Part shown: positions 1 to 64,000 of the stretch, in pieces
How the letters are laid out: every line of letters starts with the position of its first letter
Numbering within the stretch: the stretch's first letter is position 1
NCBI RefSeq assembly: GCF_004519335.1
Contig: NZ_SOZD01000001.1
Location: forward strand, 496,001-560,000
DNA: 64,000 nucleotides
DNA from: Jiella endophytica
GTDB taxonomy: Bacteria; Pseudomonadota; Alphaproteobacteria; Rhizobiales; Rhizobiaceae
Direction: 5' to 3'
Program-made: the position numbers and the translations under genes
Notes under the pieces: model-generated
What the model was told of the DNA's origin: nothing
The model's database searches: none
The model's input: the letters and a program-made list of their open reading frames with translations, nothing else

Positions 1-1
1 C

Positions 2-502
2 GGCCAGATGCTGATCGAGAGTTCGCCCGCCGGGGGGTTCTCCGAGGCTGCCGGCTATTTCGAGAAGGCTGCCAGTTCCGGCGTCGCTGAAGCGCAATAT
101 GCAATGTCGCAGCTCTATGCGACCGGCCGCGGCGTCAAGGAGGATCTGACCAGGGCACGGGCGTTCCTGCATGCCTCGGCCCTCAACGGCTTCACCATTG
201 CGCAGATCGAATACGGCATCTGGCTGATCAACGGCAAAGGCGGGCCGGCAAAGCTCGAGGAGGGCTTCCTCTTCCTTCGTCACGCCGCCGAACTCGGCAA
301 CCCGATCGCCGTCAACCGCGTCGCCCATCTCTACAAGGACGGGATCGGCACGGCGCCGGACCCGGCCGAGGCGGCGAAATGGGCGGTGCTTGCCAAGCGG
401 ATGAAGAACAGCGACGCGGTGCTCGACGATTTCTTCCGAGGCCTCGACGCGGCGGCCCAGAAGACCGCGCTGGAGGCGGCCAACAAGTTTCGCTCGGGCT
501 GA
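2..502 (+). CDS. Sel1-repeat (TPR-like) protein, 5' end cut by the window edge
   Basis: The reading frame is open from the first bases, so the true start probably lies upstream; an internal ATG is at 8. The visible 164 residues contain Sel1-type helical repeats with the usual AxxxYAxGxGV spacing (around residues 30-45, 65-80 and 105-120), for example AQYAMSQLYATGRGVKED and AVNRVAHLYKDGIGTAPD. Sel1 repeats are protein-protein interaction scaffolds. No catalytic domain is visible in this part. The gene ends 194 bp before efp, in the same direction. Family assignment is firm; the specific partner or role is unknown. Confidence 0.8.
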   Translation, partial: GQMLIESSPAGGFSEAAGYFEKAASSGVAEAQYAMSQLYATGRGVKEDLTRARAFLHASALNGFTIAQIEYGIWLINGKGGPAKLEEGFLFLRHAAELGNPIAVNRVAHLYKDGIGTAPDPAEAAKWAVLAKRMKNSDAVLDDFFRGLDAAAQKTALEAANKFRSG

Positions 503-696
503 TCTTCGCGTCCTTGCCGCCACGGCTTGAACGGGACGTTGTTTTGTGGTCTTGAGCGCGCACCCGCCGCAGGGCGCGCCGGAAGCCGCGGGCCGGGCGC
601 CGCAAACGCGCCGCAGCGGCATGAAACCGAACAGTTTTATCGAGGCCGGCGGCTGCCGCGCGGCCGCAGAGGCTTTGAGAGAATCCGGGAAATCCA

Positions 697-1260
697 ATGA
701 AGATCAACGGCAACGAAATCCGCCCCGGCAACGTCATCGAGCACAATGGCGGGCTCTGGGTGGCGGTGAAGACCGCCCATGTGAAGCCCGGCAAGGGCGG
801 CGCCTTCGCCCAGGTCGAACTGAAGAATCTCATCGACAACACCAAGCTGAACGAGCGTTTCCGCGCCGCCGAGACCGTCGAGCGCGTGCGCCTCGAGCAG
901 AAGGACTACCAGTTCCTCTATGCCGAGGGCGAGATGCTGGTGTTCATGGACACCGAGACCTTCGAGCAGCTCGAACTGCAGCAGGATTTCGTCGGCGAAC
1001 GCTCGGCCTTCCTGCAGGACGGCATGCAGGTGACGGTCGAAAGCTACGAGGATCGGCCGATCGGCATCAAGCTCCCCGACCAAGTGGTGCTGCAGATCGT
1101 CGAGGCCGATCCGGTGGTGAAGGGCCAGACGGCCGCGTCGTCCTACAAGCCGGCGGTCATGGAGAACGGCGTGCGCGTCATGGTGCCGCCCTTCATCGAG
1201 GCCGGCGAGAAGATCCTCGTCGACACCAACGAGATCACCTATCTGCGTCGCGCCGACTGA
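697..1260 (+). CDS. efp: Elongation factor P
   Basis: This 187-residue protein has the usual EF-P length and the three beta-barrel domains: KOW-like N-terminus, OB domain in the middle ([17 protein letters not shown]) and C-terminal OB domain ending in [14 protein letters not shown] binds between the P and E sites of the ribosome and relieves stalling at polyproline. The loop [10 protein letters not shown] carries Lys33, equivalent to the lysine that is beta-lysylated by EpmA/EpmB in other bacteria; the modifying enzymes are not in this window. The neighbouring 721-residue protein at 15292 is strongly proline-rich, a plausible client. The ATG at 697 gives the canonical [11 protein letters not shown] start. 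Confidence 0.97.
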
Positions 1261-1334
1261 CGCTTTTCCTGCGATGCGCGTCGCCATGCCGGGCGGCGCG
1301 TCGCCAAGACGATAAACGATCCTGAAAGGTCGAA

Positions 1335-2174
1335 ATGGCCCGTTCCGCACTGCTCAACGTCATGACGCAGGCCGCCATGAAGGCCGGCCGCTCGCTGATC
1401 CGCGACTTCGGCGAGGTGCAGAACCTGCAGGTCTCGGTGAAGGGCCCGGCCGACTTCGTCTCCAATGCTGACCACCGCGCGGAGGAGATCGTCTTCAAGG
1501 AACTCTCCCGCGTCCGTCCCGACTGGGGATTCCTGATGGAGGAGCGCGGCGAGGTCGAGGGCAAGGATCCGCAGCATCGCTGGATCGTCGATCCGCTCGA
1601 CGGCACCACCAATTTTCTCCACGGAATCCCGAACTTCGCCGTCTCGATCGCGCTCGAGCGTGATGGTCAGATCGTCGCCGGTGTGATCTTCAACCCGGCG
1701 CAGGACGAGCTCTTCGTCGCGGAAAAGGGCGGCGGCGCCTATGTCAACGACCGCCGCATCCGGGTCTCGGCGAGGACGCGCCTACCCGAATGCCTGTTCG
1801 GCACCGGGACGCCCTTCCTCGGCCATGGCGACCATGCCGGCTATCTCTACGAGCTGCGTCAGGTCATCGCCGAATCGGCCGGCATCAGGCGGATGGGCGC
1901 GGCCTCGCTCGATCTCGCCTATGTCGCCGCGGGTCGGCTCGACGGCTTCTGGGAAAAGAGCCTGCGGCCCTGGGATCTTGCGGCGGGCGTCATCCTGGTG
2001 CGCGAGGCCGGCGGCTTCGTCACCGACATGACCGGCGGCAAGTTCGACCACATGATCGGCGACATCGCCTGCGGCAACGAGCAGATCCACAAGGCGCTCA
2101 CCGGCCTTCTGTCCGAGGCCGGCCGCAAGCGCGCGGCGGCGCGGGCCGCCGATGGCCCCGTTCCCGGCTCCTGA
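1335..2174 (+). CDS. suhB: Inositol monophosphatase family protein (SuhB-like)
   Basis: The 279-residue product belongs to the Mg2+-dependent inositol-1-phosphatase/SuhB family. The metal-binding signatures are intact: E69/E70 in MEERG, D86-P-L-D89-G-T in WIVDPLDGTTNF, and W213-D214 in PWDLAAG. The family hydrolyses myo-inositol 1-phosphate and related phosphate monoesters; SuhB members also bind the transcription machinery. It lies 74 bp after efp on the same strand, an arrangement common in Rhizobiales. The C-terminal Ala/Arg-rich tail (from about residue 262) is non-conserved. True substrate cannot be read from the sequence. Confidence 0.92.
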   Translation: MARSALLNVMTQAAMKAGRSLIRDFGEVQNLQVSVKGPADFVSNADHRAEEIVFKELSRVRPDWGFLMEERGEVEGKDPQHRWIVDPLDGTTNFLHGIPNFAVSIALERDGQIVAGVIFNPAQDELFVAEKGGGAYVNDRRIRVSARTRLPECLFGTGTPFLGHGDHAGYLYELRQVIAESAGIRRMGAASLDLAYVAAGRLDGFWEKSLRPWDLAAGVILVREAGGFVTDMTGGKFDHMIGDIACGNEQIHKALTGLLSEAGRKRAAARAADGPVPGS

Positions 2175-2386
2175 GCGGATCCGTCAGCGAGCGGGCCGAC
2201 GCGGTTAGGTCATTTCAGATGCTGACATTTCCATTCCGGACGATCTTTACTATGGTTTTCCTCGCTGGATACGGGCCCGCCTGTCAGAATCGCTCGGTCG
2301 CGGCCGGGCCTCGGACAGACGACGTCCGGAGCCGGCACGCCGACGGAGTTTGCCTGACCGGCCAGAGAGTTGAGTGAAAGCTTAAG

Positions 2387-3475
2387 ATGCAGGTCTTCGA
2401 CGCGCCGACTGAAAAGACGGGAAGACCGGTCGATTTCGATCCGAACCGGCTGTCGAGCCCGCTCGTCTTCCTCTGGTCGATGCTGGTGTTCCTGGCTCTC
2501 GCGGGTTTCGTCGCGGCCATTCTCGGCCGCCAGATCTCCAGCGCCTTCTCGACCAATCCCGGCCTCAACGGCCTGATCGTCGGCGTTCTCGCGGTCGGCA
2601 TCCTGCTCGCTCTGGTGCAGGTCTGGCGGCTGTCGCGGGAAGTGCGCTGGGTCAACGCCTATCGCGACGGCTCGGCGGAGTTCGACAAGCTACGCGATCC
2701 GGTGCTCCTTGCCCCTATGCGGGCGCTGATCGGCCGGCGCCGGTCGATCTCGCTGTCGACCATGTCGATGCGCTCGATCCTCGATTCGATCGCCACGCGC
2801 CTCGACGAGACCCGCGACATCGCCCGCTATCTCATCGGCCTCCTGGTGTTTCTCGGCCTTCTCGGCACGTTCTGGGGGCTCCTGCGCACCATCGGTTCGA
2901 TCGGCACGACCATCCAGGGCCTCGATCCGACGGCCGGCGACACCAACTCGATCCTGAATTCGCTGAAGGCCGGCCTCTCGGCGCCGCTCGCCGGCATGGG
3001 CACGGCGTTCTCCTCCTCGCTCTTCGGCCTGTCCGGCTCGCTGATCCTCGGCTTTCTCGACCTGCAGATCGGCCGGGCGCAGAACCGCTTCTATACCGAG
3101 CTGGAAAACTGGCTCTCCTCGGTCACCGACGTCGGCTCGGACATGGTGCTGCCGGGCGCTGCGACCGCGGTCGGCAACGGCCGCGACGGCACCGACGAAC
3201 TGCGGCTCCTCTCCGACCGGCTGAACAAGATGATCAGCGACCAGAATGCCAGCCCGCGCACCAGCGCCGCCATGGCCAATCTCGCCGAGAGCATCCAGGG
3301 GCTCGTCCAGCACATGCGCTCCGAGCAGCAGCTCTTGCGCGATTTCGTCGAGAGCCAGGCCGACGAGCAGCGCGAGATGCGCCTCGTTCTCGACAAGCTC
3401 GCGGGCCAGATCGGCAGCGACCAGCCTCCGGCGCCGAACGGTGGCGGCGAGCCGAAGGCCGAAGGGGAGAGCTGA
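2387..3475 (+). CDS. MotA/TolQ/ExbB-type proton channel protein
   Basis: This 362-residue inner-membrane protein has hydrophobic segments near residues 25-47, 57-78, 143-165 and 193-225, the last two matching the MotA/TolQ/ExbB channel helices (LLGTFWGLLRTIGSI; APLAGMGTAFSSSLFGLSGS). The C-terminal 100 residues are soluble and probably helical. The next gene, 6 bp downstream, is an OmpA-domain protein with one membrane helix, so the two should form a stator-like, proton-driven complex that reaches the peptidoglycan. No flagellar or Tol genes are adjacent. The ATG at 2387 follows a weak Shine-Dalgarno; the 212-bp gap upstream may hold the promoter. Confidence 0.85.
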   Translation: MQVFDAPTEKTGRPVDFDPNRLSSPLVFLWSMLVFLALAGFVAAILGRQISSAFSTNPGLNGLIVGVLAVGILLALVQVWRLSREVRWVNAYRDGSAEFDKLRDPVLLAPMRALIGRRRSISLSTMSMRSILDSIATRLDETRDIARYLIGLLVFLGLLGTFWGLLRTIGSIGTTIQGLDPTAGDTNSILNSLKAGLSAPLAGMGTAFSSSLFGLSGSLILGFLDLQIGRAQNRFYTELENWLSSVTDVGSDMVLPGAATAVGNGRDGTDELRLLSDRLNKMISDQNASPRTSAAMANLAESIQGLVQHMRSEQQLLRDFVESQADEQREMRLVLDKLAGQIGSDQPPAPNGGGEPKAEGES

Positions 3476-3481
3476 GGCGCC

Positions 3482-4513
3482 ATGGCCCTGTCCCGCAATC
3501 GTCGCAGTGAGAGGACCATCGACTACTGGCCGGGCTTCGTCGACGCGCTGTCGACGCTGCTTCTCGCCATCATGTTTCTGCTGTCGGTCTTCGTGCTGGC
3601 GCAGTTCCTCCTCAGCCGCGAGATCACCGGCAAGGATGCCGTCCTCGACCGGCTGAACAGCCAGATCAACGAGCTGACCCAGCTCCTGGCGCTCGAGCGG
3701 TCCTCCAGCCAGGACTATCAGGACCAGATCGCGACCCTGCGGGCCTCGCTCGCCAGCGCCGAGGAAGCGCGGAGCCGGCTGCAGCAGGCGCTGGATTCCG
3801 GCACCGGATCGGCCGCCGCGGCGGATGCCCAGGTGAGCGAGCTCGAAGGCGCGCTCGACGACCAGAAGGCGATCTCCCAGCGCGCCCGCTCGCAGATCGA
3901 GCTCCTCAACCAGCAGCTTTCGGCGCTGCGCCAGCAGATCGCCGCCCTCGAGGACGCGCTGGAAGCCTCCGAAAGCCGCGACAAGCAGAGCCAGACCAAG
4001 ATCGCCGATCTCGGCAGGCGACTGAACGTCGCTCTGGCCCAGCGCGTGCAGGAACTGTCGCGCTACCGCTCGGACTTCTTCGGGCGGTTGCGCGAGATCC
4101 TCGCCGACCGTCAGAACATCCGCATCGTCGGCGACCGCTTCGTCTTCCAGTCGGAAGTGCTGTTTCCCTCGGGCTCCGACGTCCTGCAGCCGGCGGGCAC
4201 GGACGAGATGGCCAAGCTCGCCGACGCCATCAAGGAGCTGGTGAAGGAGATCCCCTCCGACATCAACTGGATCATCCGCGTCGACGGCCACACCGACAAT
4301 GTCCCGATCTCCTCGGCCAGCAAGTTCCAGGACAATTGGGGCCTTTCCACCGCCCGGGCCGACGCCGTCGTGCGCTTCCTGATCGAGCAGGGCGTTCCGG
4401 CCAACCGGCTGGCGGCGACAGGCTTCGGCGAATTCCAGCCGCTGGAGGAGGGCGACAGCCCCGAGGCGCGGGCCCGCAACCGCCGGATCGAGTTCAAGCT
4501 GACCGAGCGGTGA
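3482..4513 (+). CDS. MotB-like OmpA-domain peptidoglycan-binding protein
   Basis: The 343-residue protein has one N-terminal membrane helix at about residues 20-45, containing Asp21 as MotB proteins do (YWPGFVDALSTLLLAIMF). A long coiled coil follows (about 55-190, Gln/Glu/Arg-rich heptads), then a C-terminal OmpA domain with the peptidoglycan motif G269-H-T-D-N273 and the RARNRRIEF signature. It starts 6 bp after the MotA/TolQ-like gene and is surely co-translated. Together they look like a non-flagellar ion-driven motor spanning the periplasm. Function is inferred only from architecture; it could also be called peptidoglycan-associated or TolR-like. Confidence 0.87.
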   Translation: MALSRNRRSERTIDYWPGFVDALSTLLLAIMFLLSVFVLAQFLLSREITGKDAVLDRLNSQINELTQLLALERSSSQDYQDQIATLRASLASAEEARSRLQQALDSGTGSAAAADAQVSELEGALDDQKAISQRARSQIELLNQQLSALRQQIAALEDALEASESRDKQSQTKIADLGRRLNVALAQRVQELSRYRSDFFGRLREILADRQNIRIVGDRFVFQSEVLFPSGSDVLQPAGTDEMAKLADAIKELVKEIPSDINWIIRVDGHTDNVPISSASKFQDNWGLSTARADAVVRFLIEQGVPANRLAATGFGEFQPLEEGDSPEARARNRRIEFKLTER

Positions 4514-4597
4514 GGGCGGCATCGCGGTATGCGATCTTCGGCAATGGGCCGAAGGGCACCGGCTGACGTCGGCGTTCCGCCCCACCATATTGCCGTC

Positions 4598-4959
4598 ATG
4601 AGCGAACTGATCGTCTGGCACGACGGATCCTGCCCCCTCTGCCGCCGCGAGATCGCGCTGATGCGGCGGCTCGACCGGCGCGGCGCCATCCGCTTCGTTG
4701 ATGCGGCGAGCGCCGACGATGCCTCCTGTCCGGTCGATCGGGCCGATCTCTTGGCGCGATTCCACGCCCGCGAGGACGGCGTCCTCCTGTCAGGTGCAGC
4801 GGCCTTCGCGGCGATGTGGCGTCAGATCCCGGCGCTGCGACCGCTCGGGCTCGCCGCCCGTTCGCCCGTCGTGCTCGCGCTTATGGAGCGGGCCTATCGG
4901 TCGTTCTGCGGGTGCGGCCACGGCTGCAGCGCCTTGCGTCGAAGGGAGAGCCGGCATGA
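4598..4959 (+). pseudogene. DCC-family (DUF393) thiol-disulfide oxidoreductase-like gene, frameshifted near its 3' end
   Basis: The frame from ATG 4598 encodes a DUF393 protein: MSELIVWHDGSCPLCRREIA contains the DGSCPLC (DxxCxxC) hallmark, followed by HAREDGVLLSGAAAFAAMW. After residue 103 (SF, codon ending 4906) the frame turns to Cys/Gly nonsense and stays open for another 600 bp over the next gene. Adding one C after 4906 restores LRVRPRLQRLASKGEPA and a TGA at 4957-4959, which overlaps the next ATG as ATGA. I conclude that one base is missing, by mutation or sequencing error. If it is real, the protein gets a long wrong tail. Function of the family is uncertain. Confidence 0.75.
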
Positions 4960-5450
4960 GGCCGAAACCCGAGCCCAAAGATCCCGGCCAGGAGAGCGTC
5001 TGGGACTATCCGCGGCCCGCCGTCGCCGAGCCCACTTCGGCCCATGTCGTGATCGAGCACGCCGGCCGCATCGTCGCCGATACGAAGGCGAGCATCCGTA
5101 CGCTCGAGACCAGCCATCCGCCGAGCTACTACATCCCGCGGGCCGACATCGCCGCGGACATGCTGCGGCCGGCGGGCGGAGGCTCGATCTGCGAATGGAA
5201 GGGGGCGGCGCGCTATTTCGACGTGGTCATCGGCGATGTCGTCCTGCCGCGCGTCGGTTGGAGCTATCCCGATCCGACGCCGGGCTTCGCGGCCCTGCGC
5301 GATCACGTCGCCTTCTACGGCTGGCCCTTCGATCGATGCAGCGTCGACGGCGAGACCGTCGTGCCCCAGCCCGGCCGCTTCTACGGCGGATGGATCACCT
5401 CCGATCTCGCCGGGCCGTTCAAGGGTGTGCCGGGGAGCATGGGTTGGTGA
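4956..5450 (+). CDS. DUF427 family protein
   Basis: The 164-residue product matches the DUF427 fold: HVVIEHAGRIVADTKASIR, LETSHPPSYYIPRADI and CEWKGAARYFDV, with the conserved E-x-KG-x-A-x-Y/F-x-D string. These small beta-rich proteins have no established biochemical role. The start at 4956 is chosen because it lies in an ATGA overlap with the repaired stop of the DCC-family gene, indicating translational coupling. The C-terminus (FYGGWITSDLAGPFKGVPG) is typical of the family. No membrane or signal segment is seen. Confidence 0.88.
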   Translation: MRPKPEPKDPGQESVWDYPRPAVAEPTSAHVVIEHAGRIVADTKASIRTLETSHPPSYYIPRADIAADMLRPAGGGSICEWKGAARYFDVVIGDVVLPRVGWSYPDPTPGFAALRDHVAFYGWPFDRCSVDGETVVPQPGRFYGGWITSDLAGPFKGVPGSMGW

Positions 5451-5694
5451 GGCGGGCCTTGCGAGAGGAGGGTTCGAGAACCTTGCCCTCGCGAGGGACC
5501 CCGCACTCCACGTCACAAACCACCCGGTCGGCGCCGCCGGCCTGAGGGAGCGGTCCGTGGCGCGTCCTCGCCGTCTCAATCTTTCGTTTGAATCCCGAGA
5601 GCGATTGACGAGGCCGTTTCGGAGTGCCAGCCTTCCTTCCGCAGGGGCAGAAGCTCCGGGCGAGACCGCGATCGGAACGCGGCAGGGAGGAACC

Positions 5695-6954
5695 ATGAAA
5701 CGTCATCTGTTGAGCACGGTCGCCGTGCTCGGCCTCTTCGTCGCGTCGACGGCCCACGGCCAGGACACCGGCGACAACATGAAGAAGCTGCAGGCCTTTC
5801 AGTCGACGGGCACGTCGATGGACTTCAAGACCATCGAGCAGACCGGCGACAATGCCGACCAGCTGCGCAAGAACCTCGAGCAGATCAAGCTGCCCGAGGG
5901 CTTCAAGATCGATCTCTTCGCGGTCGTGCCCGATGCCCGCCACATGGCTGTCGGCCCGCAGGGGGTCGCGGTCTTCGTCGGAACCCGCAAGCAGAACGTC
6001 TGGGTCGTCACCGATCGCAACAAGGACCGGATGGCCGACGAGGTGAAGCAGCTCGCCCCGTCGATCGATTTCACCATCCCGAACGGCGTCTGCTTCTCCA
6101 AGGACGGCTTTCTCTTCGTCGTCGAACAGAACCGCGTGCTGACCCTGCCGGCGGCGGAATTCTTCTATGAGAGCCCCGACGTCGCGGTCGGCGAGGTCGT
6201 GCCCAAGGGCAAGCTGATCCCGGCGTCGGAGGAGTCCTTCAACCACACCGCCCGGGTCTGCAGGATCGGCCCCGACGACAAGCTCTATATCGCCCTCGGC
6301 CAGCCCTTCAACGTGCCGCCGGAAGGCAAGCTCGACCTGTTCAGGAAGGAAGGCATCGGCGGCATCATCCGGATGGACCGCGACGGCAAGAATCGCGAGG
6401 TCTATGCGACGGGCATCCGCAATTCGGTCGGCATGCAGTTCAACCCCGCCAATGGCGAACTCTGGTTCACCGACAACCAGGTCGACGGCATGGGCGACGA
6501 CATCCCGCCGGGCGAGCTTAACCGCGCGACCAAGGCGGGGGAGAATTTCGGCTTCCCCTGGTTCGGCGGCGGCCATACCCGGACGGAGGAATACAAGGAC
6601 GCCGAGCCGCCGGCCGACGTCGTCTTCCCGGAGGTCGAGTTCACCGCCCATGCCGCCGATCTCGGCATGGACTTCTACACCGGCTCGATGTTCCCGCAGA
6701 AATATCGCGGCGGCGTCTTCTCGGCCCAGCACGGCTCGTGGAACCGCACCCAGCCGGTCGGCGCCCGGGTCATGTTCACGCCGGTCAACGAGGACGGCAC
6801 CGCCGGCGAGGCGGAGGTCTTCGCCGAGGGCTGGCTGACGGCAAGCGGCGAATATATCGGTCGTCCGGTCGACGTCGAGACGATGAAGGACGGCTCGCTG
6901 CTCGTCTCCGACGATCTTGCCGGCGCGGTCTATCGCATCTCCTACGAGAAGTAG
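5695..6954 (+). CDS. Glucose/sorbosone dehydrogenase-like beta-propeller, exported
   Basis: The 419-residue protein starts at ATG 5695 with a good GGGAGG site and a clear signal peptide (VAVLGLFVASTAHGQ, cleavage near residue 22). The mature part is a six-bladed propeller of the soluble glucose/sorbosone dehydrogenase family, with GIRNSVGMQFNPANGELWFTDN, ENFGFPWFGGGH and QHGSWNRTQPVGARV. Family members use PQQ in the periplasm, but I cannot confirm the PQQ ligands by eye. A cytochrome c gene lies 235 bp downstream and could be its electron acceptor. The frame is open further upstream to 5236, but that part overlaps DUF427 and lacks a signal peptide. Confidence 0.85.
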   Translation: MKRHLLSTVAVLGLFVASTAHGQDTGDNMKKLQAFQSTGTSMDFKTIEQTGDNADQLRKNLEQIKLPEGFKIDLFAVVPDARHMAVGPQGVAVFVGTRKQNVWVVTDRNKDRMADEVKQLAPSIDFTIPNGVCFSKDGFLFVVEQNRVLTLPAAEFFYESPDVAVGEVVPKGKLIPASEESFNHTARVCRIGPDDKLYIALGQPFNVPPEGKLDLFRKEGIGGIIRMDRDGKNREVYATGIRNSVGMQFNPANGELWFTDNQVDGMGDDIPPGELNRATKAGENFGFPWFGGGHTRTEEYKDAEPPADVVFPEVEFTAHAADLGMDFYTGSMFPQKYRGGVFSAQHGSWNRTQPVGARVMFTPVNEDGTAGEAEVFAEGWLTASGEYIGRPVDVETMKDGSLLVSDDLAGAVYRISYEK

Positions 6955-6967
6955 GCAGAGGCATCCC

Positions 6968-7049
6968 GGCGATCGGCGCCGCCAGGGCCGATCGCCTGAC
7001 CATTGCGTCACGCCCCGCCTGCGGAACCCCCGCTGGCGGGGCGTGACGC
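6968..7049. repeat. Two tandem perfect stem-loops between the propeller and cytochrome c genes
   Basis: The first has 9-bp arms (6968-6976 and 6988-6996). The second has 15-bp perfect arms (7005-7019, GCGTCACGCCCCGCC; 7035-7049) with a 15-base loop. No T-run follows either, so they are not classical terminators. They could stabilise the 3' end of the upstream mRNA or be a repeat-element copy. Confidence 0.6.
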
Positions 7050-7189
7050 GAGCATGGAGCGCCGCGCGTCCGGACGAGAGCACCGAGGACGCTCTACCAC
7101 TTTGAATCGACGCATCGCGCTTTTCGACCATTCATTCCGTTTGTCGGGCCGATGCCGTAACCCCCGCAACCATCGCCGAAGGACCAGGC

Positions 7190-7528
7190 ATGATCGTCAC
7201 CGTCACGCGGAGCATCGTCGCTCTCGCCATTCTTGTCGCGGCAACAGCCCCTTCGACGGCCGCCGATCTGGCCGTCGCCAAAAAGAAGGCCGGCGAATGC
7301 ACGCCGTGCCACGGGCTGAACGGCATCGCGGTCCAGCCGGACGCGCCGAACCTCGCCGGCGACAGCGCCTATTATCTCACCGCGCAGCTGAAGGCGTTCC
7401 GCGCCGGCGAGCGCCAGCACGAGCAGATGTCGATCATCGCCAAGGGCCTTTCCGACGAAGACATCGACGACCTCGCCGCCTGGTATTCGGCGATCGAGCT
7501 GAAAGCGACCTTGCCCAAAATGGACTGA
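7190..7528 (+). CDS. Class I c-type cytochrome, periplasmic
   Basis: The 112-residue precursor has a signal peptide (about 1-25, VAATAPSTA) and one haem c site, C37-T-P-C40-H41, with Met80 in RQHEQMSIIAKGLSDEDI as the probable sixth ligand. PNLAGDSAYYLTAQLKAFRAG is the region typical of cytochrome c553/c4-type small cytochromes. It should shuttle electrons in the periplasm. It follows the sorbosone dehydrogenase-like gene, the obvious candidate donor, though a 235-bp gap with strong hairpins separates them and they may not share a transcript. Confidence 0.93.
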   Translation: MIVTVTRSIVALAILVAATAPSTAADLAVAKKKAGECTPCHGLNGIAVQPDAPNLAGDSAYYLTAQLKAFRAGERQHEQMSIIAKGLSDEDIDDLAAWYSAIELKATLPKMD

Positions 7529-7601
7529 AGCGCGAGGATCGGCGACTGACTGCGCCGCGCCCGTCCTCGAAGGCGCCGCCCTCGACGGTACCGCATGGCC
7601 C

Positions 7602-8282
7602 ATGTCCCGTTCCGCACGCCTTCTCCAGCTGATCGAGATCTTGCGCGCCCACCGTCGGCCGGTGGCGGGCACGGTGCTCGCGGCCGAACTCGGCATCAGT
7701 CTGCGCAGCCTCTACCGCGACGTCGCGACGCTGCAGGGCGATGGCGTGCCGATCGCGGGCGAGGCCGGCGTCGGTTACGTGCTCGGGCCCGGGCTGACCC
7801 TGCCGCCCCTCAACTTCGACGTCGACGAGCTCGACGCCGTCGTGCTCGGCCTGCGGCTCGTCGAGAAGCGCCTGCCGAACGGACTCGGGGACGACGCCGG
7901 ACGAGCGCTCGCCAAGATCGAGGCCGTGCTGCCGAAAGGACGCTCGGCGGCGGACGTCCATCTCCTCGTCGGCGCGCCGGCCACCGGATCGGCCGCCGTA
8001 CTCGACACGATCCGCAAGGCGATCCGCACGGAAGATGCGCTGGTGATCGCCTATCGCGACAGGAACGGCGATGCGAGCGAGCGGATCGTCTGGCCGATCG
8101 TCGTCGGCTTCTTCGATGCGGCGGAGATGGTCGCGACCTGGTGCGAGATGCGGGGTGACTTTCGCCATTTCCGTCTCGATCGGATCGAGCGGATCGGCCT
8201 GGCCGGCCGGCCGATGGAACGGCGTCACCGCATGTTGCTCGCCGAATGGCGGCTCTACAGGGAAGCCCGCGACACCGGTTGA
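7602..8282 (+). CDS. YafY-type transcriptional regulator (HTH plus WYL domain)
   Basis: The 226-residue protein begins with a winged HTH (residues 1-58; LAAELGISLRSLYRDVATLQ is the recognition region) and ends with a WYL-like sensor domain (about 140-226, IVWPIVVGFFD, WCEMRGDFRHFRLDRI). This is the YafY/YobV group, normally a repressor or activator of a neighbouring small enzyme gene. Here the next gene, 87 bp downstream in the same direction, is a VOC protein, a recurrent pairing. Ligand and operator are unknown. Confidence 0.9.
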   Translation: MSRSARLLQLIEILRAHRRPVAGTVLAAELGISLRSLYRDVATLQGDGVPIAGEAGVGYVLGPGLTLPPLNFDVDELDAVVLGLRLVEKRLPNGLGDDAGRALAKIEAVLPKGRSAADVHLLVGAPATGSAAVLDTIRKAIRTEDALVIAYRDRNGDASERIVWPIVVGFFDAAEMVATWCEMRGDFRHFRLDRIERIGLAGRPMERRHRMLLAEWRLYREARDTG

Positions 8283-8369
8283 AGCGATGAGCCGGAAACA
8301 CTGCTGACGCAAACTGACAGTCGCAGGGAATAGGTCTGTCGCCGTTTCGAACCTCGAAGGAAACGGACG

Positions 8370-8759
8370 ATGAGTGAACCCCTGAAGGGCGCGCCCTACA
8401 CGCTGCTTTACACCGACGACGTCACCCGCAATGCCGCAAAGCTCGAGCGCTTCTTCGGCTTTGCCCCGGTTGAATATACTCCCGGCTTCGCCCTGTTCTT
8501 TTTCGGCGAGGGCAAGCTTGGCCTCTGGAAGATCGATGCCGTCGAGCCGCGGGCGAAGACGCGGCCTGGCGCATGCGAATTCGCGCTGTCTCTGGAGGGC
8601 GGTCCGGCCGCGGTCGATGCGGCGGCGGCCCGCGCCTTCGACGCCCAGCTGACGATCCTGCAGGAGCCGACACAGATGGATTTCGGCTACACCTTCGTCG
8701 CGGCCCTCGGCGACGGCAACCGCATCCGGGCCTTCGCCCGATCGGCGAGCCCGGCTTGA
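8370..8759 (+). CDS. VOC (glyoxalase/bleomycin-resistance) superfamily protein
   Basis: This 129-residue protein has the paired beta-alpha-beta-beta-beta modules of the VOC fold: TLLYTDDVTRNAAKLERFFGF in the first half, LQEPTQMDFGYTFVAALGDG in the second. A GAAGG ribosome site sits 10 bases before ATG 8370. VOC proteins bind small electrophiles or antibiotics or act as dioxygenases or lyases. The metal ligands typical of true glyoxalase I are not evident, so a binding or PhnB-like role is as likely. It probably is the target of the upstream YafY regulator. Confidence 0.8.
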   Translation: MSEPLKGAPYTLLYTDDVTRNAAKLERFFGFAPVEYTPGFALFFFGEGKLGLWKIDAVEPRAKTRPGACEFALSLEGGPAAVDAAAARAFDAQLTILQEPTQMDFGYTFVAALGDGNRIRAFARSASPA

Positions 8760-8937
8760 TTCACCGATCCGGGGAACGGCGCCGGCGCGCCGCTTCCTCC
8801 TTCGCAAACGTGATCGGTCGTGATCGCCGCAACCAGCCGGTTGGCGGCGATCCGGCTTGCATGCTCGCTGTGAACGCTAGTTTCCGCTTCGGAATGCCAT
8901 CCAGGGGATGGCGACGACGTTTCAGGGAGATCCGTTC

Positions 8938-9927
8938 ATGCAGAAGACACTTGCCGCCATGCTCATGGTCGCCGCTGCCGGCCCGGCGCTCGCACAGGAT
9001 GCCAAACCGTCTTCAAGCGGAGAGGGCGGGCAAGGCGTCAAGGTCACGCCGCTCGGCAGCCATGACGGCGAGTTCTGCTCCCGCGACCGGGCGATGGTCT
9101 TCGAGGATCCGGACGGAACCCGCATCCTCTACGATGCCGGCCGCACTGTCGCCGGCGCAGACGATCCGCGCCTCGGCGACATCGACGCGGTGCTCGTCAG
9201 CCACGTCCATGGCGATCACCTCGGCGACCAGCGCATCGAGGCGGTGAATGCCGGCACCTGCGCGCAGCCGGAGACGAGCGTTTCGACGGTGCCGAACTCC
9301 AACAGCGCCGAAATCGCTGCCGGCAAGGGGGCCAAGATCGTCGTCGGCAGCGAGATGGCGAGCTTCCTCGGCACCAAGCTCAAGGCCCTCGGAGCGAGCG
9401 CCGACGACGCCCAACTCGTGCGCTTCGGGGCGTCCCGCAAGATCGGCGGCGTCGCCATCACCACCGTTCCGGCGGTGCATTCGAACGGCCTGTCGGGCGA
9501 CTTCATCGACGGCCCGCTCGGCGAGAACCTCAAGGCGGCCGGGCTCAACGCCTATGTCGGCCCGCCGACCGGCTATGTGCTGAGCTTCTCCAACGGTCTC
9601 GTCGCCTATCTCTCGGGCGACACCGGCGTCACCGCCGAGCAGGATACCGTCGTGACGAAGCAGTATGGCGCCAAGCTCGTCGTCATGAACATCGGCGACG
9701 TCTATACCACCGGCCCCAAGGAGGCAGCCTTCGTCATCGACGAGATCATCAAGCCTGCCTCGGTGATCCCGTCCCACGCCAATGAAGAGGCGACCAAGGG
9801 CGGCGAGGTCGTCTCCGGCTCGAAGACCGAGGCGTTCATGCAGGCGGTCAAGGCGAAGGCCTATCTGCCGCTCAGCGGCCGGACAATGACCTTCGATCAG
9901 GGCGGCGCCTGCACCGACGGCTGCTGA
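8938..9927 (+). CDS. Exported metallo-beta-lactamase-fold hydrolase
   Basis: I place the start at ATG 8938 (AGGGAGA upstream); the frame extends to 8908 but the signal peptide MLMVAAAGPALAQ fits the later start (cleavage near residue 20). The 330-residue protein carries the binuclear metal motif H89-V-H91-G-D93-H94, a second histidine in TVPAVHSNG, the aspartate in YLSGDTGV, and a late histidine in VIPSHANEE. It therefore looks catalytically complete and periplasmic. The UlaG-like group often acts on phosphodiesters or lactones; the substrate is not known here. Transcript end is likely in the inverted repeat downstream. Confidence 0.88.
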   Translation: MQKTLAAMLMVAAAGPALAQDAKPSSSGEGGQGVKVTPLGSHDGEFCSRDRAMVFEDPDGTRILYDAGRTVAGADDPRLGDIDAVLVSHVHGDHLGDQRIEAVNAGTCAQPETSVSTVPNSNSAEIAAGKGAKIVVGSEMASFLGTKLKALGASADDAQLVRFGASRKIGGVAITTVPAVHSNGLSGDFIDGPLGENLKAAGLNAYVGPPTGYVLSFSNGLVAYLSGDTGVTAEQDTVVTKQYGAKLVVMNIGDVYTTGPKEAAFVIDEIIKPASVIPSHANEEATKGGEVVSGSKTEAFMQAVKAKAYLPLSGRTMTFDQGGACTDGC

Positions 9928-9947
9928 GGGCAGGGCGGCAAAAATTC

Positions 9948-10098
9948 CCTCATCCTGAGGTGCGACCCGAGCGAAGCGACGGGGAGCCTCGCAGGGCGAG
10001 GGAATTTCCCTGCAACGGTTCAGCCGCGTTCCCGAGGTTGACGGGCGTGTGCCCCTCGCCCTTCGAGGCTCGCTTCGCTCGCACCTCAGGATGAGGGG
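9948..10098. repeat. Long imperfect inverted repeat (REP-like intergenic element)
   Basis: The 309-bp space before the ABC exporter holds two arms: 9948-10003 (CCTCATCCTGAGGTGCGA core) and 10052-10098 (TCGCACCTCAGGATGAGG core), reverse complements apart from two small insertions in the left arm. A 22-bp piece of the right arm recurs exactly at 28055-28076. Sequence of this style is a common dispersed intergenic element in Rhizobiales. It may also act as a terminator or mRNA stabiliser between the convergent genes. The rest, 10099-10236, shows only degenerate pieces of the same kind. Confidence 0.75.
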
Positions 10099-10236
10099 CT
10101 ACGCGCTATGCGCGCACGACATGATGCGGGCTACGCGCGAGGCGCTCACTCAGAATGAGCAAATATGCCTTCGCTTCGCTCGCATGTTTGAAGCCGCGAG
10201 CGATGCGCCTACGCCCAACCGCCGGCGTGTCACCCG

Positions 10237-12042
10237 CTACTCCGCCGCATCCTCCAGCCGTCCGGCCTCGAACTGCAGCTTGGCGAGGCGGGCATAGATC
10301 CCGCCCTTCGAAATCAGGCTCTGGTGGTTGCCTTCCTCGACCAGCCGGCCCTGGTCGAGAACGAGGATGCGGTCGGCCTTCAGCACCGTCGAGAGCCGGT
10401 GCGCGATGACGAGGGTGGTGCGCCCGACCATCAGCTCGTCGAGCGCCTTCTGGACGAGGACTTCGCTCTCGGCGTCGAGCGCCGAGGTCGCCTCGTCGAG
10501 CAGCAGGATCGGCGCATCCCGGAGCAGCGCCCTCGCAATCGCGATGCGCTGGCGCTGGCCGCCGGAAAGAGTCACGCCCCGCTCTCCGAGCAGCGTCTCG
10601 TAGCCCTCGGGAAGCGCCTTGACGAAGCCCTCGGCGAGCGCCTGGCGCGCCGCCGCGGCGATCGCCTCGCTCGATGCCGAGGGATCGCCGAAGGCGATGT
10701 TGTCGCGGGCAGACGCGGCGAAGATCGTCGTGTCCTGCGGAACGAGGGCGATGCGCGAGCGAAGCTCGAGCGGGTCGGTCGTGCGAAGGTCGACGCCGTC
10801 GACGAGGATGCGGCCGCCGGACGGATCGTAGAAACGCTCGAGGAGCGCAAAGACGGTCGACTTGCCTGCGCCGGACGGACCGACGATCGCCACCGTCTCG
10901 CCGGGCTCGACGTCGAAGGAGAGGCCGTTGAGGGTCGGCATGTCCGGGCGGCTCGGATAGGAAAAGGACACGGCCTCGAAGGTGACCCGGCCGGTGGCGG
11001 GAGCAGGCAGGGCGGCCGGGCGCGGCGGCGCGACGATCACCGGTTCCTCGGCGAGGAGTTCGGTCAGGCGTTCGGCAGCGCCTGCTGCCAGCGACAGCTC
11101 GCCCCAGACCTCGGAGAGCTGGCCGAGCGCGCCGGCCGCGAACACCGCATAGAGCAGGAACTGGCTGAGGGTGCCCGGCGACAGCGTGCCCGCCGTGACC
11201 CGCGCCGCGCCGATCCAAAGCACCGCCACCACCGAGGCGAAGATCAGGAAGATGGCGATCGCCGTCAGGAGCGCCCGCGCCTTGATCGAGGCCCGCGCCG
11301 CGCCGAAGGCCTCGTCGACGGCGCCGCCGAACCGGCCGGTGACGGCGCGCTCGGAGGTGAAGGCCTGTACCGTGCGCATCGCGCCGATCGCCTCCGAGGC
11401 GTAGGCATTGGCGGTCGCCAAAGTGTCTTGGGCGTGGCGGGACTTGCGCCTGACGCCTCTGCCGAAGGCGACCAGCGGCAGGACGATGAAGGGGATCGCG
11501 GCGATGACGATGAGCGACAAAGCCGGGCTCGTCGCGACCATCATGGCCAGCGCGCCGAGAAACAGGATGGCGTTCCTGAGGAAGACCGAGGCGGTCGCCC
11601 CGACGGCGGATTTCACCTGGGTCGTGTCGGCGGCGAGCCGCGAGACGATCTCGCCCGATTCGGCGGTGTCGTAGAAGGTCGGCGACAGTCTGGTAAGATG
11701 CGAGAATACCGCCTTGCGCAGATCCGCGACGACGCGCTCGCCGAGGGTGATGACGAAGTAGTAGCGCCCGGCGCTGGCCAGCGCGAGGACGGCCGCCAGC
11801 ACCATCAGCATGCCGAAATAGGCGTTGATCAGCCCGGTGTCGGATTCGATGAAGCCGTGGTCGATCACCCGTCGCACCGCCAGCGGCAGCGACAGCGTGG
11901 TGATCGCGGCGAGCGCCAGGAAGAAGCAGGCCCCGGCGACCATCGCCTTGTAGTGGGTGAGATACGGAACGAGACTGCCGAGCGGCTTCAGGTTCCTGCG
12001 TGATTTTTCTTTGCTTGCGGTGGCCGCCTGGTCGTCTGGCAC
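10237..12042 (-). CDS. ABC exporter half-transporter (membrane domain fused to ATPase)
   Basis: The 601-residue protein has six N-terminal membrane helices (about 25-310) and a C-terminal ATPase with GPSGAGKST (Walker A), LSGGQRQR (signature) and ILLLDEATSALD (Walker B). It belongs to the MsbA/LmrA-like exporter family and probably works as a homodimer; cargo is unknown. I choose GTG 12042, preceded by GGAG at good spacing, giving VPDDQAATASKEKSRR. The frame is open upstream to an ATG at 12117 and beyond, but that region holds the rpmE promoter. The gene is divergent from rpmE. Confidence 0.88.
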   Translation of the reverse strand: MPDDQAATASKEKSRRNLKPLGSLVPYLTHYKAMVAGACFFLALAAITTLSLPLAVRRVIDHGFIESDTGLINAYFGMLMVLAAVLALASAGRYYFVITLGERVVADLRKAVFSHLTRLSPTFYDTAESGEIVSRLAADTTQVKSAVGATASVFLRNAILFLGALAMMVATSPALSLIVIAAIPFIVLPLVAFGRGVRRKSRHAQDTLATANAYASEAIGAMRTVQAFTSERAVTGRFGGAVDEAFGAARASIKARALLTAIAIFLIFASVVAVLWIGAARVTAGTLSPGTLSQFLLYAVFAAGALGQLSEVWGELSLAAGAAERLTELLAEEPVIVAPPRPAALPAPATGRVTFEAVSFSYPSRPDMPTLNGLSFDVEPGETVAIVGPSGAGKSTVFALLERFYDPSGGRILVDGVDLRTTDPLELRSRIALVPQDTTIFAASARDNIAFGDPSASSEAIAAAARQALAEGFVKALPEGYETLLGERGVTLSGGQRQRIAIARALLRDAPILLLDEATSALDAESEVLVQKALDELMVGRTTLVIAHRLSTVLKADRILVLDQGRLVEEGNHQSLISKGGIYARLAKLQFEAGRLEDAAE

Positions 12043-12095
12043 GAACAACTCCGTCGTCCTGTTCAAGGAGCCGGAGGCGAACGGCCGTCCGGACC

Positions 12096-12124
12096 TTGTG
12101 CCGGCCCCGCGCCTCATGTATAGG
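12096..12124 (+). promoter_or_regulatory. Probable housekeeping promoter of rpmE
   Basis: TTGTGC at 12096-12101 and TATAGG at 12119-12124 are separated by 17 bp, a good sigma-70-type match for an alphaproteobacterium. It would start RNA near 12131, 122 bases before the rpmE ATG. Confidence 0.5.
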
Positions 12125-12140
12125 CTCGAACCCGATTTTG

Positions 12141-12227
12141 GAAGCGATCGAAGCTTCACGATCCCCGCGACATCGACGAAGGCCCTGGAGACGCGATCCT
12201 GGCCTTCCGATGCGTCGGGGATTTTTT
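12141..12227 (+). terminator. Intrinsic terminator inside the rpmE leader (possible attenuator or end of a short RNA)
   Basis: After a small stem-loop (GAAGC 12141-12145 with GCTTC 12153-12157) comes a long stem. ATCCCCG 12161-12167 pairs with CGGGGAT 12216-12222, CATCG 12171-12175 with CGATG 12208-12212, and GAAGGCC 12178-12184 with GGCCTTC 12201-12207. Six T residues follow (12222-12227). This is a textbook intrinsic terminator located 26 bases before the rpmE start codon and downstream of its probable promoter. Confidence 0.7.
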
Positions 12228-12252
12228 GGCGAAACCTGAGGACAGCATCGCG

Positions 12253-12474
12253 ATGAAGAAAGACATCCATCCCGAGTACCACGCCATCACCGTGGTGATG
12301 ACCAACGGCACCGAGTATCAGACCCGCTCGACCTGGGGGTCGGAAGGCGACAAGCTGAACCTCGACATCGACCCGACCAGCCATCCGGCCTGGACCGGCG
12401 GCAACCAGCAGCTGATGGATCGCGGCGGCCGCGTCTCGCGCTTCAAGAAGCGCTACGAGGGCCTCGGCATCTGA
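12253..12474 (+). CDS. rpmE: 50S ribosomal protein L31
   Basis: The 73-residue protein [19 protein letters not shown]... is L31 by its N-terminus and by [25 protein letters not shown]. It bridges the large and small ribosomal subunits. It contains no cysteine at all, so it is the zinc-independent (C-minus) form. ATG 12253 is the canonical start; the upstream extension to 12226 is not supported. The gene has a 122-base leader with an intrinsic terminator (12161-12227), so expression may be set by attenuation, and it ends at a strong terminator at 12511-12546. Confidence 0.97.
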
Positions 12475-12510
12475 TCACGCTTCGTCGCTGACGAAGGGCG
12501 AATCAAGAAA

Positions 12511-12546
12511 GGGCCGGAAGCGGGTGTCGCTTCCGGCCCTTTTTTC
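12511..12546. terminator. Strong intrinsic terminator after rpmE, probably bidirectional
   Basis: Perfect 12-bp stem GGGCCGGAAGCG (12511-12522) with CGCTTCCGGCCC (12528-12539), five-base loop, then seven T. On the other strand the stem is followed by TTTCTT, so it may also end the convergent EamA transcript. Confidence 0.9.
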
Positions 12547-12572
12547 TTCCGGGAGTGTCGCGGCAGGGGTCT

Positions 12573-13481
12573 TCAGATCCGCCTTGCGCCGCGCTCGGCC
12601 AGGGTGATTCCGCCGAGCACGCAGGCGAGCGCCGCGACGTGGTAGAGATGCAGCTCCTCGCCGACGATCAGTACCGCCAGCAGCGCGCCGAACACCGGCA
12701 CGAAATTGATGAAGAGGTTCGCCCGGTTCGGGCCGATCATCTCGACGCCGCGGATATAGAGCGACTGGGCGACGATCGACGGGAAGATCACCGTATAGAC
12801 CGCCGCTCCGGCGCCCTGCAGATCCGGCAGCCGGGTCTGGCCGAGGAAGAACTCGATCGCGGCATAGACGACCGAGATGGCGAGCGAGGCCACCGAGAGG
12901 ACGAGGATCATCGTCAGCCAGTGGACCTGCGGCTTCGTCCGCAGCGCCACCGTGTAGCCGCCGTAGAACAGGACGGCGAGCATCATCAGCGCGTCGCCGC
13001 GATTGAGGTCGAGGGCGAGGAGGCTGGTGATGTCGCCCCGCGAGGTCGTCAGCGCGACACCGACGAGGGTCAGCGCGAAGCCGACGATCTGCAGCCAGGC
13101 GACCCGGGTGCGGAACAGGAAGAAGTTGGCGACGAAGACGACGAGAGGCATCGCCGACTGTTCGATGGTGATGTTGATCGCGGTCGTGTAGTTCGCGGCG
13201 AGATAGAAGATCGCGTTGAACGAGGCGAAGCCGACCATGCCGAGGATCGACAGATAGACGAGCCGCGGCCTGACGACCGGCCAGTCCCGTCGCAGATGCG
13301 GTGCCGCGAAGGGCAGCAGGACGAGCGTTGCGAAGAACCAGCGCACTAGCGTCAGCAGCATCGGCGAGATGTGGCCTGCCGCGAGCTTGCCGGCGATGGC
13401 GTTGCCGGCCCACAGCAGCGCGACCGTGGTGAGGACGGCATAGGGGTGGACGCGGGGTCCTGAGGTTTGCTGCTGGGGCAT
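12573..13481 (-). CDS. EamA-family (DMT superfamily) transporter
   Basis: The 302-residue protein has ten predicted membrane helices in two EamA repeats (first: VLTTVALLWAGNAIAGKLAAGHISP; second: TKPQVHWLTMILVLSVASLA). The family exports amino acids and other small metabolites. The ATG at 13481 gives the short cytoplasmic start MPQQQTSGPRVHP; an upstream extension of the frame lacks support. It is convergent with rpmE. Substrate cannot be told. Confidence 0.88.
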   Translation of the reverse strand: MPQQQTSGPRVHPYAVLTTVALLWAGNAIAGKLAAGHISPMLLTLVRWFFATLVLLPFAAPHLRRDWPVVRPRLVYLSILGMVGFASFNAIFYLAANYTTAINITIEQSAMPLVVFVANFFLFRTRVAWLQIVGFALTLVGVALTTSRGDITSLLALDLNRGDALMMLAVLFYGGYTVALRTKPQVHWLTMILVLSVASLAISVVYAAIEFFLGQTRLPDLQGAGAAVYTVIFPSIVAQSLYIRGVEMIGPNRANLFINFVPVFGALLAVLIVGEELHLYHVAALACVLGGITLAERGARRI

Positions 13482-13947
13482 TTGTCTCCCGATCGCCGTC
13501 GCCGGCACCCTCGTGATCGCCGGGGTGCGGTCGCGGCAGGCCCGTCCTCTATGCGTCATCGCCGCAAATGGCCAGAGCGGCTTATCGTCTTGGCTCTCTT
13601 CCTCTCCTCGAAAACGCGCTGCGGCTGCGGCAAATGGCGAGGCTTTATGGACAGCGAGGGGCGCATCGCGCTACAGCGCGGCAAGGAAATCGGATCGTCC
13701 GGTGGTCCGATTCCGGCCCTGCCGCCTTGCCGCGCTACCGCAAGAGGCAGCCGCCGGGATTGGGCGATCGCAAAAATGTCTGTGTCTTCAACGGGTTTTG
13801 CGGTTTCGGTCACCCCTTTTTTCGGGTGCCGGGAGCGCTGCGCAAGGCTGACATAGGGTCCGGCAATTCAAACTTCGGCGGCGGCCCATCGCCGGCCGCA
13901 ACGCGGGCGCGCTTCGGCGCGGCCGCCGGATTTTGGTGAGGAAGCGA
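13482..13947. other. Divergent intergenic gap between the EamA gene and purA
   Basis: This 466-bp region must carry the promoters of both flanking genes. Several short frames cross it, but none has coding character or a ribosome site. I see only a small CACCC/GGGTG hairpin around a T-run at 13816-13833 and cannot place promoters with confidence. Confidence 0.5.
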
Positions 13948-15240
<1,293 letters not shown>

Positions 15241-15291
15241 AGTCGCGATCGCAGGGACTTAATCCACCAGACAAGCGAGTGACTGCATTCC

Positions 15292-17457
15292 ATGGCGGAT
15301 CTGAGCGGCGTTCTTCGCAAGACCATCGACGGCCTCCCGCGTGCAACGCCGCAATTGCGCGAAAAGGTCTACGAGAAGGCCAGAGCCGCCATCCAGCGGC
15401 AGATTGGTGCGGCCAATCCGCCTCTGGCGGAACAGGTCGTGAATGCGAGGCTGGCGGCCCTCGAGGACGCGATCGCCCGCACCGAGGAGCATTACGCCGG
15501 GCAGGAGGAGGGCGCCGCTGCGCCTGCCGAAGCGCCGCAGCCTGCCCCTGCGGAACGGGCTGCCGCAACGGCACCGGCGCCCCGTCCGGCCGCGCCGGAA
15601 CAGCCGGCCGCAGCAGCCGAGCAGCCGGCCGCGGAAAGCGGCCAGCCGCAGCGCCCCGCGAGGCCGCAGCCACCGGCGGCCCAGCCGGCCCAGCCAACAG
15701 CGCCGCGACCGGCGCCCCCAAGACCACCGCAGAGGCCGGCAGCGCCTGCCGCGGAAAACGTCGGTTCCGACGAGCCTGACGCCGCTCCACAGCCGGCGAG
15801 GGCCGCCCCGCCGCAACGGCCGCGCCCGCCACAGGCGCCTGCCCAGCCGCCGCGCCAGATGCCGGCGATGGACGACCAGGCGGACGAACACGATCTTGAG
15901 CGTGAGGACGAGCGCGAGGCCGAGCCGCAGCGCCCGGCCGCCTCCGCCAATCCGGCGCCGCGCACGCAGCCGCCGCGGCCGACCCTGCCGGCAGCGACCA
16001 TGCCGGCGCAGCGCCAGCCAGGCGGCCAGCCGCAGCCGACCGGCGCCGATCGGCAGGAGCCGGAAGGCCGGCCGGGCCAGCCGTTCTTCCCGGCCGAGAG
16101 CGCCGAGCCCGATGCTGGCGACCTGCCGCCCGCGCTGGGCGCCCCCTTCATCGTTCCCGACGACCGCCAGCAGGGCGGTGCCGCCCAGGATTACGAGGCG
16201 CGGCAGCCGGATCACCACGACGACGGCTACGATCCGCAGCCCGGCGACGACGTCTATGAGGGCGACGAGCGGATCCCCCACGACATCCGTGTCGACGACG
16301 GTGACATTCCCGAGGCGGACGTCACCGCGCCGCGCTATCCGACCCGCCGGCCGAAGCGCTCCGGCAGTGGCGGCAAGATTGCCGCAGCGGCGGTGATCGT
16401 GCTGCTTCTCGGCGGCGCCGGCACCGTCGGCTGGCTCTATCGCGACGACATCGAGGCGCTGCTCGTCAATCCGGCGGATATCGGCACGATCGCCGAGAAG
16501 TCCGATACGACGCCGCCGGGCACCGCCGAGGCCCCCGCGTCGGACGACGCGAAGCAGACCGAGGTCGCCTCGGCCGAGCAGCAGGAGCCGGAATCGACGC
16601 GCCGCTTCACCCAGCGCCTTTTGCCGGACGGCTCGGAAGTCGACGAAGGTCCGGCGAAGAAGACGCCGAACGCCTTCGACGAGGGGACCAACGTCGCCGC
16701 GGCGACGAATGTCGACCAGACGCAGCCGCCTGCCGGCGCAACGCCGACGATCTCGAGCGAAATCGGCCAGGATCCGGCGATCGTCGGCGCCGAGAATGCC
16801 GATCAGGCCGAAGCGGGCACCCCGCCGGCTGACGGCGAGGCGGCGCAGGATGCAACGCCGCCGGCCGAAACGGAGAACCAGCCGGCCGCCGAGAACAGCG
16901 GCCAGCTCGAGGTCGGCCAGAAGGCGGTGTTCTATCAGGAGAAGACCGAAGATCTGCCGGGCACCCAGGAGAACGGCACCGCCGTCTGGTCGCTCGTCGA
17001 TCAGCCGGGCACCGATGGTAAGGCCGGCGAACCGGCGATCCAGGCCGTCGTCGAGGTGCCGGACGAGAAGCTCAAGCTGACGCTGACGATCAAGCGCAAC
17101 ACCGACCCGACGCTGCCGGCAAGCCACGTCATCGAGCTCGAATTCGACGTCCCGCAGGATTTTACCGGCGGCAGTGTCGCCAATGTCCAGCGGCTGGCGC
17201 TGAAGGAGACCGAGCAGGCCCGCGGCGAGCCGCTGATCGGCGTCGCCGGCAAGATCTCCGACAACTACTTCATCATCGCGCTGAACAATCTCGACCAGGC
17301 GGTTCAGAACAATCTTTCGCTTCTGGAAAACCAGAAGTGGATCGACATCCCGATCGCCTATTCGTCCGGTCGCCGTGCGCTGATCTCGCTGGAGAAGGGC
17401 ATTCCCGGCGACCGCGTCTTCAAGGACGCGCTGAAGGCCTGGCAGGCGAAGACCTGA
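15292..17457 (+). CDS. Large Pro/Ala-rich single-pass membrane protein of unknown function
   Basis: The 721-residue product has four parts. A short helical N-terminus (1-65, MADLSGVLRKTIDGLPRATP) comes first, then a very Pro/Ala/Gln-rich disordered stretch (about 65-350). One membrane helix follows at about 361-382 (IAAAAVIVLLLGGAGTVGWLY), then a periplasmic part of low complexity to about 535 and a folded C-terminal domain (about 535-721, GQKAVFYQEKTEDLPG to the end). I do not recognise the C-terminal domain. Downstream of purA this kind of protein recurs in Rhizobiales. The proline runs suggest dependence on EF-P. It ends in a terminator hairpin. Confidence 0.8.
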   Translation: MADLSGVLRKTIDGLPRATPQLREKVYEKARAAIQRQIGAANPPLAEQVVNARLAALEDAIARTEEHYAGQEEGAAAPAEAPQPAPAERAAATAPAPRPAAPEQPAAAAEQPAAESGQPQRPARPQPPAAQPAQPTAPRPAPPRPPQRPAAPAAENVGSDEPDAAPQPARAAPPQRPRPPQAPAQPPRQMPAMDDQADEHDLEREDEREAEPQRPAASANPAPRTQPPRPTLPAATMPAQRQPGGQPQPTGADRQEPEGRPGQPFFPAESAEPDAGDLPPALGAPFIVPDDRQQGGAAQDYEARQPDHHDDGYDPQPGDDVYEGDERIPHDIRVDDGDIPEADVTAPRYPTRRPKRSGSGGKIAAAAVIVLLLGGAGTVGWLYRDDIEALLVNPADIGTIAEKSDTTPPGTAEAPASDDAKQTEVASAEQQEPESTRRFTQRLLPDGSEVDEGPAKKTPNAFDEGTNVAAATNVDQTQPPAGATPTISSEIGQDPAIVGAENADQAEAGTPPADGEAAQDATPPAETENQPAAENSGQLEVGQKAVFYQEKTEDLPGTQENGTAVWSLVDQPGTDGKAGEPAIQAVVEVPDEKLKLTLTIKRNTDPTLPASHVIELEFDVPQDFTGGSVANVQRLALKETEQARGEPLIGVAGKISDNYFIIALNNLDQAVQNNLSLLENQKWIDIPIAYSSGRRALISLEKGIPGDRVFKDALKAWQAKT

Positions 17458-17523
17458 TCGCGCCCGCTGGCGATCGGCCCGCCCGTCGCCGTGGAGCGGA
17501 ATGCCTGTCGATGCTGACAAGCG

Positions 17524-17555
17524 AAAGGCCGCCCGGGGATACCGCGCGGCCTTTT
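17524..17555. terminator. Hairpin terminator between convergent genes
   Basis: AAAGGCCGC (17524-17532) pairs with GCGGCCTTT (17546-17554), 13-base loop, short T-run on each strand. It sits between the stop of the Pro/Ala-rich gene and the stop of the opposing dehydrogenase gene, so it probably serves both. Confidence 0.7.
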
Positions 17556-17582
17556 GGTTCGTTCCGGGTGGCTTGGCGCTGA

Positions 17583-18578
17583 CTACACCCCGAGCAGCCG
17601 GCGCATTTCCTCCAGCCGCTCCATGGCGACAAGGCCGTCGGCGATGGTCGGCGCGGCCGTCCTCTCGCCCTTCAGTGCCGGCACGACGTCGGCGAGAAGG
17701 GCATGATAGCCCTTGTAGTCCTCGTTCGCCGCGGCGGTGAAGTTCGGCTTCCAGGTCAACGTGTCCTCGCCATCGAGGAGCGACGCTTCCGGATCGGCCA
17801 CCTTGAAGGGCGGGTTGCGGTTCCAGCGCACCTCGACGACGTCCTCGACCTCGATGCGCTGGTGGTCACCCATGATCTCGATCCGCTCGACCGGCGTGCC
17901 GCGGCTCTGGGCGGTGCCCATGGCGATGGTGCCGATCGCCCCGCATGCGAAATCGAAGCCGACATGGAAGAGGATGCGCCCCGGCGTCTTCTCGACCTTG
18001 CGGGCATTCATGCCGACCACCGGCGAGACGAGATGCGAGACGAGGTCCATGTAGTGGACGCAGTGGTGCAGCAGGAAGCCGGTATAGTCGACATTGCCCT
18101 CGAAATAGCCGGGCGCCGTCATGTAGTAGCCGGTAAGGCCGAGGACGTCGCCGAAGCGGCCCGAGGCGAGGATGTTCTTGGCGATCTTGTTGCCGACCGA
18201 ATAGCGCTTCATGAAGCCGACGAGCAGCGGCTTGCCGGATTTCTCGGACGCTTCGAAGAGCTGCCGCGCGCCGGCGGCCGTCCCCGAGGGCGGCTTTTCC
18301 ATGAACACCGGCAGGCCGCGTTCGAGCGCCGCGAGGCCGAAGGCAAGGTGCTGGTCGGGGCCGACAGCCATGCCGACCGCGTCGAGACCGGGCGTCGCGA
18401 TCAGTTCCTCGGCGCTGGTGGTGAGCGTGACGACGCCGAACTGGCGCCCGGCGACCGCGAGCCGCTCAGCGTCGATGTCGCAGAGCGCGGCGATTTCGAC
18501 GTCGTGGCGCACCAGCTGCGGCAGCAGCATCTGCGTCGCATGGATGCCGCAGCCGATCCAGCCGATCTTCAGGGTCAT
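17583..18578 (-). CDS. Gfo/Idh/MocA-family NAD(P)-dependent oxidoreductase
   Basis: The 331-residue enzyme has an N-terminal Rossmann domain (KIGWIGCGIHATQML; acidic residue in LCDIDAERL) and the family catalytic motif E94-K95-P-P, followed by the alpha/beta substrate domain with HHCVHYMDLVSHL. Such enzymes oxidise sugars, inositols or their acids. It is the last gene of the sugar-uptake operon; its ATG at 18578 overlaps the epimerase stop by 4 bp (ATGA). Frame extension upstream is discounted for that reason. It probably oxidises the product of the epimerase. Confidence 0.92.
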   Translation of the reverse strand: MTLKIGWIGCGIHATQMLLPQLVRHDVEIAALCDIDAERLAVAGRQFGVVTLTTSAEELIATPGLDAVGMAVGPDQHLAFGLAALERGLPVFMEKPPSGTAAGARQLFEASEKSGKPLLVGFMKRYSVGNKIAKNILASGRFGDVLGLTGYYMTAPGYFEGNVDYTGFLLHHCVHYMDLVSHLVSPVVGMNARKVEKTPGRILFHVGFDFACGAIGTIAMGTAQSRGTPVERIEIMGDHQRIEVEDVVEVRWNRNPPFKVADPEASLLDGEDTLTWKPNFTAAANEDYKGYHALLADVVPALKGERTAAPTIADGLVAMERLEEMRRLLGV

Positions 18579-19456
18579 CGTCTGTATTCCGTGAGTTCGA
18601 TGTGGGAGCGGATGAAGGCGGCGCTGGCGGCGAGGCGGGAGTCCTCGTCCTCGTGCGGCGGCCGCCACTGGGCGAAGGGCACGCCGAAGCGGTCGTCGTT
18701 GCGGCGGAACGGCTCCAGCGACACCGGGCCGGCATAGCCGACCTCGTGCAGCGCCCGGAACACCGAAACCCAGTCGGTGGCGCCGGTGCCGGGAAAGCCC
18801 CGGTGGTTCTCGTTGGCCTGGAAGTGGACGAGCCTCGACCCGCCGAGCCTGATCGCCTCGGCGATGTCGGCCTCCTCCATATGCATGTGGAAGGTATCGA
18901 GCATCAGCGCGACGGCCGGATGGTCCACCGCGTCGAGAAGCTCGATCGCCTGCTGGGTGGTCTGCAGGACGTCGCTCTCGAAGCGGTTGAGCGGCTCGAT
19001 CGCCAGCGTGATGCCGGCGGCCCTGGCGTGGTCGCCGGCGGCCTTGAGGCCGGCGACGCAGCGCTCCTTGCGGGCGAGGCGCTCCTCCTCCGGCACCGGG
19101 GCCGGCGGTCTGCCGGCAAAGACCAGCGGATTGCCGGTCAGCGGCCCGCCGACGATGCTGGCGCCGAGTTCCGCCGCACAGTCGGCGGTGTAGCGCAGAT
19201 AGTCGATGCCGGCCTGGTGGGCGGCGGCATCATCCGAGGCGAGGTTGCGCTGCAGGTTGACGCGGGCGGCGAGCACCACGCCGAGGCCGGCATCGCTCAA
19301 AGCCGCCGCCGTCGCCTTGTGGTCGAGCTCGCCGACCTCAGGCACCAGCAGTTCGACGAAGTCGAAGCCCTGGCGCTTCATCGCGGCAAAGTACTTGAAG
19401 TGCTCGGCCGTGAAAGGCCGGGCGTATTGCATGGAGATCAGTCCGATCGGATTCAT
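18575..19456 (-). CDS. Sugar isomerase/epimerase, TIM barrel (xylose isomerase-like fold)
   Basis: The 293-residue protein belongs to the AP-endonuclease-2/xylose-isomerase-like barrel family. By eye the metal ligands align as E154 (LAIEPLNRF), D187 (MLDTFHMH), Q213 (VHFQANENHRG) and E248 (VSLEPF). Glutamine at the third position is the pattern of hydroxypyruvate isomerase, whereas tagatose/psicose epimerases have histidine there. It most likely isomerises a keto sugar or sugar acid taken up by the neighbouring ABC importer. It is coupled by ATGA to the oxidoreductase and begins 36 bp after the permease stop. Confidence 0.88.
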   Translation of the reverse strand: MNPIGLISMQYARPFTAEHFKYFAAMKRQGFDFVELLVPEVGELDHKATAAALSDAGLGVVLAARVNLQRNLASDDAAAHQAGIDYLRYTADCAAELGASIVGGPLTGNPLVFAGRPPAPVPEEERLARKERCVAGLKAAGDHARAAGITLAIEPLNRFESDVLQTTQQAIELLDAVDHPAVALMLDTFHMHMEEADIAEAIRLGGSRLVHFQANENHRGFPGTGATDWVSVFRALHEVGYAGPVSLEPFRRNDDRFGVPFAQWRPPHEDEDSRLAASAAFIRSHIELTEYRR

Positions 19457-19492
19457 CTTGGCTGTCCGCTGGATCAGGGAGGAGAGGCGCCG

Positions 19493-20326
19493 TCAGCCCT
19501 TGACGGCACCCTGGGTCAGGCCGCCGACGAGGCGCCGCTGAACGATGAGGAAGAGGATGGTGACGGGCAGGGCGCCGACGACGCCGCCAGCGGCGAGCAG
19601 GCCCCATTCGATCTGGTATTCGCCGATTAGCGTCTGGATCGCCACGGTCACCGTGCGCACGTGCCGGCCGCCGAGAGTCAGCGCATAGAGATACTCGTTC
19701 CAGGAGGTGATGAAGATGTAGATGCCGGTGGAAATGATCCCCGGCAGCGCCAGCGGCAGCACCACGCGCCGCAGCGCCTGCAGCCGCGAGCAGCCGTCGA
19801 TCATCGCCGCCTCGTCGAGGCTCTTCGGGATGGCGCCGACATAGCTCGTCAGCATCCACACCGCGAAGGGGATCGCCACCGTCGCATTGGCGATGATCAG
19901 CGCCAGATGGGTGTCGAGCAGGCCGAGCCGGCGCATCAGCGTGAACAGCGGCAGGATCAGGAGCACGATCGGGAACATGTTGACGAGCAGGAACTGAAGC
20001 ATCAGCACCCGCCGGCCGAAGAAGCGGAAGCGCGAAAAGGCGTAGGCCGCCGTCACCGAGACGACGAGGCCGAGCGCCACCGTGCCGAGCGCGACGATCA
20101 GGCTGTGGCCCATATTGCCGAGAAAGTCCGTGTGGCCAAGCAGCCGGACGTAGTTGTCCGCCCCCCATCCCGCCGGCGAGAACGCGACACCCTTGGCGAC
20201 GATCGCCTCGGAGGGTGTCAGCGAGGTGAGGATCATCCAGGCGAACGGCCCGATGGCGACCAGGACGACCAGGGCGACCGGAATGTGGGTGGTGAGGAGG
20301 CGCTTCAGAAAGCCGTCGCGTTTCAT
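19493..20326 (-). CDS. Carbohydrate ABC importer permease, MalG type
   Basis: This 277-residue protein has six membrane helices and the EAA loop EAAMIDGCSRLQALRRVVLP that docks on the ATPase. The start is ATG 20326, overlapping the preceding permease stop by ATGA; the longer frame upstream is an alternative reading of that permease gene. It forms the membrane channel with the MalF-type subunit. CUT1-family importers of this sort carry oligosaccharides, glycosides or polyols. Confidence 0.95.
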   Translation of the reverse strand: MKRDGFLKRLLTTHIPVALVVLVAIGPFAWMILTSLTPSEAIVAKGVAFSPAGWGADNYVRLLGHTDFLGNMGHSLIVALGTVALGLVVSVTAAYAFSRFRFFGRRVLMLQFLLVNMFPIVLLILPLFTLMRRLGLLDTHLALIIANATVAIPFAVWMLTSYVGAIPKSLDEAAMIDGCSRLQALRRVVLPLALPGIISTGIYIFITSWNEYLYALTLGGRHVRTVTVAIQTLIGEYQIEWGLLAAGGVVGALPVTILFLIVQRRLVGGLTQGAVKG

Positions 20327-21270
20327 CGTTCGACCTCCCGCATGGTCCTGGCGATGTAGACCGCGACCACCGCGCCGAGGATCACCGTGAAGGTGACTGC
20401 GATCGCCGAGCCATAGCCGAAATCGAGGTTCTGCCTGGCCTTGACGAAGGCGAAGAGCGGCAGTGTGTAGGTGGAATAGCCGGGGCCGCCGCCGGTCATC
20501 ACGAAGATCACGTCGATCGAGTTCGCCACCCAGATGGTGCGCAGGAGGCCGGCGGTGGCGAGGATCGGCGCGATGCCGGGCAGGGTGATGTGGCGGAACT
20601 GCCGCCAGGCGCTGGCACCGTCGATCGCCGCGGCTTCGTATTGGCTCTTCGGAATGCCCTGCAATCCGGCGAGGATCATCACGGCGAAGAAGGGAAAGCC
20701 CTGCCAGGTCAGCGTCGCAATGACCGCGTAGAGGGCGACGTCCGGGCTCGCCAGCCACGGCACCGCCGCGCGGATGATGTCGAGACGCAGGAGCAGGTCG
20801 TTGAGGATGCCGATATTGGGATCGTAGATCCACCGCCACATCAGCGCGATGACGACGCTCGGCAGCGCCCAGGGGATGATCACCAGCGCCCGCGCAATGC
20901 CGCGCCAGGCGAATTCCTTGTTGAGGAGCAGTGCCGCGATCAGGCCGAGGCTCATCTGCAGCGGCAGTGTCAGCCCGATCCAAAGCGCCGTCTGCCAGAG
21001 CGAGGTCCAGAACACCGGGTCGTTGAAGAGCTTCACGAAATTCGCAAAGCCGACGAACTTGGCGGCGTTCGGCCGGAACAGGACGTAGTCGTAGAAGCTC
21101 GTCACCAGAGCCTCGACCATCGGCGCGAAGACGATGATCAGCGTCACGATGACGGCGGGTGTCAGCAGCGCGTAAGGCAGGAAGGCGCTGCGCCTGAGGC
21201 GTCGTCGCCGGGGCGGGCGCGGCGCCTCGAGCGCCATCACGTCGTCGATGCTGGACATGGCGGGTCCCAT
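20323..21270 (-). CDS. Carbohydrate ABC importer permease, MalF type
   Basis: The 315-residue protein has six membrane helices and the EAA loop EAAAIDGASAWRQFRHITLP. Two in-frame starts are possible: ATG 21270 (MGPAMSS) and ATG 21258 (MSSIDD); neither has a strong Shine-Dalgarno. It lies 82 bp after the binding-protein gene, across a strong hairpin, and is coupled to the MalG-type gene by ATGA. Confidence 0.95.
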   Translation of the reverse strand: MGPAMSSIDDVMALEAPRPPRRRRLRRSAFLPYALLTPAVIVTLIIVFAPMVEALVTSFYDYVLFRPNAAKFVGFANFVKLFNDPVFWTSLWQTALWIGLTLPLQMSLGLIAALLLNKEFAWRGIARALVIIPWALPSVVIALMWRWIYDPNIGILNDLLLRLDIIRAAVPWLASPDVALYAVIATLTWQGFPFFAVMILAGLQGIPKSQYEAAAIDGASAWRQFRHITLPGIAPILATAGLLRTIWVANSIDVIFVMTGGGPGYSTYTLPLFAFVKARQNLDFGYGSAIAVTFTVILGAVVAVYIARTMREVER

Positions 21271-21315
21271 GATCTGCCGGAAAGTCGGGCGGTACCCACT
21301 TCGGGCGCCGCGGGG

Positions 21316-21342
21316 CCGGGAGCGCGGCTGGCGCGCTCCCGG
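21316..21342 (-). promoter_or_regulatory. Intercistronic stem-loop between binding-protein and permease genes
   Basis: CCGGGAGCGCG (21316-21326) pairs perfectly with CGCGCTCCCGG (21332-21342), five-base loop. No T-run follows on the minus strand, so it should protect the binding-protein mRNA 3' end or give partial termination rather than stop transcription. Confidence 0.65.
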
Positions 21343-21352
21343 GTGTAAGGGC

Positions 21353-22558
21353 TCACTCGGTGAAGAGGCCCTGCAGCTTCTCCATCATCGCCTCGGCGGT
21401 GATCTGGCCGGTCAGCGCCTGCTGCATCGCCGTCTGCCATTCGGTGTTGACGAAATCGGCGGTCGCCGAGGTCTGCGGCAGCACATGGGCGAAGGGCAGC
21501 GAGTTCACCGTCGCCTCGACGAAGCGCTTGGGATGGCCGTCATATTGCTCCGAGCCGGTCTTCGTCACCGGCATCTGGCCGGTCGCCTTGACGAACTCGA
21601 TGTTGTTCTCCGGCTCGGCGAGGAAGGTCATCCATTTCCAGGCCGCATCCTTGTTCTCCGAGGCCGAAAACAGCGCCAGCGACTCGTCGCCATAGGAGGT
21701 CCAGGCGTTGCCGTCGCATTTCGGCACGGGCACCGCCGAGACCTTGTCGCCGAGCGCCGCGACGAGGTCGTTGGACGAGCCGATGTGATGGATGGTCATC
21801 GCCGTCTTGCCGGACTTGAAGGCGCCGATGATCTCCTGGAAGCCGTCGTTCGGCGCCGAGGGCGGGATCGACTTGTCGGTCTGGAACATGTCGACAAGCC
21901 ACTGGTTCGCCTTGATCGCCTCGGGCGTCGTCAGGCCACCCGGCTCGAGCTTGGCGCCGCGGGACAGAACGAAGCTGCCCCACTGGTCCCAGCCGCCCTT
22001 GCCGCCGCGAAAGCCGAAGCCGTAGCGATCGGGCGCCTTGGTCAGCTTCTTGGCGTCCTCGCGGAATTCCTCGCAGGTCTTCGGCGGTTCGAGCCCGGCT
22101 TCCTTGAAGAGGTCCGCGCGGTAATAGAGGTAGAGGACGACATACTGGATCGGCAGATAGTACTGGGTGTCGTCAGGCCCCGCATTCAGCTTGAGCAGGT
22201 TGTCGAGCAGTTCCTTCTTGCCGTCCCAGGCGTCGATCCGGTCGCCGATCGGCTCCAGCGCGCCCATCTCGACGAGGCGCGGCTGGGCGAACAGCTTGAC
22301 CATCGCCGCGTCGGGGGCGTTGCCGCCGATGATCGCGGTATAGAGATTGTCGTAATAGCTGTTCCAGGGAACGTTGTCGGCCTCGATCGTGATGTCGGGG
22401 TTCTGCTTCTCGAACTTCTGGACGAGACCCGACATCGGATTTTCCGGATTGTCGAAGTGGTACCAGAAGCGCACCGTCTCGGCCTGTGCCTGGGCGAAGC
22501 CGAGACCTGCGACGATGGCCGCGGCGGCGGCAGCGCATTTCAGTGTGATTTTCGACAT
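21353..22558 (-). CDS. Carbohydrate ABC importer substrate-binding protein
   Basis: The 401-residue precursor begins with a signal peptide (CAAAAAAIVAGLGFAQAQA, cleavage near residue 26). The mature protein is a family-1 extracellular solute-binding protein (UgpB/MalE-like): FWYHFDNPENP, VQKFEKQNPDITIEADNVPW, GGNAPDAAMV and AMTIHHIGSSNDL. It captures the sugar in the periplasm and delivers it to the two permeases. It follows the hydrolase gene by 25 bp and precedes the permeases across a hairpin. Confidence 0.95.
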   Translation of the reverse strand: MSKITLKCAAAAAAIVAGLGFAQAQAETVRFWYHFDNPENPMSGLVQKFEKQNPDITIEADNVPWNSYYDNLYTAIIGGNAPDAAMVKLFAQPRLVEMGALEPIGDRIDAWDGKKELLDNLLKLNAGPDDTQYYLPIQYVVLYLYYRADLFKEAGLEPPKTCEEFREDAKKLTKAPDRYGFGFRGGKGGWDQWGSFVLSRGAKLEPGGLTTPEAIKANQWLVDMFQTDKSIPPSAPNDGFQEIIGAFKSGKTAMTIHHIGSSNDLVAALGDKVSAVPVPKCDGNAWTSYGDESLALFSASENKDAAWKWMTFLAEPENNIEFVKATGQMPVTKTGSEQYDGHPKRFVEATVNSLPFAHVLPQTSATADFVNTEWQTAMQQALTGQITAEAMMEKLQGLFTE

Positions 22559-22583
22559 TTCATTCCTCCCTGTTGTCGATGGA

Positions 22584-23561
22584 TCAGCTGTGGTCGCGAA
22601 CGAACCGTCCCGCCTGTTGAATGGCCTCGCGGGCCTGCGGCAACTCGTTCGTCATCTGCAGAAAACCGTGGACGACGCCCGGCACGATCTCTGCCCGCTC
22701 GCTCCGGCCGGCAGCGGCGAGTCGATGTTCGAGGGCCAACGTGTCGGAGAGCAGCGGGTCGATGCCCGCCGCCATGAGATGCAGCGGCGGCAGGGCGGCC
22801 AGCTCGTCCTCCGTGGCAAAAACCGGGCAGGCGAGGGCATCGCCGCGCATGTCGCGATCGCCGACATAGAAGCGCCAGTAGCGCTGCATCTTCGCCCGCG
22901 TCAGGCCCGGCCCATCGGCGAAGAAGCGGAAGGACGGGCTGTCGAAATCGGCGTCGTAATTGCCGTAGAAGAGGAGGGCGCCGGCAGCCGCCACCGGCCG
23001 ACCCGCCCGTATCTCGTGGAGCAAGGCGGCGAAAGCGAGATTGGCGCCGGCGGAATCGCCGGCGAGAAACAGCGGCGCCGGCGCGAAACCTTCTTTGTCT
23101 GCCAGTGCCGGCAGGGCGCGCAGCGTCGCGACGATGTCCGTCAGCCCGGCGGGATGGGGATCTTCCGGCGCCAGCCGGTAGTCGGGCAGGAGCACCGGAA
23201 GGCCCGCCTCGGCGGCGAGGAGCCTTGCGCAGCGCTCGTGGGTCTCGGGGCTGCAGAAGGAAAATCCGCCGCCATGAACGAAGAGGATCAGGCCCTGGCG
23301 CGCTTCGAAAGGCACATGCAGCCTGCAGCGGATCGCCGGGGTGTCGAGAGCTGCATCTGCCGGCACGACAATTGCCTGGCCATAGGCCATCTCGGGCAGG
23401 GCGACGTTCCAGCGGCGATTGCCTGCCGCGGCGAGGGCGCGACCTTCATCCGGCGGCAGCGTCGTCGGGTCGGGCTGCGGCCCGTCTTCCCTCGCCATGC
23501 GCTCGATCAGCGCAGCCATTTCCGGCGCGAGTTCCGCGGAGAAGGTCAGTTGATCGGTCAT
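22584..23561 (-). CDS. Alpha/beta hydrolase of the hormone-sensitive lipase family
   Basis: The 325-residue enzyme has the oxyanion motif H96-G-G-G-F100, the nucleophile elbow G168-D-S170-A-G172, and probable acid and base in MAAGIDPLLSDT and PGVVHGFLQM. HSL-family enzymes cleave short acyl esters. Start ATG 23561 overlaps the GntR stop by ATGA. Being the second gene of a sugar-uptake operon, it could remove acyl groups from the imported carbohydrate; this is inference. No signal peptide is seen, so it acts in the cytoplasm. Confidence 0.92.
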   Translation of the reverse strand: MTDQLTFSAELAPEMAALIERMAREDGPQPDPTTLPPDEGRALAAAGNRRWNVALPEMAYGQAIVVPADAALDTPAIRCRLHVPFEARQGLILFVHGGGFSFCSPETHERCARLLAAEAGLPVLLPDYRLAPEDPHPAGLTDIVATLRALPALADKEGFAPAPLFLAGDSAGANLAFAALLHEIRAGRPVAAAGALLFYGNYDADFDSPSFRFFADGPGLTRAKMQRYWRFYVGDRDMRGDALACPVFATEDELAALPPLHLMAAGIDPLLSDTLALEHRLAAAGRSERAEIVPGVVHGFLQMTNELPQAREAIQQAGRFVRDHS

Positions 23562-24268
23562 TCCGGCGCTCCCGGAAACACCGTCGGGCCGAAGTCGACG
23601 ATCGTCGCGATATGGTGGAAGAGCGCAGTCTTGGCGGCCTCCGCATCGCCGGCGCGGATCGCCGCGACGATCGGCTCGTGCCGGCGCGCCGTCTGGACGA
23701 GGTCGCGCGGCCCCGCCGACCGGGAGATCTTGTAGCGATGGTTGTGGACGAGGCAGCGCCGCAGGATCGGTTCCAGCGCCGTCAGCCTCGCCTCGCCGAA
23801 CAGGCGTTGGTGGAAGTCGCGGTCGATGGAGGCGAGTTCGAGCTCGTCGTCGGCTTCCGCCGCCTCGATCATCGCGCCGACCATGTCGTCGAGATCGGCG
23901 ACCAGCGCCCGGCCGGGCCGTTCCATCGCCCGGACGATGCCGCGGCATTCGATCGACTGGCGGATCCGGAAGAGCTCGACCGCCTCGTCCTCGGTGCAGT
24001 CGGACACCTGCGTGCCGCGATAGCCGTGCCTCAGCACCAGACCCTCGTCCTGCAGCTGCAGCAGCGCTTCCCGGATGGTGCCCTGGCTGCAGCCGAATCG
24101 TTCGGCGAGTTCGAGTTCGACGAGGCTGTCACCCGGCTGCAGCGCGCCGAGCATGATGTCGCGCTTCAGCGCCGCGAAGGCCGCCGTCGATTTGCCCGAC
24201 GCCTGCCGGCGCGGCCGCCGGCTCGCCGTCGTCTGGATCGTCTTCGTCGGTGCGGCAGTGGGCGCCAA
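23558..24268 (-). CDS. GntR-family regulator (FadR/FCD subfamily)
   Basis: The 236-residue protein has a winged HTH (about 28-90, [26 protein letters not shown]) and an all-helical FCD ligand domain (about 95-220, with the metal-binding D-x3-H pattern in [11 protein letters not shown] and later histidines). The only available start is TTG 24268, since an in-frame TGA lies two codons upstream; AAGAAGG lies nine bases before it. It is the first gene of the sugar operon and is divergent from the ATPase gene. It most likely represses both by binding the palindrome at 24301-24316. Confidence 0.92.
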
Positions 24269-24300
24269 AATTCATGACCTTCTTGCAATCGATATCGTTA

Positions 24301-24316
24301 TCATTATTGATAATGA
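24301..24316. promoter_or_regulatory. Candidate GntR operator palindrome
   Basis: TCATTATTGATAATGA: 7-bp perfect arms around a 2-bp centre, in an AT-rich island within otherwise very GC-rich DNA, midway between the divergent GntR and ATPase genes. Operator role is inferred from position and symmetry. Confidence 0.6.
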
Positions 24317-24365
24317 CACAGGCGTCAAGCCGGCGAACGAGCTGACAGGTGGGAGGAAAGCATCC

Positions 24366-25484
24366 ATGGCAGCCATCGAACTGCGGAACATTCGCAAGGA
24401 CTACGGGTCGATCACCGTCATCCGCGAGATCTCGCTGGCGATCGAATCCGGCGAGTTCGTCGTCCTTGTCGGCCCGTCCGGCTGCGGCAAGTCGACCCTT
24501 CTGCGGATGCTCGCCGGCCTCGAGGAGATCACCGACGGTGAATTGTTCATCGGCGGGCGGCCGGTCGGGCATCTGCCGCCGGCCGAGCGCAATGTCGCGA
24601 TGGTCTTTCAGGATTACGCGCTCTATCCGCATATGAGCGTCTCGGAGAACATGGGCTTCGGGCTGAAGATGCGCGACACCGCCCAGCGCGAGATCGACGA
24701 GCGGGTCGCCAATGCCGCATCGATCCTGAAGATCGAACCCTATCTCGACCGCCGGCCCGGCCAGCTTTCGGGCGGCCAGCGCCAGCGCGTGGCGATGGGC
24801 CGGGCGATCGTGCGCGATCCCGACGCCTTCCTCTTCGACGAGCCCCTGTCCAATCTCGACGCGGCGCTGCGCGTCGAGATGCGGCTGGAGATCGCCAAGC
24901 TGCACGGGCGGATCAAGGCGACGACCGTCTATGTCACCCACGACCAGGTGGAGGCGATGACCCTCGCCGACCGGATCGTCGTGATGAATGGCGGCAATGT
25001 CGAGCAGGTCGGCCAACCGCTGGAGCTCTATCACAGCCCGGCGACGCTGTTCGTCGCGCAGTTCATCGGCAGCCCGACGATGAACGTCGTCGAATGCGAG
25101 GTGGTCGCCAACCGGCCCGACGCGGTCGAGGTCGCTCTGCCGTCCGGCCGGGTCGCGATGCCCTTTGCCGGCAAGGAGCGCCCGCAGCACGGCGTCACCC
25201 TCGGCATCCGGCCCGAGGACCTTTCGTCGACGTCCGAGGGGGATTCCTGGTTCTCGGGGACGCTCAGCGTCGTCGAGCGGCTCGGCGGCCAGACCTTCGG
25301 CTATCTCGATATCGGCCGCGACAAGATGATCACCGTCGAACTGCCGCGCGACAGCCGCGCCAGGGTCGGAGATCGGCTGAGCGTCGCGAGCAAGGCGGCC
25401 AATGCTCATCTGTTCGACACGGAGACGGGCAGGCGGCTCGACACGACTCCCGAGGCGTCCTCGGCAACGGCCCGCGTCGCCTGA
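24366..25484 (+). CDS. Carbohydrate ABC importer ATPase (UgpC/MalK type)
   Basis: The 372-residue protein has GPSGCGKST (Walker A), [18 protein letters not shown] (Walker B) and the C-terminal TOBE-type regulatory domain (about 240-360, GIRPEDLS). It powers the importer whose permeases lie on the opposite strand. ATG 24366 is preceded by GGGAGGAAAG; a longer frame overlaps the GntR gene and is rejected. Splitting the ATPase to the other side of the regulator keeps it under the same operator. Confidence 0.95.
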
Positions 25485-25818
25485 TCCGACGGTTGAAGGC
25501 CGCTCGCATCTGGCGCCTGGCTTGTTCCGCTTTGTTCCGGAGCCCCTGACAGGCCGCCTTCGGGATCGGACGCCCGTGTGTTTCGCCCGGCCAGCATGGA
25601 GATCCGGAGATCGGCAGGGGAACAGGATTTCCTGTCGCGGCAACAACTTCGCCGTCGCTGTTGCGAGGCGGCTTGGCTAGGTTCGGCGGATGCCCCTGAC
25701 TTCGGGCGATGGCAGCGCTGCGGGACGAAACCGGACACGGCAAGGCCGGGCGGCCGCACCCCGTCGGCCGACCGCAGCGGGCCTGTCGCGCAACGCAATT
25801 CCGGTCTAAACCTGACTG
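25485..25818. other. Intergenic gap before the molybdopterin oxidoreductase gene
   Basis: This 334-bp region contains no frame with coding character and no convincing hairpin terminator or promoter that I can identify. Confidence 0.5.
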
Positions 25819-27924
25819 ATGAACAAGCCGCTCCCCATCGCCATCGGCCACAGCGCCTGTCCCCACGACTGCCCGTCGACCTGCGCGCTCGACGTCGAGA
25901 TCCTGCCGGATGGTCGGATCGGGCGGCTGCGCGGCGCGGCGGAGAACGACTATACGGCGGGCGTCATCTGCGCCAAGGTGGCGCGCTATGCCGAGCGCGT
26001 CCATCACGCGAACAGATTGCTGAAACCTCTTCAGCGCACTGGCGAAAAGGGATCTGGTGGGTGGCGCGAGATCGGCTGGGACGACGCCCTCGACCTGATC
26101 GCCGAGAAGTTCCTCGCCGCCGAGGTCGCCTACGGTCCGGAAGCCGTCTGGCCCTATCAATATGCCGGTACCATGGGGCTCGTGCAGCGCGACGGCATCC
26201 ACCGGCTGCGCCATGCCAAGCGCTATTCCGGCCAGTTCGATTCGATCTGCACCAACATGGCTTGGACCGGCTGGTTCGTCGGTGCGGGCGCGATGCGCGG
26301 TGCCGACCCGCGCGAGATCGCCAAGTCGGACTGCGTGGTGATCTGGGGCACCAACGCCGTCGCCACCCAGGTCAATGTGATGACCCACGCGGCGAAGGCG
26401 CGGAAGGAGCGCGGCGCGAAGATCGTCGTCATCGACATCTACGACAATGCGACGATGAAGCAGGCAGACCTCGCCTTGAAGCTCAGGCCCGGCACCGACG
26501 CGGCGCTCGCCTGCGCGCTGATGCATGTGGCCTTCCGGGACGGCACCGCAGACCGCGACTATCTTTCCCGCTACACCGACGATCCCGCCGGGCTGGAAGC
26601 CCATCTTCAAAGCCGCACGCCGGAATGGGCGGCGGGGATCACCGGCCTTTCGACGGACGAGATCGAGGCCTTCGCGGCGTTGATCGGCCGCACGCCGCGG
26701 AGCTATTTCCGCCTCGGCTACGGCTTCACCCGCCAACGCAACGGCGCCGTCGCCATGCATGCGGCGATGTCGGTGCCGGCGGTCTTTGGCCACTGGCGCC
26801 ACAAGGGCGGCGGGGCGTTCCACTCCAACTCCGACATCTTCGGCCTCGACAAGTCGGAGATCATGGGGGCCGCCGATCGCGATTCCTCGGTGCGCTATCT
26901 CGACCAGTCGCGCATCGGTGCGGTGCTGACCGGTGACCGTGCGGCGCTGTCGGACGGCCCGCCGGTGACGGCGATGCTCGTCCAGAATACCAATCCGGCC
27001 AATGTCTGCCCCGAGCAGCGCCTCGTGAAGCAGGGACTGATGCGGGACGAACTCTTCGTCGTCGTCCACGAGCAGTTCATGACCGACACGGCAAAGCTTG
27101 CCGATCTGGTCATCCCGGCGACGATGTTCCTCGAACATGACGACATCTATCGCGGCGGCGGCCAGAACCACATCACCCTCGGGCCGAAGCTGGTCGATCC
27201 GCCGGCGACCGTTCGCACCAACCACTTCGTCGTCGAGGAACTGGCCAAGCGCCTCGGCGTCGCCGATCGGCCGGGCTTCGGCCTGAGCGAGCGCCAGCTG
27301 ATCGACAACATGCTGAAGGTCAGCGGCGAGCCGGGCGGCTTCGACGCGCTGAAGACCGGCCGCTGGATCGACAAGCAGCCGGATTTCGAGACGGCGCATT
27401 TCCTGAAGGGCTTCGGCTGGCCGGATGGAAAGTTCCGCTTCAAGCCGGACTGGGCCGGCTCCATGGCGCCGAACCGGCCGCCGGAGAGCCTCGGCCTGCA
27501 GGGCCCGCATCGCGACCTGCCGGGCTTTCCCGACCATGCCGAGCTGATCGAGGCCGCCGATCCGGCGCATCCCTATCGCCTCGCCACCTCGCCGGCGCGC
27601 CAGTTCCTGAACTCGACCTTTGCCGAGACCCCCGGTTCGCGCCAGCGCGAGGGCGGGCCCGAGCTGATGGTCCATCCGGCGGATGCAGCCCGGGAAGGGC
27701 TGGCTGACGGCACGGTCGTCACCATCGGCAACCAGCGCGGCGAGGTCCGGCTCGCCGTGAAGATCACCGGCACGGTGAAGCCCGGCGTCCTCGTCCACGA
27801 GGGGCTCTGGGCGAATTCGGACTTCCTCGACGGCGAGGGCATCAACGCGCTGACCGGCGCCGATCCCGTCGCGCCCTTCGGCGGCGCGGCGTTCCACGAC
27901 AACCGGGTGTGGCTGCGGGCGTAG
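25819..27924 (+). CDS. Molybdopterin-dependent oxidoreductase (DMSO reductase family)
   Basis: The 701-residue enzyme has a 4Fe-4S cluster site near the N-terminus (C14-x3-C18-x3-C22 and C51), the molybdopterin guanine dinucleotide-binding core (VVIWGTNAVATQVNV, FRLGYGFTRQRNG, TAMLVQNTNPANVCPEQ) and the C-terminal dinucleotide-binding domain (ELMVHPADAAREGLADGTVV). No Tat signal is visible, so it should be cytoplasmic. No partner subunit genes are adjacent. It resembles the broad formate dehydrogenase/thiosulfate or DMSO reductase group; substrate cannot be assigned. Confidence 0.9.
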   Translation: MNKPLPIAIGHSACPHDCPSTCALDVEILPDGRIGRLRGAAENDYTAGVICAKVARYAERVHHANRLLKPLQRTGEKGSGGWREIGWDDALDLIAEKFLAAEVAYGPEAVWPYQYAGTMGLVQRDGIHRLRHAKRYSGQFDSICTNMAWTGWFVGAGAMRGADPREIAKSDCVVIWGTNAVATQVNVMTHAAKARKERGAKIVVIDIYDNATMKQADLALKLRPGTDAALACALMHVAFRDGTADRDYLSRYTDDPAGLEAHLQSRTPEWAAGITGLSTDEIEAFAALIGRTPRSYFRLGYGFTRQRNGAVAMHAAMSVPAVFGHWRHKGGGAFHSNSDIFGLDKSEIMGAADRDSSVRYLDQSRIGAVLTGDRAALSDGPPVTAMLVQNTNPANVCPEQRLVKQGLMRDELFVVVHEQFMTDTAKLADLVIPATMFLEHDDIYRGGGQNHITLGPKLVDPPATVRTNHFVVEELAKRLGVADRPGFGLSERQLIDNMLKVSGEPGGFDALKTGRWIDKQPDFETAHFLKGFGWPDGKFRFKPDWAGSMAPNRPPESLGLQGPHRDLPGFPDHAELIEAADPAHPYRLATSPARQFLNSTFAETPGSRQREGGPELMVHPADAAREGLADGTVVTIGNQRGEVRLAVKITGTVKPGVLVHEGLWANSDFLDGEGINALTGADPVAPFGGAAFHDNRVWLRA

Positions 27925-28054
27925 TTTTTGCGCGGCGGACGGCAATCCGCTCGTGATGCTTAGCTTTCGGCGGGTCCCCGCCTACGGCTAACACGCTGCC
28001 TGTCTCGCCCGCATCACGGTATCCGGGTAACGAGGTCATGCGACGCGACAACGG

Positions 28055-28076
28055 GCTCGCACCTCAGGATGAGGGG
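28055..28076. repeat. Copy of the CCTCAGGATGAGG intergenic element
   Basis: GCTCGCACCTCAGGATGAGG plus GG here is identical over 22 bp to 10077-10098. The surrounding 27925-28054 looks like degenerate intergenic repeat and holds no gene. Confidence 0.65.
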
Positions 28077-28088
28077 CCAGCCCCGCCG

Positions 28089-28499
28089 TCACACCCCCAG
28101 CGCCATGACCCCGTGGATGAGCGCGGCGAGTGCCGCACCGACCATTGCCAGGAAGGACAGGCCGGTGCCGGCCGAGCGCTGCCAGGCCGGCGCGTCGGCG
28201 GCGGTGAAGTGCAGCCCATGCAGCACCCGCCCGAGGGTGAGCATGATGCCGAGGACGTGGAGGATCAGCGCCGAGGTGCCGAGCAGCGCCGCAAGCGTCA
28301 TCGAGATCAGGGTGATCGGGATGAACTCGATGGCGTTGGCATGGCCCCGCATCACCCGGATCATCCGCGGATTGCCGCCGTCGCCCATGAAGACCTTTTC
28401 GCGCTGGCGGATCAGCCCGGTCTGCACTGCGAGCCAGATCAGGACGAAGCTGTTCAGCCCGGCATAGATCGCCACCGCGGCAAGTCCCAAGACATTCAT
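28089..28499 (-). CDS. MAPEG-family membrane protein
   Basis: The 136-residue protein has four membrane helices and the MAPEG signature around QREKVFMGDGGNPRMIRVMRGHANAIEFIP, with E and N/R residues characteristic of the glutathione-binding group. YecN-like bacterial MAPEG proteins are uncharacterised; eukaryotic relatives are glutathione transferases or leukotriene synthases. It is divergent from the NnrU-like gene across 167 bp. The start at 28499 gives MNVLGLAAVAIYAGLN. Confidence 0.88.
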   Translation of the reverse strand: MNVLGLAAVAIYAGLNSFVLIWLAVQTGLIRQREKVFMGDGGNPRMIRVMRGHANAIEFIPITLISMTLAALLGTSALILHVLGIMLTLGRVLHGLHFTAADAPAWQRSAGTGLSFLAMVGAALAALIHGVMALGV

Positions 28500-28666
28500 G
28501 CGAATTTTATCCTTCGTTGCGCGATGACGCTTCGCTTAAAGTCGCGGCGACGTAGTATCAGACATCGACGAGCCGGCGAAGTCCGTACAAGGGGATGCGC
28601 GACGGCCGGCAGGCGCATGGCGGGCGTGGTCTTTCAGAGCTGCCGCGTCGCAAGAGGGGCGGGCAC

Positions 28667-29239
28667 ATGATCACACTCATCATCGGACTTTTCATCTTTC
28701 TCGGCATCCACTCCTTCCGCATCGTCTCCGATGCCGGGCGAGCCGCGGCGATCCGGCGGCTCGGCGAGATGCGGTTCAAGGGAGCCTATTCGATCCTCTC
28801 GCTGGTGGGCCTCGTCCTCACCGTCTGGGGCTATGGCTGGGCACGGGACGGGCAGGGCATGCTCTATGATCCGCTGCCGGGGCTGAAGCACGTGGCGCTG
28901 GTGCTGGTGCCGGTGGCTTTCGTCCTCGTCGCGGCTGCCTACACGCCGACCGGCCGCATCAAGACGACGGTGCGCCATCCGATGGTGCTCGGCGTCGCGC
29001 TCTGGGCCCTCGGCCATCTCTTTGCCAATGGCGGCACGGCGGACGTCGTCCTGTTCGGCGCCTTCTTCGTCTGGGCGGTGGTCGACTATCTCAATTCGCT
29101 CGGCCGCAGCGCTCCGGTCACCGGCGAAACTCCGCGCACCATCGGCGATGTCGCGGCGGTCGTTGCCGGGCTCGTCGCCGCGGCGGTGTTTCTCGGCGGT
29201 TTGCATCGCTGGCTCTTCGACGTCTCGCCGCTCGGCTGA
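28667..29239 (+). CDS. NnrU-family membrane protein
   Basis: The 190-residue protein has about five membrane helices and the NnrU pattern LGIHSFRIV, FKGAYSILSLVGLVLTVWGYG and KTTVRHPMVLGVALWALGHLFANG. NnrU was named from denitrification gene clusters, but members are widespread and their function is unproven. ATG 28667 is chosen as the start just before the first helix; the longer frame adds a basic, non-hydrophobic stretch. No denitrification gene lies nearby. Confidence 0.88.
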   Translation: MITLIIGLFIFLGIHSFRIVSDAGRAAAIRRLGEMRFKGAYSILSLVGLVLTVWGYGWARDGQGMLYDPLPGLKHVALVLVPVAFVLVAAAYTPTGRIKTTVRHPMVLGVALWALGHLFANGGTADVVLFGAFFVWAVVDYLNSLGRSAPVTGETPRTIGDVAAVVAGLVAAAVFLGGLHRWLFDVSPLG

Positions 29240-29469
29240 GCGCGCCGGTGGAGCCAACGCAAAGGCTTCACCCGGAATCGTGACCTGGCCAGCGGGTCTG
29301 ACGTTCCGGCATTTCCCGCTCCGCCCGGACCGGGCGCAAGCGGCTGCCGCGACCGATGCCGCCACGCTCTGCTCTTTCGTCGCCGCGAAAAATCGTTAGA
29401 AGACGCCTTGATTTCCATCTGTGCGACCGCCTGGCGGTCGCGGCGGTGGGAAAGAAGGAAAGCGAGCGG

Positions 29470-30630
29470 ATGAGCGACGACAGTTTTTTCAGGGAAGTCG
29501 ACGAAGAGCTTCGCCAGGACAAGGTCAGGGCGGTCTGGACGCGGTTCGGCACCTGGCTGGTCGGCGGCGTCGTCGCGGTCGTTGCCGTGACGGCCGCATA
29601 CGTCGCCTGGGAGCACTACCAGACGAACCGGGCCAACGCCGCGGGCGACCGCTTCGCCACCGCCGTCAAGCTTGCCGACGACGGCAAGAGCGACGCTGCC
29701 GTCGAGGCCCTGAATGGCGTGATCGAGGAGGGCGTCGGTGCCTATCCGGCGCTCGCGCAGATGGCGATCGGCGGCATCGAGGCCAAGGCCGGCCACCCGA
29801 AGGAGGCCGTCGCCGCCTATGACAAGGTCTCCGACGAGGCAGACGCGCCCAAGGGCCTGCGCGACATGGCGTCGATCCGCGCCGGCTACGTGCTGGTCGA
29901 TTCCGGCAGCCTCGACGAGGTTCGCCAGCGCGTCGAGCGGCTCTCCGGCGACAGCGAGCCGCTGCGCTTTCCGGCGCGCGAGGCGATCGCCCTTGCCGCC
30001 TGGAAGGCCGGTGACGCCAAGACCGCCAAGCCGCTGCTCGACCAGCTGGTCACCGATCCCGGCACCCCGCGGGACATTTCCGGCCGGGCACGCATTCTGC
30101 TCGACCTGATCAATTCCGGCGCCACCGGCCCCGATGCGCTGCCGCCGGCAAAGCCCGGCAGCGCCGCGGCCGAGGCCGGCGCCGACAACGGCCTCGGCAG
30201 CGTCGATCTCAACGGCCTCCTCGACACCTCCGGCAGTTCCGGCGAGGCGGACGCTACGGCACCGGTACCCGGCGGGGCGACGATGCCGACCACCGATCTC
30301 GGCACCACGGCTGCGCCCGCTGCCTCGGGCGATCCCGCCGCCCCGGCCGATGCTCAGGCTGCGCCCGCTGACGCGGCGCCGGCCGCTGCTGGCCCCGACA
30401 CGTCGGGTCAGCCGTCGGCACCTGAGGATGCTGCCCCCGCCGCCACGAATGCGGCGCCACAGAACGCGCCCGCGGCGGATGCGAATGCACCGGCGGCGGA
30501 TGCGAGCGCGCCGGCGGATGCATCGTCCGAGCCTTCCGCCACCACCATCGAGCCAGAGTCCACCACCGTCGTGCCTGCCGAAGGCGATGCGCCGCCGCCC
30601 GCCTCGGACACGCCGGCAACCGGCAATTGA
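29470..30630 (+). CDS. Membrane-anchored TPR-like protein (YfgM/TPR_21 type) with Ala/Pro-rich tail
   Basis: The 386-residue protein has a cytoplasmic N-terminus (MSDDSFFREVDEELRQDK), one membrane helix at about 27-47 and a periplasmic TPR-like domain (about 50-210). A tail of about 150 residues follows, made almost wholly of Ala, Pro, Asp and Ser. The N-terminal two thirds match the YfgM-like domain that in other bacteria associates with the Sec translocon and periplasmic chaperones. It lies 33 bp before der, the position YfgM/BamB genes often hold. The tail repeats (APADA-like) look disordered. Confidence 0.85.
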   Translation: MSDDSFFREVDEELRQDKVRAVWTRFGTWLVGGVVAVVAVTAAYVAWEHYQTNRANAAGDRFATAVKLADDGKSDAAVEALNGVIEEGVGAYPALAQMAIGGIEAKAGHPKEAVAAYDKVSDEADAPKGLRDMASIRAGYVLVDSGSLDEVRQRVERLSGDSEPLRFPAREAIALAAWKAGDAKTAKPLLDQLVTDPGTPRDISGRARILLDLINSGATGPDALPPAKPGSAAAEAGADNGLGSVDLNGLLDTSGSSGEADATAPVPGGATMPTTDLGTTAAPAASGDPAAPADAQAAPADAAPAAAGPDTSGQPSAPEDAAPAATNAAPQNAPAADANAPAADASAPADASSEPSATTIEPESTTVVPAEGDAPPPASDTPATGN

Positions 30631-30663
30631 GCCGCGGCCAAGCTAGAAGGAAACCGTCCCGAC

Positions 30664-32097
30664 ATGGTCACCATCGCCATCATCGGTCGGCCGAATGTCG
30701 GGAAGTCGACGCTGTTCAACCGCCTCGTCGGGCGGCGTCTCGCCCTCGTCGACGATCGGCCGGGCGTCACCCGCGACCGGCGCATGGGCGAGGCGCGGCT
30801 GATGGATCTCGAATTCGGGATCGTCGACACCGCCGGACTCGAGGATGCCGGCGCCGAGACCCTCGAGGGCCGTATGCGGGCGCAGACCGAGGCGGCGATC
30901 GCCGCCGCCGATCTCTGCCTGTTCATGATCGACGTGAAGGCCGGTCTGACGCCGCAGGACCAGGATTTCGCCGAGCTGCTGCGCCGCTCGGCCCGCAAGG
31001 TGATCCTCGTCGCCAACAAGGCCGAGGCCCGCGGCTCGCAGGCCGGCCTCCTCGATGCCTATTCCGTCGGTCTCGGCGAGCCGGTGGCGATCTCGGCCGA
31101 ACATGGCGAAGGCATGGGCGACCTGCGCGACGCCATGGTCGAGGCGCTCGGCCGCGCCGCCTTCCGCCCGGCAAAGCCGGCGAAAGCCGCCGAGGAAGAG
31201 CCGCTCACCGAAGACGCCGCGGATGAAGAGCCCGGCGACGAGGACGAGGCGATCGAGCCCTACGACGCGACGAAGCCTTTGCGGCTCGCCATCGTCGGTC
31301 GGCCGAATGCCGGCAAGTCGACGCTGATCAACCGCTTCCTCGGCGAGGATCGGCTGCTGACCGGCCCCGAGGCGGGCATCACCCGCGATTCGATCTCCGT
31401 CGAATGGGAATGGCGCGGCCGGAAGATCAAGGTCTTCGACACTGCCGGCATGCGCCGCAAGGCGCGGATCCAGGAAAAGCTGGAAAAGCTCTCCGTCGCC
31501 GACGGCCTGCGCGCCATCCGTTTCGCCGAGGTGGTGGTCATCGTCTTCGACGTGACGATCCCCTTCGAGCGGCAGGATCTCTCGATCGTCGACCTCATCG
31601 AGCGCGAAGGCCGGGCGCCTGTGATTGCCTTCAACAAATGGGATCTCGTCGAGGATCGCCAGGCGCTGCTCGCCGATCTGCGCGAGAAGACCGGACGGCT
31701 TTTGCCGCAATTGCGCGGGATAAAGGCGGTGACGGTCTCCGGCGAGACCGGCGAGGGGATCGACCGGCTGATGAAGGCGGTGACCGAAACGCACGAGATC
31801 TGGAACCGGCGGGTCAGCACGGCGCGGCTGAATCAGTGGCTGGAACGCGCGGTCGCCAAGCATCCGCCGCCGGCGGTCGCTGGACGACGCGTTAACGTCA
31901 AGTATATGACGCAGATCAAGACGCGGCCGCCGAGCTTCGTCGTCTCGACCGCCCGGCCGGAAGCGCTCGGCGCGAGCTACACGCGCTATCTCGTCAATGG
32001 CTTGCGCGACCAGTTCGGTTTCGCCGGCGTTCCGATCAGGCTAGCTTTGCGCAAGCCTCGCAACCCTTACGCATTGAAAAAGAAACGTTCGTCTTGA
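30664..32097 (+). CDS. der: GTPase Der (EngA), ribosome assembly
   Basis: The 477-residue protein has the diagnostic tandem G domains: GRPNVGKST at residues 8-16 and GRPNAGKST near 212-220, each with DTAG and NKxD motifs (NKAE in the first, NKWD in the second). It ends with a C-terminal KH-like domain ([15 protein letters not shown]) and a basic tail KKKRSS. Der is needed for 50S maturation. An acidic linker (about 175-195, [19 protein letters not shown]) joins the G domains. The NKAE version in domain 1 is a mild deviation. Confidence 0.97.
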
Positions 32098-32112
32098 AAA
32101 GACCAAATTTCG

Positions 32113-32133
32113 TTAACCATTAGACAAGGTTAA
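32113..32133. promoter_or_regulatory. Inverted TTAACC half-sites, possible CtrA-type site
   Basis: TTAACC (32113-32118, within TTAACCAT, a known CtrA-type half motif) and GGTTAA (32128-32133) face each other across 9 bp in the AT-rich gap 57 bp before the SleB-type hydrolase gene. The spacing differs from TTAA-N7-TTAA, so assignment is tentative. Confidence 0.4.
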
Positions 32134-32189
32134 TGGGGGATGTTTTAGCAGCATCTGTGGGAAATCTGTAACAGGCAAGCGGGGGCTTG

Positions 32190-33374
32190 ATGGGGGCTGA
32201 GGGGCCGGCGGCGGAAAGCCGTGCGTGGCGACGTGGCTATCGAATGGCAGGGCGTGTCACGGCGATCGTGGGTTCGGGGATGTTGCTCGTGGGGATGAGC
32301 GCCACCCGGATCGATCATCAGGACATCACCAAACTCGTCGCCGGCGCCGATAGCGCCGGACGGGCGCATGCCTTTCTGGTGGCCGGCCGCTTCGGCCAGA
32401 TGTCGGCCGCCGATCTCGCCTATTCGGCGGACGAGGGCGCCCGCATGCTCGCCGAGCGCAAGGCCGCCGAGGCCCATGCCCGGCGCATGGCGCTGGTTGC
32501 AGAGGGCGACGAGCCGCACATCCGGCGCTCCGGCAAGTCCGGCCGCGTCGCCGGCCCGGTCGGCGATCTTTCCCGCTTCGGCCTTGCGGCCGGTTCCGTC
32601 TTCGATGGCCGGGGCCTCCTCGGTCCGCGCGTCACCGGTGCCGAGGCGCGCATCCGCACCGCCTTCGGCCGGGTCAATCCGACGACCCGCGACGCCGTGG
32701 CGCTGGCGACCAGCTTCCAGCTGATGGGCCCGCCGAAATTCGACAAGAAGAACGACGGCAAGGCGGCCGACAAGGTCATGCTCGCCTCGCTGCGTCCCGG
32801 CGATGACACCGGCGCCCTCGGCTATGCGCCGGCCGATGGCGGCACTGCCGGCCGGGCCTCGTCGATGTTCGAGCGCGTCCTCAAGGACCAGCCGGAAGCC
32901 TTCATCCCGCCGGTCGACGGCGACGACCACGCCTGGGCCGCGACGCCGCTGCCGAAGGAAGCCTACAGCGAATCCGAGCAGACCTGCCTTGCCAACGGCA
33001 TCTATTTCGAGGCCCGCGGCGAGAGCGAAGAGGGCCAGGCGGCCGTCGCCCAGGTGATCCTCAACCGCGTGCGCAATCCGGCCTATCCGAACTCGATCTG
33101 CGGCGTCGTCTATCAGAACAAGAACTGGCGCAACCGCTGCCAGTTCTCCTTCGCCTGCGACGGCCACAAGGACCGCATCCGCGACGCCGGCGCCTATGCC
33201 AAGGCCGAAGAGATCGCCAAGGAGGCGACCACCGGCGAGGTCTGGATCGCCGAGGTCGGTTCGGCGACGCATTATCACGCCAACTACGTTCGCCCGCGCT
33301 GGGCACGGGCGATGGAGAAGGTCGACAAGATCGGCCGCCACATCTTCTATCGCACCTTCAACGGTGGCCGCTGA
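32190..33374 (+). CDS. SleB/CwlJ-family cell wall hydrolase
   Basis: The 394-residue protein has a short N-terminal membrane segment (about 21-38, VTAIVGSGMLLVGMSA), a long linker, and a C-terminal Hydrolase_2 domain (about 265-390). The domain shows YFEARGESEEGQAAVAQVILNR, CGVVYQN and RCQFSFACDG, the first containing the catalytic glutamate. Family members are lytic transglycosylase-like peptidoglycan hydrolases. In non-sporulating alphaproteobacteria they act in wall remodelling. Start ATG 32190; a TTG one codon before is also possible. Paired TTAACC half-sites upstream suggest cell-cycle control. Confidence 0.9.
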   Translation: MGAEGPAAESRAWRRGYRMAGRVTAIVGSGMLLVGMSATRIDHQDITKLVAGADSAGRAHAFLVAGRFGQMSAADLAYSADEGARMLAERKAAEAHARRMALVAEGDEPHIRRSGKSGRVAGPVGDLSRFGLAAGSVFDGRGLLGPRVTGAEARIRTAFGRVNPTTRDAVALATSFQLMGPPKFDKKNDGKAADKVMLASLRPGDDTGALGYAPADGGTAGRASSMFERVLKDQPEAFIPPVDGDDHAWAATPLPKEAYSESEQTCLANGIYFEARGESEEGQAAVAQVILNRVRNPAYPNSICGVVYQNKNWRNRCQFSFACDGHKDRIRDAGAYAKAEEIAKEATTGEVWIAEVGSATHYHANYVRPRWARAMEKVDKIGRHIFYRTFNGGR

Positions 33375-33500
33375 GCCGCCGCCTCCGGGCAGGGTCCGGA
33401 TGGCCGGCCCGTCGCGCTCCGGCCAATTCGCCCGACGCTTTTTTCGATCGACACGCTTTTCACCATGACGCGCGATGGTCTAAGCCTTCGCGCGAATACA

Positions 33501-33546
33501 GCATCGATCCGAAAATCGGAATCGATTTCCGGACCGCACGATGCGG
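33501..33546. repeat. Rhizobiales-type dispersed palindromic repeat
   Basis: GCATCGATCCGAAAATCGGA followed by ATCGATTTCCGGA and CGATGC forms an imperfect hairpin in the gap before eda. A related copy is at 63271-63302. The style (ATCCGAAAATCGGAATCGATTT) recalls a very common rhizobial intergenic repeat. Confidence 0.55.
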
Positions 33547-33601
33547 TGAATCAAAGAGGAAGAGCGTCCTTTGCGCGTCCATTCGGGCGCAGGGCGCTCT
33601 G

Positions 33602-34270
33602 ATGTCATTGGAGCGCGTCATCGCCATGAGCCAGGATTCCAAACGCCTTCTCCAGATCCTGACGGCGCAGCCGGTGGTGCCGGTCGTCGCCGTCGAGAGC
33701 GCCGGCGAGGGCGTCTCGCTCGCCCGCGCGCTCGTCGCCGGCGGCATCCGCTGCATCGAGGTCACGCTGCGCACGCCCGCCGCCATCGAGGCGATCAGGG
33801 CGATCGTCGGCGAAGTCCCGGACATGGTCTGCGGTGCCGGCACCATCCTGACGCCGAAACAGTTCACCGAGGCCGAAAAGGCCGGATCGAAATTCATCGT
33901 CTCGCCCGGGGCGACCGTCGAGGTTCTCGACGCGGCGCGCGGCAGCGACGTGCCGCTCCTGCCGGGGTCGGCGACGCCGAGCGAGATGATGGCGATGCTG
34001 CAGGAGGGCTACGAGGTGCTGAAGTTCTTCCCGGCCGAGCAGATCGGCGGGGCGGCGCTTCTGAAGTCCATCGCGCCCGTGATGCCGGCCTTGAAATTCT
34101 GCCCGACCGGCGGCGTCTCGATGAAGAACGTCAAGGATTACCTGAGCTTGCTGAACGTTCTTTGCGTTGGCGGCTCTTGGCTCGCGCCGAAGGACAAGGT
34201 CGCCGCCGGCGACTGGGCGGGCATCACCGAGCTTGCCAGGGAGGCCGCCGGGCTGAAGGCGGCCGCCTGA
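33602..34270 (+). CDS. eda: 2-dehydro-3-deoxy-phosphogluconate (KDPG) aldolase
   Basis: The 222-residue class I aldolase splits KDPG to pyruvate and glyceraldehyde 3-phosphate in the Entner-Doudoroff pathway; many members also cleave 4-hydroxy-2-oxoglutarate. Catalytic residues are E53 and R57 (CIEVTLRTP) and the Schiff-base lysine K141 (EVLKFFPAE), with PTGGV for phosphate binding. Two starts are possible, ATG 33602 and ATG 33626; neither has an outstanding ribosome site. The partner edd is not in this window. Phosphoketolase lies 2 kb downstream, so sugar-phosphate metabolism is clustered here. Confidence 0.95.
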   Translation: MSLERVIAMSQDSKRLLQILTAQPVVPVVAVESAGEGVSLARALVAGGIRCIEVTLRTPAAIEAIRAIVGEVPDMVCGAGTILTPKQFTEAEKAGSKFIVSPGATVEVLDAARGSDVPLLPGSATPSEMMAMLQEGYEVLKFFPAEQIGGAALLKSIAPVMPALKFCPTGGVSMKNVKDYLSLLNVLCVGGSWLAPKDKVAAGDWAGITELAREAAGLKAAA

Positions 34271-34340
34271 CGAAACCGTTCGGGCCGCCGCCGATTTCGG
34301 CTTGACGGTCCGGCGGCGCGGCGGCAATGTCCTCGCCGTT

Positions 34341-34415
34341 GCGGGTGTAGTTCAGTGGTAGAACGCAAGCTTCCCAAGCTTGATGTCGTGGGTTCGATCC
34401 CCATCGCCCGCTCCA
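34341..34415 (+). tRNA. tRNA-Gly (anticodon CCC), CCA encoded
   Basis: The cloverleaf is complete: acceptor GCGGGTG pairs with CGCCCGC, D arm GTTC/GAAC, anticodon stem CAAGC/GCTTG with loop TTCCCAA (anticodon CCC, reads GGG), T arm GTGGG TTCGATC CCCAT. The terminal CCA is in the DNA. It stands alone between eda and the kinase fusion gene. Confidence 0.96.
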
Positions 34416-34530
34416 GTTCCTCAGACGATGACGCCCGCCTTCGGCCAGTGACCAGGCCAGGGTCGCGCTGCCACGCCGGGGCGGGCCGCGTCGATGGCCT
34501 TTCGCTGACATCCTTGCCGGGAGGTCCGCC

Positions 34531-36090
34531 ATGAGCGACATGCCGGATGAGGCCGTCGTCCGCTTCCTGAGGGAGCAGGGCTTTAAGGGCGTCGATCCCC
34601 AAGCCGTCGCGACGGTGACGACGCATATCTCGCTGCTTCTGATCGGCGGCGACACGGCGCTGAAGCTGAAGCGGCCGGTCAGGCTTCCCTATGCGGATTT
34701 CTCGACGCCTGAGCTGCGGCTCGCCGCGTGCAGGAGTGAGGTCGATCTCAACCGGCGCACGGCGCCGGAACTCTATCGCGGCGTCCACCGCATCACCCGC
34801 GAAGCCGATGGCGCGTTTGCCCTCGACGGCGACGGCGAACTCGTCGATGCGCATGTCGAGATGCACCGCTTCGACGACGCCTCGCTGCTCGACCGTCAGG
34901 CCGAGGCCGGCACGCTCGACATCGCACTGATGGGGCCGCTCGGGGCCGCCATCGCCGATTTTCACCAAAGCCTTGCGCCTGTCGCCCGCACCGGCGGGGC
35001 GGCCCGCATGGCCGGCGTCCTCGACGTCAACGAGGCGGCGCTCGCCACCACCGACGTCTTTCCGGCCGACGAGGTGAGCGACTTCAACCGCCGCTTCCGC
35101 GCCGCGCTGTCGCGGCTCGCGCCGCTGCTCGATCAGCGGGCGGAGGACGGGAAGGTGCGGCGCGGCCACGGCGACTTGCATCTTCGCAACATCTGCCTGA
35201 TCGAGGGCAGGCCGGTGCTCTTCGACTGCCTGGAATTCAACGAGGAACTCGGCACCACCGACGTCTTCTACGATCTCGCCTTCCTCCTGATGGATCTCTG
35301 GCATCGGCGCCTCTTCGATCACGCCAATCTGGTGATGAACCGCTATCTCGACCTCACCGGCGACGAGGCGGGCCTGCCGGCACTGCCTTTCTTCATGGCG
35401 GTGCGCGCCGCCGTCAGGGCGCATGTCGGCGCGACGGCGGCGGCGAGCGGTGACGGCGCCTCGACCGAGCGTGCCGAGGCCCGCCGCTATTTCGACCTCG
35501 CCGGCGAGCTCCTCGAAGAACGGCGAAGCGTCCTCGTCGCCGTCGGCGGCCTCTCCGGCTCGGGCAAGTCGACGGTCGCCCGCGCCGTCGCCTCCGGCAT
35601 CGGCCCGGCGCCGGGCGCCCGGACGATCTCCAGCGACAGGCTGCGCAAGCGGCTCTTTGGCGTCGCCCCCGAAACCCGCCTGCCGGCAACCGCCTATCGG
35701 CCCGAGGTGACGGCGACGGTCTACGAGACGCTGTGCGCCGCGAGCGCCGCCGTTCTCGGCCTCGGCCACGCGGTCGTTGCCGACGCGACCTTTGAGCGAC
35801 GGGTGGACCGCGACCGCATCGCAGCGGTGGCGCAAGAGGCGAAGGTTCCGTTCGTCGGGCTCTGGCTCGACGTTCCGGCAGGCGAGCTCCTGCGCCGCGT
35901 CGGCGCGCGGACCGGCGATCCTTCCGATGCGACGCCCGATGTCGTGCGCCGCCAGCTCGCGCAAGACCATGGCGACATCGCCTGGATGCCGGTGCCGGGA
36001 ACCGGCACGCCCGAGGCGGTCGCGGCGCGGGCGCGGGCGATCGTCGGAGGCGCTGACGCCGAGGCAAGCGGCGCCAGCTCCGACACGTAG
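34531..36090 (+). CDS. Fusion of aminoglycoside phosphotransferase-like and AAA/zeta-like P-loop kinase domains
   Basis: The 519-residue protein joins an APH/choline kinase-like N-terminal half to a P-loop kinase C-terminal half (about 330-519). The first half has Brenner motif H213-G-D-L-H-L-R-N220 and [12 protein letters not shown] with the Mg-binding Asp. The second has Walker A G340-L-S-G-S-G-K-S-T and [15 protein letters not shown]. Such two-domain proteins are widespread in proteobacteria and not biochemically defined; phosphorylation of a small molecule is likely. It precedes phosphoketolase and acetate kinase by 226 bp, and proteins of this type are often found near metabolic stress genes. 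A GAGG ribosome site precedes ATG 34531. Confidence 0.88.
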
Positions 36091-36151
36091 CAGCCGAGCG
36101 GAGGCAGCGCCCTTCGCCCGTCCGTCATCCTGCGGTCACGCGAAGGGTGCT

Positions 36152-36165
36152 TTGACGTCGGTCAA
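36152..36165. promoter_or_regulatory. FNR/FixK-type box upstream of xfp-ackA
   Basis: TTGACGTCGGTCAA is a perfect TTGAC-N4-GTCAA palindrome, matching the consensus for Crp/Fnr-family oxygen regulators (FnrL/FixK, TTGAY-N4-RTCAA). It lies 152 bp before the phosphoketolase ATG, in the gap that should carry that operon's promoter. Confidence 0.65.
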
Positions 36166-36316
36166 TGCGGTGGCTGCGAAGAGCTGGCCAGATGCCGCCG
36201 AAGATCCGCGACGGGGCGGATCGGCGATCTCCGGGCGCGGCCTTCTCGCGCTACCGCCGGCATCGCCCCCGGGAGCCCGACCGCAGCCTGCTGCGAGAGG
36301 CAAGGAGCAAGCGACC

Positions 36317-38632
36317 ATGAGCGACCTGATCGATCCCGCAAGGAGCGAGGTTTCGGACGAGGAGCTGGCGCTGATCGACCGCTACTGGCGGGCTGCCAAC
36401 TATCTCTCCGTCGGGCAGATCTACCTTCTCGGCAATCCTCTCCTGCGCGAGCCGCTGAAGGCCGAACACGTCAAGCCGCGGCTCCTCGGCCACTGGGGCA
36501 CGACGCCGGGGCTGAACTTCGTCTATGCCCATCTCAACCGGATCATCAACGCCCGTGACGCAGAGGTGCTCTATGTCTGCGGCCCCGGCCACGGCGGCCC
36601 CGGCATGGTGGCGAACACCTGGCTCGAAGGCACCTACAGCGAGATCTATCCGGAGATCTCCGACGATGCCGAGGGCATGAAGAAGCTGTTCCGGCAGTTC
36701 TCCTTTCCGGGCGGCATACCGAGCCACGCAGCGCCCGAGACGCCGGGCTCGATCCACGAGGGCGGCGAGCTCGGCTACGCCCTCGTCCATGCCTTCGGCG
36801 CCGCCTTCGACAATCCCGATCTCATCGTCGCCTGCGTCGTCGGCGATGGCGAGGCGGAGACCGGCCCGCTCGCCGCCTCCTGGCACTCCAACAAGTTCCT
36901 CAATCCCGTCCGCGACGGCGCCGTCCTGCCGATCCTCCATCTCAACGGCTACAAGATCGCCAATCCGACGGTCCTCGCGCGAATCTCCGACGAGGAGCTG
37001 ACGGACCTCTTTTCCGGCTACGGCTATGCGCCGATCCTCGTCGAGGGTGAGGATCCCGCCCGGATGCACCGCAGGATGGCTCATGCCCTCGACGAGGCCT
37101 TCGACGAGATCGCGGCGATCAGGGCCGAGCACCGTGCCGGAAGGGCGGCAGGCCGGCCGCGCTGGCCGATGATCATCCTGCGCAGCCCGAAGGGCTGGAC
37201 CGGGCCGAAGGAGGTCGACGGCAAGAAGGTCGAGGGCTTCTGGCGCGCCCATCAGGTGCCGGTCTCCAATGCCCGCGGCGACGAGAGCCATCGCCGCATC
37301 CTGGAAGACTGGATGCGCAGCTATCGCCCGCAAGACCTGTTCGACGCGGACGGCCGCCTCGTTCCCGAACTCGCCGCCCTGGCGCCCAGGGGCGAGCGGC
37401 GCATGGGCGCCGTCCCCCATGCCAATGGCGGGCGCCTGCGCCAGGAATTGCAACAGCCCGCGATCGAGGCCCACGCCGTCGATGTTCGCCTTTTCGGGCC
37501 GGACGAGACCGCCTCGAACCGTCTCGACGCGGTGTTCGGCACCACCGGACGGGCGTGGATGGAAGAGATCGAGCCCTATGACGTTTCGCTCGCGCGGGAC
37601 GGGCGAGTGATGGAGATCCTCAGCGAGCATCTCTGCCAGGGCTGGCTGGAAGGCTATCTCCTGACCGGCCGCCACGGCTTCTTTTCCTGCTACGAGGCCT
37701 TCATCCACATCGTCGATTCGATGTTCAACCAGCACGCCAAGTGGCTGAAGGTGACGCGGCAGCTGAAATGGCGGGCGCCGGTCTCGTCGCTGAACTACCT
37801 TCTCACCTCGCATGTCTGGCGCCAGGACCACAACGGCTTCAGCCACCAGGATCCGGGCTTCGTCGACCATGTCGCCAACAAGAAGGCCGACGTCGTGCGG
37901 ATCTATTTCCCGCCCGACGCCAATTCCCTGCTGTGCGTCGCCGACCATTGCCTGGCGACCTACGACCGCATCAACGTCATCGTCGCCGGCAAGCAGCCCT
38001 CGCCGCAATGGCTGGCGATGGAGGATGCCAAGGCCCATTGCGAGGCCGGCGCCGGCATCTGGGACTGGGCGGGAACGGCCGGTCACGGCGAGGAGCCCGA
38101 CGTCGTCCTCGCCTGCGCGGGCGACGTGCCGACGCTCGAGGCCGTCGCTGCGGCTGGCCTCCTGCGCGAGCTGCTGCCTGAGGTGAAGACCCGGCTCGTC
38201 AACGTCGTCGACCTGATGACGCTGCAGGCGCCGGAGCACCATCCCCACGGCCTTGCCGACGACCGGTTCGATGCGCTCTTCACCACCGACAAGCCGGTGG
38301 TCTTCGCCTATCACGGCTATCCGATGCTGATCCACCGGCTGACCTACAAGCGGACCAACCATCGCAACATCCATGTCCGCGGCTATCAGGAGGAGGGGAC
38401 CACGACGACACCCTTCGACATGGTGGTGATGAACGAGCTCGACCGCTTTCACCTGGCGCTGGAGGCGATAAACCGCCTGCCGGATCAGGGAGAGGCGGGC
38501 GAGGCGGCGGTGGCCGAGCTGCGCCGGCGCCTTGCCGAACATCGGACCTATATCTGCGAGCATGGCGAGGATCTGCCGGAGATCCGCAACTGGAGCTGGC
38601 CCTATGGGTCGGCGGCGCGCGCCGGAGACTGA
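36317..38632 (+). CDS. xfp: Phosphoketolase (xylulose 5-phosphate/fructose 6-phosphate)
   Basis: The 771-residue thiamine-diphosphate enzyme cleaves xylulose 5-phosphate (and possibly fructose 6-phosphate) with phosphate to acetyl phosphate plus glyceraldehyde 3-phosphate (or erythrose 4-phosphate). Typical motifs: [64 protein letters not shown] and the ThDP site near G176-D-G-E-A-E-T-G. Length is normal. ATG 36317 follows AAGGAGCAAGCGACC. Acetate kinase follows 33 bp downstream, so acetyl phosphate is turned into ATP. The FNR-type box upstream suggests induction at low oxygen. Confidence 0.97.
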
Positions 38633-38665
38633 GATGTTCCCCGAAAAGCCGCAGCAGAGCGCGCG

Positions 38666-39850
38666 ATGACCTCTGTCATCCTCGCCCTCAATGCCGGATC
38701 GTCGAGCGTCAAGTTCGCGCTGTTCGAGCCGTCGGAGGCAGATGAGTTGCGGTGCCTCGCAAGGGGTAGCCTCGACGACACCGGCAAGCAGCCCTCGCTG
38801 ACGATCGGCGGCGAGGAGCGTCCCCTGCAGCTTGGCGACGCCCGCGAGGATGCCCGACGGCTGGAGCATCTCTTCGGCACGCTGTTTACGGTGATCGACG
38901 AGACGCTGGAAGGCCGCGAGGTCGCGGCGATCGGCCACCGCGTCGTCCATGGCGGGCCGGACTTCAGCGCGCCGGTGCGGGTCGACGCAAACGTGCTCGA
39001 GGCGCTCGACAAGCTGATCCCGCTCGCCCCGCTGCACCAGCCGCGAGGGCTCGAGCCGATCCGCGAGATGCTGGCGATCAGGCCGGATCTGCCCCAGGTC
39101 GCCTGCTTCGACACAGCCTTTCACCACCACCTGCGGCCGCCGGTCAGCCGCTATGCCATTCCGCGCTGCTTCGAAAACCAGGGCATCAGGAAATACGGCT
39201 TCCACGGCCTGTCCTATGAGTTCGTCGCCGGCAGACTGGCAAAGACCGCGCCGGAGCTTGCCGCGGGCAGGACCGTCGTTGCCCATCTCGGCAACGGTGC
39301 CAGCCTCTGCGCCATGCGCGGCGGCAGGAGCGTCGACACGACGATGGGCTTTTCCGCCCTCGACGGCCTGGTGATGGGCACCCGCTCCGGCGCCATCGAT
39401 CCGGGCGTCCTCCTCTATCTCCAGCGTGCCGGTGGCATCGACGTCGCCGGGCTGGAGGACCTTCTCTACCATCAGTCGGGACTGCTGGGCGTCTCCGGCA
39501 TCTCGGGGGATGTCCGCGCGCTCTCGGAAAGCGGCGATCCGCGCGCCGGGGAGGCTCTCGACCTCTTCGCCTTCCGCGCCGCGCGCGAAACCGCCGCCAT
39601 GGCCCATGGGCTGGAAGGGATCGACGCTCTCGTCTTCACCGGCGGCATCGGCGAGCATTCGGCGAAAATCCGGGCCGACATCGCCGCGCGGCTCGCCTGG
39701 CTCGGCGTCGCCGTCGACAGCCATGCGAACGAAGATGGCGCATCGAAGATCACCGCTGCCGGCAGCCGAGTCGAGGTGCTCGTCGTGCCAACCGACGAGG
39801 AGCATGTGATCGCGCGGCACACGCTGCGCGAGATCTCCGTACAGCCCTGA
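38666..39850 (+). CDS. ackA: Acetate kinase
   Basis: The 394-residue enzyme converts acetyl phosphate and ADP to acetate and ATP. Family signatures are clear: LALNAGSSSVKFALF at the N-terminus, IGHRVVHGGPDF, ACFDTAFHHHLRP, VAHLGNGASLCAM, DTTMGFSALDGLVMGTRSG and FTGGIGEHS. It is co-transcribed with xfp and completes the phosphoketolase bypass. No pta gene is adjacent. Its stop is only 10 bp from the stop of the convergent oppF gene, leaving no room for a separate terminator. Confidence 0.97.
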   Translation: MTSVILALNAGSSSVKFALFEPSEADELRCLARGSLDDTGKQPSLTIGGEERPLQLGDAREDARRLEHLFGTLFTVIDETLEGREVAAIGHRVVHGGPDFSAPVRVDANVLEALDKLIPLAPLHQPRGLEPIREMLAIRPDLPQVACFDTAFHHHLRPPVSRYAIPRCFENQGIRKYGFHGLSYEFVAGRLAKTAPELAAGRTVVAHLGNGASLCAMRGGRSVDTTMGFSALDGLVMGTRSGAIDPGVLLYLQRAGGIDVAGLEDLLYHQSGLLGVSGISGDVRALSESGDPRAGEALDLFAFRAARETAAMAHGLEGIDALVFTGGIGEHSAKIRADIAARLAWLGVAVDSHANEDGASKITAAGSRVEVLVVPTDEEHVIARHTLREISVQP

Positions 39851-39860
39851 AGCAGGCCGG

Positions 39861-40868
39861 TCAGCCCTGCAGCGCCGGCTCGCTTCGCACCTCCTGCGAG
39901 AACAGGCATGCCGCGCGATGCGCCGCGCCGACCTCGGCGAGCGGCGGCAGTTCTTCGGCGCACACGTCGCGGGCGATCGGGCAGCGGGTGCGGAAGGCGC
40001 AGCCGGAGGGCGGGTTGATCGGCGAGGGCGGGTCGCCCTTCAGCGCCGTCTTCTCGCGCGAGCGGGCAATCGCCGGGTCGGGGATCGGCGCCGCCGAGAG
40101 CAGCGCCTTGGTGTAGGGGTGGCCGGGATTCTGGAACACCTCGCGGCGCGGGCCGATCTCGACGATGCGGCCGAGATAGAGGACGAGGATGCGGTCCGAC
40201 ACCAGCCGCACGACGGAAAGGTCGTGGCTGATGAAGATCAGCGTCAGCCCCATCCGCTCCTTCAGCGCCTTCAGAAGATTGACGATCTGCGCCTGGATCG
40301 AGACGTCGAGTGCCGAGACCGGCTCGTCGCAGACGATCAGCTTCGGCTCGGTCACGATCGCCCGGGCGATGCCGATGCGCTGCGCCTGGCCGCCGGAAAA
40401 TTCGTGCGGGTAGCGGTTGATCATCTCCGGTGCGAGGCCGACCTCCTCCATCACCGTCTCGACCCGCCGCCGCCGGTCCCTGCGGCCGAGCGACGGCTCG
40501 GCGACCTTCAGCGGCTCGGCGATGATCTGGCCGACATTCATCCGCGGGTCGAGCGAGGCGACCGGGTCCTGGAAGATGATCGACAGGTCCCGCCGCGCCT
40601 TGCGCATTTCGCCGTTGGAGAGCTCCGCAAGATTGCGGCCCTGCCAGACGATGCGTCCGCCGGTCGGCTCGATCAGCCTCAGGATCGAGCGTCCGAGGGT
40701 CGACTTGCCGCAGCCGGATTCCCCGACGATGCCGAGCGTCTCGCCTTCGTCGAGGTTGAAGGAGACGTCGCTGACGGCCTTCAGTTCGACGGATTTCGAG
40801 AACAGCGACCGGCCGCGCAGCGCAAAGACGGTGGAGAGGTTTTCGACCGAAAGCAGTGTTTCAGGCAC
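39861..40868 (-). CDS. oppF: Oligopeptide ABC importer ATPase OppF type
   Basis: The 335-residue ATPase has VGESGCGKST, FSGGQAQR and LIVCDEPVSALD and the C-terminal oligopeptide extension with the GCAFRTRCP...C cysteine pattern (iron-sulfur-type site seen in this subfamily). The GTG at 40868 overlaps the oppD stop by 8 bp and gives VPETLLSVENLST. It is the last gene of the opp operon. Confidence 0.93.
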   Translation of the reverse strand: MPETLLSVENLSTVFALRGRSLFSKSVELKAVSDVSFNLDEGETLGIVGESGCGKSTLGRSILRLIEPTGGRIVWQGRNLAELSNGEMRKARRDLSIIFQDPVASLDPRMNVGQIIAEPLKVAEPSLGRRDRRRRVETVMEEVGLAPEMINRYPHEFSGGQAQRIGIARAIVTEPKLIVCDEPVSALDVSIQAQIVNLLKALKERMGLTLIFISHDLSVVRLVSDRILVLYLGRIVEIGPRREVFQNPGHPYTKALLSAAPIPDPAIARSREKTALKGDPPSPINPPSGCAFRTRCPIARDVCAEELPPLAEVGAAHRAACLFSQEVRSEPALQG

Positions 40869-41880
40869 TGGCCGGCTCCGTTTGATGGTGCGTGACGCCC
40901 GCATCGACATAGGGGAACCAGCAGGCGGCCCTGCGGCCCGGCCCGACCGCTTCGAGCAGCGGCCGCTCCTGCCGGCACTTGTCCTCGGCGAAATGGCAGC
41001 GCGGATGGAACGGGCAGCCGGCGGGCGGATTGACGAGGTCCGGCGGGCGGCCGCCGATCGGCTCCACCGCTTCGGCATCGCGGTCGACCCGCGGGATCGA
41101 GCGGATGAGCGCTGCCGTGTAGGGCATCGCCGGCTTGGCGAAGAGTGCGTCGACCGGCGCCTCTTCGACGATCCGCCCGGCATACATCACCACGACCTTG
41201 TCGGCGATGCCGGCGACGACGCCGAGGTCGTGGGTGATCAGCACGAGCGCCGTGCCGGCATCGGCGGTGAGATCGCGGAAGAGATCGAGGATTTGCGCCT
41301 GGATGGTCACGTCGAGAGCCGTCGTCGGCTCGTCGGCGACGATCAGCTTCGGCCGGCAGAGCAGCGCCATGGCGATGACGATGCGCTGGCGCATGCCGCC
41401 GGAGAGCTCGTGCGGATACTGCTCGATCCGCCGCTCGGCCTCCGGAATGCCGACCTTCTTCAGCATGTTCAGTGCCTCGGCCTCTGCCGCGCGGCGCTTC
41501 AGCCCCTTGTGGACGGTCAGCGTCTCGGAGAGCTGGTGCTTGATCTTCATCGCCGGGTTGAGGGCGGTCATCGGGTCCTGGAAGACCATCGCCATGTCGT
41601 CGCCGCGCACCGCGTCGAGCTGCGACGGCTTCAGGGTGAGGAGGTCGCGGCCCTCGAACAGTGCCTGGCCGCCGGTCTCGGCATTGCCGGCGAGAAGGCC
41701 GAAGACGCCGTTGAAGGTCTGGCTCTTGCCGGAGCCCGATTCGCCGACGACGGCGACCGTCTCGCCGCGCGCCACCGTGAGGTCGAGGCCGCTCACCGCC
41801 TTTACCGTCCCGTCCGGCGTCGCAAAACGGATCGTGTAGTCGGACAGTGCGAGGAGGGGGCTTGTGTCGGGTGTCACCAT
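40861..41880 (-). CDS. oppD: Oligopeptide ABC importer ATPase OppD type
   Basis: The 339-residue ATPase has VGESGSGKSQT (Walker A with a Q after KS, usual for OppD), LSGGMRQR and LIVADEPTTALD, and the C-terminal GCPFHPRCHFAEDKC extension. ATG 41880 is used; it sits in an ATGGTGA overlap with the stop of the GIY-YIG gene, and its Shine-Dalgarno (GAGG, 6 bases before) lies within the end of that gene. In other opp operons oppC would directly precede it; here a 740-bp insertion intervenes. Confidence 0.94.
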   Translation of the reverse strand: MVTPDTSPLLALSDYTIRFATPDGTVKAVSGLDLTVARGETVAVVGESGSGKSQTFNGVFGLLAGNAETGGQALFEGRDLLTLKPSQLDAVRGDDMAMVFQDPMTALNPAMKIKHQLSETLTVHKGLKRRAAEAEALNMLKKVGIPEAERRIEQYPHELSGGMRQRIVIAMALLCRPKLIVADEPTTALDVTIQAQILDLFRDLTADAGTALVLITHDLGVVAGIADKVVVMYAGRIVEEAPVDALFAKPAMPYTAALIRSIPRVDRDAEAVEPIGGRPPDLVNPPAGCPFHPRCHFAEDKCRQERPLLEAVGPGRRAACWFPYVDAGVTHHQTEPASA

Positions 41881-42164
41881 CCCATGCCTCGGTAAAGTTC
41901 GTTCCACTCAGGATTCATCGTTTCGATCAACTCGATCTTCCATTCGCGACGCCAGCGCTTGATCGACTTTTCCCGGATGATGGCGTCGCGGATGTCGTAA
42001 TGCTCCTCGTACCAGACGAGGCGCGTGCAACTGAACTTCGCCGAGAAGCCATTCGGAAAGGCGTGAGTCTTGTGTTCGTAGACACGCTGCGACAAGTCGC
42101 TGGTCACGCCCGTGTAGAGCGTTCCGTGTTTCTTGTTCGTCATGATGTAGACGTGCCCGGCCAT
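41874..42164 (-). CDS. Small GIY-YIG nuclease-domain protein lodged in the opp operon
   Basis: The 96-residue protein is a stand-alone GIY-YIG domain (COG2827-like): V5-Y-I-M then L16-Y-T-G-V with R27 and E65 (IIREKSIKRWRRE) as the usual catalytic arginine and metal-binding glutamate. GGGAGAG lies 8 bases before ATG 42164. It is related to structure-specific or homing nuclease domains, but free-standing members have no proven role. It is inserted between oppC and oppD, next to two 120-bp hairpin repeats, and its stop overlaps the oppD start. A link between gene and repeats is inference. Confidence 0.9.
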   Translation of the reverse strand: MAGHVYIMTNKKHGTLYTGVTSDLSQRVYEHKTHAFPNGFSAKFSCTRLVWYEEHYDIRDAIIREKSIKRWRREWKIELIETMNPEWNELYRGMGW

Positions 42165-42248
42165 GGTTTTCGCTCTCCCATGCCATGGCGGAGAGACAGA
42201 CCCTTGTCCCGCCACGTCTCAGACCTCGGCACCGAGCCTCTCCACCTT

Positions 42249-42368
42249 CGTCATCCCGGGCTTGACCCGGGATCCAGTCCAAATCGTCTAACGAGTGCGG
42301 ATCGGCGTCGGGGTAGCCGGCGGCGTCAGCGGTTTGGAGTGGATCCCGGCTCAGGGGCCGGGATGACG
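42249..42368. repeat. 120-bp hairpin repeat, copy A
   Basis: The unit begins CGTCATCCCGGGCTTGACCC and ends GGGATGACG. Its ends are about 35-bp imperfect inverted repeats (CGGGATCCAGTCCAAA against TTTGGAGTGGATCCCG) around a central 50 bp. It is 97 percent identical by my count (4 differences) to copy B 213 bp away. Frames read through it give the familiar spurious SRDPLQ...DLDWIPGQARDD peptides. Confidence 0.9.
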
Positions 42369-42461
42369 AAGCGGGGATGCGGTGCCTCGCTGCCGAAGCG
42401 TCGACGTTGACGGTGGTCGTGGCGTGTGGCTTCCGGAAAGGCCGCAGACAGCCCTCCAGAT

Positions 42462-42581
42462 CGTCATCCCGGGCTTGACCCGGGATCCAGTCCAAATCGT
42501 CGGACGAGTGCGGATCGGCGTCGGGGTAGCCGGCGGCGTCAGCGGTTTGGAGTGGATCCCGGCTCGGGGGCCTGGATGACG
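42462..42581. repeat. 120-bp hairpin repeat, copy B
   Basis: Direct-orientation copy of the element at 42249-42368, with the same inverted ends and the same centre; differences fall at two adjacent central bases and two bases in the right arm. The 93 bp between the copies (42369-42461) is unrelated to either. Copy B ends 42 bp from the oppC stop. Confidence 0.9.
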
Positions 42582-42623
42582 AAGCGGCAATACCGCGCTT
42601 GGTCGCGGAACCCCGAAAATGCA

Positions 42624-43547
42624 TCACCGGTCCTTCGGGTCGAAGGCGTCGCGCAGGCCGTCGCCGATGAAGGCGAGCGACAACAGCATCGTCACCAGCA
42701 CGCCGCCGGGAAACAGCAGCAGCCAGTCGGCCGCACCGAGCGCGTCGGTGCCTTCCGAGATCAGCGTGCCGAGGGATGTCAGCGGCTCCTGAACACCGAA
42801 GCCGAGATAGGACAGGAAGCTCTCGGTGATGACGATCTCCGGCACCGTCAGCGAGGCGTAGATGACCACCGGGCCGAGGAGGTTCGGAACGATGTGGCGC
42901 AGGATGATCGGGAAGGAGGAGACGCCGGCCGCCCGCGCCGCCTCGACGAATTCGCGCTCCTTCAGTGAAAGCGTCTGGCCGCGGACGATGCGCGCCATGG
43001 TCAGCCATTCGAGGAGGCCGATCGCCGCAAAGAGCAGGAAGACGTCGCGGCCGAACATCACCATCAGGAGAATGACGAAGAGGATGTAGGGCAGGGCGTA
43101 CATGACATCGACGAAGCGCATCATCGCCGAGTCGATCCGCCCGCCGGCAAAGCCCGACACCGCACCGTAGAGGACGCCGACGACAACCGAGACGGTGGTG
43201 GCGATGACGGCGACGAGCAGCGAGACGCGGGTGCCGTAGAGCGTGCGGGCGAGGAGGTCGCGGCCGTTCTGGTCGGTGCCGAAATAGTGGCCGCTCTCGA
43301 TCGAGGGCGGCGCCGTGAAGGCCTCCCAGTCCGGCGTCTCGTAGTCGTAGGGGACGAGATAGGGGCCGATCAGCGCGGCGATCACGATGATCGCGAAGAC
43401 GACGATCGCCGTCATCGCCGCCTTGTTCGCCCGCAGCCGCCGCAGCGCGTCGCGGGTGACCGAGCGCGGCTTGCCCCGCGGCATCTCGTCGTCGCGGTCG
43501 AGAAAGGCGTCTTCCAGCGCTTCCCGCTTGCCGGCGTAAAGGGTCAT
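42624..43547 (-). CDS. oppC: Oligopeptide ABC importer permease OppC type
   Basis: The 307-residue permease has an N-terminal OppC extension, about six membrane helices (first: IVVFAIIVIAALIGPYLVP) and the EAA loop FVEAARAAGVSSFPIILRHIVPN. The motif GTDQNGRDLLARTLYGTRVSL is typical of OppC/DppC. Its ATG overlaps the oppB stop by ATGA. Confidence 0.95.
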   Translation of the reverse strand: MTLYAGKREALEDAFLDRDDEMPRGKPRSVTRDALRRLRANKAAMTAIVVFAIIVIAALIGPYLVPYDYETPDWEAFTAPPSIESGHYFGTDQNGRDLLARTLYGTRVSLLVAVIATTVSVVVGVLYGAVSGFAGGRIDSAMMRFVDVMYALPYILFVILLMVMFGRDVFLLFAAIGLLEWLTMARIVRGQTLSLKEREFVEAARAAGVSSFPIILRHIVPNLLGPVVIYASLTVPEIVITESFLSYLGFGVQEPLTSLGTLISEGTDALGAADWLLLFPGGVLVTMLLSLAFIGDGLRDAFDPKDR

Positions 43548-44467
43548 CGCTGCCGCACCTTCGGATCGAGCCAGGCATAGGCGAGATCGACGAGGAGGTT
43601 CAGAAGCACGATCAGCCCCATGTAGAAGATCACCGTGCCGAGCACCATGCCGTAGTCGCGGTTGAGCGCCGCATTGACGAAATAGCGGCCGATGCCGGGG
43701 ATGCCGAAGATCTGCTCGACGACGATCGACCCGGTGAGGAGATAGCCCGCCGCCGGGCCGAGATAGGAGACGACCGGCGTCAGAGCCGGGCGCAGCGCGT
43801 GTTTCAGCACCACCCGGCGCCGGCCGATGCCCTTGGCCGTCGCGGTCTTGATGAAGTTCGAGTTCATCGTCTCGATCAGCGAGCCGCGCATCAGCCGGGA
43901 AATGCGGGCGATGTGCGGCAGAGCCAGCACCGTCACCGGCAACAGGAGGAAGCGGAGGGAGCCGTCGCCCCAGCCGCCGACCGGCAGCCAGGCAAGCCGG
44001 ACGCCGAAGACCAGCTGCAGGATTGGCGCGACGAGGAAGTTCGGCACGACGAGGCCGGTCATCGCGACGGCGGCGATCGCCCAGTCGCCGGCGCGGTTGT
44101 GGTAGAGCGCGCCATAGATGCCGGCGACGACGCCGCCGAAGATGGCGAGCAGGAAGGCCGAGCCGCCGAGGATCAGCGTATAGGGCAGGCCGATGCCGAT
44201 CTGCCTTGCGACGGTGAAGTCCTTGGTGACGAAGGACGGGCCGAGATCGAGCTCTGCGAGCCGGCCGAGATAGCGCAGATACTGGACGATCAGCGGATCG
44301 TCGAGATGATAGTAGGCGCGCAGATTGGCCAGCACCTCCGGCGGCAGCGCCCGCTCCTGGTCGAACGGCCCGCCGGGCGCCAGCCGCAGGATGAAGAAGC
44401 AGGCGGTGATCGCGATCAGAAGGACCGGGATCGTCGAGGCCAGACGCTTCAGGACGAAGCTCAGCAT
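43544..44467 (-). CDS. oppB: Oligopeptide ABC importer permease OppB type
   Basis: The 307-residue permease has six membrane helices and the OppB signatures LRLAPGGPFDQERALPPEV and the EAA-like loop TAKGIGRRRVVLKHALRPAL. It starts 105 bp after oppA, across a small hairpin, and is coupled to oppC by ATGA. Confidence 0.95.
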   Translation of the reverse strand: MLSFVLKRLASTIPVLLIAITACFFILRLAPGGPFDQERALPPEVLANLRAYYHLDDPLIVQYLRYLGRLAELDLGPSFVTKDFTVARQIGIGLPYTLILGGSAFLLAIFGGVVAGIYGALYHNRAGDWAIAAVAMTGLVVPNFLVAPILQLVFGVRLAWLPVGGWGDGSLRFLLLPVTVLALPHIARISRLMRGSLIETMNSNFIKTATAKGIGRRRVVLKHALRPALTPVVSYLGPAAGYLLTGSIVVEQIFGIPGIGRYFVNAALNRDYGMVLGTVIFYMGLIVLLNLLVDLAYAWLDPKVRQR

Positions 44468-44493
44468 GTCAGGGATCGTTTCTTTTAGGACGC

Positions 44494-44517
44494 CCGGGGC
44501 TCGCTCGCCGGCCCCGG
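44494..44517 (-). promoter_or_regulatory. Intercistronic stem-loop between oppA and oppB
   Basis: CCGGGGC (44494-44500) pairs with GCCCCGG (44511-44517) around a 10-base loop. It has no T-run on the minus strand and occupies the same binding-protein/permease junction as the hairpin in the sugar operon. Confidence 0.45.
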
Positions 44518-44572
44518 TGCGGACGTGTCTACGCTCTGCGGGTGCGGCCGCGCCGGGCCTCTCCCACCCTGC

Positions 44573-46159
44573 CTATTCGCTCATCGACAGATAGCGCGTG
44601 CGGTGCTTGTCGAAGACGTTGTCCTTGAAGCCCTTGATCTTCGGCGACACGATGTTCTCCGAGAGGTAGAAATAGATCGGCAGGGCGGCGCTGTCGTCGA
44701 GGGCGATCTTTTCGGCCTTCTCCAGCATTTCGGCGCGCTTTTCGAGATCGGATTCCTTGGCGGCCTGATCGAGCAGGGAATTGTATTCCTGGTTCGACCA
44801 CTGGCCGTAATTCATCTCGATGCCGGACTTCAAGAGATCGAGAAAGTTCACCGGATCGTTGAAGTCGGCGAGCCAGCCGGCGCGGGCGATCTCGAAGGCG
44901 CCCTGGCGCAGATTGGCGTAGTGCACCTTGACCTCGGCATTGACCAGCTTGACGTTGATGCCGAGCGGCTTCCACATCGCGGCGATCGCCACGGCGACGC
45001 GCTTGTGGTTGTCGTTGGTGTTGTAGGAAAGCGTGATGTCGAGCGGCTTGTCGGGGCCGTAGCCGGCTTCCTCGAGCAGCTTCTTCGCCTCCTCGACCCG
45101 CTGCTTGTAGGGCTCGCTCGCCCAGGCCACCCGGGCGCCTTCCTCGGGATAGTTGTTCATGCCGGGAGGCACCCAGCCATAGGCGGCGGGCTCGCCCGAG
45201 CCGAGCACCTTCGGGCCGATGACCTCGCGGTTGACCGCCATCGACAGCGCCTGGCGCACCTTGACGTCGTCGAAGGGCGGCTTGGTGGAGTTCATCACGT
45301 AGTAGTAGAGCCCGGCGAAGGGAGCGAAGTGGCCCTGGCCCTTGAGGTTCTCCTCGATGAACTTGAACTGGTCCTTCGGATAGTCGGTCATCAGGTCGAT
45401 CTCGCCGGCCTGGTAGCGGCGAAAGCCGGCCGAGACGTCTTCCATCGACAGGAACCGCACGCCGTCGATGTCTAGGCTGCCGGTGTCGTACCACTGGTCG
45501 TTCTTGGCGGTCAGCACGTGGCTTCCCGGCACCCACTCGACCGGCTTGTAGGGGCCATCGGTGACGATGTTGCCGATCTGCACCCAGGCGTCGCCGACCT
45601 TGTCGATCAGGTGCTTCGGCAGCGGATAGGCGGTGTAGTGGGTGAGAAGGCTCGGATAGTAGGGAACCGGATGTTCCAGCGTGATCTCGAGGGTCTTGTC
45701 GTCGACGGCCTTGACGCCGAGCTGGTCGAGATCCTTGATCTCGCCCTTGTTGATCTTCTCGGCATTCTTGATCGGATACTGGAGATAGGCGTATTCCGCG
45801 GCGGTCTTGGGATCCATCAGCCGCTTGAAGGAGAAGACGAAGTCTTCCGCCGTCACCGGCTCGCCGTCGGACCATTTGGCGTCGTCGCGCAGCTTGAAGG
45901 TCCAGGTCAGCCCGTCTTCCGACGTCGTGTGGCTCTCGGCGACGCCCGGCACCGGCTTGGAGTCGGCGTCCTCGGTGAACAGCCCCTCATAGATGTCGCC
46001 GGCGACGCGGTCCTCCCAGTCGCCGGACATCTTCTGCGGATCGAGCGACGTCACGTCGCCGCCGTTGTACATCACCATTTCCTTGGCCTCGGCCGCACCC
46101 ATGGCAATGAAGGTCGTCAGCGCCAGCGCGCCGGTGAAGGTCTTGAACGAAAAGCCCAT
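44573..46159 (-). CDS. oppA: Oligopeptide ABC importer substrate-binding protein OppA type
   Basis: The 528-residue precursor has a signal peptide (TFTGALALTTFIAMGAAEA, cleavage near residue 25) and a family-5 solute-binding domain: SLDPQKMSGDWEDRVAGDIYEGL, LTWTFKLRDDAKWSDGEPVTAEDFVFSFKR, and LPIYFYLSENIV near the end. It binds peptides in the periplasm. Start ATG 46159 fits the signal peptide; the frame is open further upstream without support. It is the first gene of the opp operon. Confidence 0.95.
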   Translation of the reverse strand: MGFSFKTFTGALALTTFIAMGAAEAKEMVMYNGGDVTSLDPQKMSGDWEDRVAGDIYEGLFTEDADSKPVPGVAESHTTSEDGLTWTFKLRDDAKWSDGEPVTAEDFVFSFKRLMDPKTAAEYAYLQYPIKNAEKINKGEIKDLDQLGVKAVDDKTLEITLEHPVPYYPSLLTHYTAYPLPKHLIDKVGDAWVQIGNIVTDGPYKPVEWVPGSHVLTAKNDQWYDTGSLDIDGVRFLSMEDVSAGFRRYQAGEIDLMTDYPKDQFKFIEENLKGQGHFAPFAGLYYYVMNSTKPPFDDVKVRQALSMAVNREVIGPKVLGSGEPAAYGWVPPGMNNYPEEGARVAWASEPYKQRVEEAKKLLEEAGYGPDKPLDITLSYNTNDNHKRVAVAIAAMWKPLGINVKLVNAEVKVHYANLRQGAFEIARAGWLADFNDPVNFLDLLKSGIEMNYGQWSNQEYNSLLDQAAKESDLEKRAEMLEKAEKIALDDSAALPIYFYLSENIVSPKIKGFKDNVFDKHRTRYLSMSE

Positions 46160-46593
46160 CTGTCTGCCCCGTCGTTGAGGATGGCGCACCCGCACGTGCA
46201 ACCCAGACGTCCAGTTGCGCTCATTCGATGCGGCGAGTCCAGAGGGGGGCTGCTCAACGATCCGACATGCCCAACGGGAAGGCAATACCGGTCCGGAGGA
46301 GGGAAAACCCGGAAGGCCGGGCGCTTCCGCGCGACCTCGGGGATCGCGCGGCAAATCGTCTGCCTTGTGGACAAATTCCCAGCTGATGGGCGATTGCCCG
46401 GTCGCCTCCCTTCGACAGGCCGGCGGCGGAGGCGAGGTCCGCTCCCGCTGTCGTGTTCGCAGACCGCCGTTTCCCCCTGATTTTTCAGAGCGAGGCGCTT
46501 ATATCAGCGGCGATCCCGCCGCCACCGATCGCCCTGCCAGCGACACTCGCACGGTCGGTCGCGGTCGGCAGAGCCGCAATGTCAGGAAAGTGA
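46160..46593. other. Divergent gap between oppA and the paired ABC exporter genes
   Basis: These 434 bp must hold promoters in both directions. A TATATC at 46499-46504 could be a -10 element for the plus strand, but I find no matching -35 and no clear operator. Confidence 0.4.
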
Positions 46594-48471
46594 ATGTTCT
46601 CGAGATTCGAGAGACTGGTCGATGCGTTCCCGGACGAGGAGCCGGCCGCGCCGCCTCAGACGCTGCTGGCCTTCGTCTGGCATTTCGCCCGGCCGGTCTG
46701 GCCGCTGCTCGTCGCCATGGCGGTGCTGACGGCGGCGATCTCGGTCATCGAGGTGTCGCTGTTCGGCTTCCTCGGCAATGTCGTCGACTGGTTCGGCGAC
46801 ACGCCGCCGGAGAGGTTCCTTGCCGAGCGCGGCTGGCAGCTGGCGCTGATGGGTTTCGTCATCCTCTTGGTCCTGCCGGGGATCCAGCTGATCGACGGGC
46901 TCGTCAACTTCCAGGCGATCTTCGGCAATTTCCCGATGCGCTTTCGCTATTCGATGCATCGCTGGCTGCTCGGCCATTCGCTGGCCTTCTTCCAGGACGA
47001 ATTCGCCGGCCGCGTCTCGCAGAAGCTGATGCAGACGGCGCTTGCCGTGCGCGAGACGGTGATCAAGTCGATCGACGTCTTCCTCTATGTCGCGGTCTAT
47101 TTCACCGGCGTCGTGGTGCTCGCCGCCTCGTCGGACTGGAAGCTGGCGCTGCCCTTCATCGGCTGGCTGGTGCTCTATGCGGTGATGCTGCGCTTCTTCA
47201 TCCCCCGCCTCGACCGGGTGGCCGAGCGCCAGGCCGACGCCCGGGCGGAGATGACCGGGCGCATCGTCGACGCCTATGCCAACGTCCAGACCGTCAAGCT
47301 CTTCGCCCATACCCGCCGCGAGGGCGACTATGCCCGCTCGTCGATGAGCGGCTTCCTGAAGACGGTCTACGGCCAGGCACGGCTGATCACCCTATTCGTC
47401 GTCTGCCTGCAGACGCTGAACTCGCTGCTCCTGTTCTCGGTCGCCGCAGCCGGGATCGGCCTCTGGGTCAACGATCTCGTCACCGTCGGCGCGATCGCCG
47501 CCTCGGTCGGCCTCGTCCTCAGGATCCACGGCATGTCGCAGTGGATCATGTGGGAGGTCTCGGCGCTGTTCGAGAACATCGGCACCATTCGCGACGGCAT
47601 GGCGACACTGCAGATCCCCCACGCGATCACCGACCGGCCGAAGGCGCAGCCGCTGGCCGTGCCGAAGGGCGAGATCCGCTTCGAGAACGTCTCCTTCCAC
47701 TATGGCAAGGGCGGCGGCGTGCTGCGCGATTTCGACCTGACGATCCGGCCTGGCGAGAAGGTCGGTCTCGTCGGCCGCTCCGGCGCCGGCAAGTCGACGA
47801 TCCTCAACCTCCTCATGCGCTTCCACGACGTCGAGGCGGGCCGCATCCTGATCGACGGCACCGACATCCGCGACGTGCCTCAGGATTCCTTGCGCGAGAA
47901 GATCGGCATGGTGACCCAGGACACCTCGCTTCTGCACCGCTCGATCCGCGACAACGTCCTCTATGGCCGGCCGGACGCGGACGAGGCGGAGATGATGCGC
48001 GCCGTCGCGCGGGCGGAAGCCACGGACTTCGTCGCCGACCTGCGCGACCGCGACGGCCGGATCGGCCTCGACGCCGAGGTCGGCGAGCGCGGCGTCAAAC
48101 TCTCCGGCGGCCAGCGCCAGCGGATCGCCATTGCCCGCGTCATGCTGAAGGACGCGCCGATCCTCCTGCTCGACGAGGCGACCTCGGCGCTGGATTCCGA
48201 GATCGAGGCGGCGATCGCCGAGAACCTCTACCGGCTGATGGAGGGCAAGACCGTCATCGCCGTCGCGCACCGATTGTCGACGATTGCCGCGCTCGACCGG
48301 CTCGTCGTGCTCGACAGGGGCGCGATCGTCGAGGAGGGCACGCATTCGGAACTCGTGGCGAGTGGCGGCCTTTACGCCTCTCTCTGGGCGCGCCAGGTGG
48401 GCGGCTTCCTGGCCGTCGGCGAGGACGGCACGTTCGAGGCGGCACCGGACACGATGCGAGCCGCCGAATGA
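46594..48471 (+). CDS. ABC exporter half-transporter, first of a pair
   Basis: The 625-residue protein has six membrane helices (about 30-320) and an ATPase domain with [29 protein letters not shown] and the HRLST switch. The N-terminal part includes VSQKLMQTALAVRETVIKS, typical of MsbA/Atm1-like exporters. It is followed with a 4-bp overlap by a homologous gene, so the two probably make a heterodimer. Both catalytic glutamates after Walker B are present, so neither site looks degenerate. Cargo is unknown. Confidence 0.93.
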   Translation: MFSRFERLVDAFPDEEPAAPPQTLLAFVWHFARPVWPLLVAMAVLTAAISVIEVSLFGFLGNVVDWFGDTPPERFLAERGWQLALMGFVILLVLPGIQLIDGLVNFQAIFGNFPMRFRYSMHRWLLGHSLAFFQDEFAGRVSQKLMQTALAVRETVIKSIDVFLYVAVYFTGVVVLAASSDWKLALPFIGWLVLYAVMLRFFIPRLDRVAERQADARAEMTGRIVDAYANVQTVKLFAHTRREGDYARSSMSGFLKTVYGQARLITLFVVCLQTLNSLLLFSVAAAGIGLWVNDLVTVGAIAASVGLVLRIHGMSQWIMWEVSALFENIGTIRDGMATLQIPHAITDRPKAQPLAVPKGEIRFENVSFHYGKGGGVLRDFDLTIRPGEKVGLVGRSGAGKSTILNLLMRFHDVEAGRILIDGTDIRDVPQDSLREKIGMVTQDTSLLHRSIRDNVLYGRPDADEAEMMRAVARAEATDFVADLRDRDGRIGLDAEVGERGVKLSGGQRQRIAIARVMLKDAPILLLDEATSALDSEIEAAIAENLYRLMEGKTVIAVAHRLSTIAALDRLVVLDRGAIVEEGTHSELVASGGLYASLWARQVGGFLAVGEDGTFEAAPDTMRAAE

Positions 48472-50378
48472 TGGACCGTTTCCTCCAGCGTTTCGAGAAC
48501 GTTCTCGACCCGTTCGAGGACGACGCCGGATCGGGCGAAGACGGCGTCTATCGCACCGGCCATCTCAGGCCGTTGCCGGCCGAGACCAATGCCTTTATCT
48601 GGCATTTTGCCCTGCAGGCGAAGGGGCCGCTGATCGGGCTCCTGATCGCCGGCGGTCTCACCGGCGGCATCGAGGCGGTGCTGTTCACCGGCGTCGGCTG
48701 GCTGGTCGACGCGCTGGGGCACTCGACGCCGGAGACCCTAGTCTCGGACCATTTCTGGCTGATCGCCGGTCTGCTCTTCGTCACGCTGATCGGCCGCGCG
48801 GCGCTGCTCTTCGCTTCGTCCGTGCTCGAAGAACAGGTGATAAGCCCCAGCTTCTACAACAGGATTCGTTGGCAGAGCTATCGCCGTCTGATGGAGCAGG
48901 CCTACAGCTTCTTCCAGAACGATTTCGGCGGACGCCTTGCCCAGAAGGTCCAGCAGGTCGGCATGGCGACCGGCGACTTCATCACCACGATCCTCCAGAC
49001 CTTCTGGTCCTTCGTCACCTTCATCTTCCTGACGGTGACGATCCTCGGGGCGATCGACTGGCGCATGGCGCTGGTGCTCGTCCTGTGGGTCGCCGGCTAT
49101 GTCTGGATCGTCCGCAATCTGCTGCCGAAGATCCGCGAATACGGCCGGGCAAGCGCCGATGCGCGCTCGATCGTGTCGGGCCGTGTCGTCGACAGCTTCA
49201 CCAACATCCTGTCGGTGAAGCTCTTCGATTCCTCGCGGCAGGAGGACGCCTTCGTCAAGGACGGCTTCGTCTACCTCGTCGACATGACCCGTCGCTCGAC
49301 CCGCGCGATTACCGAGGTGCGCACCGTCGTGGCGCTGCTCAACGGCTTCATGATGAGCGGCGTCGGGGTCATCGCGGTGATGGGCTGGCAGGCGGGTTCG
49401 GTCACCGCCGGCGGTGTCGCGACGGCGCTTGGCCTCGTCCTGCGCCTCAACCAGATGTCCGGCTGGATGATGTTCAACATCAACGGCCTCGTGCGCAACT
49501 ACGGCACCATCCAGGACGCGGTGGCGACGATCACACGGCTGCCGACGCTGATCGATGCCCCCGATGCCAGGCCGCTCGTTCCTGCCAAAGGAGCGATCCG
49601 TTACGAGGACGTCACCTTCCACTATGGCAAGGGCGGCGGCGTCATCGACCACCTGTCGCTGGATATCAGGCCGGGGGAGAAGGTCGGCCTCGTCGGCCGC
49701 TCGGGCGCCGGCAAGACGACCCTCGTCAACCTCCTCCTGCGGCTCTACGATCTCGAGGGCGGCCGCATCCTGATCGACGGGCAGGATATCGCCGGGGTTA
49801 CCCAGCATTCGCTGCGCGCCGCAATCGGCGTCGTCACCCAGGATACCTCGCTTCTCCACCGCTCGATCCGCGACAACATCGCCTTCGGCAAGCCGGAGGC
49901 CGAGGAGGACGACGTTGTTCTCGCCGCCGAACGGGCGAATGCCGAGGACTTCATCCCCTCCTTGCGCGATCCGAAGGGCCGCACCGGCTACGACGCCCAT
50001 GTCGGCGAGCGCGGCATCAAGCTTTCCGGCGGCCAGCGCCAGCGGATCGCCATTGCCAGGGTGCTTCTGAAGAACGCCCCGATCCTCGTCCTCGACGAGG
50101 CGACGTCGGCGCTCGATTCCGAGGTCGAGGCGGCGATCCAGGAGAATCTCGTGCGCATGATGGAGGGCAAGACCGTCATCGCCATCGCCCACCGCCTGTC
50201 GACCATCGCCGCGATGGACCGGCTGATCGTGCTCGACAAGGGAGCGATCGTCGAGGAGGGCAGCCACGAGGACCTGCTGGCGAAGAACGGCCTCTATGCC
50301 AGCCTCTGGCGCCGCCAGTCCGGCGGCTTCCTCTTTACTGAATCTGCCGCAGAGGCGGAAAGCGCCGCCGCTGAGTGA
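48468..50378 (+). CDS. ABC exporter half-transporter, second of a pair
   Basis: The 636-residue protein is homologous to the preceding gene product over its whole length (shared FHYGKGGGV, RPGEKVGLVGRSGAGK, VTQDTSLLHRSIRDN). It has six membrane helices and a complete ATPase domain. Two adjacent ATG codons (48468 and 48471) are possible; the first makes an ATGA overlap with the upstream stop. Tandem duplication followed by heterodimer formation is the likely origin. The C-terminus ends in an Ala/Glu-rich tail. Confidence 0.93.
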   Translation: MMDRFLQRFENVLDPFEDDAGSGEDGVYRTGHLRPLPAETNAFIWHFALQAKGPLIGLLIAGGLTGGIEAVLFTGVGWLVDALGHSTPETLVSDHFWLIAGLLFVTLIGRAALLFASSVLEEQVISPSFYNRIRWQSYRRLMEQAYSFFQNDFGGRLAQKVQQVGMATGDFITTILQTFWSFVTFIFLTVTILGAIDWRMALVLVLWVAGYVWIVRNLLPKIREYGRASADARSIVSGRVVDSFTNILSVKLFDSSRQEDAFVKDGFVYLVDMTRRSTRAITEVRTVVALLNGFMMSGVGVIAVMGWQAGSVTAGGVATALGLVLRLNQMSGWMMFNINGLVRNYGTIQDAVATITRLPTLIDAPDARPLVPAKGAIRYEDVTFHYGKGGGVIDHLSLDIRPGEKVGLVGRSGAGKTTLVNLLLRLYDLEGGRILIDGQDIAGVTQHSLRAAIGVVTQDTSLLHRSIRDNIAFGKPEAEEDDVVLAAERANAEDFIPSLRDPKGRTGYDAHVGERGIKLSGGQRQRIAIARVLLKNAPILVLDEATSALDSEVEAAIQENLVRMMEGKTVIAIAHRLSTIAAMDRLIVLDKGAIVEEGSHEDLLAKNGLYASLWRRQSGGFLFTESAAEAESAAAE

Positions 50379-50533
50379 GGCGCCGGTCTTTCTCGGGCAG
50401 AACCTTCCCCCGGCAAAGATGTTGAAAATCCATCGCAACGCGACGTCGAGGCATGGACAAGCGGCGAGCCATCGTGACTGTGCTTGATCGTTGAGCCTTG
50501 CAACGGGCAGGGCGTTTGGGAGGGGTCCATTCG

Positions 50534-51025
50534 ATGAAGCGGACGATGGCGATGTGCCTCGTCGCGGCCGGTCTTGCCGGCTGCACGACGACGGAGGAGG
50601 CCAATCAGGCCATGCAGGGTCGCTGGATCGGCCAGCCGAGCGACGCCTTCTTTTCGCAATACGGCCCGCCGGCCAGCGAGTTTCCGCTGAACAGCGGCGG
50701 CACCGTCTATACCTGGCGCGGCGGCGAGACGATGCGCAACGTTCCAGCCCAGTATCGCTCGATGACCAAGCAGGAAAAGGAGTTCGCCGAGAAGCATCGC
50801 TCGCCGCAGACCGTCATCAATATCGGCGGCGGCAACATGTCCGTCGATACCGCACCTCCTGGTCAGGTGCTGGTGGCGCCGGCACGCAGCGAAGAGCTCG
50901 GCTGCGAGGCGCAGATCTCGACCAACGCTGGCGGGATCATCACCAACATCCGCACCAGCCGCGACACCGACGGCGAGGGCTTCAGCTTCTCGCGCTGCGC
51001 CGAGGTGTTCGGCGTCTCGAGCTGA
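50534..51025 (+). CDS. Small outer-membrane-type lipoprotein, unknown function
   Basis: The 163-residue precursor has a lipobox LAGC with Cys17 (MKRTMAMCLVAAGLAGC), so it is lipidated. The mature part shows GRWIGQPSDAFFSQYGPPAS and TVYTWRGGE, a pattern reminiscent of small SmpA/OmlA-like or DUF-type periplasmic lipoproteins. Two further cysteines (GCEAQIST, SRCAEVFG) could form a disulfide. Start ATG 50534 is set by the signal sequence. Confidence 0.82.
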   Translation: MKRTMAMCLVAAGLAGCTTTEEANQAMQGRWIGQPSDAFFSQYGPPASEFPLNSGGTVYTWRGGETMRNVPAQYRSMTKQEKEFAEKHRSPQTVINIGGGNMSVDTAPPGQVLVAPARSEELGCEAQISTNAGGIITNIRTSRDTDGEGFSFSRCAEVFGVSS

Positions 51026-51186
51026 GGAACAACGTGGGTCCCGCGGTCCCGGGTGCCTCGGAATTGCCCGCCGAAGAGCCGGGTGGCACCCGGGCGGCTT
51101 TCCGAGCGGGGTTGCGGAGCGCGAGTGCCGTTGACGGGCAGGGCGAAGCAAAACACATTCGCCCTCCCGAATCCGGAGGATGACCG

Positions 51187-51600
51187 ATGACCCAAGCCGA
51201 AACCGAAGCGCTGATCAGCCGCTATCTCGACGCCTTCAACGCCGGCGACGTCGACACGATGCTCGGCCTCCTCGACGAGGACGTCGCCCATTACGTCAAC
51301 GAGGGCGGGCGGGAGATCGGCCGCGACAGCTTCCGCCGCTTCATGGCGACCATGCACCGCCATTATGACGAGACGCTCGCCGACATCGTCGTCTTCGCCT
51401 CGGCCGACGGCACCCGCGCGGCGGCGGAGTTCACCGTGCGCGGCCGCTATCGCGAGACCGCTCCCGGGCTGCCGGAAGCCTCGAACCAGGCCTATTCGAT
51501 CCCGGCCGGGCAGTTCTTCTCGCTGGAGGACGGCAGGATCACCCGGGTCACGACCTACTACAACCTCAAAGCCTGGATCGCCGCGGTCGCGCCGTCGTGA
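51187..51600 (+). CDS. SnoaL/ketosteroid isomerase-like (NTF2 fold) protein
   Basis: The 137-residue protein has the SnoaL pattern RYLDAFNAGDVDTMLGLLDEDVAHYVNEGG and the closing strand DGRITRVTTYYNLKAWI. NTF2-fold proteins of this kind are isomerases, hydrolases or binding proteins. ATCCGGAGG precedes ATG 51187. Its stop overlaps the GTG start of the acetyltransferase gene by 4 bp, so the two are translationally coupled; the pairing may reflect a common substrate. Confidence 0.87.
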   Translation: MTQAETEALISRYLDAFNAGDVDTMLGLLDEDVAHYVNEGGREIGRDSFRRFMATMHRHYDETLADIVVFASADGTRAAAEFTVRGRYRETAPGLPEASNQAYSIPAGQFFSLEDGRITRVTTYYNLKAWIAAVAPS

Positions 51601-52220
51601 CGTCCGGGGCAGATTCCGGCGAGTTCTCATTCGAGGTGCTGAAGGGCGACGAGATCACCTCTGCGCTTGGTGATCTGGCGCGGTTGCGCACGGTGGTGTT
51701 CCGCGCCTTTCCCTATCTCTATGACGGCGACGAGGCCTACGAGCGGCACTACCTCCAGACCTATGCCAGGTCGCCCGGCGCGATCGTCGCCCTGGCACGG
51801 ACGGCCGAAGGCGAGATCGTCGGTGCGTCGACGGCGGCGCCGCTCGGCGATCACCAGCCGCAGCTTGCCGCCGATTTCAGCCGCAACGGCATCGATCCGG
51901 CGACGGTCTATTATCTCGGCGAATCCGTCCTTCTTTCCGCCTATCGCGGCCGCGGCGCCGGGCATCACTTCTTCGACGCGCGGGAAGCGGCGGGAAGGGC
52001 AGGCGGCTACGCGATCGCGGCCTTCTGCGGCGTCATGCGCCCGGCCGATCATCCTGCCCGGCCGGACGACTACGTCCCGCTCGACGGCTTCTGGACCAAG
52101 CGCGGCTACGAAAAGATCGACGGCCTCGTCTCCTCGATGCGCTGGCGCGACATCGGCGACGAGGCTGAAAGCGACAAGCCGATGCAGTTCTGGATGCGCC
52201 GGCTGGCCCGGGAAGATTGA
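51597..52220 (+). CDS. GNAT-family N-acetyltransferase
   Basis: The 207-residue protein has the GNAT acetyl-CoA loop in LGESVLLSAYRGRGAGHHFFDAREAA (R-G-R-G-A-G). It starts at GTG 51597 in a GTGA overlap with the SnoaL-like gene. The central part FCGVMRPADHPARPDDYVPLDGFWTKRGYEK is typical of an uncharacterised GNAT group. Substrate unknown. Confidence 0.87.
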   Translation: MTSGADSGEFSFEVLKGDEITSALGDLARLRTVVFRAFPYLYDGDEAYERHYLQTYARSPGAIVALARTAEGEIVGASTAAPLGDHQPQLAADFSRNGIDPATVYYLGESVLLSAYRGRGAGHHFFDAREAAGRAGGYAIAAFCGVMRPADHPARPDDYVPLDGFWTKRGYEKIDGLVSSMRWRDIGDEAESDKPMQFWMRRLARED

Positions 52221-52363
52221 GGTTCGGGGAAAATCTTCCGCGACGTCATATCCTGAATGCGACATGAATGCCGGCTTCCGGAGCCGTTCAGTCGCCCTTT
52301 GGCATCGTCACCCCATCGGCGAAGGACAAGACGCCGAGACAGCGAAGCCAAAGGAGAGCCAGG

Positions 52364-52699
52364 ATGTTCCGCAAACTCGCCAAGACCCTCTGCGTCGTCG
52401 CCGCCCTCGGTGCTGCCGGCGCTGCCGCCCCGACCGCGGCCTCGGCCGCCGGTTTCGGTGCCACCGTCACGATCGGCGGCGGCGGCGTCGAATTCGTCGG
52501 CCACCGCCACCACCGTCGCCATTACGGCCACTGCTCGCCGGGCCGGGCGGTCAGCAAGGCGCGCCATTACGGACTGCGCCATGCCCATGTGCGCCGCATC
52601 ACCCACCGCTCGATCCTGGTCGCCGGCCGCAAGCATCACCGGCACGCCCTGATCCGCTTTGCGCGGGTGCGCGGCTGCCCGGTGATCTCCTACCGCTGA
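52364..52699 (+). CDS. Small exported histidine/arginine-rich protein
   Basis: The 111-residue precursor starts at ATG 52364 after AAGGAGAG and has a signal peptide (LCVVAALGAAGAAAPTAASA, cleavage near 29). The mature part is basic and His-rich (GHRHHRRHYGHCSPGRAVSKARHYG) with two cysteines (CSPG, GCPV). It may bind metal or envelope polymers; similar short proteins recur in Rhizobiales without known function. The frame upstream of 52364 lacks a signal peptide and ribosome site. Confidence 0.72.
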   Translation: MFRKLAKTLCVVAALGAAGAAAPTAASAAGFGATVTIGGGGVEFVGHRHHRRHYGHCSPGRAVSKARHYGLRHAHVRRITHRSILVAGRKHHRHALIRFARVRGCPVISYR

Positions 52700-52725
52700 G
52701 CCGCCACCGCGGCCCGACACGAAAT

Positions 52726-52753
52726 CGCCCCGCGCCCGATCGGCCGCGGGGCG
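52726..52753. terminator. Hairpin between convergent genes
   Basis: CGCCCCGCG (52726-52734) pairs with CGCGGGGCG (52745-52753) around a 10-base loop, in the gap between the His-rich gene and the opposing HDAC-family gene. Its T-tract is weak on both strands. Confidence 0.6.
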
Positions 52754-52762
52754 TTCTGTCGT

Positions 52763-53839
52763 TCAGCCGGGCCGCGCCGCCAGAAAGGCTTCGACGAAGG
52801 CCGGCGCCGTCTCCGAAACGGCGGCGAGCGAATAGCCGCCTTCCTGGACGATGACGCTCGGAAGCCCCGCCTTGCCGAGGATCTCGCCGATCTTCGGATA
52901 GGCCGCGCCGGAAACGTCGAGGCGCGACAGAGGATCGTCGCGATGGGCGTCCCAGCCCGCCGAGATCACCAGCGCCTCGGCGCCGAAGCGCGTTGCCGCG
53001 CCCACCAGCGTCTCGACCGCCGAAAGGAATTCGCCGTCGCCCGAACCGAAGGCCAGCGGCAGGTTGAGATTGCAGCCGTCGCCGGCGCCGGTGCCGCGCT
53101 CGTCGCCATGGCCGAGGAAATGCGGATAGTAGGCGAAAGGATCGGTGTGCACCGAGCCGAAGAACACGTCGTCCCTGGCGTAGAAGATCGTCTGGGTGCC
53201 GTCGCCGTGATGGGTGTCGAAGTCGATGATCGCCACCCTGGCGAACGTCTCTCTCAGCGTCTCTGCGGCGATCGCCGCATTGTTGAGGAAGCAGAAGCCC
53301 GAGGCCCGGTCGGCATAGGCATGGTGGCCGGGCGGGCGACAGAGGGCGAAGGCCTCGCCGTCGCCGGCAAGGACGCTGCGGGCCGCCGCGACGGCGCTTG
53401 CGGCAGATGCCAGCGCAGCCCTCGCGGTGCCCTCGGTCATCGCGCAGGAAAGATCGCCGATATACCAGCCGGCCTGGCCAAGGATGCCGGTGGTGCGCGG
53501 CTCGGGCCTTGCACCGTTTGCGAGCGGCGAGACGCCGTAGGGCGTTGCCGCGGCGAAATAGGGATGAACGTTCGGCAGCACTTCCGGCCCGGCATTCGGC
53601 AGCGCCTGGAAGCGGTCGAACGCACCCTCGAGGAAATCGACATAATGCCCGGGATGGACACGCTCGATCGCCGCCCGCCCGGCCGCCGGCGGCTCCTCCG
53701 CGGCAAGGCCCAGCCGGCCGAGGCTTTCGAGCAGCGTTCCCGCCCGGTCGGGATTTTCCAAAGGCCGCACCAGCCTGCCATGGACGCCATATTGCGTCGG
53801 CCGGTGGTCCATCTGGGTTTTCGAGAAATAGATTCGCAT
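52763..53839 (-). CDS. Class II HDAC-family deacetylase, probably acetylpolyamine amidohydrolase
   Basis: The 358-residue enzyme has the arginase/deacetylase fold with R-P-P-G171-H172-H173 (catalytic His pair), D206-F-D208-T-H210-H-G-D-G (zinc ligands D208, H210) and G295-W-D297-A-H (third ligand D297). The long N-terminal extension (MRIYFSKTQMDHRPTQYGVHG) is characteristic of acetylpolyamine amidohydrolases, which release acetate from acetylated polyamines. ATG 53839 is chosen by family N-terminus. It is divergent from the aminotransferase gene. Confidence 0.9.
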   Translation of the reverse strand: MRIYFSKTQMDHRPTQYGVHGRLVRPLENPDRAGTLLESLGRLGLAAEEPPAAGRAAIERVHPGHYVDFLEGAFDRFQALPNAGPEVLPNVHPYFAAATPYGVSPLANGARPEPRTTGILGQAGWYIGDLSCAMTEGTARAALASAASAVAAARSVLAGDGEAFALCRPPGHHAYADRASGFCFLNNAAIAAETLRETFARVAIIDFDTHHGDGTQTIFYARDDVFFGSVHTDPFAYYPHFLGHGDERGTGAGDGCNLNLPLAFGSGDGEFLSAVETLVGAATRFGAEALVISAGWDAHRDDPLSRLDVSGAAYPKIGEILGKAGLPSVIVQEGGYSLAAVSETAPAFVEAFLAARPG

Positions 53840-53946
53840 GGGTGTCACTCGATCGTGGCGCTTTCGTTCGGTCACCGTCGCACATTGCCGGGGCGCTTCG
53901 CCATGGTCCGCCGGCCCGTTTCGCAAAGGCCCGACGGGAGGCGTGA

Positions 53947-55266
<1,320 letters not shown>

Positions 55267-55271
55267 TCGGC

Positions 55272-55289
55272 CTGCGCTAGCTAGCGCAG
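55272..55289. repeat. 18-bp perfect palindrome after aatA
   Basis: CTGCGCTAGCTAGCGCAG is fully self-complementary, 5 bp after the aatA stop and 30 bp before the terminator. It may be part of the 3' UTR structure or a binding site. Confidence 0.6.
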
Positions 55290-55319
55290 TGCGGGCCCGG
55301 CGAATTCAACGCTGAACGA

Positions 55320-55349
55320 CCCGCTGCCGGACGCCGGCGGCGGGTTTTT
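55320..55349 (+). terminator. Intrinsic terminator of aatA
   Basis: CCCGCTGCCGG (55320-55330) pairs with CCGGCGGCGGG (55334-55344), one G-T pair, followed by TTTTTC. Confidence 0.85.
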
Positions 55350-55380
55350 CATTGCTGAAATTTCAAACTGGCCCAGCCCA

Positions 55381-55495
55381 AAAGAAAAAGCCGGGTTCCG
55401 AAGAACCCGGCGAAAGCGTGGTCTCGAAAGACCGTATGGGAGGAAACAGCCGGACCGATCGACTGGGAGGAGGTGCCGATGCATCCGACTGACCG
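55381..55495 (-). ncRNA. Candidate minus-strand small RNA, alpha-r14 (MmgR)-like
   Basis: Read on the minus strand, the segment ends in a very stable terminator: GCCGGGTTC, tetraloop TTCG, GAACCCGGC, then TTTTTCTTTT. Upstream are a small hairpin GGTCTTTCGAGACC and two pyrimidine motifs, CACCTCCTCCCAG and TTTCCTCCCAT, that would be complementary to Shine-Dalgarno sequences. Repeated CCTCCTCCC-type motifs plus this terminator are the features of the rhizobial alpha-r14 family. A TATTAG at 55501-55506 would place the start near 55495, giving an RNA of about 115 bases, which matches the family size. Family assignment is from memory, not from a model search. Confidence 0.65.
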
Positions 55496-55707
55496 ACAAA
55501 CTAATAGATCACGGTTGCAGAACAATTGCTTCCGAGGCATGACTGCCATGCATTTTTACGATAGCTAATTTTTATCAAGTCACACGACAATAACAGGAAA
55601 TGCCAAACACGCAATAGGAATTCTCTATCGAAAGGGAGTGAGGCATGCATCTGCCGCAGAGCTTTGACGGAGGTTCGGGCAGGGTCATCGGCGGCCGCGA
55701 AAATATC

Positions 55708-55799
55708 TTAACCATGCCGGGCTTTCACGCAATCGGCATCGGATCTTGCGCTTCCGCCACCCTACCGCTCGGCGAGGGAAAGCCTTAATCTTGCGTTAA
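55708..55799. promoter_or_regulatory. CtrA-type binding sites upstream of the membrane coiled-coil gene
   Basis: TTAATCTTGCGTTAA at 55785-55799 is a perfect TTAA-N7-TTAA CtrA box, 50 bp before the ATG at 55849. TTAACCAT at 55708-55715 is a second CtrA-type half motif. The stretch 55507-55800 holds no gene. Confidence 0.65.
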
Positions 55800-55848
55800 G
55801 AATGAGTTGTGGCGCGCGTCGTGCCGTCGAGGAGAGGATCGCGCCTCC

Positions 55849-57171
55849 ATGGGTGCATCGCAGTCTTACACCTTGCGGGGGCAGGTCACGCGGCTCGACG
55901 CGACCACCCGCATCACCCTGTCGGTCCTTGCTCTGGCGAGCGGCGTGTACACCTATCTCGGGGTGCGCGAACTCCTCGATGGCGACGAGACCACCGTCTT
56001 CCTTGGAGCGATCGTCTATTCCTCGGCCGTCTCGGTCGCGATCTACGCCTTCTGGTCCTATCTCATGCGTTTCATGCCGCATGTGCGCAGCGGCCGTAAG
56101 ATGCTCTACCTCGCCATGCTGATCGGCTCGGCGATGATCATCGCCATGTCCTCCTGGCTGAATGCCGCGGCGCTGGCGGGCTCGGCCGCGCTGGAACAGC
56201 ATCTCGCCGTCACAACCGAAGAGTATCAGCAGAAGCTCAACGAGGCGCATGAGAACGCGCTGGCCGCCCAGAGCCTGTTGCCGGACATCCAGCTCGCCTC
56301 GCAGCGCTTCGCCGGTCTTTCCGAGCAGGAGGCCCGTTCCGGCGTTCTCACCGGCACCTCCGGCTCCGGCACGGTGGTGCAGCTGCTGCGCCAGATGTCG
56401 AGCCAGCTCTCCGGCCTGCAGGGCGAGATCGAGGGCTCGCGCGAACAGGTGAAGACGCTGTTCGAACAGGGCGGGCAGCATCTTGCGGCAATGCGCAAGC
56501 TGGTCTCCTCGCAGGGGCCGATCGCCGAGCGGTCGAACGCCTATGGCGAAGAGGCCGTGGCGCTTTCGGGCCTGCTCACCTCGCTGGAACAGACTTCGGT
56601 CGCCCCCGCCGTGCGCCGCGCCGCGGAGGATCTCGGCCGCTCCTTCATCGCACCGATCGCCGATGCCGGCGACGCCGAGCTTCGCGAGCGCCAGAGCCGC
56701 GTCGTCGGCACCATCGAAACGGCGGTGAAGGCGCAGAGCCAGGCGCTCGCCAGCGCCGCCGACGAGATCCTCGCCCGTCCGAAGGTAGAGCCGCTGCGCT
56801 TCACGCCGCTCTCGGCACCCGAGGCGGTGATCCGCTATGCCCGTGATTTCCTGCCGTCGTGGGCGGGCGCGATCTCGATTGACCTTTTGCCGGCGGTGCT
56901 GATCTTCGTCCTTTGCATCGTCCAGGACGTCATCCGCCGCGAGGAGGGCGAGGAGTTCGAGGTCGGCGACATGAGCGCCGGCGAGATGATGCGGGCGCTG
57001 AGGATCCAGAAGCGGCTGCAGGCCGCCGAGCGCGGCGAGGAGGGCGATCTCAATTCGCACGATCATCACGAGAGCGAGGACATTGCCGGGCCGCCGCGCG
57101 AGGGGGACGACATCGTCCAGCGCAACCGGCCTGCCGGCGCGACGCCGTTTCCGAAGACGGCGGCGCGATGA
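55849..57171 (+). CDS. Multi-pass membrane protein with large coiled-coil-like domain, unknown function
   Basis: I do not recognise this 440-residue protein. It has three N-terminal membrane helices (about 17-38, 46-68, 84-108) and a helical, probably periplasmic stretch (about 110-330) rich in Gln, Glu and Ser. A fourth helix near 343-364 (AISIDLLPAVLIFVLCIVQDV) follows, then an acidic/basic cytoplasmic tail. The layout resembles a sensor or scaffold. ATG 55849 follows GGAGAGG. It is preceded by a perfect CtrA box and followed 60 bp later by a ClpP-like gene, so a cell-cycle-linked envelope function is plausible but unproven. Confidence 0.8.
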   Translation: MGASQSYTLRGQVTRLDATTRITLSVLALASGVYTYLGVRELLDGDETTVFLGAIVYSSAVSVAIYAFWSYLMRFMPHVRSGRKMLYLAMLIGSAMIIAMSSWLNAAALAGSAALEQHLAVTTEEYQQKLNEAHENALAAQSLLPDIQLASQRFAGLSEQEARSGVLTGTSGSGTVVQLLRQMSSQLSGLQGEIEGSREQVKTLFEQGGQHLAAMRKLVSSQGPIAERSNAYGEEAVALSGLLTSLEQTSVAPAVRRAAEDLGRSFIAPIADAGDAELRERQSRVVGTIETAVKAQSQALASAADEILARPKVEPLRFTPLSAPEAVIRYARDFLPSWAGAISIDLLPAVLIFVLCIVQDVIRREEGEEFEVGDMSAGEMMRALRIQKRLQAAERGEEGDLNSHDHHESEDIAGPPREGDDIVQRNRPAGATPFPKTAAR

Positions 57172-57231
57172 GACCCGGATGGCAGGGCCGCGCTGCGGCG
57201 TTCCTGCGCCGGGCTGGGCGGTAGCCGGTCG

Positions 57232-58188
57232 ATGATCGGCGAGGAGACGCCGCCCGGCAGGCTCGAACGCCTCGTCCTCGCGCTCCCTGAAGGCTCGGTG
57301 CTGCGCCTGGTCTTCATGGTGCTGCTCGCCGTTGCCGCCGCCATCGTCACCCTCGACTATCAGGACATGGCGGAGAATGCCGCCGAGCGCGAGCGCACCA
57401 GCCGCGCCGAGCCTTTGCCGATGCGCCCGCCGCAGCCGGGCGACCAGATCCGCCCCTATCTGCCGAAGACGATGCCGCTCGGCCCCGATCGCGGCGAGCC
57501 GACCCTGCCAGGCTATGACGGGCCGGTCGAGGGCGAGGCGCTGGCGGCGCCGATGCGATTCTTCCTCGGGCCGAACGGCGAGGCGAGCGCCATCGGCCGC
57601 ATCAAATTCGGGACCGCCGAGACCTTGCGCGAGTTTCTCGGCCAGCCCGACGCCAAGGACGTCAGGACGCTCGTCCTGCATTCGCCCGGCGGATCGGTCT
57701 CGGATGCCATCGCCATGGCCCGCGATCTCCGCAGCCAGGCTATTTCGACGCGGGTGCCGGACGACGGCTACTGCGCTTCGGCCTGTCCGCTGCTCTTTGC
57801 CGGCGGTCTGACGCGGCGGGCCGGCGAGGGGGCCTGGGTGGGCGTCCACCAGGTCTATGCCGTCTCCGGATCCGAGCCCGGCCTGCCCTCCGCCGTCGAC
57901 CGCTCGATCGCCGAGATCCAGGCGACGACCGCCGAATGCCAGAGCCTGCTCGCCGAAATGGGCGCCGACCCGGCGGTCTGGATCAAGGCGATGCAGACGC
58001 CGTCCGCCAGCCTCTACGTGCTGACGCCCGAGGAACTCGTCGCCTACCGGATGGTCCGCCCGTTGCCCGACGGCCCGCGTTTTATCGGCCCGCCGGCGCC
58101 GACCTATCCGGCTTTTTCCACCAAGCCGGCTGCCGATAACGGAGACGCCGAAGCGACCGCGCAGCCCGCCGCCTCCTCGGCGATCTGA
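57232..58188 (+). CDS. Membrane-anchored ClpP/crotonase-fold protein (COG3904-like)
   Basis: The 318-residue protein has an N-terminal membrane helix (about 22-41, SVLRLVFMVLLAVAAAIVTL), a Pro-rich linker, and a ClpP-like domain (about 105-270). That domain shows the oxyanion region LVLHSPGGSVSDAIAMARDLR, nucleophile S183 in Y-C-A-S-A-C-PLLFAGG and H206 in VGVHQVYA. C181 and C185 could form a disulfide if the domain is periplasmic. It may be an ATP-independent serine protease acting on an envelope substrate, perhaps the neighbouring membrane protein. Adjacent genes are both uncharacterised. Confidence 0.82.
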   Translation: MIGEETPPGRLERLVLALPEGSVLRLVFMVLLAVAAAIVTLDYQDMAENAAERERTSRAEPLPMRPPQPGDQIRPYLPKTMPLGPDRGEPTLPGYDGPVEGEALAAPMRFFLGPNGEASAIGRIKFGTAETLREFLGQPDAKDVRTLVLHSPGGSVSDAIAMARDLRSQAISTRVPDDGYCASACPLLFAGGLTRRAGEGAWVGVHQVYAVSGSEPGLPSAVDRSIAEIQATTAECQSLLAEMGADPAVWIKAMQTPSASLYVLTPEELVAYRMVRPLPDGPRFIGPPAPTYPAFSTKPAADNGDAEATAQPAASSAI

Positions 58189-58387
58189 CGAAGCGGTCCG
58201 GCGCGCCGTCAGAAACTCTGTCCTTGCGGCCATGGTCCGGGATGGGGCAAAGGTTCGAACCCAAACCCGCTCCCTCGGGCGAGAAAGCATCGGCACCGGA
58301 AAATCGCATCGGTCTTCGGTAAGCAGGATGCACGGAAGCGAAGGGTCGGCGCATTCCGGAAGGGCGCCCGGCGCCGCAGGAGGTCGA

Positions 58388-58792
58388 ATGCTGCTCCGTC
58401 TCAACCATGTCGCCCTTGCCGTGCCGGACATCGAGGCCGCCGCCGCGACCTACCGCGAGACGCTCGGCGCCAGCGTCTCGCAAGCCGAGGCACTGCCGGA
58501 GCATGGCGTGACGGTGGTCTTCGTCGAACTCGAAAACACCAAGGTCGAGCTTCTCGAGCCCCTCGGCGATACCTCGCCGATCGCCGCCTTCCTCGCCAAG
58601 AATCCGAAGGGCGGCATGCATCATATCTGCTACGAGGTCGCCGACATCGTTGCGGCGCGCGACCATCTCGTCGCGTCCGGCATGCGGGTCCTCGGCAATG
58701 GCGAGCCGAGGATCGGCGCCCATGGAAAGCCGGTGCTGTTCCTGCATCCCGGCGATGTCCACGGCACGCTGACCGAGCTCCAACAGGTCTGA
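58388..58792 (+). CDS. mce: Methylmalonyl-CoA epimerase
   Basis: The 134-residue VOC enzyme interconverts (R)- and (S)-methylmalonyl-CoA in propionate catabolism. The metal ligands are readable as H7 (RLNHVALAV), the histidine in GMHHICYEV, and E in GTLTELQQ, and VFVELENTKVELLEP is conserved. ATG 58388 follows AGGAGG. The mutase genes are not in this window. Its position just before DUF1467 and proS is conserved in Rhizobiales. Confidence 0.94.
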   Translation: MLLRLNHVALAVPDIEAAAATYRETLGASVSQAEALPEHGVTVVFVELENTKVELLEPLGDTSPIAAFLAKNPKGGMHHICYEVADIVAARDHLVASGMRVLGNGEPRIGAHGKPVLFLHPGDVHGTLTELQQV

Positions 58793-59007
58793 GCCGCCGG
58801 CTGACAGGACCGTCGTCTCACTTCGGCGCTTGACCGATTTGGCCGAAGGATGAGTTTCGGCGGGCTCTGTCGCGCGATCTTTCTTCCGAAGGGCCTTGGC
58901 CCCGTGTTGCCGTGCTCCTTCAAATCACCCCGCCACGGCGCTATGCAGGGGCCAATCGCGCGAAGTGAAAGCCACCTGCCTAAGGCTGGCGGCGAAGGGA
59001 GGCTCAT

Positions 59008-59274
59008 ATGGGGATCGTCTCGGGACTGGCGGTCTATTTCATCATCTGGTGGACGGCTTTGTTCGTCGTCCTGCCGATCGGCCAGCAGGCCCAGCACGAG
59101 GCCGGCGAGCGCGCCCTTGGGACCGCCGAGAGCGCCCCGGTCAATGCCCGCATGGGCTTCAAGATCGTGCTGACGACCATTCTCGCGACCGTCGTCTTCG
59201 CGATCTTCTATCTGGTCACGCAGGTGTGGGGGCTCAGCCCCGACGATTTCCCGCACGTCATTCCCGGCACCTGA
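59008..59274 (+). CDS. DUF1467 small membrane protein
   Basis: The 88-residue protein has two membrane helices (about 5-26 and 51-72) and the DUF1467 pattern MGIVSGLAVYFIIWWTALFVVLPIG with a conserved W-W. GGGAGG precedes ATG 59008. Function unknown; it is regularly found between mce and proS in this order of bacteria, which supports it being a real gene. Confidence 0.92.
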   Translation: MGIVSGLAVYFIIWWTALFVVLPIGQQAQHEAGERALGTAESAPVNARMGFKIVLTTILATVVFAIFYLVTQVWGLSPDDFPHVIPGT

Positions 59275-59424
59275 CGTCCAGCATCAGGCCAGAAGCATCG
59301 GGGCAGAGCGGGCGAGGCAGCAATCGGCGCCTTCTCTGCGAGGGCGAAGGACGACTGCGGTCGGGATATCCACGGCGCGGTCATCGGAGACCGATCCGAT
59401 GCTCGAAATTAACAGTTCCGGAAA

Positions 59425-59590
59425 AATGCACAAAAAAAATGCAAGGCTTTCGCCTTGCATTCCAATTCGCGCGCCTGGATTTCGCTCCGGACTGAGCCGG
59501 GGCTGCGGCTTTGCAACCGCGCCGGAAATCACGTCCTCCCAAGACTAGACCGCTTGATTTCGCGCCATTCATGGCACGCTTTTTATGCGA
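59425..59590 (-). ncRNA. Possible minus-strand small RNA ending at a strong terminator
   Basis: On the minus strand AATGCAAGGC, loop GAAA, GCCTTGCATT (59461-59438) is followed by eight T: a textbook intrinsic terminator with no minus-strand gene before it. No protein-coding frame with a ribosome site leads into it. Upstream (minus) GTGACA, 17 bp, TAACGT (about 59622-59594) could be a promoter. I do not recognise the RNA and cannot fix its 5' end. Confidence 0.4.
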
Positions 59591-59591
59591 T

Positions 59592-59607
59592 CGAACGTTA
59601 CCGTTCG
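59592..59607. promoter_or_regulatory. Operator-like palindrome in the gap before proS
   Basis: CGAACGTTACCGTTCG: perfect 6-bp arms CGAACG/CGTTCG around TTAC, the shape of a TetR-type operator. It overlaps a possible minus-strand -10 element. The 661-bp space 59275-59935 otherwise holds only the terminator described at 59438-59461 and no gene. Confidence 0.45.
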
Positions 59608-59935
59608 TCTTCCGACTTGTCACGTGAAATTTTCCATGATGACCGAATGTGATGAGAGCGGCCACATTTGGAGGCGGCCGCAACGGCAGCGACGGCAGGG
59701 GACTGCCGGGCACTGAGCCTCGCGCTGACCGGCGAAGAACGGCGTTTCGAAGCGTCACGAACGGTCGGCGCTCCCGCGGCGATCGCTTCCGGCGGCGGCC
59801 GCGGCAGGGCGATTCATGACGGATCGATGCGCCGCGCCTTCGACGAAAATCGCGTCTTTTCATCGTGGGTGCGACCGTTTATGAGCCGGTCCAGCGCGTG
59901 CTTCACGCAAATTTCTCGAGTTGATCGGACAACCG

Positions 59936-61258
59936 ATGCGTCTGTCGCGGTATTTTCTTCCCATCCTCAAGGAGAATCCGAAGGAGGCGGAGATCGTCTC
60001 CCATCGGCTGATGCTGCGGGCCGGGATGATCCGCCAGCAGGCCGCCGGGATCTATTCCTTCCTGCCCCTCGGCAAGCGGGTGCTCGACAAGGTCTGCGAC
60101 ATCATCCGCGAGGAGCAGGACCGGTCCGGCGCCGTCGAACTGCTGATGCCGACGATCCAGTCCGCCGATCTGTGGCGCGAGAGCGGCCGCTACGACGCCT
60201 ATGGCAAGGAGATGCTGCGGATCGAGGATCGGCACGAGCGCGAACTGCTCTTCGGTCCGACCAACGAGGAGATGGTGACCGACATCTTCCGCTCCTCGGT
60301 GCGCTCCTACAAGGATCTGCCGCTCAATCTCTACCACATCCAGTGGAAATTCCGCGACGAGGTGCGGCCGCGCTTCGGCGTCATGCGCTCGCGCGAATTC
60401 CTGATGAAGGACGCCTATTCCTTCGACCTTGATTTCGACGCCGCCCAGACCGCCTATCACCGGATGTTCGTCGCCTATCTCAGGACCTTCACACGCTGCG
60501 GCCTGAAGGCGATCCCGATGCGCGCCGACACCGGGCCGATCGGCGGCAATCTCTCCCACGAGTTCATCATCCTCGCCTCAACCGGCGAGAGCGAGGTGTT
60601 CTGCCACCGCGATTTCCTCGATCTCGGCGTGCCCGGCGAGGATGTCGATTTCTCCGATGCCGGCTCGCTGGCCGAGATCGTCAGGGAGTGGACGATGCCC
60701 TACGCCGCGACGGACGAGATGCACGACACCGCCGCCTGGGACGCGCTGCCCGATGCCGAGCGGATGGCCGCGCGGGGCATCGAGGTCGGCCACATCTTCT
60801 ATTTCGGCACCAAATATTCCGAGGCGATGAACGCCGTCGTCACCGGCCCGGACGGCAAGGACACGCCCGTCCACATGGGCTCCTACGGCATCGGCCCGAG
60901 CCGGCTGATCGCCGCGATCATCGAGGCCTCCCATGACGAGGCCGGCATCGTCTGGCCGAAGTCGGTGGCACCCTTCGATGTCGGTCTGATCAACATGAAG
61001 CCCGGCGACGCCGACTGCGACGCCGCCTGCGAGACCATCTACGGTGAGCTCGAAAAGGCCGGCGTCGAGGTGCTCTACGACGATCAGGACACCCGCGCCG
61101 GCGCCAAGTTCGCGACCATGGACCTCATCGGCCTGCCGCTGCAGGTGATCGTCGGGCCGCGCGGCGCCAAGGCTGGCGAGGCCGAGGTGAAGGACCGCGC
61201 CACCGGCGAGCGCGAGACCATTCCGCTCGCCTCCGTCGTCGCCAGGGTGACCGCATGA
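59936..61258 (+). CDS. proS: Prolyl-tRNA synthetase, short alphaproteobacterial type
   Basis: The 440-residue class II synthetase charges tRNA-Pro. Motifs are clear: [18 protein letters not shown] (motif 1 region), [28 protein letters not shown] (motif 2) and [15 protein letters not shown] (motif 3). At 440 residues it lacks the long editing insertion of the E. coli enzyme, as in other alphaproteobacteria. Start ATG 59936 ([15 protein letters not shown]); a TTG at 59921 is less likely. It overlaps lolC by ATGA, forming an operon with lolC and lolD. Confidence 0.97.
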
Positions 61259-62553
61259 GCCTGCCGGAAGGCGTGAGCGCGGCGGATGCCTCCCGCTCGG
61301 CGCGGCCGTTCTCGCGCTTCGAATGGATGATCGCCGGGCGCTATCTGCGCTCGCGCCGCCGCGACGCCGGCGTCTCCGTCATCGCCGGCTTCTCCTTCGT
61401 CGGCATCATGCTCGGCGTCGCCGCGCTGATCATCGTCATGTCGGTGATGAACGGCTTTCGCGGCGAACTCCTGATGCGCATCCTCGGCGTCAACGGCCAC
61501 GTCATCCTCTATCCGATCGACCAGCCGCTCACCGACTACGAGCAGATCGCCAAACGCATCGAGGGCGTCGACGGCGTCCAGTTCGTCATGCCGATGGTGC
61601 AGGGGCAGGTACTCGCGCAGGGGCCGAACACCGGCTCCACCGGCGCGCTGATCCGCGGCGTGCGGCTGAACGATCTGAAGATGCTCGCGCCGGTTTCCGG
61701 CAACATCAAGCTCGGCACGCTGGAAGGCTTCGACACCGGCGAGGGCGTCGCCGTCGGCAGCCGGCTCGCCTCTTCGCTCGGCCTGAGGCTCGGCGACAAC
61801 ATCACCCTGATCTCCCCCGACGGCGACGTCACGGCCTTCGGCACGACGCCGCGGGTCAAGGCCTATCCGGTCAGCGCGATCTTCGAGATCGGCATGTCGG
61901 AATACGACGCGGCCTATGTCTATATGCCGCTTTCGGAGGCCCAGCTGTTCTTCAACCAGGAGGACCGGGTCCAGTCGATCGAGATCTTCGTCGATCATCC
62001 GGACCAGGTCGCGAGCCTGCAGCCGAAGATCGAGGCGGCGGCGGGGCGGCCGGTCTACACCGTCACCTGGCAGAACCAGAACGAGAGCTTCTTCTCGGCG
62101 CTGAATGTCGAGCGCAACGTCATGTTCATCATCCTGACGCTGATCGTCCTCGTCGCGGCGCTGAACATCATCTCCGGCCTGTTCATGCTGGTGAAGGACA
62201 AGGGCCGCGACATCGCCATCCTGCGGACGATGGGCGCCACCAAGGGCGCGGTGATGCGCGTCTTCCTGATCACCGGCGCCTCGATCGGCTTTTCCGGCAC
62301 GCTCGCCGGCTTCGTCCTCGGCCTCTTGTTCTGCATCAACATCGAGAACATCCGGCAGTTCTTCTCCTGGATCACCGGCGTCGTCCTGTTCAATCCGGAG
62401 TTCTATTTCCTCAGCCAGTTGCCGGCCGAGGTCGATCCGAGCGAGGTGATCCTCGTCGTCGCCATGGCGATCGGCCTGTCTTTCCTGGCGACGATCCTTC
62501 CCTCCTGGCGGGCCTCGCGGCTCGATCCCGTCGAGGCATTGCGGTACGAATGA
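61255..62553 (+). CDS. lolC: Lipoprotein-releasing ABC permease LolC/LolE
   Basis: The 432-residue permease has the N-terminal signature [16 protein letters not shown], a first membrane helix (about 38-62), a large periplasmic domain and three C-terminal helices with [21 protein letters not shown]. With LolD it extracts lipoproteins from the inner membrane for delivery to LolA. Only one permease gene is present, so a homodimer (LolF type) is likely. It overlaps proS and lolD by ATGA on both sides. Confidence 0.95.
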
Positions 62554-63245
62554 TGGCGGAAAACCATGCCCTGCGGCTCGCTGCCGTCGGCAAAGAATAT
62601 CTGCAGGGCGAAAACCGTCTCACCATCCTCGATGCCGCCGAGCTGACGCTCGCGCCCGGCGAGATGGTGGCGCTGGTCGCGCCCTCCGGCGCCGGCAAGT
62701 CGACGCTGCTCCACATCGCCGGTCTTCTCGACCGGCCGGATACCGGCGAGGTCTATGTCGGCGGCGTCGCGTCTGGCACCCTCGGCGACGAGGCGCGTAC
62801 GGCGATGCGCCGGCAGGCGATCGGCTTCGTCTACCAGTTCCACCACCTGCTGCCGGAATTCTCGGCGCTGGAAAACGTCATGCTGCCGCAGATGATCGGC
62901 GGCCTCGACCGCAAGGCGGCTTCGGCAAGAGCCCAGGAACTCCTCGACTACATGCGCATCGGCGCCCGCTCCGAGCATCGGCCGGCCGAGCTCTCCGGCG
63001 GCGAGCAGCAGCGTGTCGCGATCGCCCGGGCGGTTGCCAACTCGCCGCATGTGCTTCTTGCCGACGAGCCGACCGGCAATCTCGACCCGACCACCTCGGG
63101 CTATGTCTTCGACGCTCTGACGGCGCTGGTCCGCCAGTCGGGCGTGGCGGCGCTGATCGCCACCCACAACCACGATCTCGCCCGGCGGATGGATCACGCG
63201 ATCACCCTCGAAGCCGGCAAGATCGTCCCCCTCGACATGAGCTGA
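62550..63245 (+). CDS. lolD: Lipoprotein-releasing ABC ATPase LolD
   Basis: The 231-residue ATPase has APSGAGKST (Walker A), LSGGEQQR (signature) and [12 protein letters not shown] (Walker B), typical of the LolD/MacB group. Two adjacent ATG codons exist (62550, 62553); the first makes the ATGA overlap with lolC. It powers lipoprotein release. Confidence 0.96.
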
Positions 63246-63270
63246 CCTTCCCGCCCCACCGCGGCCAGCA

Positions 63271-63302
63271 GCATCGACTTCGAAATCGGCATCGATTTCG
63301 GT
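63271..63302. repeat. Diverged copy of the GCATCGA...ATCGATTTCGG intergenic repeat
   Basis: GCATCGACTTCGAAATCGGC followed by ATCGATTTCGG matches the core of the element at 33501-33546 (shared TCGG-ATCGATTTC). It lies just after lolD. Confidence 0.4.
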
Positions 63303-63467
63303 AGGCGCTCCGTGTCGATCTGAAAAGACCGATAATCTGACGTGACAGCCGGCGGGCCATTCCCGCCGGTCCGCGCTCCTGTGCTTGCATAACAATCAGA
63401 TAGCCTCAGAATTGGTAGCCGGCTACGTGAAAAGCACGCCTGGCCGCCGAAAGCTGCTTGCCAATCG

Positions 63468-63482
63468 GAACAAAATAAGAAC
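63468..63482. promoter_or_regulatory. LexA (SOS) box
   Basis: GAACAAAATAAGAAC is GAAC-N7-GAAC, the exact reverse complement of the alphaproteobacterial LexA consensus GTTC-N7-GTTC, in an AT-rich patch 36 bp before the ATG of a 28-residue gene and about 320 bp before dnaE. Confidence 0.75.
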
Positions 63483-63517
63483 AAATGGCATACACACGGA
63501 AAACAGAGGTGCTTGCC

Positions 63518-63604
63518 ATGATCGCTTTCGCCAAGGACGTCCTGTCGCTCGCCGCCATTTCGAGCTTCATCTTCGCCCTCAGCCTCGTCGTCCACGCGGT
63601 CTGA
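63518..63604 (+). CDS. 28-residue single-pass membrane peptide, probably SOS-induced (SidA-like)
   Basis: ATG 63518 with AGAGGT at 8-bp spacing opens a 28-residue frame: MIAFAKDVLSLAAISSFIFA then LSLVVHAV. Residues 8-28 form one hydrophobic helix after a short N-terminus with one Lys and one Asp. A LexA box lies 36 bp upstream. In Caulobacter the SOS-induced SidA is a 29-residue inner-membrane peptide that blocks division through FtsW. Size, topology and control match, but I cannot show homology. Translation is inferred only from the ribosome site and context. Confidence 0.65.
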   Translation: MIAFAKDVLSLAAISSFIFALSLVVHAV

Positions 63605-63799
63605 TCGCCGGAGGCGCCAAGGCGCTCCGCAGGGGCCCGCCGCGTCGAATTCTGGGGACGGGGCCGCCTTCGTCCTTTTCGCCGCGCTTCGCTGGCCTTA
63701 CCCCTGCGGGCAGGCTCATGCGCCGGTCCGCCGGCAGCCCGGCGACTAGCGGCGGCGTCTGCCGCAATTCTGTCGCCGGAAGACATTCGAGGTGTCGCC

Positions 63800-64000
63800 A
63801 TGACGCAAACCGGCGCTGCGTTGCCCTTCGTCCATCTTCGCGTCCACAGCTCCTTCTCGCTGCTCGAAGGGGCGCTGAAGCTCGACCAGATCATCAAGTT
63901 CGCGGCCGGTGACGGCGCGCCGGCGATCGGCATCGCCGACACCAACAATCTTTTCGGCGCGCTGGAATTCTCCGAGAAGGCCTCGAAGGCCGGGATCCAG
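63800..64000 (+). CDS. dnaE: DNA polymerase III alpha subunit, N-terminal part (cut by window edge)
   Basis: The frame from ATG 63800 stays open to the window end (67 codons). [20 protein letters not shown] and [18 protein letters not shown] are the start of the PHP domain of DnaE, the replicative polymerase catalytic subunit. The order lolC - lolD - dnaE is usual in Rhizobiales. A 195-bp gap, without any feature I can name, separates it from the SOS-type peptide gene, so it may share that promoter. Confidence 0.93.

Follow-up and report, generated by a model that had tools for sequence, protein, structure and literature searches.

What is encoded by the very short open reading frame that lies in front of dnaE in Jiella endophytica, directly behind a perfect LexA box? 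The original prediction, made on a window of 64,000 nucleotides (the whole stretch of DNA analyzed here), was an unannotated, SOS-controlled division inhibitor resembling SidA of Caulobacter. SidA is a 29-residue, SOS-induced inner-membrane protein that acts on and binds FtsW (PMC4211646). The predicted succession of a perfect GAAC-N7-GAAC box, a ribosome-binding site, a 28-codon frame for a hydrophobic helix, and dnaE was confirmed by inspection of the sequence (Table 1). The peptide has 28 residues and forms one hydrophobic helix with a hydropathy peak of 2.38 over 17 residues. Based on sequence kinship and analogy, we consider it highly probable that this peptide is the orthologue of Caulobacter SidA and would block the late divisome.

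Table 1. Coordinates and basis of the features at the locus (positions within the window).
Feature	Position	Strand	Basis
lolD, conserved upstream neighbor	62553..63245	+	NCBIfam TIGR02211, E 1.8e-73, below curated cut-off
Putative -35 hexamer TTGCCA	63458..63463	+	TTG[AC]C exactly five bases 5' of the box at 10/10 genus loci
LexA operator GAACAAAATAAGAAC, perfect GAAC-N7-GAAC	63468..63482	+	sequence inspection, conserved place; perfect boxes also before lexA and uvrA in the genome
Putative -10 hexamer ACAAAT, overlapping the operator end	63481..63486	+	17-nt spacing from TTGCCA
Ribosome-binding site AGAGG	63505..63509	+	sequence
28-codon frame, SidA-type membrane peptide MIAFAKDVLSLAAISSFIFALSLVVHAV	63518..63604	+	ATG at 63518, stop ends at 63604
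dnaE, 5' part (DNA polymerase III alpha)	63800..64000	+	NCBIfam NF004226, E 1.9e-18

A scan of positions 63200-63860 for a consensus promoter found none, so the promoter was read from the spacing of the two hexamers. AAAT directly follows the box in eight of the ten loci of the genus. The operator would thus sit in the spacer of the putative promoter, which bound LexA would be expected to block. An alternative in-frame ATG at 63485, which would yield 39 residues, falls inside the putative -10 hexamer and was rejected, and a 28-residue frame with the start equivalent to 63518 and a purine-rich site before it is found in eight of the nine other copies of the genus. For these two reasons, the 28-residue form is the likely product; frames of this length are listed in all ten copies. 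Four members of the peptide group gave no Pfam match and no NCBIfam model above its cut-off, which fits the view that the gene has been missed by annotation, and annotation across the order may be incomplete in this respect.

Perfect LexA boxes are common by chance, both in the window (two observed, 1.57 expected) and in the genome (107, compared with 69 for a backwards control pattern). The bare box count was therefore set aside as evidence, and the case rests on the conservation of the box beside the frame. The second perfect box of the window (48501-48515, minus strand) has a G+C-rich core with no recognized SOS gene behind it and is probably a chance occurrence. We also read 16 box regions of the genome, picked mainly for A+T-rich cores from 100 of the 107 boxes, and compared the downstream proteins of four of them with NCBIfam. 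LexA, 38 nt downstream of its box, and a radical-SAM repair-type protein scored above the cut-off; one box was followed by a UvrA fragment and one by an ImuA-like protein that scored below the cut-off. Three regions of the same genome (L371, L372, and L373) have perfect boxes with A+T-rich cores and are possible further LexA targets.

As bare boxes are so frequent, a chance frame beside a chance box was weighed as an explanation. A protein search for the peptide in 61 genomes, in which matches at E<=1 were counted, gave matches in 17, namely in the genome itself, in all nine others of the genus, and in seven more. Of these seven, the four with the better matches (L011-L014) show a perfect box 5' of the frame; the other three (L015-L017) and one additional site, L018, appear to be chance matches. 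Within the genus, the frame was kept in all ten genomes, each time with a perfect box 34-45 nt 5' of the ATG. Codon analysis of the ten copies gave a pooled pS of 0.43 and a pN of 0.15 (pN/pS 0.34), with pN below pS in 43 of the 45 pairs, and the shifted frames gave ratios of 0.97 and 3.1. On the comparison of these sequences, the 28-codon frame is established as coding and under purifying selection.

The conservation of frame and box was followed beyond the genus in 316 regions upstream of dnaE. These regions, a subset of those found, comprised the window itself, 72 regions from its family, 49 from the order, 86 from the class (of 289 genomes), 28 of 30 requested from Caulobacteraceae, and the best 80 of 587 named loci, two of which had less than 400 nt upstream. 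With a profile built from 15 family peptides, 105 matches at E<=1 were obtained among 3345 pieces of the forward strand, compared with one among 3129 pieces of the reverse strand and one among 3847 pieces of reversed sequence. After two profile rounds, the frame was recognized in 120 of the 316 regions: the window (1/1), 40/72 from the family, 30/49 from the order, 7/86 from the class, 27/28 from Caulobacteraceae, and 15/80 of the best named loci among 587. In the remaining 79 of the 86 class-wide regions, the profile saw no frame at dnaE. Five loci had been sliced wrongly at contig ends (L034, L050, L081, L090, and L099); mending them revealed the frame in L081 (E 1.5e-9) and L090 (E 0.006) and a box in L099, raising the counts to 122/316 overall and 32/49 for the order. 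All other survey figures are those from before this correction.

Of the 120 frames, 99 were preceded by a perfect box at a distance of at most 90 nt, compared with 0-5 for five control patterns before the same frames; 16 frames had only a one-mismatch box and five had none. When the 12 seeds of the profile were set aside, 88 of the 108 other frames had the perfect box (seeds themselves, 11/12). A ribosome-binding site was assigned by rule to 110 of the 120 frames. Start codons were likewise chosen by rule, and the resulting lengths of L287 (61 residues) and L082 (114 residues) are implausible. The same peptide is carried by a record of Ancylobacter polymorphus (L241) and an order genome (L103), on which the reading of the order as Hyphomicrobiales is based; the family is presumably Rhizobiaceae in the GTDB sense. 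In 38 of the loci read, lolD precedes dnaE without a recognized frame. Eighteen of the 196 regions that the profile left unmatched contained the combination of box, ribosome site, and helix frame, which six control patterns gave 0 or 1 times in all and the reverse strand not at all; these 18 regions may hold strongly diverged forms that can be recognized just by operator, place, and helix. The control strand of L098 gave one profile match (E 3.4e-6 after iteration) and has two perfect boxes; this match is possibly an inverted copy. On the reverse strand upstream of dnaE in L098 and L040, the perfect boxes point away from dnaE.

In a wider search, the peptide was found in 263 of the 297 family genomes and in 247 of the 273 good ones. 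Of the 34 unmatched genomes, 20 were listed, seven of them with at most 2 Mb and 13 larger; at least one is a false miss, as G399 does have the frame at dnaE. Twenty-six of 28 loci from this search have a perfect box, some of them from genomes already read. Four genomes (G025, G370, G401, and G943) gave two to four matches each, which may be extra gene copies.

The frame ends 195 nt before dnaE with no terminator-like site in between, so read-through into dnaE is possible and the frame could act as a leader that regulates dnaE translation or transcription. However, 31 of 32 family genomes without the frame at dnaE matched elsewhere (weakest E 0.006), as did three of eight order genomes, weakly. 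When 30 of these moved loci were read (L386-L415), 28 had the perfect box, 28 the 28-residue reading, and in 19 the immediate 5' neighbor was lolD, in the same orientation. As the peptide often stands right behind lolD away from dnaE, the leader reading is mostly refuted, and we regard it as very improbable; one moved locus, L409, lies only about 1.4 kb from dnaE. The frequent position behind lolD on the same strand also suggests that it was dnaE that moved and the peptide that stayed. The moved loci and the family-wide presence, together with the conservation and codon ratio in the genus and the survey boxes compared with controls, refute the pairing of a chance frame with a chance box, to which we assign next to no probability. 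The conservation of frame and LexA box among relatives, on which the original prediction depended, was thus borne out.

To relate the peptide to SidA itself, we used the solved MipZ of Caulobacter (2xj4) as a tag for Caulobacter genomes. In the class sample, one family stood out (67%), and in two of its 249 genomes MipZ was 100% identical over 264 residues. Both have a 29-residue frame with GGAGG before dnaE (L295 and L293, differing by two substitutions), with one perfect and two one-mismatch boxes, matching the published size and regulation of SidA. Among the best 80 of 587 named loci, 29-residue forms also occur in Brevundimonas diminuta, Phenylobacterium deserti, and two Caulobacter sp.; for some of these forms, every box present has one mismatch. 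In Caulobacter crescentus, dnaE is CC1926 and sidA is CCNA_02004, and from this numbering, alongside the loci read, we take sidA to adjoin dnaE. The putative assignment of published sidA to the vibrioides-type frame is based on these gene numbers and on size.

The profile built solely from the window's family found 9 of the 28 Caulobacteraceae regions at E<=0.05, the best being L199 (E 4e-6), L286 (1e-4), and L195 (4e-4). The vibrioides-type frame L295 was below significance (E 0.67) and L293 was absent from the matches at E<=1, so the chain of kinship runs through intermediates. The strong scores of Caulobacteraceae in later rounds are partly by construction, as those profiles contain members of this group. 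A profile-profile comparison of 23 family and 12 Caulobacteraceae peptides by hhalign gave a probability of 94.8 and an E of 5e-8, aligning columns 1-19 to 1-19 without gaps, that is, 19 of the 28 columns. F17 is invariant across 77 different 28-mers of the family and 29 different 29-residue forms of Caulobacteraceae. In both groups, position 7 is D or E, position 10 is S or A, and position 13 is small; position 11 is L or F, with M in 1% of the family peptides. Conservation of a helix face was rejected as evidence (p 0.11, not significant). The same neighbor dnaE, partly lolD, the same size, and the ungapped profile match support reading the kinship with SidA as orthology, in agreement with the original designation as SidA-like. 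Since 13 of the 27 loci from Caulobacteraceae likewise have lolD before the frame, lolD-peptide-dnaE is probably the ancestral order.

We consider it somewhat more likely than not that SidA, rather than being peculiar to Caulobacter, was the original SOS checkpoint on cell division in much of Alphaproteobacteria, reaching from Caulobacteraceae as far as Hyphomicrobiales, which grow at the pole, and that further families have forms that have diverged strongly. If so, DNA damage would be tied to FtsW-driven wall synthesis in polar growers. The peptide provides Hyphomicrobiales with a concrete candidate for the division stop under DNA damage. In the part of the literature covered, we found no report of SidA in Hyphomicrobiales, which does not prove that there is none. 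What was a single Caulobacter peptide can now be treated as a family, for which an alignment, an operator, and marker neighbors are available, and this opens the conserved residues and the FtsW contact to cross-complementation tests.

The mechanism that we propose follows that of SidA. Upon DNA damage, RecA would trigger the self-cleavage of LexA and thereby free the operator, and the peptide would be made and insert into the inner membrane. By analogy, it would then bind FtsW, together with FtsI and FtsN, in the late divisome and keep septal wall synthesis switched off until the damage has been repaired and LexA is back. The contact is likely to involve F17, the acidic residue at position 7, and the small residues at positions 10 and 13. 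The presumed block is based on the two-state model of FtsW/FtsI/FtsN (PMC4211646).

The main rival explanation is a membrane-active peptide of the TisB/DinQ type, that is, an SOS-induced single helix that disturbs the membrane and slows growth, leaving the divisome untouched. TisB and DinQ, which we set beside the window peptide by description, are short SOS-induced membrane peptides of similar size. However, both act on the membrane itself, and the kinship and shared place with SidA-type frames speak against this explanation, which we consider unlikely. Slightly less probable still is a relative of SidA by descent whose target in Hyphomicrobiales is a different one in the envelope or the cell cycle. 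These bacteria grow at the pole, and the family and Caulobacteraceae do not agree in the final third of the helix, but the same five positions are constrained in both groups. An action on the late divisome remains our preferred reading.

Among other known inhibitors, SulA is not known to be a single-helix membrane peptide. This Escherichia coli protein is also an SOS-induced division inhibitor, but its target is FtsZ, and DidA of Caulobacter is a small, damage-induced membrane division inhibitor like SidA, but has 71 residues, is SOS-independent, and binds FtsN (for both, PMC4211646). YneA, ChiZ, and SosA are SOS-induced membrane division inhibitors modeled on FtsW like SidA (PMC13396833), but belong to other phyla and are likened here by description, not sequence. 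SidA itself shares with the window peptide the single helix, predicted LexA boxes, the place before dnaE, and the pattern [DE]7, [SA]10, [LF]11, small 13, F17. In contrast, W19 and M20, invariant in the SidA-type peptides of Caulobacteraceae, are lacking in the window peptide and not invariant in its family, and the spacing of the -35 motif to the box differs, TTGAC being found in 2 of 19 Caulobacteraceae loci with any spacing tested. The upstream neighbor differs as well: the vibrioides-type locus L295 has an opposite-strand frame, nucleoside hydrolase-like by eye, where lolD stands in the window and in other Caulobacteraceae loci.
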